DNA of 43,051 nt. It comes from Gammaproteobacteria bacterium. GTDB lineage: Bacteria; Pseudomonadota; Gammaproteobacteria; Steroidobacterales; Foliamicaceae. The position numbers were made by a program, and so were the translations under genes. The stretch is taken from the NCBI GenBank assembly GCA_028821145.1, contig JAPPHC010000061.1, positions 1-43,051 on the forward strand, in the 5' to 3' direction. Of this stretch, positions 1 through 43,051 are shown piece after piece (position 1 is the first letter of the stretch; each line of letters begins with the position of its first letter). The notes below the pieces were generated by a model. The model did no database searches and had not been told where the DNA came from. It was given only the letters and a program-made list of their open reading frames with translations.

Positions 1-56
1 GCGTCATTCTCGCGCTCGGACTGCCGTACCTGAACCGCTTGCTGTTCGGCGGCTAG
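1..56 (+). CDS. C-terminal end of an unidentified, probably membrane protein (partial)
   Basis: An open frame enters from the left edge and ends at TAG (54-56). The visible tail reads VILALGLPYLNRLLFGG. It is hydrophobic with one arginine, which would fit the last membrane segment of an integral membrane protein. Seventeen residues are too few to name a family. Its codon phase, GC content and position just before a tRNA pair fit a real gene end, but a chance open frame cannot be excluded. Confidence 0.4.
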   Translation, partial: VILALGLPYLNRLLFGG

Positions 57-76
57 CGCGGCCTGCTGCTAGCGGC

Positions 77-82
77 TACAAT
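77..82 (+). promoter_or_regulatory. Candidate -10 box for the tRNA-Ala/tRNA-Glu pair
   Basis: TACAAT lies 15 bases before the mature tRNA-Ala, so transcription would start about 8 bases upstream of the tRNA. The bases after it (CCGCC) are GC-rich, as in discriminators of stringently controlled stable-RNA promoters. No good -35 box was found at 16-18 bases, so the call is tentative. Confidence 0.4.
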
Positions 83-97
83 TCCGCCTCTTGTGTA

Positions 98-173
<76 letters not shown>

Positions 174-195
174 GAATTCTTCACGGAACTTCGGA

Positions 196-270
196 GTCCC
201 CATCGTCTAGTGGTTAGGACACCGGCCTTTCACGCCGGCAACAGGGGTTCGAATCCCCTTGGGGACGCCA
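196..270 (+). tRNA. tRNA-Glu (anticodon TTC)
   Basis: This 75-base cloverleaf starts GTCCCC and ends in an encoded CCA. The anticodon stem CCGGC/GCCGG encloses CTTTCAC, giving anticodon TTC (UUC). The T arm is AGGGG-TTCGAAT-CCCCT. It follows tRNA-Ala(GGC), probably co-transcribed. The next protein gene must start downstream of position 270, which rules out the ATG at 259 that lies inside this tRNA. Confidence 0.97.
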
Positions 271-297
271 CTTTACACACGGACAATTGACTTGGTG

Positions 298-1083
298 ATG
301 GTTTCCGAGCTGCTGGATGCGTCCGAGCCGGCCCCGTACGAGGTGCACAGGCCCGGCGCGACGGCGCCCCAGCTGGTGGTTTGCGATCACGCCGCGCGGC
401 GAATCCCGCGGGCCCTTGACCATCTCGGGCTTTCGCCGGAACATCGCGCAAGCCACATCGCCCAGGACCTCGGGGCGGGCGAACTGGCGCTGGCATTGAG
501 CGAACGCCTGAACTCCACCGCCGTGCTCTGCAACTACTCGCGCCTGGTCGTGGACTGCAACCGGGCGCTTACGGACGCTTCCGCCTTTCTCGACCTGAGC
601 GACGGGGTCGAAGTGCCCGGCAACCGGGAGTTGAGCGAACAAGACAAGGAACTTCGGGCTGCAGCCATTTACCGGCCCTATCGCCGCGCAATCGACCGGG
701 AACTGGATCGCCTTTGCTCGATCGTGGAAGCGCCCGTGCTGATCGCGATACACAGCTTTACGCGGTTTCTTGACGGCGAGGACCGGCGCTGGGATTGCGG
801 CGTGCTGTGGGACCGGGACGCACGGATCGCCCGCCCGCTGCTCGACGGCCTGCGCGACGACGGAACGCTTCTGGTGGGCGACAACCAGCCGTATTCCGGG
901 CGGCATCCCGAAGACTTCACCGTTGACCATCACGCCGAGGACCGCAACTTTCCGTATGCGGCGATGGAGGTCCGCCAGGATCTGCTGGACACTCCCGCGA
1001 AGCTGGAGCGCATGGCGGACCGGATCCACGCGGCTCTCGAACCTGTCCTTTCCGATCCCCGACTGTATACGCTGCGCGGTTAG
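298..1083 (+). CDS. N-formylglutamate amidohydrolase family protein
   Basis: This 261-residue protein resembles the N-formylglutamate amidohydrolase (FGase) family, zinc hydrolases that release formate from N-formylglutamate in histidine breakdown; many members have other or unknown substrates. Visible family features are the N-terminal strand VVCDHAARRIP, the block YSRLVVDCNRALTD, AIHSFTRFLDG in the middle, and a C-terminal DHHAEDRNFPYAAMEVRQDLL segment. No signal peptide is seen, so it is cytosolic. The start at 298 is chosen because the in-frame ATG at 259 lies inside tRNA-Glu; a GTG at 295 is an alternative. No histidine-degradation genes are adjacent, so the true substrate is unknown. 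Confidence 0.8.
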   Translation: MVSELLDASEPAPYEVHRPGATAPQLVVCDHAARRIPRALDHLGLSPEHRASHIAQDLGAGELALALSERLNSTAVLCNYSRLVVDCNRALTDASAFLDLSDGVEVPGNRELSEQDKELRAAAIYRPYRRAIDRELDRLCSIVEAPVLIAIHSFTRFLDGEDRRWDCGVLWDRDARIARPLLDGLRDDGTLLVGDNQPYSGRHPEDFTVDHHAEDRNFPYAAMEVRQDLLDTPAKLERMADRIHAALEPVLSDPRLYTLRG

Positions 1084-1112
1084 TTGGCGTCCCGCCCGAA
1101 ACCGCGTTATGA
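1084..1112 (+). promoter_or_regulatory. Sigma-70-type promoter for csrA
   Basis: TTGGCG (1084-1089) and TATGAT (1107-1112) are separated by exactly 17 bases and sit immediately after the stop codon of the preceding gene. Transcription would begin near 1119, giving a leader of about 64 bases before csrA. The tRNA-Ser downstream could share this transcript. Confidence 0.65.
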
Positions 1113-1167
1113 TTTCCGTCCAGAATAATGAGGACGGGCAACAGCCGCGCGGTGCAAGCGCTCGTCC

Positions 1168-1182
1168 AGGGAGGCTGAGGGA
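1168..1182 (+). promoter_or_regulatory. Two ANGGA motifs over the csrA ribosome binding site (likely CsrA autoregulation)
   Basis: AGGGA occurs at 1168-1172 and again at 1178-1182. The first lies inside the Shine-Dalgarno AGGGAGG (1168-1174), 8 bases before the start codon; the second abuts the ATG. CsrA dimers recognise ANGGA in RNA and block ribosome entry, and csrA represses its own translation in Escherichia coli. The motifs are seen directly; self-binding is inference. Confidence 0.55.
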
Positions 1183-1380
1183 ATGCTGATTCTTACCCGC
1201 CGGTCCGGAGAGGCCGTAATCGTTGGCGATAACGTGCGCATTGCGGTGCTGGACATACGAGGCAACCAGGTCCGGCTGGGAGTTGAGGCGCCGCGCGAGG
1301 TGACCGTGCATCGCGAAGAGGTATACCAGCGGATTGTCGAAGAGCAAGGCGGTGTGACCGGAGAAGACGAGGAGTCCTAG
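1183..1380 (+). CDS. csrA: Carbon storage regulator CsrA
   Basis: This 65-residue RNA-binding protein begins [10 protein letters not shown] and contains [11 protein letters not shown] and [10 protein letters not shown], the core of the CsrA family. The RNA-contact residues Leu4 and Arg44 are present. CsrA works as a dimer that binds ANGGA motifs in mRNA leaders and controls translation of carbon metabolism, motility and biofilm genes. It has its own promoter and a strong Shine-Dalgarno (AGGGAGG). tRNA-Ser(GCU) lies 18 bases downstream, the same neighbour as in Escherichia coli (csrA-serV), which supports a gammaproteobacterial origin. The C-terminal tail is acidic, as is usual. Confidence 0.97.
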
Positions 1381-1398
1381 CGCGGACTCCGCACCAGC

Positions 1399-1489
1399 GG
1401 AGAGGTGGCTGAGCGGACGAAAGCGCTCCCCTGCTAAGGGAGTAAGGGTTGATAGCCCTTCGTGGGTTCGAATCCCACCCTCTCCGCCA
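1399..1489 (+). tRNA. tRNA-Ser (anticodon GCT)
   Basis: This is a 91-base class II tRNA with an encoded CCA. The acceptor GGAGAGG pairs perfectly with CCTCTCC. The anticodon stem CTCCC/GGGAG encloses CTGCTAA, giving anticodon GCT (GCU). The long variable arm AAGGGTTGATAGCCCTT is typical of serine tRNAs. It follows csrA, and the accessory genes begin 23 bases after its end. Confidence 0.97.
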
Positions 1490-1512
1490 CAATCCGGAAC
1501 GAGCGAGACCGC

Positions 1513-3687
1513 ATGAAGTCCACGCCAATAATCAGACTGACCCGCCGGGCTTTTGTCGCGGCCGGGGGATCGCTCGCGCTGGCCGTGTACCTGCCGCAAG
1601 GGCGGTCCAGCGAAGCGGAAGGATTTCGGCCCAGTGCCTGGATCGGGATTGATCCCGGCGGCGACGTCTCGTTTGTATGCGACCGCACGGACATGGGGCA
1701 GGGCAGCCCCTGGGCGCTGGCCCGCATCGTCGCCGAAGAGCTGGAGGCGCCCTGGGAGCGCGTATCCGTTGCGCCCATGCCCGACAACCCCGCCGGCTGG
1801 CCGCGATCCATGGGCACCGGCGGCAGCACGGCGGTAAGCGGTTCCTACGACCTGCTCCGCAAGGCGGCGGCCTCGGCCCGCGAGATGCTGCGGCTGGCCG
1901 CGGCGGTGGAGTGGGGCATCAGTCCGTCCGAATGCGTCTGCCGTGACGGCGTCGTGACCAATCGCGCCACGGGCGCCCGGCTGGGTTACGGCGCGCTGAC
2001 CGCATTCGCCGCGCAACTGGACCCGCCCCAGGACCCTCCTCTCAAGGATGTGTCCGAATACCGTCTGGTCGGCAGGTCGTTTCCGCGGCCGGACGTCCCA
2101 CCGAAGACGCTGGGCACCCAGCGCTATGCCAGCGACGTGCGCCTGCCCAGGCAGATGACCGCGCTGATCGATCGGTCGCCCTGGCCCGGCTCGGTGGGGC
2201 GGCGCGCCGTCTACGATGCGTCGGCGGCCCTGAATCTGCCGGGCGTGGCGGATGTCTTTGAAATTCCGGGTGACGAGCACCGGCCGCCGGGTGTGGTCGT
2301 GCTCGCCGACGATTTCTGGCAGGCGCACAAGGCGCGGACGGCGCTGGAAGTGAGGTGGGTTGCACCGGAAGGCGGCTCGGCGTCGGGAACGATCGATCCT
2401 GAAGCCGATTTTCGCCGCCGGTTGGTTACGGCCCTGTATGAACCGGCTCCCCTGGCGCGCAGCGAGGGCAATGTGCAGGAAGCGCTGCAAGGCCCCGGTG
2501 TGCGCCGGGTCACGGCACAGTACGAGGCTCCGTTTCTTCATCACGCCACGATGGAACCGATGAATTGCACTGCGGATGTCCAGGTGAATCGTTGCGAGGT
2601 TTGGGCGCCGACCCAGGCCCAGACCCGGGCCCAGCAAGTCGCGGCGAAGCTGACCGGCCTGCCCATTGAAGCCGTGCACATCTACACGCCCGCGCTGGGC
2701 GGAGGCTTCGGACGCCGCCTGGAAAACGATTACGTTGCCGAAGCCGTGCTTGCTTCCCAATACGCCGGCCGGCCCGTAAAGGTGATGTGGACGCGCGAGG
2801 ACGATATGCAGCATGGCTATTTCCGCCCCGCGGCGATCAGCCTGATGCACGGTGCGCTGGACGAAGCGGGAGAATTGACGGTCTGGCGACAGCGCGTCGC
2901 CTCCCCGTCCGTGCTCCGGCAGCTGCGGGGGATGGATATCGAAGTGGATACCGCGGCCCTGCACGGCGTCGCGGACTTGCCATACCGCGTGTCGAACCTC
3001 GAAGTCAGCCATGGCGAGGCGAGGTCGCCGGTCAACGTGGGCTTCTGGCGGTCCGTGGGCCATTCATTCAACTGTTTTTTCGTCGAGACCTTTGTCGACG
3101 AACTCGCCAACGCCGCCGGCCGCGACCCGTACGCTTTCAGGCTGTCCCTGCTGCCCGAGCAGTCGCGTATGTCGGCCGTGCTTGCCCTGGCGGCGAAGGA
3201 GGGTGGCTGGGGCAGGCCGCTCGGACCGCAGAGCGGCCTCGGCATTGCCTGTTCGGCAAGTTTCGGCTCCTATGTGGCGCAGGTGGCCCGCGTATCGGTG
3301 GTGCGCGGCGAGCTGCGCATCGAGCGCATTGACTGCGCGGTGGATTGCGGACTGGCGGTGGATCCCGCCACGCTCGAAGCGCAGGTCAGCGGAGGAATCC
3401 TCTATGGCCTTACCGCGGCCCTGCACGGCAGGATCCACTTCGACGGGAATGGCGTAAAGGAACGGAATTTCGACAGCTACAGGATGCTGCTCATGAACGA
3501 CACACCCGAAATCCGCGTGCATATCGTCAACAGCGGCGCCCCGATCGGGGGTATAGGCGAAGTGGGCGTGCCGCCTGCCGCACCGGCGGTGGGCAATGCG
3601 ATTTTCGCAGCGCTGGGCAAGCGCTTGCGCGCGCTGCCCTTTGAGGTTCCGGCGGCGCAGAACGCCCCGGTGGAGGAACAACTCTGA
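1513..3687 (+). CDS. Molybdopterin-binding subunit of a xanthine dehydrogenase-family oxidoreductase (IorB type)
   Basis: This 724-residue protein resembles the large subunit of isoquinoline 1-oxidoreductase-type enzymes, molybdenum hydroxylases that oxidise aldehydes or N-heterocycles. A twin-arginine signal (TRRAFVA, residues 10-16) predicts folded export to the periplasm. Cofactor-binding blocks include DMGQGSPWALARIVAEEL, GGGFGRRLENDY, FWRSVGHSFNCFFVE and GGIGEVGVPP; Glu683 in the last block matches the catalytic glutamate. The start at 1513 follows because the earlier in-frame ATG is inside tRNA-Ser. These enzymes normally need a 2Fe-2S subunit (IorA), and none is present here. It overlaps the next gene by one base (TGATG), suggesting coupling. 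The substrate cannot be told. Confidence 0.85.
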   Translation: MKSTPIIRLTRRAFVAAGGSLALAVYLPQGRSSEAEGFRPSAWIGIDPGGDVSFVCDRTDMGQGSPWALARIVAEELEAPWERVSVAPMPDNPAGWPRSMGTGGSTAVSGSYDLLRKAAASAREMLRLAAAVEWGISPSECVCRDGVVTNRATGARLGYGALTAFAAQLDPPQDPPLKDVSEYRLVGRSFPRPDVPPKTLGTQRYASDVRLPRQMTALIDRSPWPGSVGRRAVYDASAALNLPGVADVFEIPGDEHRPPGVVVLADDFWQAHKARTALEVRWVAPEGGSASGTIDPEADFRRRLVTALYEPAPLARSEGNVQEALQGPGVRRVTAQYEAPFLHHATMEPMNCTADVQVNRCEVWAPTQAQTRAQQVAAKLTGLPIEAVHIYTPALGGGFGRRLENDYVAEAVLASQYAGRPVKVMWTREDDMQHGYFRPAAISLMHGALDEAGELTVWRQRVASPSVLRQLRGMDIEVDTAALHGVADLPYRVSNLEVSHGEARSPVNVGFWRSVGHSFNCFFVETFVDELANAAGRDPYAFRLSLLPEQSRMSAVLALAAKEGGWGRPLGPQSGLGIACSASFGSYVAQVARVSVVRGELRIERIDCAVDCGLAVDPATLEAQVSGGILYGLTAALHGRIHFDGNGVKERNFDSYRMLLMNDTPEIRVHIVNSGAPIGGIGEVGVPPAAPAVGNAIFAALGKRLRALPFEVPAAQNAPVEEQL

Positions 3688-5579
3688 TGAAACGATGTTT
3701 TCGCGTCGGCGCCATTGCGGTCGCCGTGGGAATGCTGCTTGGCGGGTGCCAGGCGGGCAACGACTCCGACCAGGCGAGCGTTCCGATACGGTTTACGGAG
3801 GAGGCCGCAGAGCGCGGGATCGAAGACATCGGGCTGGACGGCGCCGGTGTTGGGTTTATTTTTTTTTATGTTTAGGGGTATTCCGATATCTACATCACCA
3901 ACAACGACAGCGGAACACTCGGCCACGAATTCCGAAATCGACTCTGGGAAAACGACGGAAACGGCTATTTCACCGACGTGGCGGAAGCCCGCGGCGCAAC
4001 CAACGAAGGGGGCCTGGGGCGCGGGATTACTTTCGGCGACTACGATCTCGACGGCGACGACGACCTGGTGGTGGCGAACATGCAATCGGGCGCGCGGGGC
4101 GGCTACGATCCCCCGGTAACCCTGTACCGCAACCGGCTGGCCGAGACCGGCGTGCCGGATTTCGAGGACGTTACCGCCGACAGCTGGCTGATTCGCGAGG
4201 GCGTGTACGAGGACGAATCCAACGGAGGCATCACCGCCACGTCCGGCGGCGTCGGCTTCGGCGATTACGACGGCGACGGCTGGCTGGACCTGCTGTGGCG
4301 TTCCGCCGACTACGACGTCGAGCAGGCGCTGTTTCGCAATAGTCGCGGCGGAGAGTTCGAGGACGTGACCGAGGCCGCCGGCGTGTTGCTGCTCAAGGAC
4401 ATGAAGGAAGCCAACAGCCAGGGGTCGCCCGGCTGGTTCGATTTTGATTTCGACGGAGACCTCGACCTTCTTTCGCCGCAGGAAGGCGGGCCCAACGCGC
4501 TCTATCTGAACCAGGGTGACGGCAAGTTTGCGAACATCACGCGCTCGAGGCAGCCGCCTGCCGGCTGGGCTTTCCTGAATCCCGGCAACGCGAACGGCGT
4601 CTGCCTGGGCGACGTGGACAACGACGGCGACATCGACGCCTATCTGCCCAACGCCGACCAGGCCAACCGCCTGATCCGCAACGACTTCGCCGAGACCGGC
4701 GCGGCCGGCTTTACGGACATCACCCTGGCTTCGGGCGCAGGGGACCCGGGCGGCGCTCGGGGCTGCACGATGGGCGATTACGACAACGACGGCTGGCTGG
4801 ACATCTATGTGAGCAATGGCGGACTGTCCAACGTGCTGATCAACGACATCATTGAGGACCTGCCGTACTTCGTTCAGTTCTACATCGCCTTCGAGCCCGG
4901 CAACAATGCGTTGCTGCGCAACAACGGTGACGGAACTTTCTCGGACGTGACCGCCGGTTCAGGCGCCGAGGGCTACAGCATCGGCGCGGGAGTGGCCAGC
5001 GGCGACGTCAACGGCGACGGCTTTACCGACATCGTCGGCACCGCGCGAACCTTCTACAACCGCGGGGAGATGCTGTCGGATCCGCAGCGCAATTTCCTGT
5101 GGCTGAACCAGGGCAACGACAACCACTGGATCAAGGTGCGCCCGGAAGGCCAGCGGCTGAACGCCCGGATACGGGTGGTTTCCGGCGACCTGGTTCAGTG
5201 GCGCGAGATCTTCTCGTCCACCGGCTACAACTCGGTGGACGAACCGGCGCCGGTCTTCGGCCTGGGAAGCCGCGACGGCGTGGACCGCGTTGACGTTTGC
5301 TGGGCCGACGGCCGTACGCAGACGGTCCTGGACCCGCCCGTGGATCAGGAACTGCTTGTGTCAGCGGCTGCCCTGGAACCGCCCGGCGCCAGCAGCCAGA
5401 CCAGCGACGCCCAGACGAGCAGCACCGCCTGCGCGCCGGCCATCAGCAGGAACGGCGCCCAGGGCGTGGACGCACTGAACAGCGCGCCTCCAACACCTGC
5501 AGCCAGGATGATTCCCACGGAACCGAACACGCTCAGCAAGCCGATCACAGCGCCCCGCTCGCGCGGCGGCGCCTCCTGA
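3687..5579 (+). pseudogene. FG-GAP/VCBS repeat and ASPIC/UnbV-domain lipoprotein (CRTAC1-like), interrupted by an in-frame stop
   Basis: The N-terminus is a lipoprotein signal (MKRCFRVGAIAVAVG, lipobox LGGC). After about 55 residues the first repeat, GAGVGFI, runs into a T-rich stretch and TAG at 3873-3875. The same frame then resumes as GYSDIYITNND and stays open. Later repeats are intact: FGDYDLDGDDDL, FGDYDGDGWLDL, FDFDFDGDLDL, LGDVDNDGDID, MGDYDNDGWLDI and SGDVNGDGFTDI, each a likely calcium-binding loop of a beta-propeller. An ASPIC/UnbV domain follows and ends near QELLVSA (about 5370). The remaining codons to 5579 are antisense to the MFS gene and look like read-through. The first ATG after the stop is at 3978. 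It may be a true pseudogene or a base-calling error; the role is unknown. Confidence 0.75.
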
Positions 5580-6706
5580 CCGACCAGAGCCATGCTGCTC
5601 ATGATGGCGCCGGCCATCGCCGCGCCCAACAAGGCGAACAGAGGCAGCATGCGCAGGTCGAGCGGCGATTCCACGAAGTAAAGCGCACCGTAGGCGACGA
5701 CCGATAGCGCGAGCGACAGGACCGCCCCCGCTACCCGGTTGATCCGGTCGAGTATGGATCCGAAGATGAACGACCAGGCCACCGCGAAGACCTGCATGAC
5801 CGCAAAGGGAAGAAACACCTGGTATTGCGCGACCGCGGCTTCTCCGCCGGCCGCTTCTTCGGCCATCGTGGCCCAAAGCGATACGAACAATCCGGCCACG
5901 ACCATGTCGCCCCGTGACGTCATCGCGGTCATATAGGCCAGGAGGATGCGCGGGTTCCTCGCCTGGCGAAACCCGGCCGCCACGAGTTTGGACCACCGCG
6001 GACGCTTGTGCGCGGACTCCGGCACTCCGCCCTTGAGGCCGAAACGGAAAACAAGAACGGAAATGAAGCACACCAGGGCTGCCGCGCCATAGGCGTAGCG
6101 GCCGGCGGCAACCGGCTCCATGCCGGCATCCTGCAGCCATTTGGGCAAGGCCGAAACCAGACGCGTTGCGAAGACGATGCCCAGGGCGTTGAACGCCGAA
6201 CTGAATCCAACCACGCGCCCGCGCGAGGATTCCACGGGATAGTCGTTCTGGATCGTGGCGGTCATGGATGCGACCGCCGCCACGCCCACGCCGAAGATGA
6301 CCCGGAAGTACATCAGATGAATGACTTCCGTGGCCCAGGGATACAGGGCGTAGCTGAGTCCGATCAGGCCGATTCCCAGCATGATGACCGGTCGCCGGCC
6401 GATGCGGTCGGCCAGCATCCCGCAGGGCCAGATCAGCAAAAGGGCGATGATCTCCGTCATCCCGGTGAGTTGCCCGGTAATGGCCCCGGCAACGCCCTGG
6501 TCCGTGATCCCGAGATGCTCGGTGAGGATGTACGGCTGGGAAAAGTTCATGTTCGTCATCATCCCGATACAGATCAGGGATGCGTACATGTAGGTCCAGA
6601 AGTGCCGGACCGTCACGCCCGTTGCGAGTTGGATCTGCCCTATGCGCGCGCCGGCGCTACGGTCAATGTCGATCATCGAATGGTCCAAGTGCCGTGTCCG
6701 GCTCAT
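5345..6706 (-). CDS. Major facilitator superfamily transporter (paralog 1)
   Basis: This 453-residue inner-membrane protein has the hydrophobicity of a 12-helix MFS carrier. The MFS signature GMLADRIGRRPVIML lies between helices 2 and 3, and TIQNDYPVESSRGRVVGFSSAFNALG sits near helices 4-5. By eye it is about 70% identical over its whole length to the protein at 10455-11771, so the two arose by duplication. The N-terminal ~12 residues are extra relative to the paralog; an ATG at 6676 is an alternative start, and neither start has a strong Shine-Dalgarno. Its 3' end overlaps the convergent FG-GAP gene by 235 bases. The substrate is unknown. Confidence 0.85.
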   Translation of the reverse strand: MSRTRHLDHSMIDIDRSAGARIGQIQLATGVTVRHFWTYMYASLICIGMMTNMNFSQPYILTEHLGITDQGVAGAITGQLTGMTEIIALLLIWPCGMLADRIGRRPVIMLGIGLIGLSYALYPWATEVIHLMYFRVIFGVGVAAVASMTATIQNDYPVESSRGRVVGFSSAFNALGIVFATRLVSALPKWLQDAGMEPVAAGRYAYGAAALVCFISVLVFRFGLKGGVPESAHKRPRWSKLVAAGFRQARNPRILLAYMTAMTSRGDMVVAGLFVSLWATMAEEAAGGEAAVAQYQVFLPFAVMQVFAVAWSFIFGSILDRINRVAGAVLSLALSVVAYGALYFVESPLDLRMLPLFALLGAAMAGAIMSSMALVGQEAPPRERGAVIGLLSVFGSVGIILAAGVGGALFSASTPWAPFLLMAGAQAVLLVWASLVWLLAPGGSRAAADTSSS

Positions 6707-6750
6707 ATTGTCGCATCAGCGCGTTTCCACGCAGTCGCCCGCCAACTGAA

Positions 6751-6820
6751 GCGCGGTGTCGCCCCCTTCCTGACAGGAGCGTCGCGAAGTGGCTCCAGAA
6801 GGAAGGGGGCGACACCGCGC
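6751..6820. repeat. 70-bp palindromic element (perfect 21-bp inverted repeats)
   Basis: The left arm 6751-6771 (GCGCGGTGTCGCCCCCTTCC+T) is the exact reverse complement of 6800-6820. Inside, GGAGC (6776-6780) pairs with GCTCC (6792-6796), so the whole element folds into one long hairpin with a small internal loop. GAA occurs directly on both sides (6748-6750 and 6821-6823), as a 3-bp target duplication would. It lies between two divergent genes, so it is not at any gene's 3' end. A miniature inverted-repeat element or REP-like unit is the likely identity. No second copy was seen in this window. Confidence 0.75.
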
Positions 6821-6888
6821 GAAGGACAGCCGCAGAATTGCGGAAACTGGTGCAGAATTGCCCGCGGTGGCGGCGGACGATTGACTGA

Positions 6889-8637
6889 ATGCTGGGTGTA
6901 GACGACAGGCTGGTGACCCCGGCCACGATGAAGTGGGTCAGGGTGGGCCTGATTGCCGGCATCGCCACGATGCCGATGACCATCCTGCTCTACTACGTCC
7001 TCGGGCTCGCGGTCGATGCCGCCTGGCAGGGCAGCAACCTCGTGCGCCAGTGGTTCTGGCTCCTGGCCGGCCTCGTGCTTGCGAAAGCGGTCCTGGCCTG
7101 GGTGTTCCGGACCGGACAGTTCAGGGCCTCCAGCGAGGCCAAGCTGAATGTGCGCGACCGCATACACAAGAAGGTCGTCGAACTAGGCCCCGGGCTTCTC
7201 GGCAAACGGCGGACCGGAGAGATCGCCAACATCGCGACCGAGGGCGTGGAGTACCTGGACTATTACTTCAGCGTCTATTTCGTCCAGATATGGGTGGCCA
7301 TCGCCATTCCCGTCATGCTCTGCGCGGCGATCTTCTGGATCGACTGGGTCGTGGGCCTGTGGATGCTGGCGGGCGTGCCGCTGACGCCCCTGTTCGTGGG
7401 TTCCTCGGCGCGCGGATTCCGGCGCATCAGCGCGCAGAACGAGGACGTGAAGAACCGCAACAGTTCCCAGTACCTGGATTCGATCCAGGGCATGACAACG
7501 CTGAAGATGTTCAACCAGGAAAAGGCGCGCGGCAGGGAGATGGAAGCGGGGAACGAGGCGCAGCGTCGCACCACGATGAAGCTGCTGGCCGTGGCCCAGT
7601 CGCAGTTCATCTTCCTGGAACTCGGGTTTGCCCTGTTCTCGACGGCGGTGGCCATGGCCGTGGCCCTTTACCGGTACTCGGGCGGCCATGTCAGTCCCGG
7701 CGAAGTACTCGCGGTGGTGCTCATCAGCCTCGAGTTCAGCCGCACGCTGCTGCTCATCGGCGAGTTCTTCTTCGCCGGCGCGCTGGGCCGCGAGGTGGCG
7801 CGGCAGGTGCGGGAGTTTCTGGATGAGAAGGCCCCGGTGCGGTTCACGGCGGGAGAAGAATCGACGGAATTGCCCGCTGACCAGGTGAGCATCCGTATCA
7901 GGGACGTGTCCTTCACCTATCCCGGCGCCGATGCGCCCGCGGTGCGTAATTTCTCGATGGACCTCGACCCGGGGGAGACCGTGGCGCTGGTCGGCCGCAG
8001 CGGCTCCGGCAAGACCACGGTGACCAACCTGCTGCTGCGGACGCTGGACCCGGATTCAGGCGAAATCCTGTTTGGCGGAGTCCCGGAACGCGAACTGTCT
8101 CTCGAGCGGATACGCAGGCAGATCGCCCTGGTTCCCCAGGATCCGTTCCTGTTCTACGGGTCCATCGCGGAGAACCTGCGGGTTGCCCGGGAAGAAGCTT
8201 CGGACGATGAACTCTTCGAGGCGCTCAAGGGCGCCGAACTGTTCGATTTCGTAGAAGCCTGCCCCGACGGACTGGACACGATGGTCGGAGACCAGGGCAT
8301 GGCCCTGAGCGCGGGACAGGCCCAGCGCCTGGCGATCGCCCGCGCCATTCTCAAGGACGCGCCCATCGTCGTTCTCGACGAGCCGACGTCGCAGATCGAC
8401 GTGGAAACGGAAACCGCCCTGCACCAGGCCCTGCAGCGCCTTACGCGCGGCAAGACGGTCCTGCTGATCGCCCACCGCCTGAGCACGATCGAACAGGCCG
8501 ACCGTATCGTCGTCATGGCGGACGGCGCGGTGTCCGAGAAGGGCACGCGCGACGAGTTGCTTGCTCACGGCGGCATCTACGCCGGCATGATCCGGACCAA
8601 GAAGGAGCTGGAAAGCCTGGCGGAGGCGCCGGCATGA
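6889..8637 (+). CDS. ABC exporter half-transporter, CydD-like
   Basis: This 582-residue protein has an N-terminal membrane domain (about residues 14-310) and a C-terminal ATPase. Walker A is GRSGSGKTT (369-377), the Q-loop is VPQDPFLFYGS, the signature is LSAGQAQRLAIARA (from 473), Walker B is IVVLDEP (493-499) and the H-loop is IAHR. LSxGQAQR and the segment SIQGMTTLKMF are typical of CydD, half of the CydDC glutathione/cysteine exporter needed for cytochrome bd assembly. The D-loop reads SQID rather than SxLD. It overlaps the next gene by 4 bases (ATGA), so the two probably form a heterodimer. No cytochrome bd genes (cydAB) are nearby, so the substrate is open. The start has no clear Shine-Dalgarno. 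Confidence 0.88.
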   Translation: MLGVDDRLVTPATMKWVRVGLIAGIATMPMTILLYYVLGLAVDAAWQGSNLVRQWFWLLAGLVLAKAVLAWVFRTGQFRASSEAKLNVRDRIHKKVVELGPGLLGKRRTGEIANIATEGVEYLDYYFSVYFVQIWVAIAIPVMLCAAIFWIDWVVGLWMLAGVPLTPLFVGSSARGFRRISAQNEDVKNRNSSQYLDSIQGMTTLKMFNQEKARGREMEAGNEAQRRTTMKLLAVAQSQFIFLELGFALFSTAVAMAVALYRYSGGHVSPGEVLAVVLISLEFSRTLLLIGEFFFAGALGREVARQVREFLDEKAPVRFTAGEESTELPADQVSIRIRDVSFTYPGADAPAVRNFSMDLDPGETVALVGRSGSGKTTVTNLLLRTLDPDSGEILFGGVPERELSLERIRRQIALVPQDPFLFYGSIAENLRVAREEASDDELFEALKGAELFDFVEACPDGLDTMVGDQGMALSAGQAQRLAIARAILKDAPIVVLDEPTSQIDVETETALHQALQRLTRGKTVLLIAHRLSTIEQADRIVVMADGAVSEKGTRDELLAHGGIYAGMIRTKKELESLAEAPA

Positions 8638-10436
8638 TGCCCGCATCGAGCAACGCGCGGGTCATCCGGCGGCTCTTGGGCCACATGAGGCCCTTTGGCT
8701 GGATCATGTGCATTTCGCTGGCCGCCCGCATCGTCAAGATCGTTGCGCAGGCCGCCGTGCTTGGCATCGCGGCCGCCGGCGTAGGCATCTACGTGGCCGC
8801 CCACGAACCCGGGGCCGTCAACTGGGACGTGATCTTCACGCAGGTGAAGTGGATTGCGATAGCGGGAACGACCGTCGGCGTTGCGTCGTATATCGAACAG
8901 TACACCGGCCATTACGTCGCGTTCAGGATCCTGGCGGCGTTCCGCAATATCTTCTACTACGCGATGCTTCCGCTGGCGCCGGCCCGCACGGCCAGGCTGC
9001 AGTCCGGCGACGCGGTCAGCCGGGTCATGTCGGACTGCGAACGGGTCGAGCCCTTCTACGCCCACACCATCGCCCCGGCGGTCGCCGCAATCTGCGTTCC
9101 CGGCGCAATTCTGGCGTGGTGCTACAGCGTGCATCCCTCCTTTGTTGCGGTATTGGTTCCGTTCTACCTGGCCACGACCTTCGTTTTGCCCTGGCTGGTG
9201 GCGAAGCTGGGCGGCGATGGAGTGGCCTACCGCGAGCAGCTTGGACAGGTCAACGCCTACGTGGCCGACAGCATTCAGGGCGTTCGCGACACGGTCGCGT
9301 TCGGTTACGAGAAACGCCGCGGCGAGCAGCTCTGGCGCATCGGCGCCACGATGCAGGAAGGACAGGACAAGCTTTACGGGGCCGACGCCACCCAGCGCGC
9401 GCTGGGAGAAGTCTTCGTTACCGTGGGCATTCTGGCAGCCGCCTGGTGGGGCATCGAGCTGACGCTTGCCGGGCGGATATCGGCTTTAGTCGATCTGCCC
9501 GCAATCATCGCCGTGTCGGTGATCGGCTTCTACACGTCGATCGGACTCGCCAACAATTACACGGACTTTCGCGTTTCGATCATTGCGGCGCGCCGCCTGT
9601 TCTCGATGATGGACGAACCGCCGGCGGTGCGGGAATCGGCCGGCGCGGCGGACGGCGGCGCGGAAACCGCCTCGCTGCATTTCCGCAACGTTACCTTCGA
9701 ATACGAATCGGACGACTCCGAGTGGAGCCGCGGCGGCAGGGTGCTGGAGGACTTCTCGCTCGACATCGAGGCCGGCCGGCACGTGGCGCTGGTCGGTCCC
9801 AGCGGAACGGGGAAATCGACGCTCGTCAACTTGCTCCTGCGTCACTGGGACGCCGAAAGCGGCGAGATTGCCGTCGGCAACCGTCCCGTCAGCGATTTCT
9901 CACTGGAAGCCCTGCAGCAGCAGTTCGCCGTGGTGTCCCAACGCAGCTACATCTTCAACGAATCCATCGGCGAGAACATCCTGTTCGGCCGTCCCGGGGC
10001 ATCGCGGGCGAAGGTGGAGGCGGCGGCGAGAGACGCCGGATTGAGCGAGTGGATCGCCTCATTGCCAAACGGCTACGAATCGCCGTGCGGCGAGCGCGGC
10101 AGCAAGCTGTCCGGCGGTCAGCGGCAGCGCATCGCCATTGCCCGGGCCATTCTGAAGGGTGCTCCGATCGTGCTTCTGGACGAGCCTACCTCCAGCCTGG
10201 ACGTGGAAACGGAGAAGGGCGTGATGGAAGCCCAGCGGCGCCTGTGCCGCAACAAGACCACGCTGACGATCGCGCATCGGCTATCGACCGTGGTCGACAG
10301 CGACGAAATCCTGGTCATGATCGAGGGAAAAATCGCCGAACGCGGTACCCATCAGGAACTGATGGCCGCCGGCGGCTGGTACGCGCAGATGTTCACGCTG
10401 CAGCTCGACGAAGTGGACGCCGCGCTGGTCGCCTGA
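8634..10436 (+). CDS. ABC exporter half-transporter, second subunit
   Basis: This 600-residue partner has a membrane domain (about residues 20-320) and an ATPase with Walker A GPSGTGKST (388-396), Q-loop VSQRSYIFNES, signature LSGGQRQRIAIARA (from 492), Walker B IVLLDEP, D-loop SSLD and H-loop IAHR. All motifs are canonical, unlike the partner's SQID D-loop. The ATG at 8634 overlaps the upstream stop; a second ATG at 8637 is also possible. With the CydD-like partner it should form one heterodimeric exporter in the inner membrane. It resembles CydC in position, but its signature is generic rather than CydC-specific. It ends 18 bases from the convergent stop of MFS paralog 2. Confidence 0.87.
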   Translation: MMPASSNARVIRRLLGHMRPFGWIMCISLAARIVKIVAQAAVLGIAAAGVGIYVAAHEPGAVNWDVIFTQVKWIAIAGTTVGVASYIEQYTGHYVAFRILAAFRNIFYYAMLPLAPARTARLQSGDAVSRVMSDCERVEPFYAHTIAPAVAAICVPGAILAWCYSVHPSFVAVLVPFYLATTFVLPWLVAKLGGDGVAYREQLGQVNAYVADSIQGVRDTVAFGYEKRRGEQLWRIGATMQEGQDKLYGADATQRALGEVFVTVGILAAAWWGIELTLAGRISALVDLPAIIAVSVIGFYTSIGLANNYTDFRVSIIAARRLFSMMDEPPAVRESAGAADGGAETASLHFRNVTFEYESDDSEWSRGGRVLEDFSLDIEAGRHVALVGPSGTGKSTLVNLLLRHWDAESGEIAVGNRPVSDFSLEALQQQFAVVSQRSYIFNESIGENILFGRPGASRAKVEAAARDAGLSEWIASLPNGYESPCGERGSKLSGGQRQRIAIARAILKGAPIVLLDEPTSSLDVETEKGVMEAQRRLCRNKTTLTIAHRLSTVVDSDEILVMIEGKIAERGTHQELMAAGGWYAQMFTLQLDEVDAALVA

Positions 10437-10454
10437 GAACGACGCGGTTCCGGA

Positions 10455-11771
10455 TCAGTGTCTGCCCATGGCGGCTCTGGGCCCCGGCTTCCAGTCGCCC
10501 GGCGCCACCACCCAGACAACGAGGGCCACTACGAGCACCACGGCCTGCGCGCCGGCTATCAGCAGGAACGGCGCCCAGGGCGTCGCCGCGCTGAACAGTT
10601 CGCCGCCGTAGGTGGCGGCAAGGATGATACCGGCCGAACCGAACAAGCTCAGCAGGCCTATGACGGCGCCGCGCTTGGCCGGCGGCGCTTCCTGCCCTAC
10701 CAGCGCCGCGCTGCTCATCATGCCGCTGGCCATGGACGCGCCCAGCAGTGCAAACAGCGGCAGCATGCGCAGGTCCAGTGGCGTTTCCACGAAATACATC
10801 GATCCATAGGCGACGATCGACATCGCCATCGACAGAACCACCCCTGCAACCCGGCTGACGCGGTCCAGTATCCAGCCGAACACGAACGACCAGCCCACGG
10901 CGAAAATCTGGACTACGGCAAACGGCAGCCATACCTGGTATTGGGCCACGGCAACGTCGCCCCCGGCGGCCCGCACCGCCGTGCTGGCCCACAGGGACAG
11001 GAACAGGCCGGCCACCACCAGGGCGCCGCGCGCCGGTACCGTGTACAGGTAGGCCAGCAGGATGCGCGGGTTCCTCATCTGCTCGACGCCTGAGCGGATC
11101 AGGGACCACCAGCGGGGCCGCTGCCGTACCTCTTCGGGCACGCCACCCTTCAGGCCGAACCGGAATACCAGCAGCGACACGAAACACACCACGGCGGCCG
11201 CGCCATAGGCGTAGCGGCCCGCGGCCACCGGCTCCATGCCGGCGTCCTGCAGCCACTTGGGAAGCGCCGACACCAGGCGGGTTGCCAATACGATGCCGAG
11301 CGCGTTGAAGGCCGAACTGAACCCGATCACGCGACCGCGCGAGGACTCGGTGGGATAGTCGTTCTGGATCGTGGCCGTCATGGCCGCTGCGGCGGCCACG
11401 CCGATGCCGAAGATCACCCGCATCGCCATGAGTTGCGGGACTTCCGTGGCCCAGGGATACACGGCGTAGCTGAGTCCGATGGTGCCGATCCCCAGCATGA
11501 TGACCGGGCGGCGCCCTATGCGGTCGGCCAGAATGCCGAACGGCCAGATCAGCAGCAAGCTCATGATTTCCGTAATCAGCGTGAGCTGGCCGGTGATCCT
11601 GCCGGCTTCGCCCGGATTGGCAATTCCCAGGTGCTCGATAAGAATGTACGGCTGGGAGAAGTTCATGTTCGAAATCATCCCGATGCAGATCAGGGACGCG
11701 TACATGTAGGTCCAGAAGTGCGTTATCCGCACTCCCGTAGCCAATTCGATATTTCCTATCCGCCCGGTCAT
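10455..11771 (-). CDS. Major facilitator superfamily transporter (paralog 2)
   Basis: This 438-residue, 12-helix MFS carrier has the signature GILADRIGRRPVIML. It is about 70% identical by eye to the protein at 5345-6706, with stretches such as GMEPVAAGRYAYGAAA and LDLRMLPLFALLGA shared exactly. The start at 11771 is chosen for its strong Shine-Dalgarno (GGGAGGAG) 4-5 bases upstream; an earlier in-frame start at 11810 would add 13 unmatched residues. The two copies lie in the same orientation on either side of the ABC exporter genes. The substrate is unknown. Confidence 0.87.
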   Translation of the reverse strand: MTGRIGNIELATGVRITHFWTYMYASLICIGMISNMNFSQPYILIEHLGIANPGEAGRITGQLTLITEIMSLLLIWPFGILADRIGRRPVIMLGIGTIGLSYAVYPWATEVPQLMAMRVIFGIGVAAAAAMTATIQNDYPTESSRGRVIGFSSAFNALGIVLATRLVSALPKWLQDAGMEPVAAGRYAYGAAAVVCFVSLLVFRFGLKGGVPEEVRQRPRWWSLIRSGVEQMRNPRILLAYLYTVPARGALVVAGLFLSLWASTAVRAAGGDVAVAQYQVWLPFAVVQIFAVGWSFVFGWILDRVSRVAGVVLSMAMSIVAYGSMYFVETPLDLRMLPLFALLGASMASGMMSSAALVGQEAPPAKRGAVIGLLSLFGSAGIILAATYGGELFSAATPWAPFLLIAGAQAVVLVVALVVWVVAPGDWKPGPRAAMGRH

Positions 11772-11798
11772 GCCTTCTCCTCCCAAAGACCGCCAGCC

Positions 11799-11804
11799 AT
11801 CATA
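11799..11804 (-). promoter_or_regulatory. Candidate -10 box for MFS paralog 2
   Basis: On the minus strand TATGAT lies here, about 28 bases before the start codon at 11771, leaving a leader of roughly 20 bases that carries the Shine-Dalgarno. The -35 at 17 bases (CATTTG) is poor. The region is shared with the divergent rnpB promoter. Confidence 0.4.
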
Positions 11805-11818
11805 TCCCACGCAGGAAC

Positions 11819-11847
11819 TTGCAAATGCTTGCAGCGTGGTCTAGGTT
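11819..11847 (+). promoter_or_regulatory. Candidate rnpB promoter
   Basis: TTGCAA (11819-11824) and TAGGTT (11842-11847) are spaced by 17 bases. Transcription would begin near 11853, which coincides with the 5' strand of the first RNase P helix (P1) at 11854. The -10 is weak in sequence but the geometry fits. Confidence 0.5.
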
Positions 11848-11849
11848 GG

Positions 11850-12222
11850 AAGCGGGCAAGCCGGCCAGGCAATCGCCGGTCGCTCCGGGTTTTCCGGTGC
11901 GGCGGGAGGAAAGTCCGGGCTCCGGCGGACGGGACGCCAGGTAACGCCTGGGGGGCGCAAGCCTACGGAAAGTGCCACAGAAAAGATACCGCCCCGCTCC
12001 CTTCGGGTCGAGCAGGGTAAGGGTGAAATGGTGCGGTAAGAGCGCACCGCGCGGCCGGCAACGGCCGTGGCAGGGTAAACCCCGTCTGGAGCAAGGCTGA
12101 ATAGGGAAGCAATGCGTATGTCCGCACGCGCTTCCGGGTAAGCTGCTTGAGGCCGTTGGCGACGGCGGCCCTAGATGAATGATTGTCCTCGACAGAACCC
12201 GGCTTATCGGCCGGCTTGCCCC
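11850..12222 (+). ncRNA. rnpB: RNase P RNA (bacterial type A)
   Basis: This is the catalytic RNA of RNase P, which cuts the 5' leader from pre-tRNAs. Conserved blocks are present in order: GGAGGAAAGTCCGGGCTCC (11905-11923), AGGGTGAAA, GGTGCGGTAAGAGCGCACC, GGCAACGG, GGCAGGGTAAACCCC, GGAGCAAGGCTGAATAGGG, CTAGATGAATGATTG and ACAGAACCCGGCTTAT. The ends form helix P1: 11854-11866 pairs perfectly over 13 bases with 12209-12221. Ends are set from P1, so they may be off by a few bases. The 3' end overlaps the end of the convergent dehydrogenase gene by about 19 bases. Confidence 0.95.
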
Positions 12223-13088
12223 TTGTCTCTCAGGCGGCGGATCAGGCTGGAGGTGTCCCAGCGGCCGCCGCCCATGGCCTGAATCTCCGCGTAGAAACAG
12301 TCCACCAGTTCGGCCACGGGGAGTTCGGCGCCGTTGCGCTCCGCCTCGTCCATGGCGTAGCCGAGGTCCTTGCGCATCCAGTCCACGGCGAAGCCGAATT
12401 CGAACTCGTCGGCCAGCATCGTGGCGTGGCGGTTGTCGAGCTGCCAGGACTGGGCCGCTCCGGCGCCGATCAGGCGCGCGACCTGCTCGCCGTCGAGGCC
12501 GGAGCGCTGCGCGAAGTTCAATCCTTCCGAGAGCGCCTGCACGAGGCCGGCGATGCAGATCTGGTTGACCATCTTGGTGAGCTGGCCCGCGCCGGCCGGC
12601 CCCATGAGATCGATTCGCGCGCCGTAGCATTCGAGCAGCGGAAGCACGCGGTCGTAGTCCTTGCCGCGTCCGCCCGCCATGATCGCCAGCTTGCCGTTCT
12701 CGGCCCCGGCCTGACCTCCGGATACGGGCGCATCCACAAAAGCGAAACCGCGCTCGCGCGCACCGGAGTCCAGTTCGCGCGCGAGTTCGGCCGAAGTGGT
12801 TGTGTGATCGACCAGAACCGCCCCGCCGCGCATGCCTGCAAACGCGCCGTCCTCCGCCAGCGTCACGGCGCGCACGTCCTCGTCGCGCCCCACGCAGGCG
12901 AACGCGAACTCCGCGTCCCTGCAGGCCTCGGCGGGACTGGCCGACGCCGCGCCGCCGTATTCCTTCACCCAGCGCTCGGCCGTGGAGCGCGTGCGGTTGA
13001 ATACCGTGACCGCGTGCCCCGCGCGCGCCAGGTGCCCGGCCATCGGGTAGCCCATCACCCCCAGCCCCATGAACGCCACCCTGGCCAT
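12204..13088 (-). CDS. NAD(P)-dependent beta-hydroxyacid dehydrogenase (3-hydroxyisobutyrate dehydrogenase / tartronate semialdehyde reductase family)
   Basis: This 294-residue protein carries the Rossmann signature MGLGVMGYPMAGHLARAGH at its N-terminus, the substrate loop DAPVSGGQAGAENGKLAIMAGG, and GQLTKMVNQ with the expected catalytic lysine. The family includes MmsB, GarR and succinic-semialdehyde reductases, which cannot be separated by eye. It is cytosolic and of normal length. It is the last gene of the purM-purN-DUF3108-dcd run, 16 bases after dcd. Its last six codons and stop TAA (12204-12206) lie in DNA that also encodes the 3' strand of RNase P helix P1 on the other strand. Confidence 0.87.
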   Translation of the reverse strand: MARVAFMGLGVMGYPMAGHLARAGHAVTVFNRTRSTAERWVKEYGGAASASPAEACRDAEFAFACVGRDEDVRAVTLAEDGAFAGMRGGAVLVDHTTTSAELARELDSGARERGFAFVDAPVSGGQAGAENGKLAIMAGGRGKDYDRVLPLLECYGARIDLMGPAGAGQLTKMVNQICIAGLVQALSEGLNFAQRSGLDGEQVARLIGAGAAQSWQLDNRHATMLADEFEFGFAVDWMRKDLGYAMDEAERNGAELPVAELVDCFYAEIQAMGGGRWDTSSLIRRLRDKGQAGR

Positions 13089-13104
13089 TCCGCTGAAATG
13101 CAGC

Positions 13105-13671
13105 TCAGGCCTTGGGCAGGGTCACGCCGGTCTGTCCCTGGTACTTGCCGCCGCGGTCCCGGTACGAGGTTTCGCACTCCTCGCCCGCCTGGAAGAAAAT
13201 CATCTGCGCGACGCCCTCGTTGGCGTAAATCTTGGCCGGCAGCGGAGTGGTGTTCGAGAATTCCAGCGTCACGAAACCTTCCCATTCCGGCTCCAGCGGC
13301 GTGACGTTCACGATGATGCCGCAGCGAGCGTAGGTGGACTTGCCCAGGCAGATCGTCAGCACGTTTCTGGGAATGCGGAAGTATTCGACCGTGCGCGCCA
13401 GCGCAAACGAATTGGGCGGGATAACGCAGTGATCGCCGCTCAGCGACACGAAGCTCTTGCTCTCGAACTGCTTGGGGTCGACGACCGCGGAGTGGATATT
13501 GGTGAACACCTTGAACTCGTTGGCGCAGCGCACGTCGTAGCCGTAGCTCGAAACGCCGTACGAGATCACCGACTTGTCTCCCACGCGGCGGACCTGCTGT
13601 TCGGCGAAAGGCTCGATCATGCGGTGCTCGATGGCCATCCGCCGAATCCAGCTGTCCGGGCCGATGCTCAC
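13105..13671 (-). CDS. dcd: dCTP deaminase
   Basis: This 188-residue enzyme deaminates dCTP to dUTP, supplying dUMP for thymidylate synthesis. The start [22 protein letters not shown] is typical of the Proteobacterial form. The core [23 protein letters not shown] holds the conserved serine-arginine pair and the glutamate of the active site; SSYGYDVR and [13 protein letters not shown] complete the pattern. It works as a homotrimer in the cytosol. It lies 18 bases after the DUF3108 gene in a nucleotide-biosynthesis operon. Confidence 0.96.
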
Positions 13672-13689
13672 GAGTTTCCGCCGGACTCC

Positions 13690-14460
13690 CTATTTCAGCC
13701 AGTCGGCCCGCATCGCAAGCGCCGCATCCTCGCCCCAGGCGAATTCGTACGCCTCGATGATCACCGTGCGCCTGTCCTTGCGCCAGATCTCCCAGCGGGC
13801 GGGCAGCCATCCCAGTTCGCGCGCGTACCAGAGGTACTGGAAGTTCTCGGATCCTTCGCGCTGGCGGCGGTACTTGACGGTCTGAAGCTCCCCGGCGCGC
13901 GTGCTGAGCGTTTCCTTGCCGAGTTTTTCGCCTTTGTACAACTTGAGCTTTCCGCCTTCGAGCGTGGGCTCCACGTTCATTGGACGGCCCGATGCGATGT
14001 CCAGCATGGTCTGGATTTCCCACGACTTGCGGTCCATCACGCGCGTATCCAGCGCAACCTCCAGCAGTTCCTCCTTATCGCTGAAGACGGCCAGGCTCGC
14101 ATCCCGGTCATAGGCGATCTCCACCAGTCCGTCCCTGTTGCCGTCGCAGGATCGGCACAGGTAACCCAGCGGCTGCACCATGCCGTCTTCATCGAGCACG
14201 AAACGGGTGCTCTCCAGGGCGTCGGAAGCGATGACCAGGCGGGCCAGGCCCAGACCGCGGGAGTAGGTTTCGTAAACGAAGCCGTTGCCGTCGCGGCGGA
14301 CCAGGCTGAGGCTCAGCGCGCGCTGGCCGAACGGCGCATCGACGTCGTACAGCACGCCGATGCTGTCGATGCCCCGCTGCGCCTCGGCGACTTCGGAAGC
14401 CATCGCCGGCCCGGAAAGCGCCACCAAAAAGGCCGCAATGGCCGCCCGCGCGGGAATCAC
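13690..14460 (-). CDS. DUF3108 family periplasmic protein
   Basis: This 256-residue protein starts with a signal peptide (IPARAAIAAFLVALSGPAMA, cut before SEVAEA) and matches the pattern of the DUF3108 family, seen widely downstream of purN in gammaproteobacteria; the function is unknown. The rest looks like a beta-rich fold, with GKLKLYKGEKLG and WYARELGWLPARWEIW near the C-terminus. A pair of cysteines (LCRSC) lies near residue 100. The GTG start overlaps the purN stop (GTGA), and AAGAAGGA upstream serves as Shine-Dalgarno, so translation is probably coupled to purN. Confidence 0.8.
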   Translation of the reverse strand: MIPARAAIAAFLVALSGPAMASEVAEAQRGIDSIGVLYDVDAPFGQRALSLSLVRRDGNGFVYETYSRGLGLARLVIASDALESTRFVLDEDGMVQPLGYLCRSCDGNRDGLVEIAYDRDASLAVFSDKEELLEVALDTRVMDRKSWEIQTMLDIASGRPMNVEPTLEGGKLKLYKGEKLGKETLSTRAGELQTVKYRRQREGSENFQYLWYARELGWLPARWEIWRKDRRTVIIEAYEFAWGEDAALAMRADWLK

Positions 14461-15110
14461 AGGAGTTGTCCTTCTTCAAACACCACGGGTTCGCTCAAAT
14501 CGCTTCCGTCCAGTATCGCGTGCCGTGCGCCCATCGTCAGGCGGCCCTGCGACATCCATTCCAGGACGCGAGGATACAGGACATGTTCGCAGGCTTGAAC
14601 CCTGGCGCGCAGCGTGTCTTCGTCGTCGCCCCGGCCGACCCGGATGCGCGCCTGGGCGACGCGGGGGCCGGCATCGAGATCTTCCGTCACGAAATGCACG
14701 GTGGTTCCGTGCCAGCGGTCTCCCGCGGCCAGCACCCTTCGGTAGGTATCGAGGCCGGGGAATCTGGGCAGCAGCGACGGATGAATGTTCAGCACTCGCC
14801 CCTTGTATTCACTGCACAGCTCCGGCGGGAGGATGCGCATGAAACCGGCCAGCACCAGCACGTCGGGCGAGAGCGCCCGCAAGCGTGCCGCGATTTCGTC
14901 CCACCATGAGCGCGCGTCCGGGGAATCGCCGCGGGGCATGGCAATGGCCGGTATTCCCGCGCGGCGGGCGCGCTCGAGCCCCTGCGCATCGATCCGGTCG
15001 CTGATCGCGCCGACCGGCTCGATGCCCGGCGATCCCGAAGCCGCGCGGTCAAGGATGGCCTGAAAGTTCGTGCCCGTGCCGGAGAGCAGAACGACGGTTC
15101 TCAAGCTCAC
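14457..15110 (-). CDS. purN: Phosphoribosylglycinamide formyltransferase
   Basis: This enzyme adds the formyl group from 10-formyl-tetrahydrofolate to GAR in step 3 of purine synthesis. Family motifs are VVLLSGTGTNFQAI at the N-terminus, LAGFMRILP, and RVLNIHPSLLPRFPG with the catalytic asparagine and histidine, followed by HGTTVHFVTEDLDAGP. The GTG at 15110, four bases after the purM stop, is preferred because it begins two residues before the first core strand; a TTG at 15122 overlapping purM is the alternative. Length is 217 residues. It sits between purM and DUF3108. Confidence 0.95.
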   Translation of the reverse strand: MSLRTVVLLSGTGTNFQAILDRAASGSPGIEPVGAISDRIDAQGLERARRAGIPAIAMPRGDSPDARSWWDEIAARLRALSPDVLVLAGFMRILPPELCSEYKGRVLNIHPSLLPRFPGLDTYRRVLAAGDRWHGTTVHFVTEDLDAGPRVAQARIRVGRGDDEDTLRARVQACEHVLYPRVLEWMSQGRLTMGARHAILDGSDLSEPVVFEEGQLL

Positions 15111-15114
15111 GGCC

Positions 15115-16128
15115 CTAGTCAAGCGTCACGCCGGCGCCGGTTTCCACCCGGCCGATTTCGTGAACCTCCTCGCCCGCCGCAGCCAGGTCTTCGCGCACCC
15201 CCGCCGCCTGTTCCGGCGCCACGGCAAGGACCAGGCCGATACCGCAGTTGAAGGTGCGCAGCATCTCGTCGCGTTCAACCGGCCCCTCGCGGCTCAGCCA
15301 GTCGAAGACCGCCGGCCAGGCCCAGGCGCTGGTGTCGATCCTGGCGGCAAGGCCGTCCGGAACGATGCGTTCGACGTTTTCCGGCAGGCCTCCGCCGGTG
15401 ATATGGGCAATCGCTTTCAACCGCCCCGATTGCGCCAGCGGCAACACGGACCGGATGTAGATCCGGGTGGGCTCGCACAGCGCGTCGATCAGGCTGCCGT
15501 CCAGGGCCCGCACACCGCCCGCTCTTTCCACGATTCGGCGCACCAGCGAGTAACCGTTGGAATGCGGTCCGGACGATGACAGGCCCAGCAGAACGTCGCC
15601 CTCCACGATTCCGCCGCCGTCCAGCAGCCGGTCCTTCTCGGCCACGCCCACGCAGAATCCAACGAGTTCCAGTCCGTCATCGACGTAGGTGTTGGGCAGC
15701 TCCGCGGTCTCGCCGCCCAGCAGCGCGGCGCCCGCTTCCCTGCAGCCGCGAACGATGCCCTTCAGCAACGGTTCCAGGCGGTCGGGATCCAGGCGGTTGG
15801 CCGCGCAGTAGTCGAGGAAAAACAGGGGCTCGGCCCCCATGGCCAGCAGATCGTTTACGCACATGGCCACCAGGTCCACCCCCGGCGCTTCCATGCGGCC
15901 CGCTTCGCCGCACAACCTGAGCTTGGTGCCGACACCGTCGGTGCCCGCCACCAGCACGGGCTCGCGATATTTTCCGCTGGGCACCTCGAACAGACCGCCG
16001 AAACCGCCAATACCGCCCAGCACGCCGGGGCGGTGCGTTTCCCGTGCCAGCGGTGCGATACGGCGGACGATTTCCGCGCCACGCTCAAGGTCCACGCCGG
16101 CGCCGCTGTAGGTGATCGGTTTGCTCAC
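15115..16128 (-). CDS. purM: Phosphoribosylformylglycinamidine cyclo-ligase (AIR synthetase)
   Basis: This 337-residue cytosolic enzyme closes the imidazole ring of AIR using ATP (purine step 5). Motifs are YSGAGVDLERG, GIGGFGGLFEV, LVAGTDGVGTKLRL (ATP site), MCVNDLLAMGAEPLFFLDY, LLGGETAELP, LSSSGPHSNGYSLVRR and HITGGGLPENVER. The GTG start at 16128 follows GAGGG with 6 bases spacing. It is the first gene of a leftward operon and is divergent from the DUF2066 gene, an arrangement seen in many gammaproteobacteria. Confidence 0.97.
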   Translation of the reverse strand: MSKPITYSGAGVDLERGAEIVRRIAPLARETHRPGVLGGIGGFGGLFEVPSGKYREPVLVAGTDGVGTKLRLCGEAGRMEAPGVDLVAMCVNDLLAMGAEPLFFLDYCAANRLDPDRLEPLLKGIVRGCREAGAALLGGETAELPNTYVDDGLELVGFCVGVAEKDRLLDGGGIVEGDVLLGLSSSGPHSNGYSLVRRIVERAGGVRALDGSLIDALCEPTRIYIRSVLPLAQSGRLKAIAHITGGGLPENVERIVPDGLAARIDTSAWAWPAVFDWLSREGPVERDEMLRTFNCGIGLVLAVAPEQAAGVREDLAAAGEEVHEIGRVETGAGVTLD

Positions 16129-16160
16129 TCAATCCCTCTCTTTGGGGAAGCCGCACATCC

Positions 16161-16166
16161 TATAAT
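16161..16166 (+). promoter_or_regulatory. Perfect -10 box before the DUF2066 gene
   Basis: TATAAT matches the consensus exactly, with only a weak -35 (TCTTTG, 16-base spacing). A start near 16173 would place the ATG at 16177 almost at the 5' end of the mRNA, so the transcript would be leaderless or nearly so. Confidence 0.5.
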
Positions 16167-16176
16167 GCCCGTTTCC

Positions 16177-17163
16177 ATGCTTTCGCGTATCGTGCCGTTG
16201 GCCCTGGCCCTGACGCTGTTGCCGGCGTCCGCCGCAACTTTAGCCCAAACGTCCTTCAGTTCAACCGCGCCGTTGCCCGACTCGAGTCAGGAGGGTAGGG
16301 ACGCGGCCCTGCAGGACGCGCTCGCGCGATTGCTGGTCAGGATTACCGGGCGCAGGGGCGCGGCCGAACTCGCCGACCGCTTCCCGCCCGCCACGAGCAT
16401 CGTGCGGCAGTTCCGCGTCATCAACGGGGGGCGTCTGGAGGCGCAGTTCGACGAGCCGCTGGTTCGTCGGGTCCTCGAGGAGGCCGGCGAGGGCATCTGG
16501 GAAGGCGGCAGGACCGGCCTTTACCTGTGGCTGGTGGTGAACGACGGAGAAAGGTGGCTGTTCCGGCCGGTGGGTTTCGCCGACACGCCGCCGCAAGCCA
16601 TGAACGTCCGCAACGTCTTCAGCGGCGCGCTGAGTCAGACCTTCGAGGAAGTTTCGGCGCTGCGCGGCATCGAAATCGACTTCGCGCCCGAACCGGAGCG
16701 GCAGGCGGCCGGGCAATGCGCCGAGAAGCTTTGGATCGGTGATTTTGCCTGCCTGCCGGACGACGACGATCGATTGATGGTCCTGGGAAGGGTGGCGGTT
16801 CCCGGAGCACTGGAAGATATCGAGTGGAGATTGCGCGAGGACGGATTCTGGCGAACGGTATGGACAAGCGACGCTGCCGAAGCGGTCCACCGCGTGACGG
16901 ACATGCTGGCCGAGCGTTTCATGGCCAGCCAGGGACCCGTGCGCTCGTACGTCCTGCAGGTGGCACCTGTGCCGAACCTTGAGGCGTACGCAAGCCTCAA
17001 GGAGGGCCTGAACTCCCTGCAGGCGGTGCGGGAGTGGCAGGTGCAGGGGGCCGCGGGAGACGAGCTGAGGCTGCGAATTACCACCCGGACAGCCGAATCG
17101 CCGCTGCGCGAGGCGCTGGCTTCCCTGGGGATTACATTTGAACTGACCAGGACGGGCACATGA
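16177..17163 (+). CDS. DUF2066 family exported protein
   Basis: This protein of about 328 residues begins with a signal peptide (MLSRIVPLALALTLLPASAA) and matches the DUF2066 family, of unknown function, found beside purM and hda in gammaproteobacteria. Visible traits are RDAALQDALARLLVRITGRRG near the N-terminus and GLYLWLVVNDGERWLFRP in the middle. Two cysteines (QCAEKLWIGDFAC) could form a disulfide. The ATG at 16165 (4 residues longer) overlaps the TATAAT box, so 16177 is preferred, though it lacks a Shine-Dalgarno. It overlaps the next gene by 4 bases (ATGA). Confidence 0.8.
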   Translation: MLSRIVPLALALTLLPASAATLAQTSFSSTAPLPDSSQEGRDAALQDALARLLVRITGRRGAAELADRFPPATSIVRQFRVINGGRLEAQFDEPLVRRVLEEAGEGIWEGGRTGLYLWLVVNDGERWLFRPVGFADTPPQAMNVRNVFSGALSQTFEEVSALRGIEIDFAPEPERQAAGQCAEKLWIGDFACLPDDDDRLMVLGRVAVPGALEDIEWRLREDGFWRTVWTSDAAEAVHRVTDMLAERFMASQGPVRSYVLQVAPVPNLEAYASLKEGLNSLQAVREWQVQGAAGDELRLRITTRTAESPLREALASLGITFELTRTGT

Positions 17164-18449
17164 GCCTCAAGCGCCACGTTCCGAACCTGATCTGCGTGTT
17201 CCGGCTCTTGCTCGCGCCGGTCATCGTGACGGCCCTTGCCCGCGGCGCCTACGGTCAGGCGCTGCTGCTGCTGGCCGTCGCCGCCGTTTCCGACTGGCTG
17301 GATGGTTTCCTGGCCAAGCGCTGGGGGCTGGACAGTTATATCGGTTCGATCCTGGATCCGATGGCGGACAAGATTCTGATTGCCAGCGTTTACGTCACCC
17401 TGGCCGTGCTCTCGCATGTTCCGGTCTGGCTGGCGGTCGTGGTTATCGTGCGCGACCTTGTGATCACGGTCGGCTGGCAAACCTTCCGCGTAATGAGGGG
17501 CGAGCTGCGCCCGCGGCCCTCCCGGGTAAGCCGGCTGAACACCTTCGTGCAGATCATTCTGGGGGTGGCCGTGATCGCCACCCAGGCGTTCGGCGGGTTT
17601 ATTCCGGCGGACTGGATTCAGGTCGGCGGGGCGCTGGCGCTGTTGCTGGCCGTGTTGAGCGGCGTGGATTACGTACTGAGCGGTTCGCGGCTCGCGGCGC
17701 AGCGCAAGCGGCAGGGCATGGGGTCCGTCGAGAGCGACAGGCATCAGTTGCAGCTCGACGTGAGCCGCGAAGACCCCTGCGTCTTCGAGAATTTCTACAA
17801 CGGCGCCAACGCGGACGTCGTGTCGGCCTTGCGAAACCTGATCGATCGGGAAAGCGCCGCTCCCTTCTGGTTATGGGGCGCTCCCGCCACCGGCAAGACC
17901 CACCTGCTGCTGGCTACCGTCAGGGCGGCAACGGACGCGGGATTGACCTCTGCCTACCTGCCCGCGCATGCCGGTTTCAAGCCGGATGCGCTGGATGCCC
18001 TGCGCAAGATCGAACTGCTGTGCATCGACGACGCCGAGAAGATCGCCGGCGCACCCCAGGTCGAGGAGGCGATGGGCGGTCTTTGCCGGGAGCTCGAACG
18101 GCGCGGCTCCCGGCTGGTGCTGGCAGCGGACAGCACGCCGGCCGGGGCGGGTTTTGAGCGTGACGACATGCGCACCCGACTCGCTTCGGGTCAGATCTGG
18201 AAGCTGCAGCCGCTGACGGACGAGGAACGGCTGGAGGCCGTGCAGCTCAGGGTCCGCAGCCGCGGCATCAAGCTGCCGGAGGCGACCGCGCGGTTCCTGA
18301 TGCGGCGCGTGCGCCGCAATCCCAGCGACGTGTTCATTCTGGTGGACCAGCTCGCGGCTCTGGCGGCCAGCCGCAGCAAGCAACTGACCGTGCCCTTCGT
18401 GCGGCTGGCGCTGCGCGAGGGCATGCTGGAGGCCGGCGGCGGCCGTTAG
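17160..18449 (+). CDS. hda: CDP-alcohol phosphatidyltransferase fused in frame to the DnaA regulator Hda
   Basis: This single 429-residue frame holds two proteins that are normally separate neighbours. Residues 1-185 form a membrane CDP-alcohol phosphatidyltransferase with the motif D45-x2-D48-G49-x2-A52 ... G62-x3-D66-x3-D70 (the usual AR is AK), a family that includes PgsA. Residues 187-429 match Hda, the AAA+ protein that with the DNA-loaded clamp stimulates DnaA-ATP hydrolysis: a clamp-binding-like QLQLDV (196-201), NFYNGAN, Walker A GAPATGKT (240-247), Walker B LLCIDDAEK (near 288) and SGQIWKLQPLTDEERLEAV. No stop or frameshift separates them. An internal ATG at 17718 (residue 187), with only weak ribosome-binding signal, might yield free Hda. 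It overlaps the DUF2066 gene by 4 bases. Confidence 0.88.
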   Translation: MSLKRHVPNLICVFRLLLAPVIVTALARGAYGQALLLLAVAAVSDWLDGFLAKRWGLDSYIGSILDPMADKILIASVYVTLAVLSHVPVWLAVVVIVRDLVITVGWQTFRVMRGELRPRPSRVSRLNTFVQIILGVAVIATQAFGGFIPADWIQVGGALALLLAVLSGVDYVLSGSRLAAQRKRQGMGSVESDRHQLQLDVSREDPCVFENFYNGANADVVSALRNLIDRESAAPFWLWGAPATGKTHLLLATVRAATDAGLTSAYLPAHAGFKPDALDALRKIELLCIDDAEKIAGAPQVEEAMGGLCRELERRGSRLVLAADSTPAGAGFERDDMRTRLASGQIWKLQPLTDEERLEAVQLRVRSRGIKLPEATARFLMRRVRRNPSDVFILVDQLAALAASRSKQLTVPFVRLALREGMLEAGGGR

Positions 18450-18464
18450 CCGTTTGACGCGGCG

Positions 18465-21104
18465 CTAGCCGTCCTCAAGCTCTTTTCTCAGGGCGGCCAG
18501 CAGTTTCTCCCGGCGGCTGGCCGACAATGGCTTGCGCCCTGCATCGACGAGGTGGAACACGTCCTCGGCGCGCTCGCCGATGGTCGCGATCCTGGCGGTC
18601 CGAACGGCGATTTCCTGCCGGGTCAGGATGCCCCCCACCAGCCCCAGGAGGCCCGGCCGGTCCGTGGTGACCAGTTCCATTACGGTGTGGCGCCCGCGGG
18701 GATCGGCGCGGAAACTCACCTCTACGCCTACGTCGAAGGCCCTCAGGCGCCTCGGCAGCTTGCGGCTTGCAGGCCGTGACGGCAGGTCGCCCCTGGCCAG
18801 CGCTTCACGCAGGGAAGCGCAGATGACGTCGAGCCGGTCGGTGTCGTGCAGCGGAGCGCCATCGCGCTGCACGACCAGGTATTGCGCAAGACTGCGCCGG
18901 CCCCCGGAGGGCAGGATGCGCGCATCCAGGATGTTCAGTCCCTTCGCGTCCAGCACCGAGCAGGTAATGAAGAATCGGCGCACCGCGGACGGACCGTGGA
19001 CCAGTATCGCGGTACTTCCGTCGGCCGCATGGGCGCGCGAGGCGACCAGGAAGCCCCCGGAAGGGCCTTCGTGCAGCGCCGTCGTGTGCCAGACGATCTC
19101 GTCGTCGCGGAAAAGCCAGAAATAGTCCTCGGCAAAACCGTTCCAGATGGCGCGAATCCGGCTTTCCTCGAGTCCGCGGCCGCGCAGCTCGGCCAACGCG
19201 GCATGTTCGCGCTCCTTCAGCAGTTCCCCGGTCCCGCGCGGGTGCTCTATGTTCATTCGCAGCGCCCGCTCGGTCTGGCGGTAGAGGTCTTCGAAGGCGC
19301 GGGCCTTCCAGGCCGTCCACAGGCCCGGATTGGTTCCCCGCACGTCGGCCACCGTCAGCAGATAGAGATGATCCAGGTGGACCTGGTCGCCCACCAGGCG
19401 GGCGAAATCGCGAATGACCGCCGGGTCGTAGACGTCCTTTTTCTGGGCCGTCATCGACAGGTCCAGGTGGTGCCGCACCAGCCACGCCGCCAGGGCCGAC
19501 TCGCGCGGACTCAGCCCGTGGTTCGAGCAGAAATGTTCCGCGTCGCCGGAGCCCAGTTCCGAGTGGTCGCCGCCGCGGCCCTTGGCGATATCGTGAAACA
19601 GCCCCGCGATATAGAGCACGGCGGGGTTTTCGACTCGTTCCATGATCTCCCGGAGCCGCGAATCCGTCTTCCGCCCTTCGGCCAGGCCGAAACGGCGGAT
19701 ATTGCGGACCACGCGCAGGATGTGCACATCGACCGTGTAGCTGTGAAAGAGGTCGTACTGCATCCGCCCCGTGATCAGCCCGAACTGGGGAATGTAGGCG
19801 CCCAGTACCCCGTAGCGGTTCATCGCCTCAAGCTGGCTGGGCGCGTCGGCGGGGGCGGACAGGATCTGCATGAAAGTGCGGCGATTCTTCGGGTCGTTCC
19901 GGAACTCGCAGTCGATCCTGGGCGCGGCTTCCATCAGCCGCTCGACCAGGGGGGCGCTGAAGCCGCGGATTTCGGCGTGCTTCTGCCGCAGCAGGAACGG
20001 TTCCAGCACTGCCCGCGGCGAAACCTCCAACAGCTTGGGCCGCTTCGAGTCCAGGTAGCCGTTGCGCGTCAGGAACCGGGCGTTGATGCGCCGCTCCGCG
20101 GTCCGGGTGCGGCCGATGACGTCGCCAAGCCGCTGGAGAACGACTTCATTGAACAGTGAAACTCTGCGGGTGGTCCGGTAGTAGCGCTGCATGAACTGCT
20201 CTACCGCGCGATTGCCGGTCTGGTCGTGATAGCCGAAGTTGCCGGCAAGCTGTTTCTGGTGCTCGAACAGCAGCTGGTCCTCCATGCGCCCGCTGTTCAG
20301 GTGCAGGGCGAAGCGCACCTGCGAGAGGAAATCGCGCGCCCGCCGCAGCCCGACCAGTTGCTCGGCGGAGATCAGCCCCCGTTCGACCAGGGTTTCCAGC
20401 GCCGTCGATCCGAACCGGCGCTTGAGAATCCATTGCACCGTGTGCAGGTCGCGCAGTCCGCCCGGTCCGTTCTTGACGTCCGGTTCGAGATTGGAAGCCG
20501 TATCGCCGTATTCGGCGTTGCGCTGCTCCTGCTCCCTGACCTTGGCCCGGTAGAACTGCGTCGAAGACCAGACGCCGCGCGCGTTGATCGCCTTGCCGAG
20601 CTGCCCGAAGAGCCTGTCCGAGCCCGTCAGCAGGCGCGCTTCCAGCAGCGAAGTCATGATCGTGACGTCGGCGCGTGCCTGGTCGCGCGATTCGGCCACG
20701 GTGCGGGTGCCGTGACCGGGCTTGAGCCCCACGTCCCAGAGGAACGCCAGGAACGCGCCGACTTCGTTCCTGGCGCTGCGCGAGTAACCCTGCGGCATCA
20801 GGACCAGCACGTCCACGTCCGACGCGGGATACATTTCCTCGCGGCCGTAGCCCCCCACCGCCAGCAGGGCGGCCCCGCTCAGCGCCGGGCCGGCGTGCAT
20901 GCGCCACACCTCGCAAAGCAGTTCGTCGAGTTGCCCGGCGCGCCGCTTCAGCAGTTCGGGCGTGCTCTCCCGGCTGCGCAGGAACTCGTCGCGAACATGC
21001 TCCTCGTGCTCGCGGATTCGGGCGCGGCAGGCGTCAAGCCGCCGTTCCCGCGAATCCGCCGACGGCGGCGCCGAAGCGGGCGCAAGGGTCTGCTCAGGGT
21101 TCAA
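18465..21104 (-). CDS. glnD: [Protein-PII] uridylyltransferase / uridylyl-removing enzyme
   Basis: This 879-residue bifunctional sensor adds UMP to PII proteins under nitrogen limitation and removes it when glutamine is high. Domains in order: nucleotidyltransferase with GGYGREE (84-90) and DVD (96-98); the GlnD-specific linker with NLEPDVKNGPGGLRDLHT; an HD hydrolase domain with LFHDIAKGRGGDHSELG (near 502); and two C-terminal ACT domains that sense glutamine, the last with VTTDRPGLLGLVGGIL. The TTG start at 21104 is supported by GGGGAAGG just upstream and overlaps the map stop. It is next to map, as in Escherichia coli. Confidence 0.97.
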   Translation of the reverse strand: MNPEQTLAPASAPPSADSRERRLDACRARIREHEEHVRDEFLRSRESTPELLKRRAGQLDELLCEVWRMHAGPALSGAALLAVGGYGREEMYPASDVDVLVLMPQGYSRSARNEVGAFLAFLWDVGLKPGHGTRTVAESRDQARADVTIMTSLLEARLLTGSDRLFGQLGKAINARGVWSSTQFYRAKVREQEQRNAEYGDTASNLEPDVKNGPGGLRDLHTVQWILKRRFGSTALETLVERGLISAEQLVGLRRARDFLSQVRFALHLNSGRMEDQLLFEHQKQLAGNFGYHDQTGNRAVEQFMQRYYRTTRRVSLFNEVVLQRLGDVIGRTRTAERRINARFLTRNGYLDSKRPKLLEVSPRAVLEPFLLRQKHAEIRGFSAPLVERLMEAAPRIDCEFRNDPKNRRTFMQILSAPADAPSQLEAMNRYGVLGAYIPQFGLITGRMQYDLFHSYTVDVHILRVVRNIRRFGLAEGRKTDSRLREIMERVENPAVLYIAGLFHDIAKGRGGDHSELGSGDAEHFCSNHGLSPRESALAAWLVRHHLDLSMTAQKKDVYDPAVIRDFARLVGDQVHLDHLYLLTVADVRGTNPGLWTAWKARAFEDLYRQTERALRMNIEHPRGTGELLKEREHAALAELRGRGLEESRIRAIWNGFAEDYFWLFRDDEIVWHTTALHEGPSGGFLVASRAHAADGSTAILVHGPSAVRRFFITCSVLDAKGLNILDARILPSGGRRSLAQYLVVQRDGAPLHDTDRLDVICASLREALARGDLPSRPASRKLPRRLRAFDVGVEVSFRADPRGRHTVMELVTTDRPGLLGLVGGILTRQEIAVRTARIATIGERAEDVFHLVDAGRKPLSASRREKLLAALRKELEDG

Positions 21105-21864
21105 CCGGACCTTCCCCCAGCGTGAGGACCTCGTAACCGTCCGCGGTAACCAGAACCGTGTGCTCCCACTGCGCCGAGAGTTTGCGGTCGCGGGTCACGA
21201 CCGTCCAGCCGTCCGGCAGCAATCGCGTTTCGGGACGCCCCTCGTTGAGCATCGGCTCCACCGTGATCGTCATGCCCTCGCGCAGGACCATTCCCGTGCC
21301 CGGCTCGCCGTAGTGCAGGACATTGGGTGGCTCGTGAAACACGCGGCCGATGCCGTGGCCGCAGTATTCCCGCACCACGCTGAGGCCCTGGCTTTCGGCC
21401 ACCGTCTGGATCGCGTGGCCGATGTCGCCCAGCTGCTTGCCGGGAGCGATCTCGCGTATGCCGGCCCACATGGCGTCGAAAGTGATCCGCGCCAGGCGCC
21501 GCGCCTTGATGCCCGGACGGCCCACGTGAAATATGCGGCTGGTGTCGCCATGAAAACCGTCCTTGATCACCGTGATGTCGATGTTCAGCATGTCGCCGTC
21601 GCGCAGCTTGCGTTTGCCGGGTATTCCGTGGCAGACCACCTGGTTCACGGAGGTGCAGATGGAGCGCGGAAAACCGCGGTAATTGAGCGGCGCCGGAATG
21701 GCCTGCTGCTCCCCGGTGATGTACTCGTGGCAGAGTTGGTCCAGGTCGCCCGTGGTGACGCCCGGGCGCACGTGGGGACCGATCATGTCCAGAACTTCGG
21801 CCGCCAGCCGGCCCGCCACGCGCATGCGTTGCTGCTCCTCGCTGGACTTGATGCTGACTTGCAT
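21094..21864 (-). CDS. map: Methionine aminopeptidase type I
   Basis: This 256-residue enzyme removes the initiator methionine from new proteins. The start [20 protein letters not shown] aligns with the family N-terminus, so the ATG at 21864 is preferred over upstream GTG codons. Metal ligands lie in [22 protein letters not shown] (two aspartates), [14 protein letters not shown] (histidine), ITVEPML (glutamate) and [10 protein letters not shown] (glutamate). The substrate-contact histidine is in VVCHGIPG. It precedes glnD, overlapping by 11 bases, and is divergent from rpsB. No strong Shine-Dalgarno is visible. Confidence 0.96.
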
Positions 21865-21936
21865 TTTTTTCGAACTGGCAAAGGCCGGCGCCGGCGCCAA
21901 TGGTAGCGCGCATTTCCGCCGCACGGCAGAGCCTGA

Positions 21937-21945
21937 TGTTATAAA
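21937..21945 (+). promoter_or_regulatory. Extended -10 promoter for rpsB-tsf
   Basis: TG (21937-21938), one base, then TATAAA (21940-21945) forms an extended -10. No good -35 is seen, which such promoters can tolerate. Transcription would start near 21952. Confidence 0.55.
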
Positions 21946-21951
21946 ATTGCC

Positions 21952-22045
21952 CGCTTGCTCCGGCAGGCGAACACCGGATGGCGGCAGGTCCTTGCCGCCC
22001 GGATTCGGCTTTCCGGGGCTTCTTGATACTCACGGGAGCAAGCTA
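21952..22045 (+). promoter_or_regulatory. rpsB 5' leader with two hairpins (possible S2 autoregulatory site)
   Basis: The leader of about 94 bases contains a perfect 7-bp hairpin, GGCGGCA (21980-21986) with TGCCGCC (21993-21999). A second one, CCCGGA (21998-22003) with TCCGGG (22012-22017), shares two bases with it, so the two may compete. rpsB leaders bind S2 and repress rpsB-tsf in several bacteria. That role is inferred from position; the fold is seen. Confidence 0.4.
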
Positions 22046-23026
22046 TTGGCTGAAATCAGCGTGCGTGAAATGCTGGATGCGGGCGTGCACTTCGGGCACC
22101 GGGCAAGACACTGGAACCCGAAAATGGCGCCTTTCATATATGGCGAACGCAACCAGCTTCACATAATCGATCTGGAGCAGACGGTACCGCTCTACAAGAA
22201 GACCTGTGAGTTTGTGCGGTCGGTGGCGGCGCAGCGCGGCACGGTGCTTTTCGTGGGCACCAAGCGCGCCGCGCAGCATGCGATCCGCAACGAAGCCACC
22301 CGCTGCGGAATGCCGTACGTCAGTCACCGCTGGCTGGGCGGCACCCTTACCAATCTCAAGACCATCAAGAAATCCATCGCCCGCCTGGAAGAGCTGGAGG
22401 CGCTGGATGAAGAGACCCTGCGCGAGCGGTTCACCAAGAAGGAAGCACTGGGAGTCAAGCGCGAGCTGGCAAAGCTGAATCGTTCGCTGGGCGGGATTCG
22501 CTCGATGGACTCGCTTCCGGATGCGGTCTTCATCATCGATCTGGAGCATGAGCGAATCGCCCTGAACGAGGCCAGAAAGCTCGGAATCCCGGTGGCCGCA
22601 GTGGTCGATACCAACTGCTCGCCGCAAGACGTGGACTACATGATCCCCGGCAACGACGACGCTATCCGCGCCGCCGAACTCTATGCGCGGGGAATTGCCG
22701 ACGCGATTATCAAGGGCCGAGAGGAAATGCCGGAAATCTCCCTGGGCGACGACGAGTTCGTGGAACTCGACGAATCGGGCAAGCCGATTGCGCGCAGCGG
22801 GCGCCCGCGGTCCAGGGCCAAGACCCCGGCGCGGCTGCGCGGCGTGTCGCGGCGCATGCCCAGGCGCACCGCGGCCGTTGCCCGCGAGCGGGAGGACCGG
22901 GACGCGAAGCCCGCCGAAGCCCCGGCCCCGGCGGCGCCCAAGGCGCCTGCCCAGGAGAGCGCAGCGGCGCCCGCACCGGAGCCCGCCGGCGAGGAAGCGG
23001 CAGCGCCGGCCGAAGCGGAGGGCTAG
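22046..23026 (+). CDS. rpsB: Small ribosomal subunit protein S2 with a long C-terminal extension
   Basis: The core is clear S2: [81 protein letters not shown] and [10 protein letters not shown]. The TTG start at 22046 follows GGGAG at 7 bases. The protein has 326 residues against roughly 230-260 in most bacteria. The excess is C-terminal: a basic stretch ([19 protein letters not shown]) followed by an Ala/Pro/Glu-rich tail. The tail keeps its frame up to the TAG just before tsf, so it is a genuine part of the gene. It is followed after 3 bases by tsf. Confidence 0.96.
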
Positions 23027-23029
23027 CGG

Positions 23030-23902
23030 GTGGCGATCACTGCGGCCCAGGTGAAGGCTCTGCGCGAATCGACCGGCGCGGGCATGATGGATTGCAAGCG
23101 CGCGCTGACCGAAACCAACGGCGACGCCGAGGCCGCCCGCAACCTGTTGCGCAAGAAGGGCGCGGCGGCGGCGGAAAAGAAGGCCTCGCGGGCGGCGGCG
23201 GAAGGCGTGATAGCGGTCGCCGAGAGTTCCGGCGCCATCGCTGTCGCGGAGGTGAACTGCGAGACCGATTTCGTGGCACGGCGCGAGGACTTCCGCAAGT
23301 ATGCCGCGTCGGTGGCGCAGACCGTGGTCGACCAGGCGCCCGCAAGCCTTGAGGACCTGCTGGCCCTCGACGTGGACGGACAGTCCCTGGAGCAGACCCG
23401 CCAGGATGCCGTGGCGCGGATCGGCGAGAACATTTCGGTGCGCCGCTTCGAGCGCATTCAGGCTCAGGGCGAAGCGTCCGTGTATGTGCATAACAACCGT
23501 ATCGGCGTGGTCGTGGACCTGGAGGGCGGCGACGCGGAACTGGGCAAGAACATCGCCATGCACGTGGCGGCGATGCGGCCGCAGCACGTGTCCCCGGATG
23601 ACGTGCCCGCCGATGTGGTCGAGCGGGAACGCACTTTCCTGAGCGACCAGGCCGCCGATTCCGGCAAGCCTCCGGAAATCGTGGCGCGCATGGTGGAAGG
23701 ACGCTTGCGGAAGTTTCTCGACGGCATCTGCCTGACCGGGCAGATCTTCGTTCGCGACAGCAAGCTGACCGTCGGCAAGTTGCTGACCTCCCGCAAGGCC
23801 CGGGTGCACGGGTTCGTGCGCTTTGAGGTGGGTGAGGGCATAGAGCGCCCCGTCAGTGATCTGGCCGAAGAGGTCGAGGCTCAGCTTCGCGAGCACAGGT
23901 AG
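23030..23902 (+). CDS. tsf: Elongation factor Ts
   Basis: This 290-residue nucleotide exchange factor recycles EF-Tu-GDP to EF-Tu-GTP. The N-terminal domain has LRESTGAGMMDCKRALTE, and the core has VAEVNCETDFVARRE, containing the TDFV motif that contacts the EF-Tu magnesium site. Later blocks are IGVVVDLEGG and NIAMHVAAMRPQHVSPDDVP. The GTG start follows GGAGGG at about 7 bases. It lies three bases after rpsB and seven before pyrH, so the three genes form one transcription unit. Confidence 0.97.
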   Translation: MAITAAQVKALRESTGAGMMDCKRALTETNGDAEAARNLLRKKGAAAAEKKASRAAAEGVIAVAESSGAIAVAEVNCETDFVARREDFRKYAASVAQTVVDQAPASLEDLLALDVDGQSLEQTRQDAVARIGENISVRRFERIQAQGEASVYVHNNRIGVVVDLEGGDAELGKNIAMHVAAMRPQHVSPDDVPADVVERERTFLSDQAADSGKPPEIVARMVEGRLRKFLDGICLTGQIFVRDSKLTVGKLLTSRKARVHGFVRFEVGEGIERPVSDLAEEVEAQLREHR

Positions 23903-23908
23903 TCCGGC

Positions 23909-24637
23909 GTGGGGTCCCCGCTACGCCGTATTTTGCTGAAGCTGAGCGGGGAGGCCCTGATGGGCCGGGAGCCGCACGGGATCGACATGTCGATGCTGGG
24001 GCGGATTGCCGCCGAGGTCAAGGAACTGTCCGATCTGGGCGTTCAGACCGCCGTCGTGGTGGGCGGGGGCAATATCTTTCGCGGCGAGGGCCTGGCGCGG
24101 GCGGGCATGGACCGGGTCACCGCCGATCACATGGGAATGCTGGCCACGGTCATCAATGCCCTGGCGCTGCAGGACGCACTGGAGCGCCTTGGGGCGGGCG
24201 TGCGGGTCATGTCTTCGATGGCCGTGCGCGCGGTCTGCGAGGACTACATACGGCGGCGTGCGCTCCGTCACCTGGAAAAGGGCAGGGTCTGCATTTTCGC
24301 GGCGGGCACCGGCAATCCCTATCTCTCGACCGACACGGCCGCCAGTTTGCGGGCGGTGGAAATCTCCGCCGACCTGCTCATCAAGGGCACCAAGGTGGAC
24401 GGCGTGTACTCGGCCGATCCGAACCTCGAGCCGGACGCCAAGCGTTACGAGCGAATCTCGCACGACCAGTTGATCGGCGCCCGCCTGGGCGTCATGGACT
24501 CCACGGCGGCCGTCATGTGCCGCGACAACAACCTGCCGATTCGCGTATATGATGTCGCCTCGCCCGGCGACCTGTTGCGTATTGTCAAGGGCGAGAATGT
24601 CGGGACGCTGGTAACCAGCGCCGCCGAGCAGGGCTGA
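23909..24637 (+). CDS. pyrH: UMP kinase
   Basis: This 242-residue hexameric enzyme phosphorylates UMP to UDP and is distinct from eukaryotic UMP/CMP kinases. Motifs are [13 protein letters not shown] at the N-terminus, [66 protein letters not shown] and the C-terminal GTLVTSA. The GTG start at 23909 gives the normal family length. It lies between tsf and frr, the standard order. Confidence 0.97.
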
Positions 24638-24659
24638 CGGGCCCCGGCAAGGGGGGCAA

Positions 24660-25217
24660 ATGATCGACGAGCTTCAGGAAGACGCAATCGAACGCATGGA
24701 CAAGAGCGTGGCGGCCCTGCGGTCGAATCTGTCCCGCCTGCGGACCGGCCGGGCGCACGCCGGTCTGATCGATCACCTTACGGCGCCCTACTACGGCGCG
24801 GACACGCCACTGCGCCAGGTGGCCAGCATCACCGTGGAGGACGCGCGCACGCTCGCCGTTTCGCCGTGGGAGGCCAATATGGTGCAGCCGATCGAAAAGG
24901 CCATCCGGGAGTCGGGACTGGGTTTCAATCCGGTCACCGCGGGCACCGTAATCCGCGTGCCGATACCGGAGCTGACCGAGGAGCGCCGCCGCGAACTGGT
25001 GAGGGTTGCGCGCCACGAGGCGGAGATGGGCCGGGTGGCGGTGCGCAATATCCGGCGCGACGTGCTGGCCGACATCAAGCAACTGGTAAAGGAAAAGATG
25101 GCCTCCGAGGACGAGGAGCGGCGGTCGGCGGACGAGGTGCAGAAGATCACCGACGCGCATGTTGCGCAGATGGATGCCATGCTGGAGGAGAAGGAAAAGG
25201 AAATCATGTCGATCTAG
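24660..25217 (+). CDS. frr: Ribosome recycling factor
   Basis: This 185-residue factor splits post-termination ribosomes together with EF-G. The pattern is full: MDKSVAALRSNLSRLRTGRA near the N-terminus, YGADTPLRQVASITVEDARTL, GLGFNPVTAGTVIRVPIPELTEERRRELV, and a C-terminal coiled coil ending in EKEKEIMSI. The ATG follows a strong AAGGGGGG. Length equals the family norm. Confidence 0.97.
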   Translation: MIDELQEDAIERMDKSVAALRSNLSRLRTGRAHAGLIDHLTAPYYGADTPLRQVASITVEDARTLAVSPWEANMVQPIEKAIRESGLGFNPVTAGTVIRVPIPELTEERRRELVRVARHEAEMGRVAVRNIRRDVLADIKQLVKEKMASEDEERRSADEVQKITDAHVAQMDAMLEEKEKEIMSI

Positions 25218-25229
25218 CCGGATATTGTT

Positions 25230-25931
25230 TTGAGCGACGCACTACAGCATCTGGCGATCATCATGGACGGCAACGGCCGGTGGGCCGCGCGGCGCGGGCG
25301 GCCGCGATCGGAGGGGCACCGGGCGGGAGTGGACGCAGCCCGCAACATTGTCGAGGAGTGCGCGCGCCGCGGTATTTCCGTGCTGACGCTTTTCGGGCTG
25401 AGCAGCGAGAACTGGCGGCGGCCGCAGGATGAGGTTAGCGAACTCATGAAGCTCCTGACCGACAGCCTGCGGCGGCACATGGGGCTGTTGAACGAAAACG
25501 GCATCCGGCTGCGCTGCATCGGCAACCGCAGCCGGTTTTCGGGGGGCGTGCGGGCCGCGCTGGAAAAGGCCGAGGACAGCACGCGCCGCAATGACCGGAT
25601 GCAACTGATCGTCGCGCTCTCCTATGGCGGACAGCAGGAAATCGTTGGCGTGGCGCAGGAGCTGGCCCGGGATGCGGCGCGCGGAGCGCTGGGTCCGGAC
25701 GAAATCGACCTGGAAGCCTTTACGCTCCGAACCGGCCTGGCGGACCTGCCGCCGCCGGACTTCATGATTCGAAGCGGGGGTGAGCGCAGGATCAGCAATT
25801 TCCTGCTCTGGCACCTGGCCTATACGGAACTGTATTTCAGCGAGGTGCTGTGGCCCGATTTCGGGTCCGTGGAGTTGCAGGCCGCGCTGGACGACTATGC
25901 GGCGCGGCAGCGCCGATTCGGTACGGCATGA
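25230..25931 (+). CDS. uppS: Undecaprenyl diphosphate synthase (cis-prenyltransferase)
   Basis: This 233-residue enzyme adds eight isopentenyl units to farnesyl diphosphate to make the lipid carrier for peptidoglycan and LPS O-chains. Motifs are IIMDGNGRWA with catalytic Asp13, GHRAGVDAARNIVEEC, LTLFGLSSENWRRP, and RSGGERRISNFLLWHLAYTELYF near the C-terminus. The TTG start gives the natural N-terminus; its Shine-Dalgarno is weak. The stop overlaps the cdsA start (ATGA), so the two are probably coupled. Confidence 0.95.
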   Translation: MSDALQHLAIIMDGNGRWAARRGRPRSEGHRAGVDAARNIVEECARRGISVLTLFGLSSENWRRPQDEVSELMKLLTDSLRRHMGLLNENGIRLRCIGNRSRFSGGVRAALEKAEDSTRRNDRMQLIVALSYGGQQEIVGVAQELARDAARGALGPDEIDLEAFTLRTGLADLPPPDFMIRSGGERRISNFLLWHLAYTELYFSEVLWPDFGSVELQAALDDYAARQRRFGTA

Positions 25932-26737
25932 GCCGCTTTTTCCCTCCAAGGATATTGACGGCTGCGGTACTGGTGGCCGCGATCGTGGTCGCCAGCGTTT
26001 CACCGCTCAGCCTCAAACTGACGATGATCGGGCTGGTCCTGTTGCTGTGCTGGCGCGAGTGGCTGCGCATGGCGGGCCTTGCCGGAACCGTGGCGCGATC
26101 GTCGTGGATCCTCCTATTTGCCCTGGCGCTGGCGGTTCCGGTTGCGATGCCGCCGCCCGATCCGGTTTCCTACGCCGTCATGGCCCTGGGCGTGGCCTGG
26201 TGGGCATTGGCCATCCTGTTGTTGCGGGGTTCGTACGGTTCGATCGGCAATTCGGCCGTCCTGGGCTGCGGGCTGCTGGGAATGGCGCCCGCGTGGCTGG
26301 CGGTGCTCGCCATTCTCGATACCGGCCGGGGTGACTTGCTCATTCTGTTGCTGGTCCTGGTCGGCGCGGCCGACACGGGGGCGTTCGTGTTCGGAAAGCT
26401 GCTGGGGCGGCGTCAGCTTGCGCCGGTCCTGAGCGGCGGCAAGACCGTCGAGGGCGCCGTGGGGGGGCTGGTCATGGCAACCCTTGCCGGCTTTGCCGCA
26501 TCCTTTTACCTGCAGCAACCGGCACTTTTCTGGACGCTTGGAGGGCTGGCTGTGGGAGCTTTGGCGATGCTGGGCGATTTGACTGTAAGCATGTTCAAAC
26601 GGCGTGCCGGCCTGAAGGACAGCGGACGCATGCTGCCCGGCCACGGGGGGATGCTGGACCGCATGGACAGCAGCATCGCCACCGCGCCGTTGCTGGGATT
26701 GCTGGTGTTTCAGCCTGTTGGCTGGCTGCCGCTTTAG
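25928..26737 (+). CDS. cdsA: Phosphatidate cytidylyltransferase (CDP-diglyceride synthase)
   Basis: This 269-residue inner-membrane enzyme makes CDP-diacylglycerol from phosphatidate and CTP, the precursor of all membrane phospholipids. It has many hydrophobic segments. The signature SMFKRRAGLKDSGRMLPGHG plus GMLDRMDS lies at the C-terminus, with GGKTVEGAVGG before it. The ATG at 25928 overlaps the uppS stop. In most gammaproteobacteria dxr follows here; instead rseP begins 79 bases downstream. CDP-diacylglycerol is also the substrate of the transferase half of the 17160-18449 fusion. Confidence 0.95.
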   Translation: MSRFFPPRILTAAVLVAAIVVASVSPLSLKLTMIGLVLLLCWREWLRMAGLAGTVARSSWILLFALALAVPVAMPPPDPVSYAVMALGVAWWALAILLLRGSYGSIGNSAVLGCGLLGMAPAWLAVLAILDTGRGDLLILLLVLVGAADTGAFVFGKLLGRRQLAPVLSGGKTVEGAVGGLVMATLAGFAASFYLQQPALFWTLGGLAVGALAMLGDLTVSMFKRRAGLKDSGRMLPGHGGMLDRMDSSIATAPLLGLLVFQPVGWLPL

Positions 26738-26816
26738 GCGGGGACCGGAGCGGTTGTTTTGGTAGCATAGAAAAGAAGCCCGCGAAAGACCGACCCGAGA
26801 GAGAAACCGTTCTGCC

Positions 26817-28208
26817 ATGCTGTGGGATACCCTGATTGCCATTGGCGCCTTCGTACTGGCGATAAGCCTGCTCGTGGCCGTGCACGAGTGGGGGCATTAC
26901 ATCGCCGCGCGGATGTCGAAAGTCAGGGTCCTGGAGTTTTCGATCGGTTTCGGGCCGGCGATCTGGCGGCGAAAGGCGGGCCTGGACCAGACCGAGTACC
27001 AGTTGCGGGCGCTTCCCGTGGGCGGATACGTGCGCCTGCTGGACGAGCGCGAGGGACCGGTTGCCGAGGAAGAACTGCATCGCAGCTTCAATCGGCGGCC
27101 CTACTGGCAACGGATCTTCGTTCTCGCAGCCGGCCCCGGCATGAATTTCCTGTTCGCCATCGTGGCCTATTGGGTGATCTTCATGGTCGGCATACAGGCG
27201 GCCGCGCCGCTGGTCGGCGGAGTGACGCCCGGCAGCGTCGCGGAGCGCGCCGGAATGCGCGCCGGCGACCGGATCGTGGCCGTGGAGGATCGCGATTCGC
27301 CCACCTGGCAGGCCGCCGCGATGGCCATAGTCGACCAGATCCTCGGCGATCCGGCAGTGCAGCTGACCGTTGAGGACGAGCAGGGCGCCCGGCGCGATCT
27401 CCTTCTCGATCTCTCCGAGCAGAAGAAGGGCATCCTCGAAGACGGCAATCTGTTCGGCGCGGCCGGTCTTGAACCGATGAGGGATTCGCCTCCCATACTG
27501 GGCGACATATTCCCGGACGGTCCGGCCGCCGCGGCCGGGTTCGCGCCCGGTGACCGCATTCTGTCGGCCGGCGGGGAGGACATCGGCAACTGGCGCCAGT
27601 GGGTCGATTACGTGCAGGCCCGCCCGGGAGAAAGCGTGCCCGTAACCGTGGCCCGTGACGGGACGGAGCAACGGCTCTACCTGCGGATCGGCAGCCGCAG
27701 CGAGGCCGCCGCGCAGGGCGCGGCCGGCCCGGCCGCCATCGGCTTCGTGGGCGTGACGCAGTCCCCCGAGGCGCGTTCGCACCTGTTGGTTACCCAGCGC
27801 CTGGGGCCGTTGCAGGCTCTGGCGCGAGGCGTACGGGAAACCGGGCGAATTACCGCGCTTACCTTCCGCGTGCTCGGCAACATGTTCACCGGCGACGTTT
27901 CGCTGCGCACGCTGAACGGGCCCGTGGGCATCGCCCGCTATGCGGGAGAAGCGGTCCAGATCAGCGGGGTCGCGTTCCTCATGTTCCTGGCGCTGGTCAG
28001 CGTGAGCCTGGGCATCCTCAACCTGCTGCCCATTCCGATTCTGGACGGCGGCCAGATCGTGAACCAGACGATCGAGAAGCTTCGCGGCCGCCCGATTCGC
28101 GAACGGACCCAGCTCGCCGTGCAGCGGCTGGGACTGGGACTGGTGCTGGCCATCATGTTCGTGGCCCTGTTCAACGACATCAGCGGATTCTTCCGCCCGG
28201 GAGGCTGA
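26817..28208 (+). CDS. rseP: Site-2 metalloprotease RseP
   Basis: This 463-residue zinc protease cuts the anti-sigma factor RseA within the membrane to release sigma-E when outer-membrane proteins misfold. The zinc site HEWGH is at residues 23-27 in the first membrane segment, and the second active-site motif LDGG is at about 409-412. Two PDZ domains lie between (around GVTPGSVAERAGMRAGDRIV and IFPDGPAAAAGFAPGDRIL). GPGMNFLFA and TLNGPVGIARYAGEA are typical. It is just upstream of bamA, as usual. Confidence 0.96.
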   Translation: MLWDTLIAIGAFVLAISLLVAVHEWGHYIAARMSKVRVLEFSIGFGPAIWRRKAGLDQTEYQLRALPVGGYVRLLDEREGPVAEEELHRSFNRRPYWQRIFVLAAGPGMNFLFAIVAYWVIFMVGIQAAAPLVGGVTPGSVAERAGMRAGDRIVAVEDRDSPTWQAAAMAIVDQILGDPAVQLTVEDEQGARRDLLLDLSEQKKGILEDGNLFGAAGLEPMRDSPPILGDIFPDGPAAAAGFAPGDRILSAGGEDIGNWRQWVDYVQARPGESVPVTVARDGTEQRLYLRIGSRSEAAAQGAAGPAAIGFVGVTQSPEARSHLLVTQRLGPLQALARGVRETGRITALTFRVLGNMFTGDVSLRTLNGPVGIARYAGEAVQISGVAFLMFLALVSVSLGILNLLPIPILDGGQIVNQTIEKLRGRPIRERTQLAVQRLGLGLVLAIMFVALFNDISGFFRPGG

Positions 28209-28212
28209 GCGG

Positions 28213-30639
28213 ATGCGAAGGCATTTGATCGACACGGCACTGGCGGCGGCGGCAGCGGTCGTGCTCGGCTTTGCACCGGTGTTTGCGAAGGCGCAGGAAG
28301 AGGCATTTGTCGTTCGGGACATCCGCATCGAGGGCCTGCAGCGCATCTCCGAGGGCGCCGTTCTGAATTACCTGCCCGTGAACATCGGCGACACGCTGGA
28401 CGCGGCTTCCGTGCGGCAGCTGATGAGGGGCCTGTACGCGTCGGGCTTCTTCGCGGATGTAGAGTTTCGGCGCGACGGGGACGCGCTGCTGGTGGCGGTG
28501 CGCGAACAGCCCACGATCGAATCGCTGCTGATCGAGGGCAACAAGGACGTCAAGTCCGAGGACCTGAACCGGACACTGTTCGACAACGGCATCTCCGAAG
28601 GCAGCCTGGTCAAGCCGTCGGTTCTTGAGGAAGTGGAACTCTCGCTGACCGACCTCTATTTCGGGCGCGGCAAGTACGGCGCCGAAGTGAACGTGGACGT
28701 GACGGAACTTCCCGACAACAAGGTGGACGTGGTCATCGACATCACGGAGGGCGACCGCTCGCGTATCCGCCAGATCAACATCGTGGGCAACGAGCTTTTC
28801 ACGGACAAGGAACTGAAGAAGGATTTCGAACTGAAGACGCCGAACTGGCTGTCCTTCATCCGCCAGGACGACCGCTACTCGCGCGAGGCGTTGCAGGGCG
28901 ACCTGGAAAAGCTGCGCTCGTACTACCTGGATCGCGGTTATGCCGATTTCGAACTGCAATCGACCCAGGTGACGCTCGCGCCCGATCTGAAGGACGTTTT
29001 CATCACCATCAACCTTCGTGAGGGCAGCAATTACACGGTATCGGAGGTCAAGCTGGCCGGCGATTTCGTCGTGGACGAGGCCGAACTGAACCAGTACGTG
29101 CTGCTCAAGCCGGGAATGCGCTTCTCGCAGCGGCTCATTACTCAGAGCAGCGAGCTGATACGCCTGCGCCTGGGCCAGGAGGGATACGGTTTTGCCGAGA
29201 TCGTGCCGGATCCGGAGATCGACGAGGATGCCGGCGAGGTAGCGGTGACATTGTGGATCCAGGCGGAGCGGCGCGTGTACGTGCGCCGCATCACTTTTGA
29301 CGGGGCTCCTTCGATCGAGGACGAAGTGCTGCGGCGCGAGCTGCGCCAGTTCGAGGGCGCCTACCTGTCCAACGATCTGCTGGAACGATCCAAGATCCGG
29401 CTGCAGCGGCTTCCGTACCTGGAGGAGGTCGATTTCGAGACCCTGCGGGTGCCGGGCTCGCAGGATGAGGTGGACGTGGTGTTCAGCCTGACCGAACGGC
29501 AGCCGGGCGAGTTTCAGGGCTCGGTGGGCTACACCGGATACTACGGGATGCAGTTGAGCGGCAGCGCCGTGCATTCCAACCTTTTCGGCCGCGGCAACCG
29601 GCTTGCGATCGGGCTGACGGGCACCAGCTATTCGCGGGTCTACAACCTTTCCTACACCGATCCCTACGCCACCATGAACGGGGTCAGCATTACCGGTGGA
29701 CTGACCTACCAGAACTACACGCAGTTCTTCAACGCCGCGTCGGACCTGGACACCACCACGGCATCGGCCTCGGTCGAACTGAGCTACCCCATTACCGAAT
29801 ACCAGAGCGTGATCCTCGGGGCGACGCTGCAGCAGGCCGACCTGATCACCACCAGCTTCAGCAACGAGCAGTCCCGCCAATGGGTGCAGGCCAACGGCAA
29901 GCCGTACGAGCGCGAAGTCGTCAGCCCGGTCACCGGGCAGCCCGACATTTACTACGGTTCCAAATTCGCCAGCCTGGAGTTGCTGATGGGCTGGCTCTAT
30001 GACAGCCGCAACCGGGTGCTTTTCCCCGACCGGGGCATGCGCCACCGCCTTTCGCTGTCGGCCACGATTCCCGGCAGCGACGTCGAATATGCGACCGCGC
30101 GCTACCAGTACACGCAGTACCTCGGAATTCCGGGACTGCGGCGCTGGTTCAGTCTGCGGCTCAATGCCGACGTCGGCATTTCCGAGGCATTCGGCGATAC
30201 GAGCGCGGTGCCGCCCTACAAGCACTTTTACGGCGGCGGACCGGATTCGGTGCGCGGTTTCAAGGAATACCGCCTCGGGCCGAAGGACCGGTTCGGCAAC
30301 GCCTATGGCGGCAACATGCTGGTTACCGGCCAGGTCGAGTTGATCCTGCCCTTGCCCGAGCGCTTCCGCCAGAGTGCGCGCCTGGCGGCCTTTTTCGACG
30401 TGGGCAACGTGTTCTCCACTTCCGACCTGGAGTTCTTCGACCGCCAAGGCGATCCGTTGAGTTACGACTTTGACACAAGTAAACTTAAACGTTCCGTCGG
30501 GATTGGCGCGGAGTGGCTGGCGCCTTTGGGGCTGTTGAGATTCAGCTTTGCCGCGCCGCTGAACGCCGATTCCGAGACCGACCGATTTTGGGGGGACGAG
30601 GTGGAACGCTTCCAGTTTTCCCTGGGCGGCGCGTTCTAG
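28213..30639 (+). CDS. bamA: Outer membrane protein assembly factor BamA
   Basis: This 808-residue Omp85 protein inserts beta-barrel proteins into the outer membrane. It has a signal peptide (cut near AKAQ), five POTRA repeats beginning FVVRDIRIEGLQRISEG, and a 16-strand barrel. The conserved loop motif VRGF lies in GGPDSVRGFKEYRLG, and the chain ends in phenylalanine (SLGGAF), the usual barrel terminus. GGGAGG precedes the ATG. It starts 5 bases after rseP and is followed by its periplasmic partner skp. Confidence 0.97.
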   Translation: MRRHLIDTALAAAAAVVLGFAPVFAKAQEEAFVVRDIRIEGLQRISEGAVLNYLPVNIGDTLDAASVRQLMRGLYASGFFADVEFRRDGDALLVAVREQPTIESLLIEGNKDVKSEDLNRTLFDNGISEGSLVKPSVLEEVELSLTDLYFGRGKYGAEVNVDVTELPDNKVDVVIDITEGDRSRIRQINIVGNELFTDKELKKDFELKTPNWLSFIRQDDRYSREALQGDLEKLRSYYLDRGYADFELQSTQVTLAPDLKDVFITINLREGSNYTVSEVKLAGDFVVDEAELNQYVLLKPGMRFSQRLITQSSELIRLRLGQEGYGFAEIVPDPEIDEDAGEVAVTLWIQAERRVYVRRITFDGAPSIEDEVLRRELRQFEGAYLSNDLLERSKIRLQRLPYLEEVDFETLRVPGSQDEVDVVFSLTERQPGEFQGSVGYTGYYGMQLSGSAVHSNLFGRGNRLAIGLTGTSYSRVYNLSYTDPYATMNGVSITGGLTYQNYTQFFNAASDLDTTTASASVELSYPITEYQSVILGATLQQADLITTSFSNEQSRQWVQANGKPYEREVVSPVTGQPDIYYGSKFASLELLMGWLYDSRNRVLFPDRGMRHRLSLSATIPGSDVEYATARYQYTQYLGIPGLRRWFSLRLNADVGISEAFGDTSAVPPYKHFYGGGPDSVRGFKEYRLGPKDRFGNAYGGNMLVTGQVELILPLPERFRQSARLAAFFDVGNVFSTSDLEFFDRQGDPLSYDFDTSKLKRSVGIGAEWLAPLGLLRFSFAAPLNADSETDRFWGDEVERFQFSLGGAF

Positions 30640-30691
30640 ATCCTGTGGCGTCCTCCCCTATCCCTTTGGAAACAAGAGGCTTTTTCAGACA

Positions 30692-31225
30692 ATGAACATC
30701 ACAAAGAACCTGCTCCTGGGCGCCGCTTTGAGTGCGCTTGCGGCCGGAAGCGCACTGGCCCAGGACACCGCCCTGAAGATCGGATTCGTCAACCTGGACG
30801 CCTTGACCGTGGAGTCGCCCCAGGGCCGGGCGGCCAATGAAAGAATCCAGGAGATGTTCTCTCCCCGGCAACGCGATATCAACGCCAAGCAGACGCGCCT
30901 CGGGGAGCTGAGCGAGAACTTCGAGCGCGACCGGGAAACCATGGGCACCGAGCAGTTGCGCAACGCCGAGCGCGAGATCCTGGCCCTGCGACGCGAGATT
31001 CAGCAGGAAGCGCAGGCCTTCGAGGAAGACCTGCAGTTGGAGCAAACCAACAGCAACCGCGACCTCGGAACGGTATTTCTCAGCCACGTGCGCCAGGTGG
31101 CCGAGGAAAACGAATACGACCTGGTCCTGAGCGGCGGTGTCGTGTACTTCGGCGATGCGGTCAACATCACTCCGCAGGTCTTGGGCGCCCTCCAGGAAAC
31201 CTACAGCAGCGAACAGCAGGACTAG
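30692..31225 (+). CDS. skp: Periplasmic chaperone Skp/OmpH
   Basis: This 177-residue protein has a signal peptide (NLLLGAALSALAAGSALA, cut before QDT) followed by the Skp pattern: KIGFVNLDALTVESPQG, a long charged helical region (about residues 50-120) that forms the coiled-coil arms of the trimer, and a C-terminal strand (YDLVLSGGVVYFGD). Skp holds unfolded outer-membrane proteins on their way to BamA. Position between bamA and lpxD is standard. The 52-base gap before it has no evident terminator. Confidence 0.93.
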   Translation: MNITKNLLLGAALSALAAGSALAQDTALKIGFVNLDALTVESPQGRAANERIQEMFSPRQRDINAKQTRLGELSENFERDRETMGTEQLRNAEREILALRREIQQEAQAFEEDLQLEQTNSNRDLGTVFLSHVRQVAEENEYDLVLSGGVVYFGDAVNITPQVLGALQETYSSEQQD

Positions 31226-31246
31226 TGTCTGCCGGCCGCAAAGCTG

Positions 31247-32287
31247 ATGCAGCGGCGTTCGCATCACGAGCGGGGACTGACGCTTAGCGAACTCGCCCGG
31301 CGTCACGAATGCCAACTCCGCGGAGAGCCCGGCGTGAGGGTTCATCGCGCATCCACTCTGGCAGGCGCCGATGCCGGCAGCGTGGCCTTCTTTCTCAACC
31401 AGGCGTACCTGAGCGATCTTCGCTCGACCGGGGCGGGCGCGGTGATCCTGAGCGAATCCCACGCCGTCGAATGCCCGGTAGCGGCGCTGATTACGCCCGA
31501 CCCGTATCGTGTTTTCGCCGGCGTGGCCGACGAGCTGCACGAACTGCTGCCGCCCGCGGCCGGAATTCATGTCGACGCCACGGTGTCCGCCGATGCGAGC
31601 GTGGACGGAAGCTGCGAAGTGGCGGCCGGGGCGCGCGTGGCTGCCGGCGCCACGTTGGCCCGCGGCGTTTACATAGGACCCAACGCGACCGTGGGACCTC
31701 GGGCGCATATCGGCGCGGACAGCCGGATATTGGCGAACAGCGCGGTTTGCGAGGGCGTGACGATCGGAAAGCGGTGCCTGGTCCACCAGGGCGCCGTGCT
31801 GGGTTCGGACGGTTTCGGCAATGCCCCGGATGCTGGCGGACGCTGGCGCAAGATACCGCAACTGGGCGCCGTGCGTATCGGCGACGATGTCGAGATCGGC
31901 GCCAACACCACGATCGACCGTGGCGCCCTCGAGGACACGGTGATCGGGGACGGGGTGCGTCTGGACAACCTGATACAGATCGGACACAACGTGCGCATCG
32001 GGGAGCACACGGCCATGGCCGCCGGATGCATGATTGCCGGGAGCGTGAAGATAGGGCGCCGATGCCGGATCGCTGGCAATGTCGGCGTGGCGGGACACAT
32101 CGGGATTTGCGACGACGTGGTGCTGCTGGCCCGCACCGTGGTGACGCGCCCGATCGGCAAACCCGGGGCCTATGCGGGTTCGATGACGCCCATGGAAGAG
32201 GTCGCCAGCTGGCGCCGCAATGCGGCGCGCTTCAAGCATCTGGACGCCCTGCACAAGCGGGTGCGGCGCCTGGAGCGTTCCCGGTGA
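31247..32287 (+). CDS. lpxD: UDP-3-O-acyl-glucosamine N-acyltransferase
   Basis: This 346-residue trimeric enzyme adds the N-linked hydroxyacyl chain in lipid A synthesis (step 3). The N-terminal uridine-binding domain is followed by hexapeptide repeats of a left-handed beta-helix ([19 protein letters not shown] and others). The block [22 protein letters not shown] and the catalytic histidine in [11 protein letters not shown] are diagnostic. The C-terminus is helical. It overlaps lpxA by 4 bases (GTGA), leaving no room for the fabZ gene usually found between them. Confidence 0.96.
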
Positions 32288-33063
32288 CGGAAGTTCACAC
32301 GACCGCGATCGTTTCCTCGCGCGCGGAACTGGCCGCCGACGCGGAAGTCGGCCCCTATGCCGTAATCGGACCGGAAGTGGAGATCGGCCCCGGCTGCAAG
32401 ATCGGCTCGCACGCGATCATAGAGGGGCCCACGCGCCTGGGCGCGCGCAATGTAATCCACCCCCACGCGGCCATCGGGCGCGATCCGCAGGACCGCAAAT
32501 TCCGCCCGGGAGAAACGAGCCGTCTGGAAATCGGCGACGGCAATACGATTCGCGAGTTTGTGACCATCAATCGCGGCACCGAGGACGGGGGCGGGATCAC
32601 GCGGGTGGGGAACAATTGCTGGCTGATGGCCAGCGTTCATATCGCGCATGACTGCATGCTCGGCGACGACGTGGTGATGGCCAATTTCGCCAGCCTTGCG
32701 GGCCATGTCCGCGTGGGCAGTCACGTAACCATGGCGGGGTTTTCGGGAGCGCATCAGTTCTGCCGGATCGGCGACTATGGCTTCGTGGGGATCTACGCCG
32801 GGATTACACGCGACGTTCCTCCCTACGTGCTGGTGGCGGGACAGCCGCCCAGGCCGCGCGGGGTCAACGTGATCGGACTTCGGCGCCATGGGTTTACCCC
32901 TCCCCAGCGTGCCAACATCGAAAGGGCCTACCGCACGCTTTACCGCAAGGAGCTGAGCCGCGCCGAGGCGACCGAAATCATTGCCGAAGCCGCCCGGGAA
33001 CAGCCGGAGCTGGCGCCGCTGGCGGAGTTCCTGGCCGAGTCCGGGCGCGGCCTCTTGCGTTGA
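32284..33063 (+). CDS. lpxA: UDP-N-acetylglucosamine acyltransferase
   Basis: This 259-residue trimeric enzyme performs the first step of lipid A synthesis, transferring a hydroxyacyl chain to UDP-GlcNAc. Hexapeptide repeats run from the N-terminus ([22 protein letters not shown]). Catalytic histidine lies in [33 protein letters not shown] and [13 protein letters not shown] are family blocks. The C-terminal helical part ([23 protein letters not shown]) is normal. The GTG start overlaps lpxD and the stop overlaps lpxB, so the three are coupled. Confidence 0.97.
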
Positions 33064-34211
33064 CGCCTGCCGACCGGGCCCTGCGGATAGCGGTGGTCGC
33101 CGGCGAGGCCTCCGGCGATCGTCTGGGCGCGGGACTGATACGCTCGCTGCGCGCCGGCCCGGTGGAGGTGGAGGTGGCCGGCGTTGCGGGCCCCGCAATG
33201 CGCGAGGCGGGATGCCGGGCCATGCTTGATTCGTCGGAATTCGCGGTCATGGGCCTGGCCGAAATCGTTCGCCACCTGCCGCGCCTGTGGATGCTGCGAC
33301 GCCGGCTGCTCAGGCAGCTCGGCGAGTTTCGCCCGGACGTTTTCGTCGGCGTGGATTCTCCGGAACTCAACCTGGGGCTGGCCGGGCGCCTGAAGCGGCG
33401 TGGCGTGCGCACCGTTCAATACGTGTGTCCCTCGATATGGGCCTGGCGTTCCGGCCGGGCACGGCGCATCCGCCGCAATTGCGACCGTGTGCTGTGCCTG
33501 CTTCCGTTCGAACCGGCCCTGTTGCGCGAACAAGGCGTGCAAGCGGTATTCGTCGGTCATCCGATTGCCGACGAGCAACCTCCCGAATCGAGTGCATCGT
33601 CGCCTCCCGCCCGCAGGGGCGACCTGCTTGTGGCCCTGTTGCCGGGTTCGCGCAGTTCGGAAATAGGCCGCATAGGCCCTCCGATCGCGCGCGCGGCCGC
33701 ATGGCTCAAGGAGCGCCGGCCGGGCGTGCGCTTTTCCACTGCCGCCGCCGGCGGGCAGGGCCGGGAGCAATTCGACGCGATCCTCAGGCGCTTCGCGCCC
33801 GGCGTCGAGGTGAGCCGGGAGCCCGGAAACGCGCGCGATTTGCTGGCAAGGGCCGACCTGGCCGCGGCCGCTTCCGGCACGGTTACGATGGAGGCCATGG
33901 TGTGTGGTTGTCCGCTGGTGGCGGTTTACCGGGTTGTGCCGCTGACGGCCTGGATTGCGCGCGCCTTCCGTCTCCTGAAAACGCCTCACATCGCCTTGCC
34001 CAATATCCTCGCCGGACGCAAACTGGTTCCCGAACTGCTGCAGGAGCGGGCCCGCGGCGAGACGCTGGGGGCCGAACTGCTGCGTCTCTACGACGATCCC
34101 GGCGCCCGTCGGACGATGCGCGCCGAATTCGCCCGTCTTTCCGAATCGCTGGGCCGGGGCGTCAATGACCGCGCGGCGCAGGCCGTCCTGGCGCTGGCGA
34201 AGGCCGCCTGA
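33060..34211 (+). CDS. lpxB: Lipid-A-disaccharide synthase
   Basis: This 383-residue membrane-associated glycosyltransferase (family GT19) joins lipid X and UDP-diacylglucosamine. Motifs are VVAGEASGDRLGAGLI, VGVDSPELNL, YVCPSIWAWRSGRA, VGHPIADE, LLPGSRSSEI, AAASGTVTMEAMVCGCPLVAVYR and LPNILAGRKLVPELLQ. The TTG start (33060) overlaps the lpxA stop. It is followed closely by rnhB, as in related genomes. Confidence 0.96.
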   Translation: MTPADRALRIAVVAGEASGDRLGAGLIRSLRAGPVEVEVAGVAGPAMREAGCRAMLDSSEFAVMGLAEIVRHLPRLWMLRRRLLRQLGEFRPDVFVGVDSPELNLGLAGRLKRRGVRTVQYVCPSIWAWRSGRARRIRRNCDRVLCLLPFEPALLREQGVQAVFVGHPIADEQPPESSASSPPARRGDLLVALLPGSRSSEIGRIGPPIARAAAWLKERRPGVRFSTAAAGGQGREQFDAILRRFAPGVEVSREPGNARDLLARADLAAAASGTVTMEAMVCGCPLVAVYRVVPLTAWIARAFRLLKTPHIALPNILAGRKLVPELLQERARGETLGAELLRLYDDPGARRTMRAEFARLSESLGRGVNDRAAQAVLALAKAA

Positions 34212-34229
34212 CTCGTGCGGGGCCCTGCC

Positions 34230-34871
34230 ATGGAACACCCGGGGGCGAGGGCATGTCCCTCGCGCCCGTCCGGGATTCTGGCCGGAGTGGATGAGGCGGG
34301 CCGCGGCGCGCTGGCGGGGCCCGTGGTCGCCGCCGCCGTCGCGCTTCCCGCGGGACGGGACATTCCCGGCGTGCGCGACTCCAAACTGCTCTCGCCCGCG
34401 CGGCGCGCGGTGCTCGAAGAAGCCATTCGAAGCGGTTGCCTGGCCTGGTCGGTGGGATTCGCGGCAGTGGAGGAGATCGATCGGCTCAATGTCCTGCGCG
34501 CCAGCCTGCTGGCCATGCGTCGGGCGCTGCTTGGCCTGTCCCGCAAGCCAATGCAGGTGCGGGTGGACGGACCCTACCTGCCCGAGATGCCGGCGAGCTG
34601 GCGCCGGGATGTCGAACTCGAGGCCATGATCGGCGGCGACCGTCGCTGCCCGCTCATCGCCGCCGCTTCCATCGTGGCCAAGGAACGTCGGGATCGTTTG
34701 ATGCGGCGCCTGGATCTCAGATGGCCGGGATATCGACTGGCCGAACACAAGGGCTACGCCGTGCCCTCGCATCGCGCGGCCCTCGAACGGCTGGGCGCAA
34801 GCCCCGCGCACCGCCGCAGTTTCCGGCCCGTTCGCGCCGTCGCCCCGGCGCATGGCGGGAACAGGACCTGA
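34230..34871 (+). CDS. rnhB: Ribonuclease HII
   Basis: This 213-residue enzyme removes ribonucleotides from DNA. Acidic active-site residues lie in AGVDEAGRGALAGP (Asp-Glu), QVRVDGPYLP and further on; DSKLLSPARR and AAASIVAKERRD are family blocks, and the C-terminus has GYAVPSHRAAL. The ATG at 34230 has a GGGG stretch upstream; a GTG at 34215 would add five residues. It overlaps dnaE by 20 bases. Confidence 0.95.
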   Translation: MEHPGARACPSRPSGILAGVDEAGRGALAGPVVAAAVALPAGRDIPGVRDSKLLSPARRAVLEEAIRSGCLAWSVGFAAVEEIDRLNVLRASLLAMRRALLGLSRKPMQVRVDGPYLPEMPASWRRDVELEAMIGGDRRCPLIAAASIVAKERRDRLMRRLDLRWPGYRLAEHKGYAVPSHRAALERLGASPAHRRSFRPVRAVAPAHGGNRT

Positions 34872-37800
34872 ACCGCCCGTGGAACCGACCGCTCCATTCG
34901 TCCATCTTCGCCTGCACTCGGAATTCTCGCTGGTGGACTCGGTGCTGCGCATAAGCGGCGGCAAGGGGGGCTTTTGCCATGCGGTGCGGGAGCGGGGAAT
35001 GCCCGCCGTCGCCCTGACCGACCTCAACAACATGTTCGGGGCGGTGCGCTTTTACCGGGCGGCGCTTGACGCGGGAGTCAAGCCCATCCTGGGCGCGGAC
35101 CTCGATTTCGGCCGGCCGGGGGACGGGCCGCGGCGCGGGCGGGTGACGCTCCTGTGCCGGAACGCTGCGGGCTACAGGAACCTGCTGGCCCTGCTTACAC
35201 ACATGTACCTCGAACTGGAGCCGCGGGGCGACCCCGTGCTCATCGGGGAATGGCTGAGCGCCGAGCGCCTGGAGGGCCTGATCGGGCTGATCGGGCTCGA
35301 CAGCGCCGCCGGCAGCGGACCCGAGGCGCGCCGGGAGCGCGAGCAGGTGCTGGCCTTGCGCAGGCTGATGGGCGATGGGCTCTTTCTGGAGGTGAGCCGG
35401 CTGGGCCGCCCGGGCGAGACCGAGTTGACGCAGCGAACGGTCGAGCTGGCAAACGCCGAAGGCATCCCGCTGGTGGCGGTCAACGACGTTCGCTTCCTGG
35501 ACAGCGGCGAATTCACGGCGCACGAAGCGCGGGTATGCATACACCGGGGAGAAACGCTGAACGATCCGCGCCGCGAGCAGCGCTACACGCCCCAGCAATA
35601 CCTCAGGAGTCCGGCGGAGATGGCCGAATTGTTCGACGACCTGCCGGAGGCCTTGAGCAACACGGTAGCCATCGCCCGCGCCTGCACGGTGGAACTGGAC
35701 CTGGGTGCGTCAAGGCTGCCGAAGGCGCGTGCGCCCGCGGGCCTTAGCGAAGGGCAATTTCTCGAACAGGAGGCGCTGGCGGGCCTGAAACGCCAGCTCG
35801 GCGTCGGCGCCGGCAATGGCGCGGAAGCCGAGCTGCCCGCGCGCTACACCGACCGCCTGCGCGCCGAACTGGAAGTCGTGCGGCGCATGGACTTTCCAGG
35901 CTACTTCCTGATCGTCGCCGACATCGTGCGCTGGGCGCGCGATCACGACGTGCCGGTAGGTCCCGGCAGGGGATCGGCGGCCGGTTCGCTGATCAGCTAC
36001 GCGCTGGGCATCACCACCATCGATCCCCTGCGCTACGGACTGATCTTCGAGCGTTTCCTGAACCCGGAACGGATCTCCATGCCGGACATCGATATCGATT
36101 TCTGCGCGGAACAGCGCGAACGGGTCCTCGAGCACGTGGCCGAGGAATACGGGCGCGACCGGGTGGCGCAAATCATCACGTTCAACCGGTTGGCGGCTCG
36201 CGCCGCGATCAAGGACGCGACCCGGGTCCTTGGTCATCCCCTGGGCCTGGGAGAGCAGATCGCCGGTCTGATCCCCGCCCTGCCGGTGGGCGTGACCATT
36301 GAGCAGGCGATGAATGACGATCGGGAACTGAGTCATTTGTACAACACCGATACCGAAGCGCGCGCGGTCATCGATCTGGCGCTGCAACTGGAGGGGCTGC
36401 CGCGCAATTCCAGCACCCACGCGGGAGGCGTCGTGATCGCTCCATCGGAATTGATGCATTTCGCGCCGCTGTACCGCCAGGAAAGCGATTCGCCGACGGT
36501 GACCCAGTTCGACAAGGACGACATCGAATCGGTCGGACTGGTGAAGTTCGATTTCCTGGCCCTGAACGACCTCACGACGATTACCCGGACCGTGGCGGAG
36601 GTCAATCGCGCGCGGCGCTCGGCGGGAGAGCCGCTCATCGACATCGCCAGACTGCCGCTGGACGATTCAAAGGTCTATGAACTCCTGCGCAACCTGCGCA
36701 CCCGAGCGGTATTCCAGCTCGAGTCGCGCGGCATGCGCGACCTGATCCGCGATCTCAGGCCGGACCGCTTCAGCGACATGATCGCGCTGGTGGCGCTGTT
36801 CCGCCCCGGTCCGCTGCAGACCGGCATGGCGGACACCTACATCAAGCGCAAGCACGGCCAGGAGTCGGTCGATTACCTTCACGAGGACCTGCGTGAGCTC
36901 CTGGGCGAAACCTACGGCGTGATCCTCTATCAGGAGCAGGTCATGGAGATCGCGCGCCTGATCGCCGGCTACAGCTTCGCCCAGGCCGACGTGCTGCGCC
37001 GCGCGATGGGCAAGAAGCTCAAGGACGAGATGGCCGATCAGCGCTCGGTGTTCGTCAAGGGCGCCCTGAAGCACGGACTCACCCGGGGCAAGGCCGAGCA
37101 CATCTTCAACCTGATGGAGACCTTCGCCGGCTACGGTTTCAACAAGTCGCACTCCACGGCGTATGCCATCGTCGCCTACCAGACGGCCTGGCTGAAGGCG
37201 CACTATCCGGCCCAGTACATGGCGTCCACGATGACCACCGACATGAGTGCGCATGACCGCCTCTACTGGATGACGCAGGAGTGCCTCGCCCTGGGACTTG
37301 AGGTTATGCGCCCGGACGTGAACCGCTCGCATGTGGGGTTCAGCGCCGTGGACGACCAGGCCGTTCGCTGCGGGCTGGGCGCCATCCGCGGACTGGGCCA
37401 GGCCGCGGCCCAGGCCATTCGGGCCGAACGCGAAGCAAACGGGCCCTATACGGGCATAGCGGACCTGTTTACGCGTATCAGCGGCGCGGGGCTGCACCAG
37501 CGGCAGGCCGAAACGCTGGTTCGCTCGGGCGCCCTGGACAGCTTGTGCGCCAACCGGGCCGCGCTGATACGGGTGTTGCCCGCGGCGCTCGCGGCCGCGG
37601 CGCAGGCGGCCCGCGACGCGGAAAGCGGGCAGGAAGGCCTGTTCGACGGCGGCGGCGATCAGCCGATGCAAATCGAGATTCCCGACGTACCGGAATGGGG
37701 TCTTCGGGAACTGCTGGACGGAGAGCGCCGGAGCCTGGGGTTTTGCCTGAGCGGCCACCCGTTCGACGAATGCCGGGACGAGGCGCACGTTCTCACGGGC

Positions 37801-38355
37801 GGCGCGCTGCGCGAGATACTGGATCGATCGCAGCCGGGCCCGCGGGATGAACGCGACGCGCCGGACGTTACGGTGGCCGGCAGCGTGTTGCGCAAATGGC
37901 GAAGGTCCGGCGCCAACTACTTCGACCTGGACGACGGCGCCACCCGGCTGCCGGTGCGTTTGCCGCGGTGGGACGCTGGCGCGCCGCCCGGCCGACTGAT
38001 CACGCCCCATTCCCTCGTGTTGGTGAAGGGCCGCCTGTCGCGCCTGCAGCGGGGTTCGCTCATGCTGTTTGCGGACTCGGTGGAGCCGCTGGACGACGTG
38101 ATGGAAGAGCGCGCCCGGCTGCTCTTGCTCGACTGTCGCGCGGCCGAAACGCCGGCCGAGACCTTCACGCAGCTCAAGGATCTGCTGCGCCCGCACGTGC
38201 CCGGCGGAACGCAGGTTGTCGTGCGTTATTCCGGCCCGGCCGCCGCCGGCAGCCTACGCCTGGGCAGTCACTGGAACGTGCGCGCAACCGGCGGCCTGCG
38301 GCATGCCCTGGGCGAATCGCCGGTAATCAGCGAGTTCAATATTCGCTACGCCTGA
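34852..38355 (+). CDS. dnaE: DNA polymerase III alpha subunit
   Basis: This 1167-residue replicative polymerase has an N-terminal PHP domain (VHLRLHSEFSLVDSVLRI, ALTDLNNMFGAVRFY), the polymerase core with catalytic aspartates in PDIDIDF (411-417) and in LVKFDFLALNDLTTI, the fingers block GRGSAAGSLISYALGITTIDPL, and a helix-hairpin-helix/OB-fold C-terminus. A clamp-binding motif QEGLF lies at 927-931, comparable to QADMF in Escherichia coli. ATG at 34852 overlaps rnhB; a GTG at 34879 is an alternative. The PHP domain shows the altered metal residues typical of gammaproteobacterial DnaE, which relies on a separate epsilon proofreader. Confidence 0.97.
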   Translation: MAGTGPEPPVEPTAPFVHLRLHSEFSLVDSVLRISGGKGGFCHAVRERGMPAVALTDLNNMFGAVRFYRAALDAGVKPILGADLDFGRPGDGPRRGRVTLLCRNAAGYRNLLALLTHMYLELEPRGDPVLIGEWLSAERLEGLIGLIGLDSAAGSGPEARREREQVLALRRLMGDGLFLEVSRLGRPGETELTQRTVELANAEGIPLVAVNDVRFLDSGEFTAHEARVCIHRGETLNDPRREQRYTPQQYLRSPAEMAELFDDLPEALSNTVAIARACTVELDLGASRLPKARAPAGLSEGQFLEQEALAGLKRQLGVGAGNGAEAELPARYTDRLRAELEVVRRMDFPGYFLIVADIVRWARDHDVPVGPGRGSAAGSLISYALGITTIDPLRYGLIFERFLNPERISMPDIDIDFCAEQRERVLEHVAEEYGRDRVAQIITFNRLAARAAIKDATRVLGHPLGLGEQIAGLIPALPVGVTIEQAMNDDRELSHLYNTDTEARAVIDLALQLEGLPRNSSTHAGGVVIAPSELMHFAPLYRQESDSPTVTQFDKDDIESVGLVKFDFLALNDLTTITRTVAEVNRARRSAGEPLIDIARLPLDDSKVYELLRNLRTRAVFQLESRGMRDLIRDLRPDRFSDMIALVALFRPGPLQTGMADTYIKRKHGQESVDYLHEDLRELLGETYGVILYQEQVMEIARLIAGYSFAQADVLRRAMGKKLKDEMADQRSVFVKGALKHGLTRGKAEHIFNLMETFAGYGFNKSHSTAYAIVAYQTAWLKAHYPAQYMASTMTTDMSAHDRLYWMTQECLALGLEVMRPDVNRSHVGFSAVDDQAVRCGLGAIRGLGQAAAQAIRAEREANGPYTGIADLFTRISGAGLHQRQAETLVRSGALDSLCANRAALIRVLPAALAAAAQAARDAESGQEGLFDGGGDQPMQIEIPDVPEWGLRELLDGERRSLGFCLSGHPFDECRDEAHVLTGGALREILDRSQPGPRDERDAPDVTVAGSVLRKWRRSGANYFDLDDGATRLPVRLPRWDAGAPPGRLITPHSLVLVKGRLSRLQRGSLMLFADSVEPLDDVMEERARLLLLDCRAAETPAETFTQLKDLLRPHVPGGTQVVVRYSGPAAAGSLRLGSHWNVRATGGLRHALGESPVISEFNIRYA

Positions 38356-38380
38356 CACGGCGCTCGCACTGATAAGGGCT

Positions 38381-38386
38381 TACAAT
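38381..38386 (+). promoter_or_regulatory. Candidate -10 box for accA
   Basis: TACAAT lies 31 bases before the accA start in the 62-base dnaE-accA gap. CTGACA (38352-38357) resembles a -35 but is 23 bases away, too far for sigma-70. The call is tentative. Confidence 0.3.
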
Positions 38387-38417
38387 CGCAGGCCCGGCCT
38401 GGTCGGACGCACTGCGC

Positions 38418-39374
38418 ATGGAATCATTTCTTGACTTCGAACAGCCCATCGCGGAGCTGGAAAGCAAGATCGAGCAACTGAGGTTTCTCGACAACGATTC
38501 CGGCGTGGACGTGGCGGGCGAGATTCAGCGGCTGCAGCGCAGCAGCGAATCGCTGACCCGCAACATCTACCGCAAGCTCACGCCGTGGCAAACCGCGCAG
38601 GTGGCGCGCCATCCGAAGCGGCCCTACTCGCTGGACTACATTGCCGGCATGACCGGGGAATTCCAGGAGTTGCACGGCGATCGCATGTACGCGGACGATT
38701 ACGCGCTCGTCGGCGGACTGGCCCGCATCGAGGGAACTCCGGTGATGCTGATCGGCCACCAGAAAGGGCGGGATACGGCCTCGAGGGTGCGCCGCAACTA
38801 CGGCATGACCCGCCCGGAGGGCTACCGCAAGGCGCAACGGCTCATGCAGCTTGCCGAGAAGTTCTCGCTGCCGGTGGTCACGCTGATCGATACGCCCGGC
38901 GCCTATCCGGGAATCGGCGCGGAGGAACGGGGCCAGAGCGAGGCCATCGCCTCCAGCCTGAACTGCATGGTGGGACTGAAGACTCCCATCATCAGCGCGA
39001 TCATCGGCGAGGGAGGCTCCGGCGGGGCGCTGGCCATCGGCGTAGCGGACGTGGTGATCATGATGCAATACAGCATCTACTCGGTCATTTCTCCGGAAGG
39101 CTGCGCGAGCATTCTATGGAAGAGCGCCGACCACGCCACCGAGGCCGCCCAGGCCATGGGCATCACGGCCAGGCGGCTGCTGAAGCTCAAGCTCGTCGAT
39201 GAAGTTCTGGACGAACCCGTGGGCGGCGCCCACCGCGACCCGACCGCCGCGATCGCGAGCCTCAAGAAGGCGATCGGCAAGCACCTGCTCAAGCTGACCC
39301 GCCTGGAACCCGCCGAACTGCTGGAGCGCCGCCATCAGCGATTGCTCAACTACGGTGTCTACCGCGAAGCCTAA
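38418..39374 (+). CDS. accA: Acetyl-CoA carboxylase, carboxyltransferase subunit alpha
   Basis: This 318-residue subunit, with AccD, transfers carboxyl from biotin to acetyl-CoA to give malonyl-CoA, the first step of fatty acid synthesis. The N-terminus [22 protein letters not shown] and blocks [80 protein letters not shown] and [14 protein letters not shown] are characteristic. Length matches the Escherichia coli protein. In related genomes tilS follows directly; here two cargo genes intervene. Confidence 0.97.
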
Positions 39375-39394
39375 TCCATGTATTGGGAGGAAAT

Positions 39395-40294
39395 ATGAAC
39401 ACCAACTTGAATCGCCGTTCGGTATTGGCGGGTGCGCTTGGCGTTCCGTTTCTGGCCGGGCTGGCCCCCGGGGCGCAAGCAGAAGAATATTCGGGACTTA
39501 CCGATCTCGATCTCACCGACGATGAAATGCTGCACTACTTCGTCAAGCTGCGCAGCAGCCTCGACGACCGGGTGACGATGGGCTGGGTGGACGCGGTCAA
39601 CTATGCGTTTATCGACGGCGTGACCTACCCGATGTACCGGCTGCTGTCGACCACGATTCGCCAGATGCGTAAGGTCAACGACAGCCTCTACAAGAGCGTC
39701 TCGCTGGAAGTCGCGATGTACATGGACATCGAGACGGGCGAGCTGCTGGACAAGCTGACCATGCCGGTTACCGGCAACGTGGTGGACGTGCCGCTGTACC
39801 GCGCGGGTCCGTCGCACATGGACATGACGGTTCGCGCCGAGGACACCAACGAGTTCACGATGCAGCAGGAAACGGTCGATGGCGAGTCCTTTTTTGCCAC
39901 GGGCCAGGTCGAGAGCGAGCGCTTCATCAGTCTGCCGCAGCGGCGCGGCGACGACTTCTACATCCGCCAGGACATCAGCGCGCGGGTGTTCCCGGACGGT
40001 GAACCGAATCCAAGCTTTTTCTACCGCGAGTGGACGATCAACCAGGGCAGCTGGGCGGCGCTTTCCGATCCGTCGACAATTTCGGTGCCCGTCGACGTGG
40101 CCTACATTGCCAACACGGCGTTCCGGCCCTGGATGCAAATGGGCGATGCCCCCGGTCATACGGTGCAGAACGGGCGTGGAGGCAAGGCGGAAACCCCCGA
40201 AGGATTGCCGGTCGAACTGCTCCCGCTGGTCAAGCTCCATCATCCCGACCTGATCGAGGACCCGCGCGGGGTCCTGGCCGGAGAAGCCGCATAG
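39395..40294 (+). CDS. DUF1838 family exported protein
   Basis: This 299-residue protein has an N-terminal twin-arginine-like signal (NRRSVLAGALGVPFLAG, cut near AQAEE), so it is probably periplasmic. The body resembles the DUF1838 family, which has no known activity: KLRSSLDDRVTMGWVDAVNYAFIDG, TYPMYRLLSTTIRQMRK, and WMQMGDAPGHTVQNGRG near the C-terminus. The ATG at 39395 is set by GGGAGG just upstream. It precedes a secreted tannase-family esterase by 20 bases, so the two may act together in the periplasm on an aromatic or ester substrate; that is inference. Confidence 0.72.
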   Translation: MNTNLNRRSVLAGALGVPFLAGLAPGAQAEEYSGLTDLDLTDDEMLHYFVKLRSSLDDRVTMGWVDAVNYAFIDGVTYPMYRLLSTTIRQMRKVNDSLYKSVSLEVAMYMDIETGELLDKLTMPVTGNVVDVPLYRAGPSHMDMTVRAEDTNEFTMQQETVDGESFFATGQVESERFISLPQRRGDDFYIRQDISARVFPDGEPNPSFFYREWTINQGSWAALSDPSTISVPVDVAYIANTAFRPWMQMGDAPGHTVQNGRGGKAETPEGLPVELLPLVKLHHPDLIEDPRGVLAGEAA

Positions 40295-40314
40295 GGTTTG
40301 CCGAAGGACGGAAA

Positions 40315-41868
40315 ATGAAGCCCGGCGCGCTTTTGCGCGCGGCGCTCTGCCTCGCCCTGGGCGCCATCGCGCCCGTCGCATACGGCGCCACGTCGCTTTC
40401 CGAAGCCGACTGCGAAGGCCTGGGCGGCTTGGCCTGGGCCCCGGTCGGGGGCAGCGGGGTCGAAATCGAGACCGCCGCTGCGGTCAGTCCCGATGAAGAG
40501 GGTCTGCCCGACTACTGCCGCGTCCAGGCGACGATCGCCCCCTCCACGGGGGTGGAAATCCGGCTGCCCCTGTCGGGCTGGAACCGGCGGCTGCTTTTCA
40601 CGGGCTGCGGCGGCTTGTGCGGCGTCATCTATTCCCAGCACATGCCGGACGCCCAGGCGCGCGGCTACGTGGTGGCGACCACGGACATGGGCCGGCAGCT
40701 TGTCGAGGGGGAAAACCCCCGCGAATGGACGCAGGACGAGCAGTGGCGGATCGACTGGCAGTACCGGGCCACGCATAGGGCCACCTTGCTGGCCAAGGCG
40801 GTCATTGCCGCCGCCTATGGCCAGGCGCAGGACTACGCCTACTTTCGGGGATGCTCCACCGGCGGCCGCCAGGGACTGACCGAAGCGCTGATGTTTCCCG
40901 AGGACTACGACGGCGTCATTTCCGGCGCGCCGGCCATGCAGATGGTCACGCCCCACAACGTCTTCTCCTACGCCTCGAGCAAGCGGCCGGACGGCACTCC
41001 GGTTTTCTCCCCTGATTCGTTGCACCTGCTCGCGGACGCCGTGCTGGAGGCCTGCGACGAGGACGACGGCGTTCGCGACGGCATTGTCCCGCATCCGCCG
41101 GGGTGCAGTTTCGATCCCGCGTCGTTGCAGTGCGCCGACGGCCAGTCGGGCGACTGCCTGACGGAGCAGCAGGTGGAAGCAGTCCGGAACATCCACGCTG
41201 GCGCCCGAAAGGCCGACGGCAGCCGTTTTTACCCGATGGGATATGCCAGGGGATCGGAAAGGGACTGGATTACGAATTTCCTGGCCGTCGACGGCCGCCC
41301 GCCGCGCCGCGCGGGCAGCGCCCGGTTCACGCTGGACCAAAGGATCGGGCCGGACGCCACGCTGGCCGATTTCGATTATGCGCAGCACGGCGTTCAGGGC
41401 AGTCCGGTGGGCGGGATGCTCGATTTGGGGGCCGACGGCAGAAAGCTGGCGGCATTCACGGATCGTGGCGGAAAGATCCTGCTTTATCATGGCTGGTCGG
41501 ATACCGACGCCACACCGGCGTCCTCGCTGTTCTTCCACGAGGCGCACGTGCAGGCCTTCGGCCGGGAAGAAACTGCCGGTTTCCTGCGCCTTTTCATGCT
41601 GCCGGGAATGGCCCACTGCTCCGGCGGCGAGGGCGTGCATGCGGCCGACTACCTGACGCTGATGGAAAAATGGGTTGAAGAGGGAGAAGCGCCCGAAAGC
41701 CTGGTCGCGTACAGGACACGCCCGCCCCGGTCAGGCCAGAGTTACCCACGCTTCCCCCTGCCGCCCGCGGATATCGTGTCCGGCCGCAGGCTGTACCCTT
41801 ATCCGGCGCATTCGGCGTACGGCGGAAAGGGCGACGTCAATGATCCCGCCAACTGGCACAAGAGGTAA
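40315..41868 (+). CDS. Tannase / feruloyl esterase family protein
   Basis: This 517-residue alpha/beta hydrolase has a signal peptide (LLRAALCLALGAIAPVAYG). It carries the CS-D-HC arrangement of the tannase family: Cys180-Ser181 in GCSTGGRQG, Asp396 in YHGWSD, and His434-Cys435 in GMAHCSGG, where the two cysteines form a disulfide that holds serine and histidine together. An insert of about 150 residues between Ser and Asp is the usual lid. Enzymes of this family cut esters of gallic, ferulic or related acids; the substrate here is unknown. GAAGGACGGAAA before the ATG is a plausible ribosome site. It is paired with the DUF1838 gene. Confidence 0.85.
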   Translation: MKPGALLRAALCLALGAIAPVAYGATSLSEADCEGLGGLAWAPVGGSGVEIETAAAVSPDEEGLPDYCRVQATIAPSTGVEIRLPLSGWNRRLLFTGCGGLCGVIYSQHMPDAQARGYVVATTDMGRQLVEGENPREWTQDEQWRIDWQYRATHRATLLAKAVIAAAYGQAQDYAYFRGCSTGGRQGLTEALMFPEDYDGVISGAPAMQMVTPHNVFSYASSKRPDGTPVFSPDSLHLLADAVLEACDEDDGVRDGIVPHPPGCSFDPASLQCADGQSGDCLTEQQVEAVRNIHAGARKADGSRFYPMGYARGSERDWITNFLAVDGRPPRRAGSARFTLDQRIGPDATLADFDYAQHGVQGSPVGGMLDLGADGRKLAAFTDRGGKILLYHGWSDTDATPASSLFFHEAHVQAFGREETAGFLRLFMLPGMAHCSGGEGVHAADYLTLMEKWVEEGEAPESLVAYRTRPPRSGQSYPRFPLPPADIVSGRRLYPYPAHSAYGGKGDVNDPANWHKR

Positions 41869-42865
41869 GAACGAGAGAGCTCCAGGCCGGGCGGCCGACG
41901 ACCGCGACGCTGTCAAGCCGGTTGTGGAGGCGGCGCTTGGCCGTTTGTGCCCCGACTGGCGGGAGCGCCCGCTGCTGGTGGCTTTCAGCGGCGGTCCCGA
42001 TTCGACCGCCCTGCTGCTGGCCCTGCACGAACTGCTCGGGGAATCCGGCCGCAAGCGTCTGCGCGCCGCGCATGTCAATCATGGCCTGCACCGGGATTCC
42101 GGAGACTGGGCCAGGCACTGCATGGATCGGGCCCGCGCCCTGGGAGTGTCCCTGGCCTGCCGCGAGGTTGAAGTGCAGGCCGGCGGCCGGGGCGTGGAGG
42201 CCGCGGCGCGCCGCGCGCGCTACGAGGCGCTGGCGGCGCTCATGGAGCCCGAAGAATGCCTGCTGACAGCGCATCACCAGGACGATCAATGGGAAACGCT
42301 GATGCTGCGCATGCTTCGCGGCACCGGCATTGCGGGCCTGGCGGGCATCCGCGAAAAGCGCCGTCTGGGCCGGGGGTGGGTGTTGCGTCCGCTGCTCGAT
42401 GTCCCGGGGGAAGACTTGCGGGCCTGGCTCGATCAAAGGGGCGAGAACTGGATAGAGGATCCCTCCAATCGCGAAACGGAATTCGACCGCTCCTTCCTGC
42501 GCAACGAGGTGCAGCCGCTGCTGCGCGGGCGCTGGCCCGGCGCCGGCGCCACGGCCGGGCGGATGGCGCGGCTGGCCGGGGAAACGCGCGAATTGCTGCG
42601 GGACCTGGCCGAGCATGACGGCCGCGGGATCGCGCGGGACGACTCTATCGAATGCGAGGGCCTTCGCGGGCTTTCGCCGGCGCGGCGCGCGAACCTGCTG
42701 CGCGAACGGCTGTCGGCGCTCGGCGTCGCCGCGCCGTCCGAGGCGCGCCTGAATGCGGCGCTGGACATGCTGCTGAACGCGGCGGCCGACCGCCACCCCG
42801 AGGCCCGCTGGGGCGGCGTTCGCCTTACCCGCCGCCGGGGCCGCATCTACATCTCGCTTCCGTAG
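41840..42865 (+). CDS. tilS: tRNA(Ile)-lysidine synthase
   Basis: This enzyme attaches lysine to the wobble cytidine of tRNA-Ile(CAU), changing its decoding from AUG to AUA. The PP-loop SGGPDST is at residues 50-56; [35 protein letters not shown] and NWIEDPSN follow. Length is 341 residues, against about 430 in Escherichia coli; the C-terminal domain is missing or very short, as in some other bacteria. The ATG at 41840, with GGAAAGG 9 bases upstream, overlaps the tannase gene by 29 bases. A second purine-rich stretch, AAGAGGTAAGA, lies at the overlap but has no start codon at proper distance. pyrG follows. Confidence 0.92.
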
Positions 42866-42894
42866 CTCTTTCGATACGAGCGGCGGGCAGTCTG

Positions 42895-42903
42895 TGTTAT
42901 CTT
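42895..42903 (+). promoter_or_regulatory. Extended -10 promoter candidate for pyrG
   Basis: TG, one base, then TATCTT (42898-42903) forms an extended -10 about 33 bases before the pyrG ATG. No -35 of quality is seen. It lies in the 71-base gap after tilS. Confidence 0.4.
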
Positions 42904-42936
42904 AGATGCCCGATCCCATACTGTGGTCGGAGTGGT

Positions 42937-43051
42937 ATGACCCGCTACATTTTTGTTACCGGCGGCGTGGTTTCCTCGCTGGGAAAGGGCATAACCGCCG
43001 CCTCGCTGGGCGCAATTCTCGAAGCCCGCGGCCTTTCCATCAGCATGATCA
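42937..43051 (+). CDS. pyrG: CTP synthase (N-terminal part; runs off the window)
   Basis: The 38 visible codons read [20 protein letters not shown] and on to SISMI, the unmistakable N-terminus of CTP synthase with the GKG nucleotide-binding loop. The enzyme aminates UTP to CTP using glutamine. The gene continues past position 43051. Order tilS-pyrG fits gammaproteobacteria. CTP is also needed by cdsA in this window. Confidence 0.97.

Follow-up and report, generated by a model that had tools for sequence, protein, structure and literature searches.

A genus-wide natural fusion of a cardiolipin-synthase-like phosphatidyltransferase with the DnaA regulator Hda in Gammaproteobacteria

Introduction

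The beta-clamp-binding motif of Hda is needed for function in both E. coli Hda and Caulobacter HdaA, according to the available part of a published study (PMC3836487), which also describes the role of residue R153 in the E. coli protein. The same part of that study reports that Caulobacter HdaA lacking its first ten residues was unable to replace the wild type, and that YFP-HdaA served as a functional tagged protein. Thus, the protein can tolerate a domain placed before the clamp motif, at least in the Caulobacter constructs covered there, although the authors noted that YFP may have masked the motif in short constructs (PMC3836487).

On the lipid side, the available text of Tian et al. (2012, PMC3378450) reports a cardiolipin synthase of the CAP type, CLS_cap, from diverse proteobacteria, where most copies are annotated as PGP synthase.

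Here we describe a protein in which a CDP-alcohol phosphatidyltransferase and Hda are joined. Both halves are members of known families and adjacency of their genes is common; the single chain appears to be new in the print that we searched. We found no description of a single-chain transferase-Hda protein in that literature (openly available full texts, and titles with the openings of abstracts), and no paper joining hda, DnaA and a phosphatidyltransferase in the full texts searched.

Results

One open reading frame encodes a transferase and Hda

The window (the whole stretch of DNA analysed, 43,051 nucleotides of contig JAPPHC010000061.1) derives from a metagenome-assembled genome that is 66% complete and comprises 83 contigs. 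It encodes a protein of 429 amino acids whose ATG is overlapped by 4 nt by the stop of the preceding gene. The features discussed below are as follows.

16033..17163, + strand: upstream DUF2066 gene; its true start is probably further into the ORF
17160..18449, + strand: fused gene, CDP-alcohol phosphatidyltransferase plus Hda, 429 aa, one open frame from ATG to TAG
17160..17717, + strand: transferase half, residues 1-186, with six predicted helices (PF01066; hydropathy, loop charge and model)
17292..17369, + strand: catalytic motif of CDP-alcohol phosphatidyltransferases, D45xxDGxxAK...G62xxxD66xxxD70; D45, D48, G49, G62, D66 and D70 are invariant in 28 aligned rows
17451..17456, + strand: R98-D99, which is R-E in PgsA (sequence comparison)
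17529..17543, + strand: S124-R-L-N127-T128, which is [GA]-K-x-K-[TS] in PgsA (sequence comparison)
17715..17744, + strand: linker, residues 186-195, freely varying in sequence, of constant length in 8/8 orthologues, with low pLDDT
17718..17720, + strand: internal ATG (M187), present in 2/8 orthologues
17745..17762, + strand: beta-clamp-binding motif of Hda, Q196-L-Q-L-D-V, now internal; Q196 and L199 are invariant in the 28-row alignment
17748..17750, + strand: TTG at codon 197, present in 7/8 orthologues; a start here would drop Q196 of the clamp motif
17877..17900, + strand: Walker A of the AAA+ domain, GAPATGKT (28-row alignment)
18015..18032, + strand: Walker B region, LLCIDD; D290 is invariant in the 28-row alignment
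18177..18179, + strand: R340, in an SRL/TRL stretch, aligned to 5x06 and invariant in the 28-row alignment
18219..18410, + strand: Hda lid domain, residues 354-417 (Pfam PF22688)
18465..21104, - strand: downstream glnD (GlnD_UR_UTase, HD and ACT domains), convergent with the fusion

Each half is complete, and the two lie in one frame. Pfam assigned residues 6-150 to CDP-OH_P_transf (PF01066, 2.1e-28), residues 208-344 to Bac_DnaA (5.5e-08) and residues 354-417 to Hda_lid (PF22688, 1.4e-13). The NCBIfam Hda model TIGR03420 spans residues 196-418 and is covered from model position 1 to 225 of 226. Its score is a borderline pass, narrowly under the cut-off of 194.8 bits for the whole protein (194.2) and narrowly over it in the genome search (195.6); five of the nine genomes of the genus exceed the cut-off. 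The AlphaFold model has two confident domains (mean pLDDT 82.4) separated by a stretch with pLDDT <50 at residues 186-203; its pTM is 0.51, so the relative placement of the two domains is not fixed. In structure searches the Hda half matched 5x06 (TM-score on target 0.87) and the transferase half matched the PgsA structure 7drk (0.75); crystal structures of Hda ranked highest among all matches of the model. These Pfam, TIGR03420 and structure matches bear out the proposal of the initial annotation that one frame carries a transferase and a full-length Hda, and the frame is free of stops in 8/9 genomes of the genus. Rfam gave no match on 16000-19000.

We took R340 to be the equivalent of the Box VII arginine (R153) of E. 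coli Hda; the number 153 is not one counted in our alignment. The clamp motif reads QLQLDV in seven of eight orthologues and QLPLEL in the most divergent one. Its last two residues differ from those of E. coli (QL[SP]LPL kind), a difference also seen in several separate Hda proteins from relatives. The motif is not at a free N-terminus, as 195 residues precede it in the same frame. The separate Hda proteins of relatives mostly start one to a few residues ahead of the motif, which places the fusion junction just ahead of it.

The fusion is conserved across a genus

We searched 97 genomes, nine from the genus and 88 from elsewhere in the order, and found a stop-free match covering both domains in eight, all from the genus. 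The fusion is thus present in 8/9 genus genomes, at 77-100% identity, with transferase, linker and Hda co-linear in all eight. Four of the eight genomes were also found as named records, including OX639965.1, a chromosome of 3.1 Mb in a single contig. In each of the eight, the fusion is the sole TIGR03420 match in the Hda range. The remaining matches score <83 bits, and the best of them lie in frames of ~465 aa that we took to be DnaA.

The ninth genome (G008) yielded nothing in the Hda range, no GlnD match within the range of the other members and, in a search run with no positive control, no DNA similarity to the upstream purM-DUF2066 stretch. This assembly seems to lack the region entirely, so the genome speaks neither for nor against the fusion, and we dropped it as a counter-example. 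The comparison with close relatives, which had been set as one of the tests that could refute the fusion, thus gave eight fused genes, one genome without the region and no separate genes at this place.

Across six pairs of orthologues, dN/dS was 0.10-0.23 in the transferase half and 0.05-0.14 in the Hda half (the region borders used sit one codon ahead of the motif numbering), indicating strong purifying selection on both halves. We conclude that this is a genuine protein fusion found genus-wide.

The linker and internal start codons

The ~20-residue linker described initially shrinks to ~10 residues (186-195) between the last transferase helix and the clamp motif (196-201). Within it, the ATG at 17718, with AGGG 1 nt upstream, is confined to the gene of the window and its nearest relative. 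AGG lies 6 nt upstream of the codon-197 TTG in six of the seven orthologues that have this TTG, and a GTG at codon 201 (7/8) would, as a start, remove most of the clamp motif. Codons 171-195 are free of ATG, GTG and TTG in three of the eight orthologues (L007, L008 and L009); other candidate starts before the clamp motif occur sporadically, and none is common to all eight. Given that the internal ATG is found in two of eight and that three have no such start, a free and complete Hda does not count as a conserved product. The fused chain, rather than a free Hda with its clamp motif, is what is conserved, and we infer that the chain is made whole. The initial annotation had likewise argued for use of the fused form, on the grounds of a weak ribosome-binding sequence before the internal ATG; this reading is supported, and its basis is replaced by the occurrence of the ATG itself in only 2/8.

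We do not treat the open linker as proof of selection. In neutral simulations the linker remained stop-free in all eight orthologues with P 0.06-0.60 over 16 codons and 0.44-0.88 over 9 codons, depending on composition, so it can stay open by chance.

Separate gene pairs in relatives

Genome samples from the order (396, including the nine genus members), the class (369) and the phylum (398), which overlap one another, held no other stop-free fusion at E<=1e-45, with at most four candidates scored per genome; one that had diverged further could score below this bar. There was also none in the other 76 among 80 of 104 named contigs. Of the plasmid records searched, just one reached a query coverage of 80% or more, and it has two genes there. 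With these order, class, phylum, named-contig and plasmid searches, we set aside the idea of independent fusions elsewhere.

The initial annotation had stated that separate genes in this order are common, and this was the case: 69 of 76 distinct transferase/hda pairs are spaced between a 4 nt overlap and 39 nt apart. Another five are ~1.05-1.25 kb apart and two are not true pairs. The 76 come from loci picked for similarity to the fusion, with Hda starts set by a simple rule. The separate genes often share a frame with one stop between them. As pairs in relatives are tightly spaced and already in frame, the step to a fusion is short, namely the loss of one stop. By parsimony, we infer that the gene arose by fusion from an ancestral state of neighboring separate genes. 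It was initially suggested that this stop-codon loss could be recent; we rejected this in view of the genus-wide distribution, down to 77% protein identity.

The transferase half differs from PgsA

The fused half (residues 1-196) scored 96.1 bits against TIGR00560 (pgsA), under the cut-off of 109.1, whereas the PgsA of the same genome scored 135 bits, over the cut-off. TIGR00560 (96 bits) is nevertheless the best NCBIfam lipid model for the fused half. The motifs R-E and [GA]KxK[TS] occur in the genome's own PgsA, in E. coli PgsA and in the PgsA of 7drj; we used this pair as diagnostic of PgsA on the basis of our own sequence comparison and not of a published key. By this signature, a PgsA-type gene is present in 9/9 genus genomes (the TIGR00560 score refers to the copy of the window's genome). 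A PssA-like gene and a third transferase occur in the genus as well.

Since the genome has its own PgsA over the cut-off, while the fused half is under it and has different motifs, the fused half is not PgsA, and we rejected that identity. The PgsA-type lipid half described in the initial annotation therefore does not hold: the motifs are nearer those of the cardiolipin-synthase branch. Among 83 distinct Hda-linked transferases, RD occurs in 81 and the N[TS] motif ([SG][KR]xN[TS]) in 80. The replacement of AR by AK that was pointed out initially is indeed seen in the catalytic motif; it is not peculiar to the fusion, as 68/83 of the distinct Hda-linked transferases have AK, and we discarded it as an oddity in view of this family norm.

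A probable cardiolipin synthase

By its motifs, the fused half belongs to a family of Hda-linked transferases resembling cardiolipin synthases. RD and SKxNT occur in six of the seven alphaproteobacterial homologues examined, and also in a plant cardiolipin synthase sequence. In a tree, the Hda-linked family groups apart from PgsA, together with four of the five alphaproteobacterial sequences and with the plant sequence, which sits on a long branch (support 94/86). This grouping is in line with the CLS_cap tree in the available text of Tian et al. (PMC3378450). In an AU test, a tree keeping the Hda-linked transferases with PgsA was not rejected (p 0.345). The fused half scored 81 bits against NCBIfam NF053678 (ClsA), far under the cut-off of 240.

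No genome of the genus (0/9) had a match to TIGR04265, the model for PLD-type cardiolipin synthase; elsewhere in the order, 65 of 88 genomes had one at E<=0.001. Its cut-off was exceeded in only 14/97 genomes, so at the stricter bar 0/9 versus 14/88 says little. In control genomes, 10 of 14 matched and four were over the cut-off. PLDc_2 matches were detected in four of the nine genus genomes; we rejected them as PLD-type synthases, as they had no TIGR04265 match and no HKD-like motif pair by a simple pattern applied at four loci (two further matches lie outside). Many members of the order have both a PLD-type match and an Hda-linked transferase, so the latter is not simply a replacement for the PLD-type synthase.

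On balance, we favor the reading that the transferase makes cardiolipin from CDP-diacylglycerol and phosphatidylglycerol, and that it is the principal, if not the sole, enzyme of the genus to do so. The small number of genomes over the TIGR04265 cut-off (14/97) slightly lowered our confidence in this.

Discussion

Topology and proposed mechanism

At the level of sequence, Hda is physically tied to an enzyme of phospholipid synthesis. The model has helices at residues 3-27, 31-55, 60-83, 89-113, 122-144 and 150-186, and positive charges are found at the N-terminus, in the active-site loop, in the loop at 108-124 and in the C-terminal tail of the transferase half. Following the positive-inside rule, both ends of this half are predicted to be cytosolic, and the six helices together with the charge pattern would place the join in the cytosol.

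We propose that the six membrane helices bring the transferase C-terminus into the cytosol, from where a flexible linker of 10-18 residues would hang Hda from the membrane. Through its internal clamp motif, Hda would then bind DNA-loaded beta clamps close to the membrane and, as ordinary Hda does, trigger hydrolysis of DnaA-ATP (RIDA). The replication brake would thus be held at the membrane and produced in a 1:1 ratio with a cardiolipin-synthase-like enzyme. We consider it likely that the chain is used as one, with Hda anchored to the membrane by its link to a probable cardiolipin synthase. A further step, in which the protein acts as a single-molecule device and the substrate state of the transferase or its local cardiolipin output alters the access of Hda to DnaA or the clamps, is speculative and, in our judgment, improbable. 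If true, the same protein would make a lipid able to reload DnaA with ATP and carry the brake that discharges it.

Alternative explanations

The fusion could be neutral, a lost stop having joined two close genes whose products work as before, so that anchoring has no regulatory meaning. We regard this as a serious possibility, a little short of even, given that 69/76 pairs of separate genes have a spacing of -4 to +39 nt and that such genes are often in frame, i.e., one step away, and that the linker sequence varies freely. Against it, the sole Hda copy is fused genus-wide with a linker of constant length, and the free cytosolic Hda has been lost, which should have consequences, as Hda has to get to the replisome; neither argument proves selection. 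Alternatively, internal initiation or proteolysis could yield free Hda, with the fusion as one of two products. The AGGG-preceded ATG at 17718 (2/8), the codon-197 TTG (7/8, with AGG 6 nt upstream in six of the seven) and the low-confidence linker of the model, which could be cleaved, are compatible with this. We think it unlikely, however, as the eight orthologues have no common start ahead of the clamp motif and three have none in codons 171-195, and as a start at codon 197 loses Q196; the available text on Caulobacter HdaA reports failure after removal of ten residues (PMC3836487).

For the transferase half, the product may be another lipid, either PGP as for PgsA or one with a different head group. 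TIGR00560 as the best-scoring lipid model, the AU test (p 0.345 for the PgsA grouping) and the co-occurrence of PLD-type matches with Hda-linked transferases elsewhere in the order are in keeping with such a product. We lean against it, given that the R-E and [GA]KxK[TS] signature of PgsA is missing from the fused half and that 9/9 genus genomes have a separate gene with that signature, and we retain cardiolipin as the favored product. Finally, the window's genome, incomplete (66%) and in 83 contigs, is of the kind in which an assembly or binning artefact might be suspected. This is hardly conceivable here and we ruled it out on the basis of the orthologues: seven further genomes have the fusion, one of them in a 3.1 Mb single contig, and the order of the parts is the same in all eight.

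Implications and comparison with known systems

As the initial annotation pointed out, acidic phospholipids promote nucleotide release from DnaA; Hda acts in the opposite direction. By joining a probable cardiolipin synthase to the sole Hda detected in the genome, this conserved natural fusion links the two physically and offers a clean test object. Should cells make the chain in full, Hda can function while attached to the membrane. The fusion also highlights that transferase and hda genes lie side by side in many Gammaproteobacteria.

Of the known systems, the Hda structures 5x06 and 3bos share with the fusion the AAA+ domain and lid, the clamp motif and the Box VII arginine, with 30-35% identity when aligned by structure. 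In ordinary Hda, as presented in the available text of PMC3836487, the clamp motif is N-terminal, whereas in the fusion it is internal, behind a membrane enzyme of six helices. PgsA (7drj, 7drk) has the fold of the fused half (TM-score on target 0.71-0.75) and its catalytic aspartates. The two are distinguished by R-E and [GA]KxK[TS] in PgsA versus RD and SRLNT in the fused half, by the score of the latter under the PgsA cut-off and by the separate PgsA-type gene in the genus. The CAP-type (eukaryote-like) cardiolipin synthase CLS_cap resembles the fused half both in its family, CDP-alcohol phosphatidyltransferase, and in having RD and SKxNT, but the fused half is joined to Hda and its activity is predicted. 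Plasmid 24 of Legionella adelaidensis has the same two families in the same order with a 4 nt overlap, an arrangement like that of the fusion; there they are two genes separated by a stop, whereas in this genus they form one chain.

Genomic context of the fusion

In the single-contig genome of the genus (G004), the loci of the transferase-Hda fusion and glnD are at positions 1862136 and 1885918 (L010 and L156). As glnD is ~22 kb away rather than adjoining, the surroundings of the fusion are rearranged in this genome and the fusion itself is kept.

Approximately 7 kb downstream of the fusion in the window, the Pfam matches include a gene clustered with rseP-, bamA-, and dnaE-like genes:

25850-26734, cytidylyltransferase, cdsA-like (PF01148)

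The product of this gene would supply CDP-diacylglycerol, the donor substrate for the transferase half of the fusion.

Other transferases and open frames

A third CDP-alcohol phosphatidyltransferase is present in the genus genomes (loci L002 and L142-L145), with the motif FDIAxD in place of LDPxAD. The single NCBIfam match of the window genome's copy at E<=1e-10 was pgsA (58.6 bits, under the cut-off). The ORF scan of the window also returned:

214-3060, minus strand, 949-codon open frame

This frame, perhaps a shadow ORF arising from high-GC DNA, had no match at E<=1e-10 in a Pfam search.

Separate genes in relatives

Among the tabulated transferase-hda pairs of relatives, five (loci L040, L041, L060, L079, and L100) have a gap of about 1.05-1.25 kb, with room for one extra gene. 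A transferase and hda pair also occurs on a plasmid record of Legionella adelaidensis (NZ_LR134433.1, 111826-121054; locus L160), accompanied by ftsH, rlmE, and yhbY, genes for which a chromosomal location is expected.
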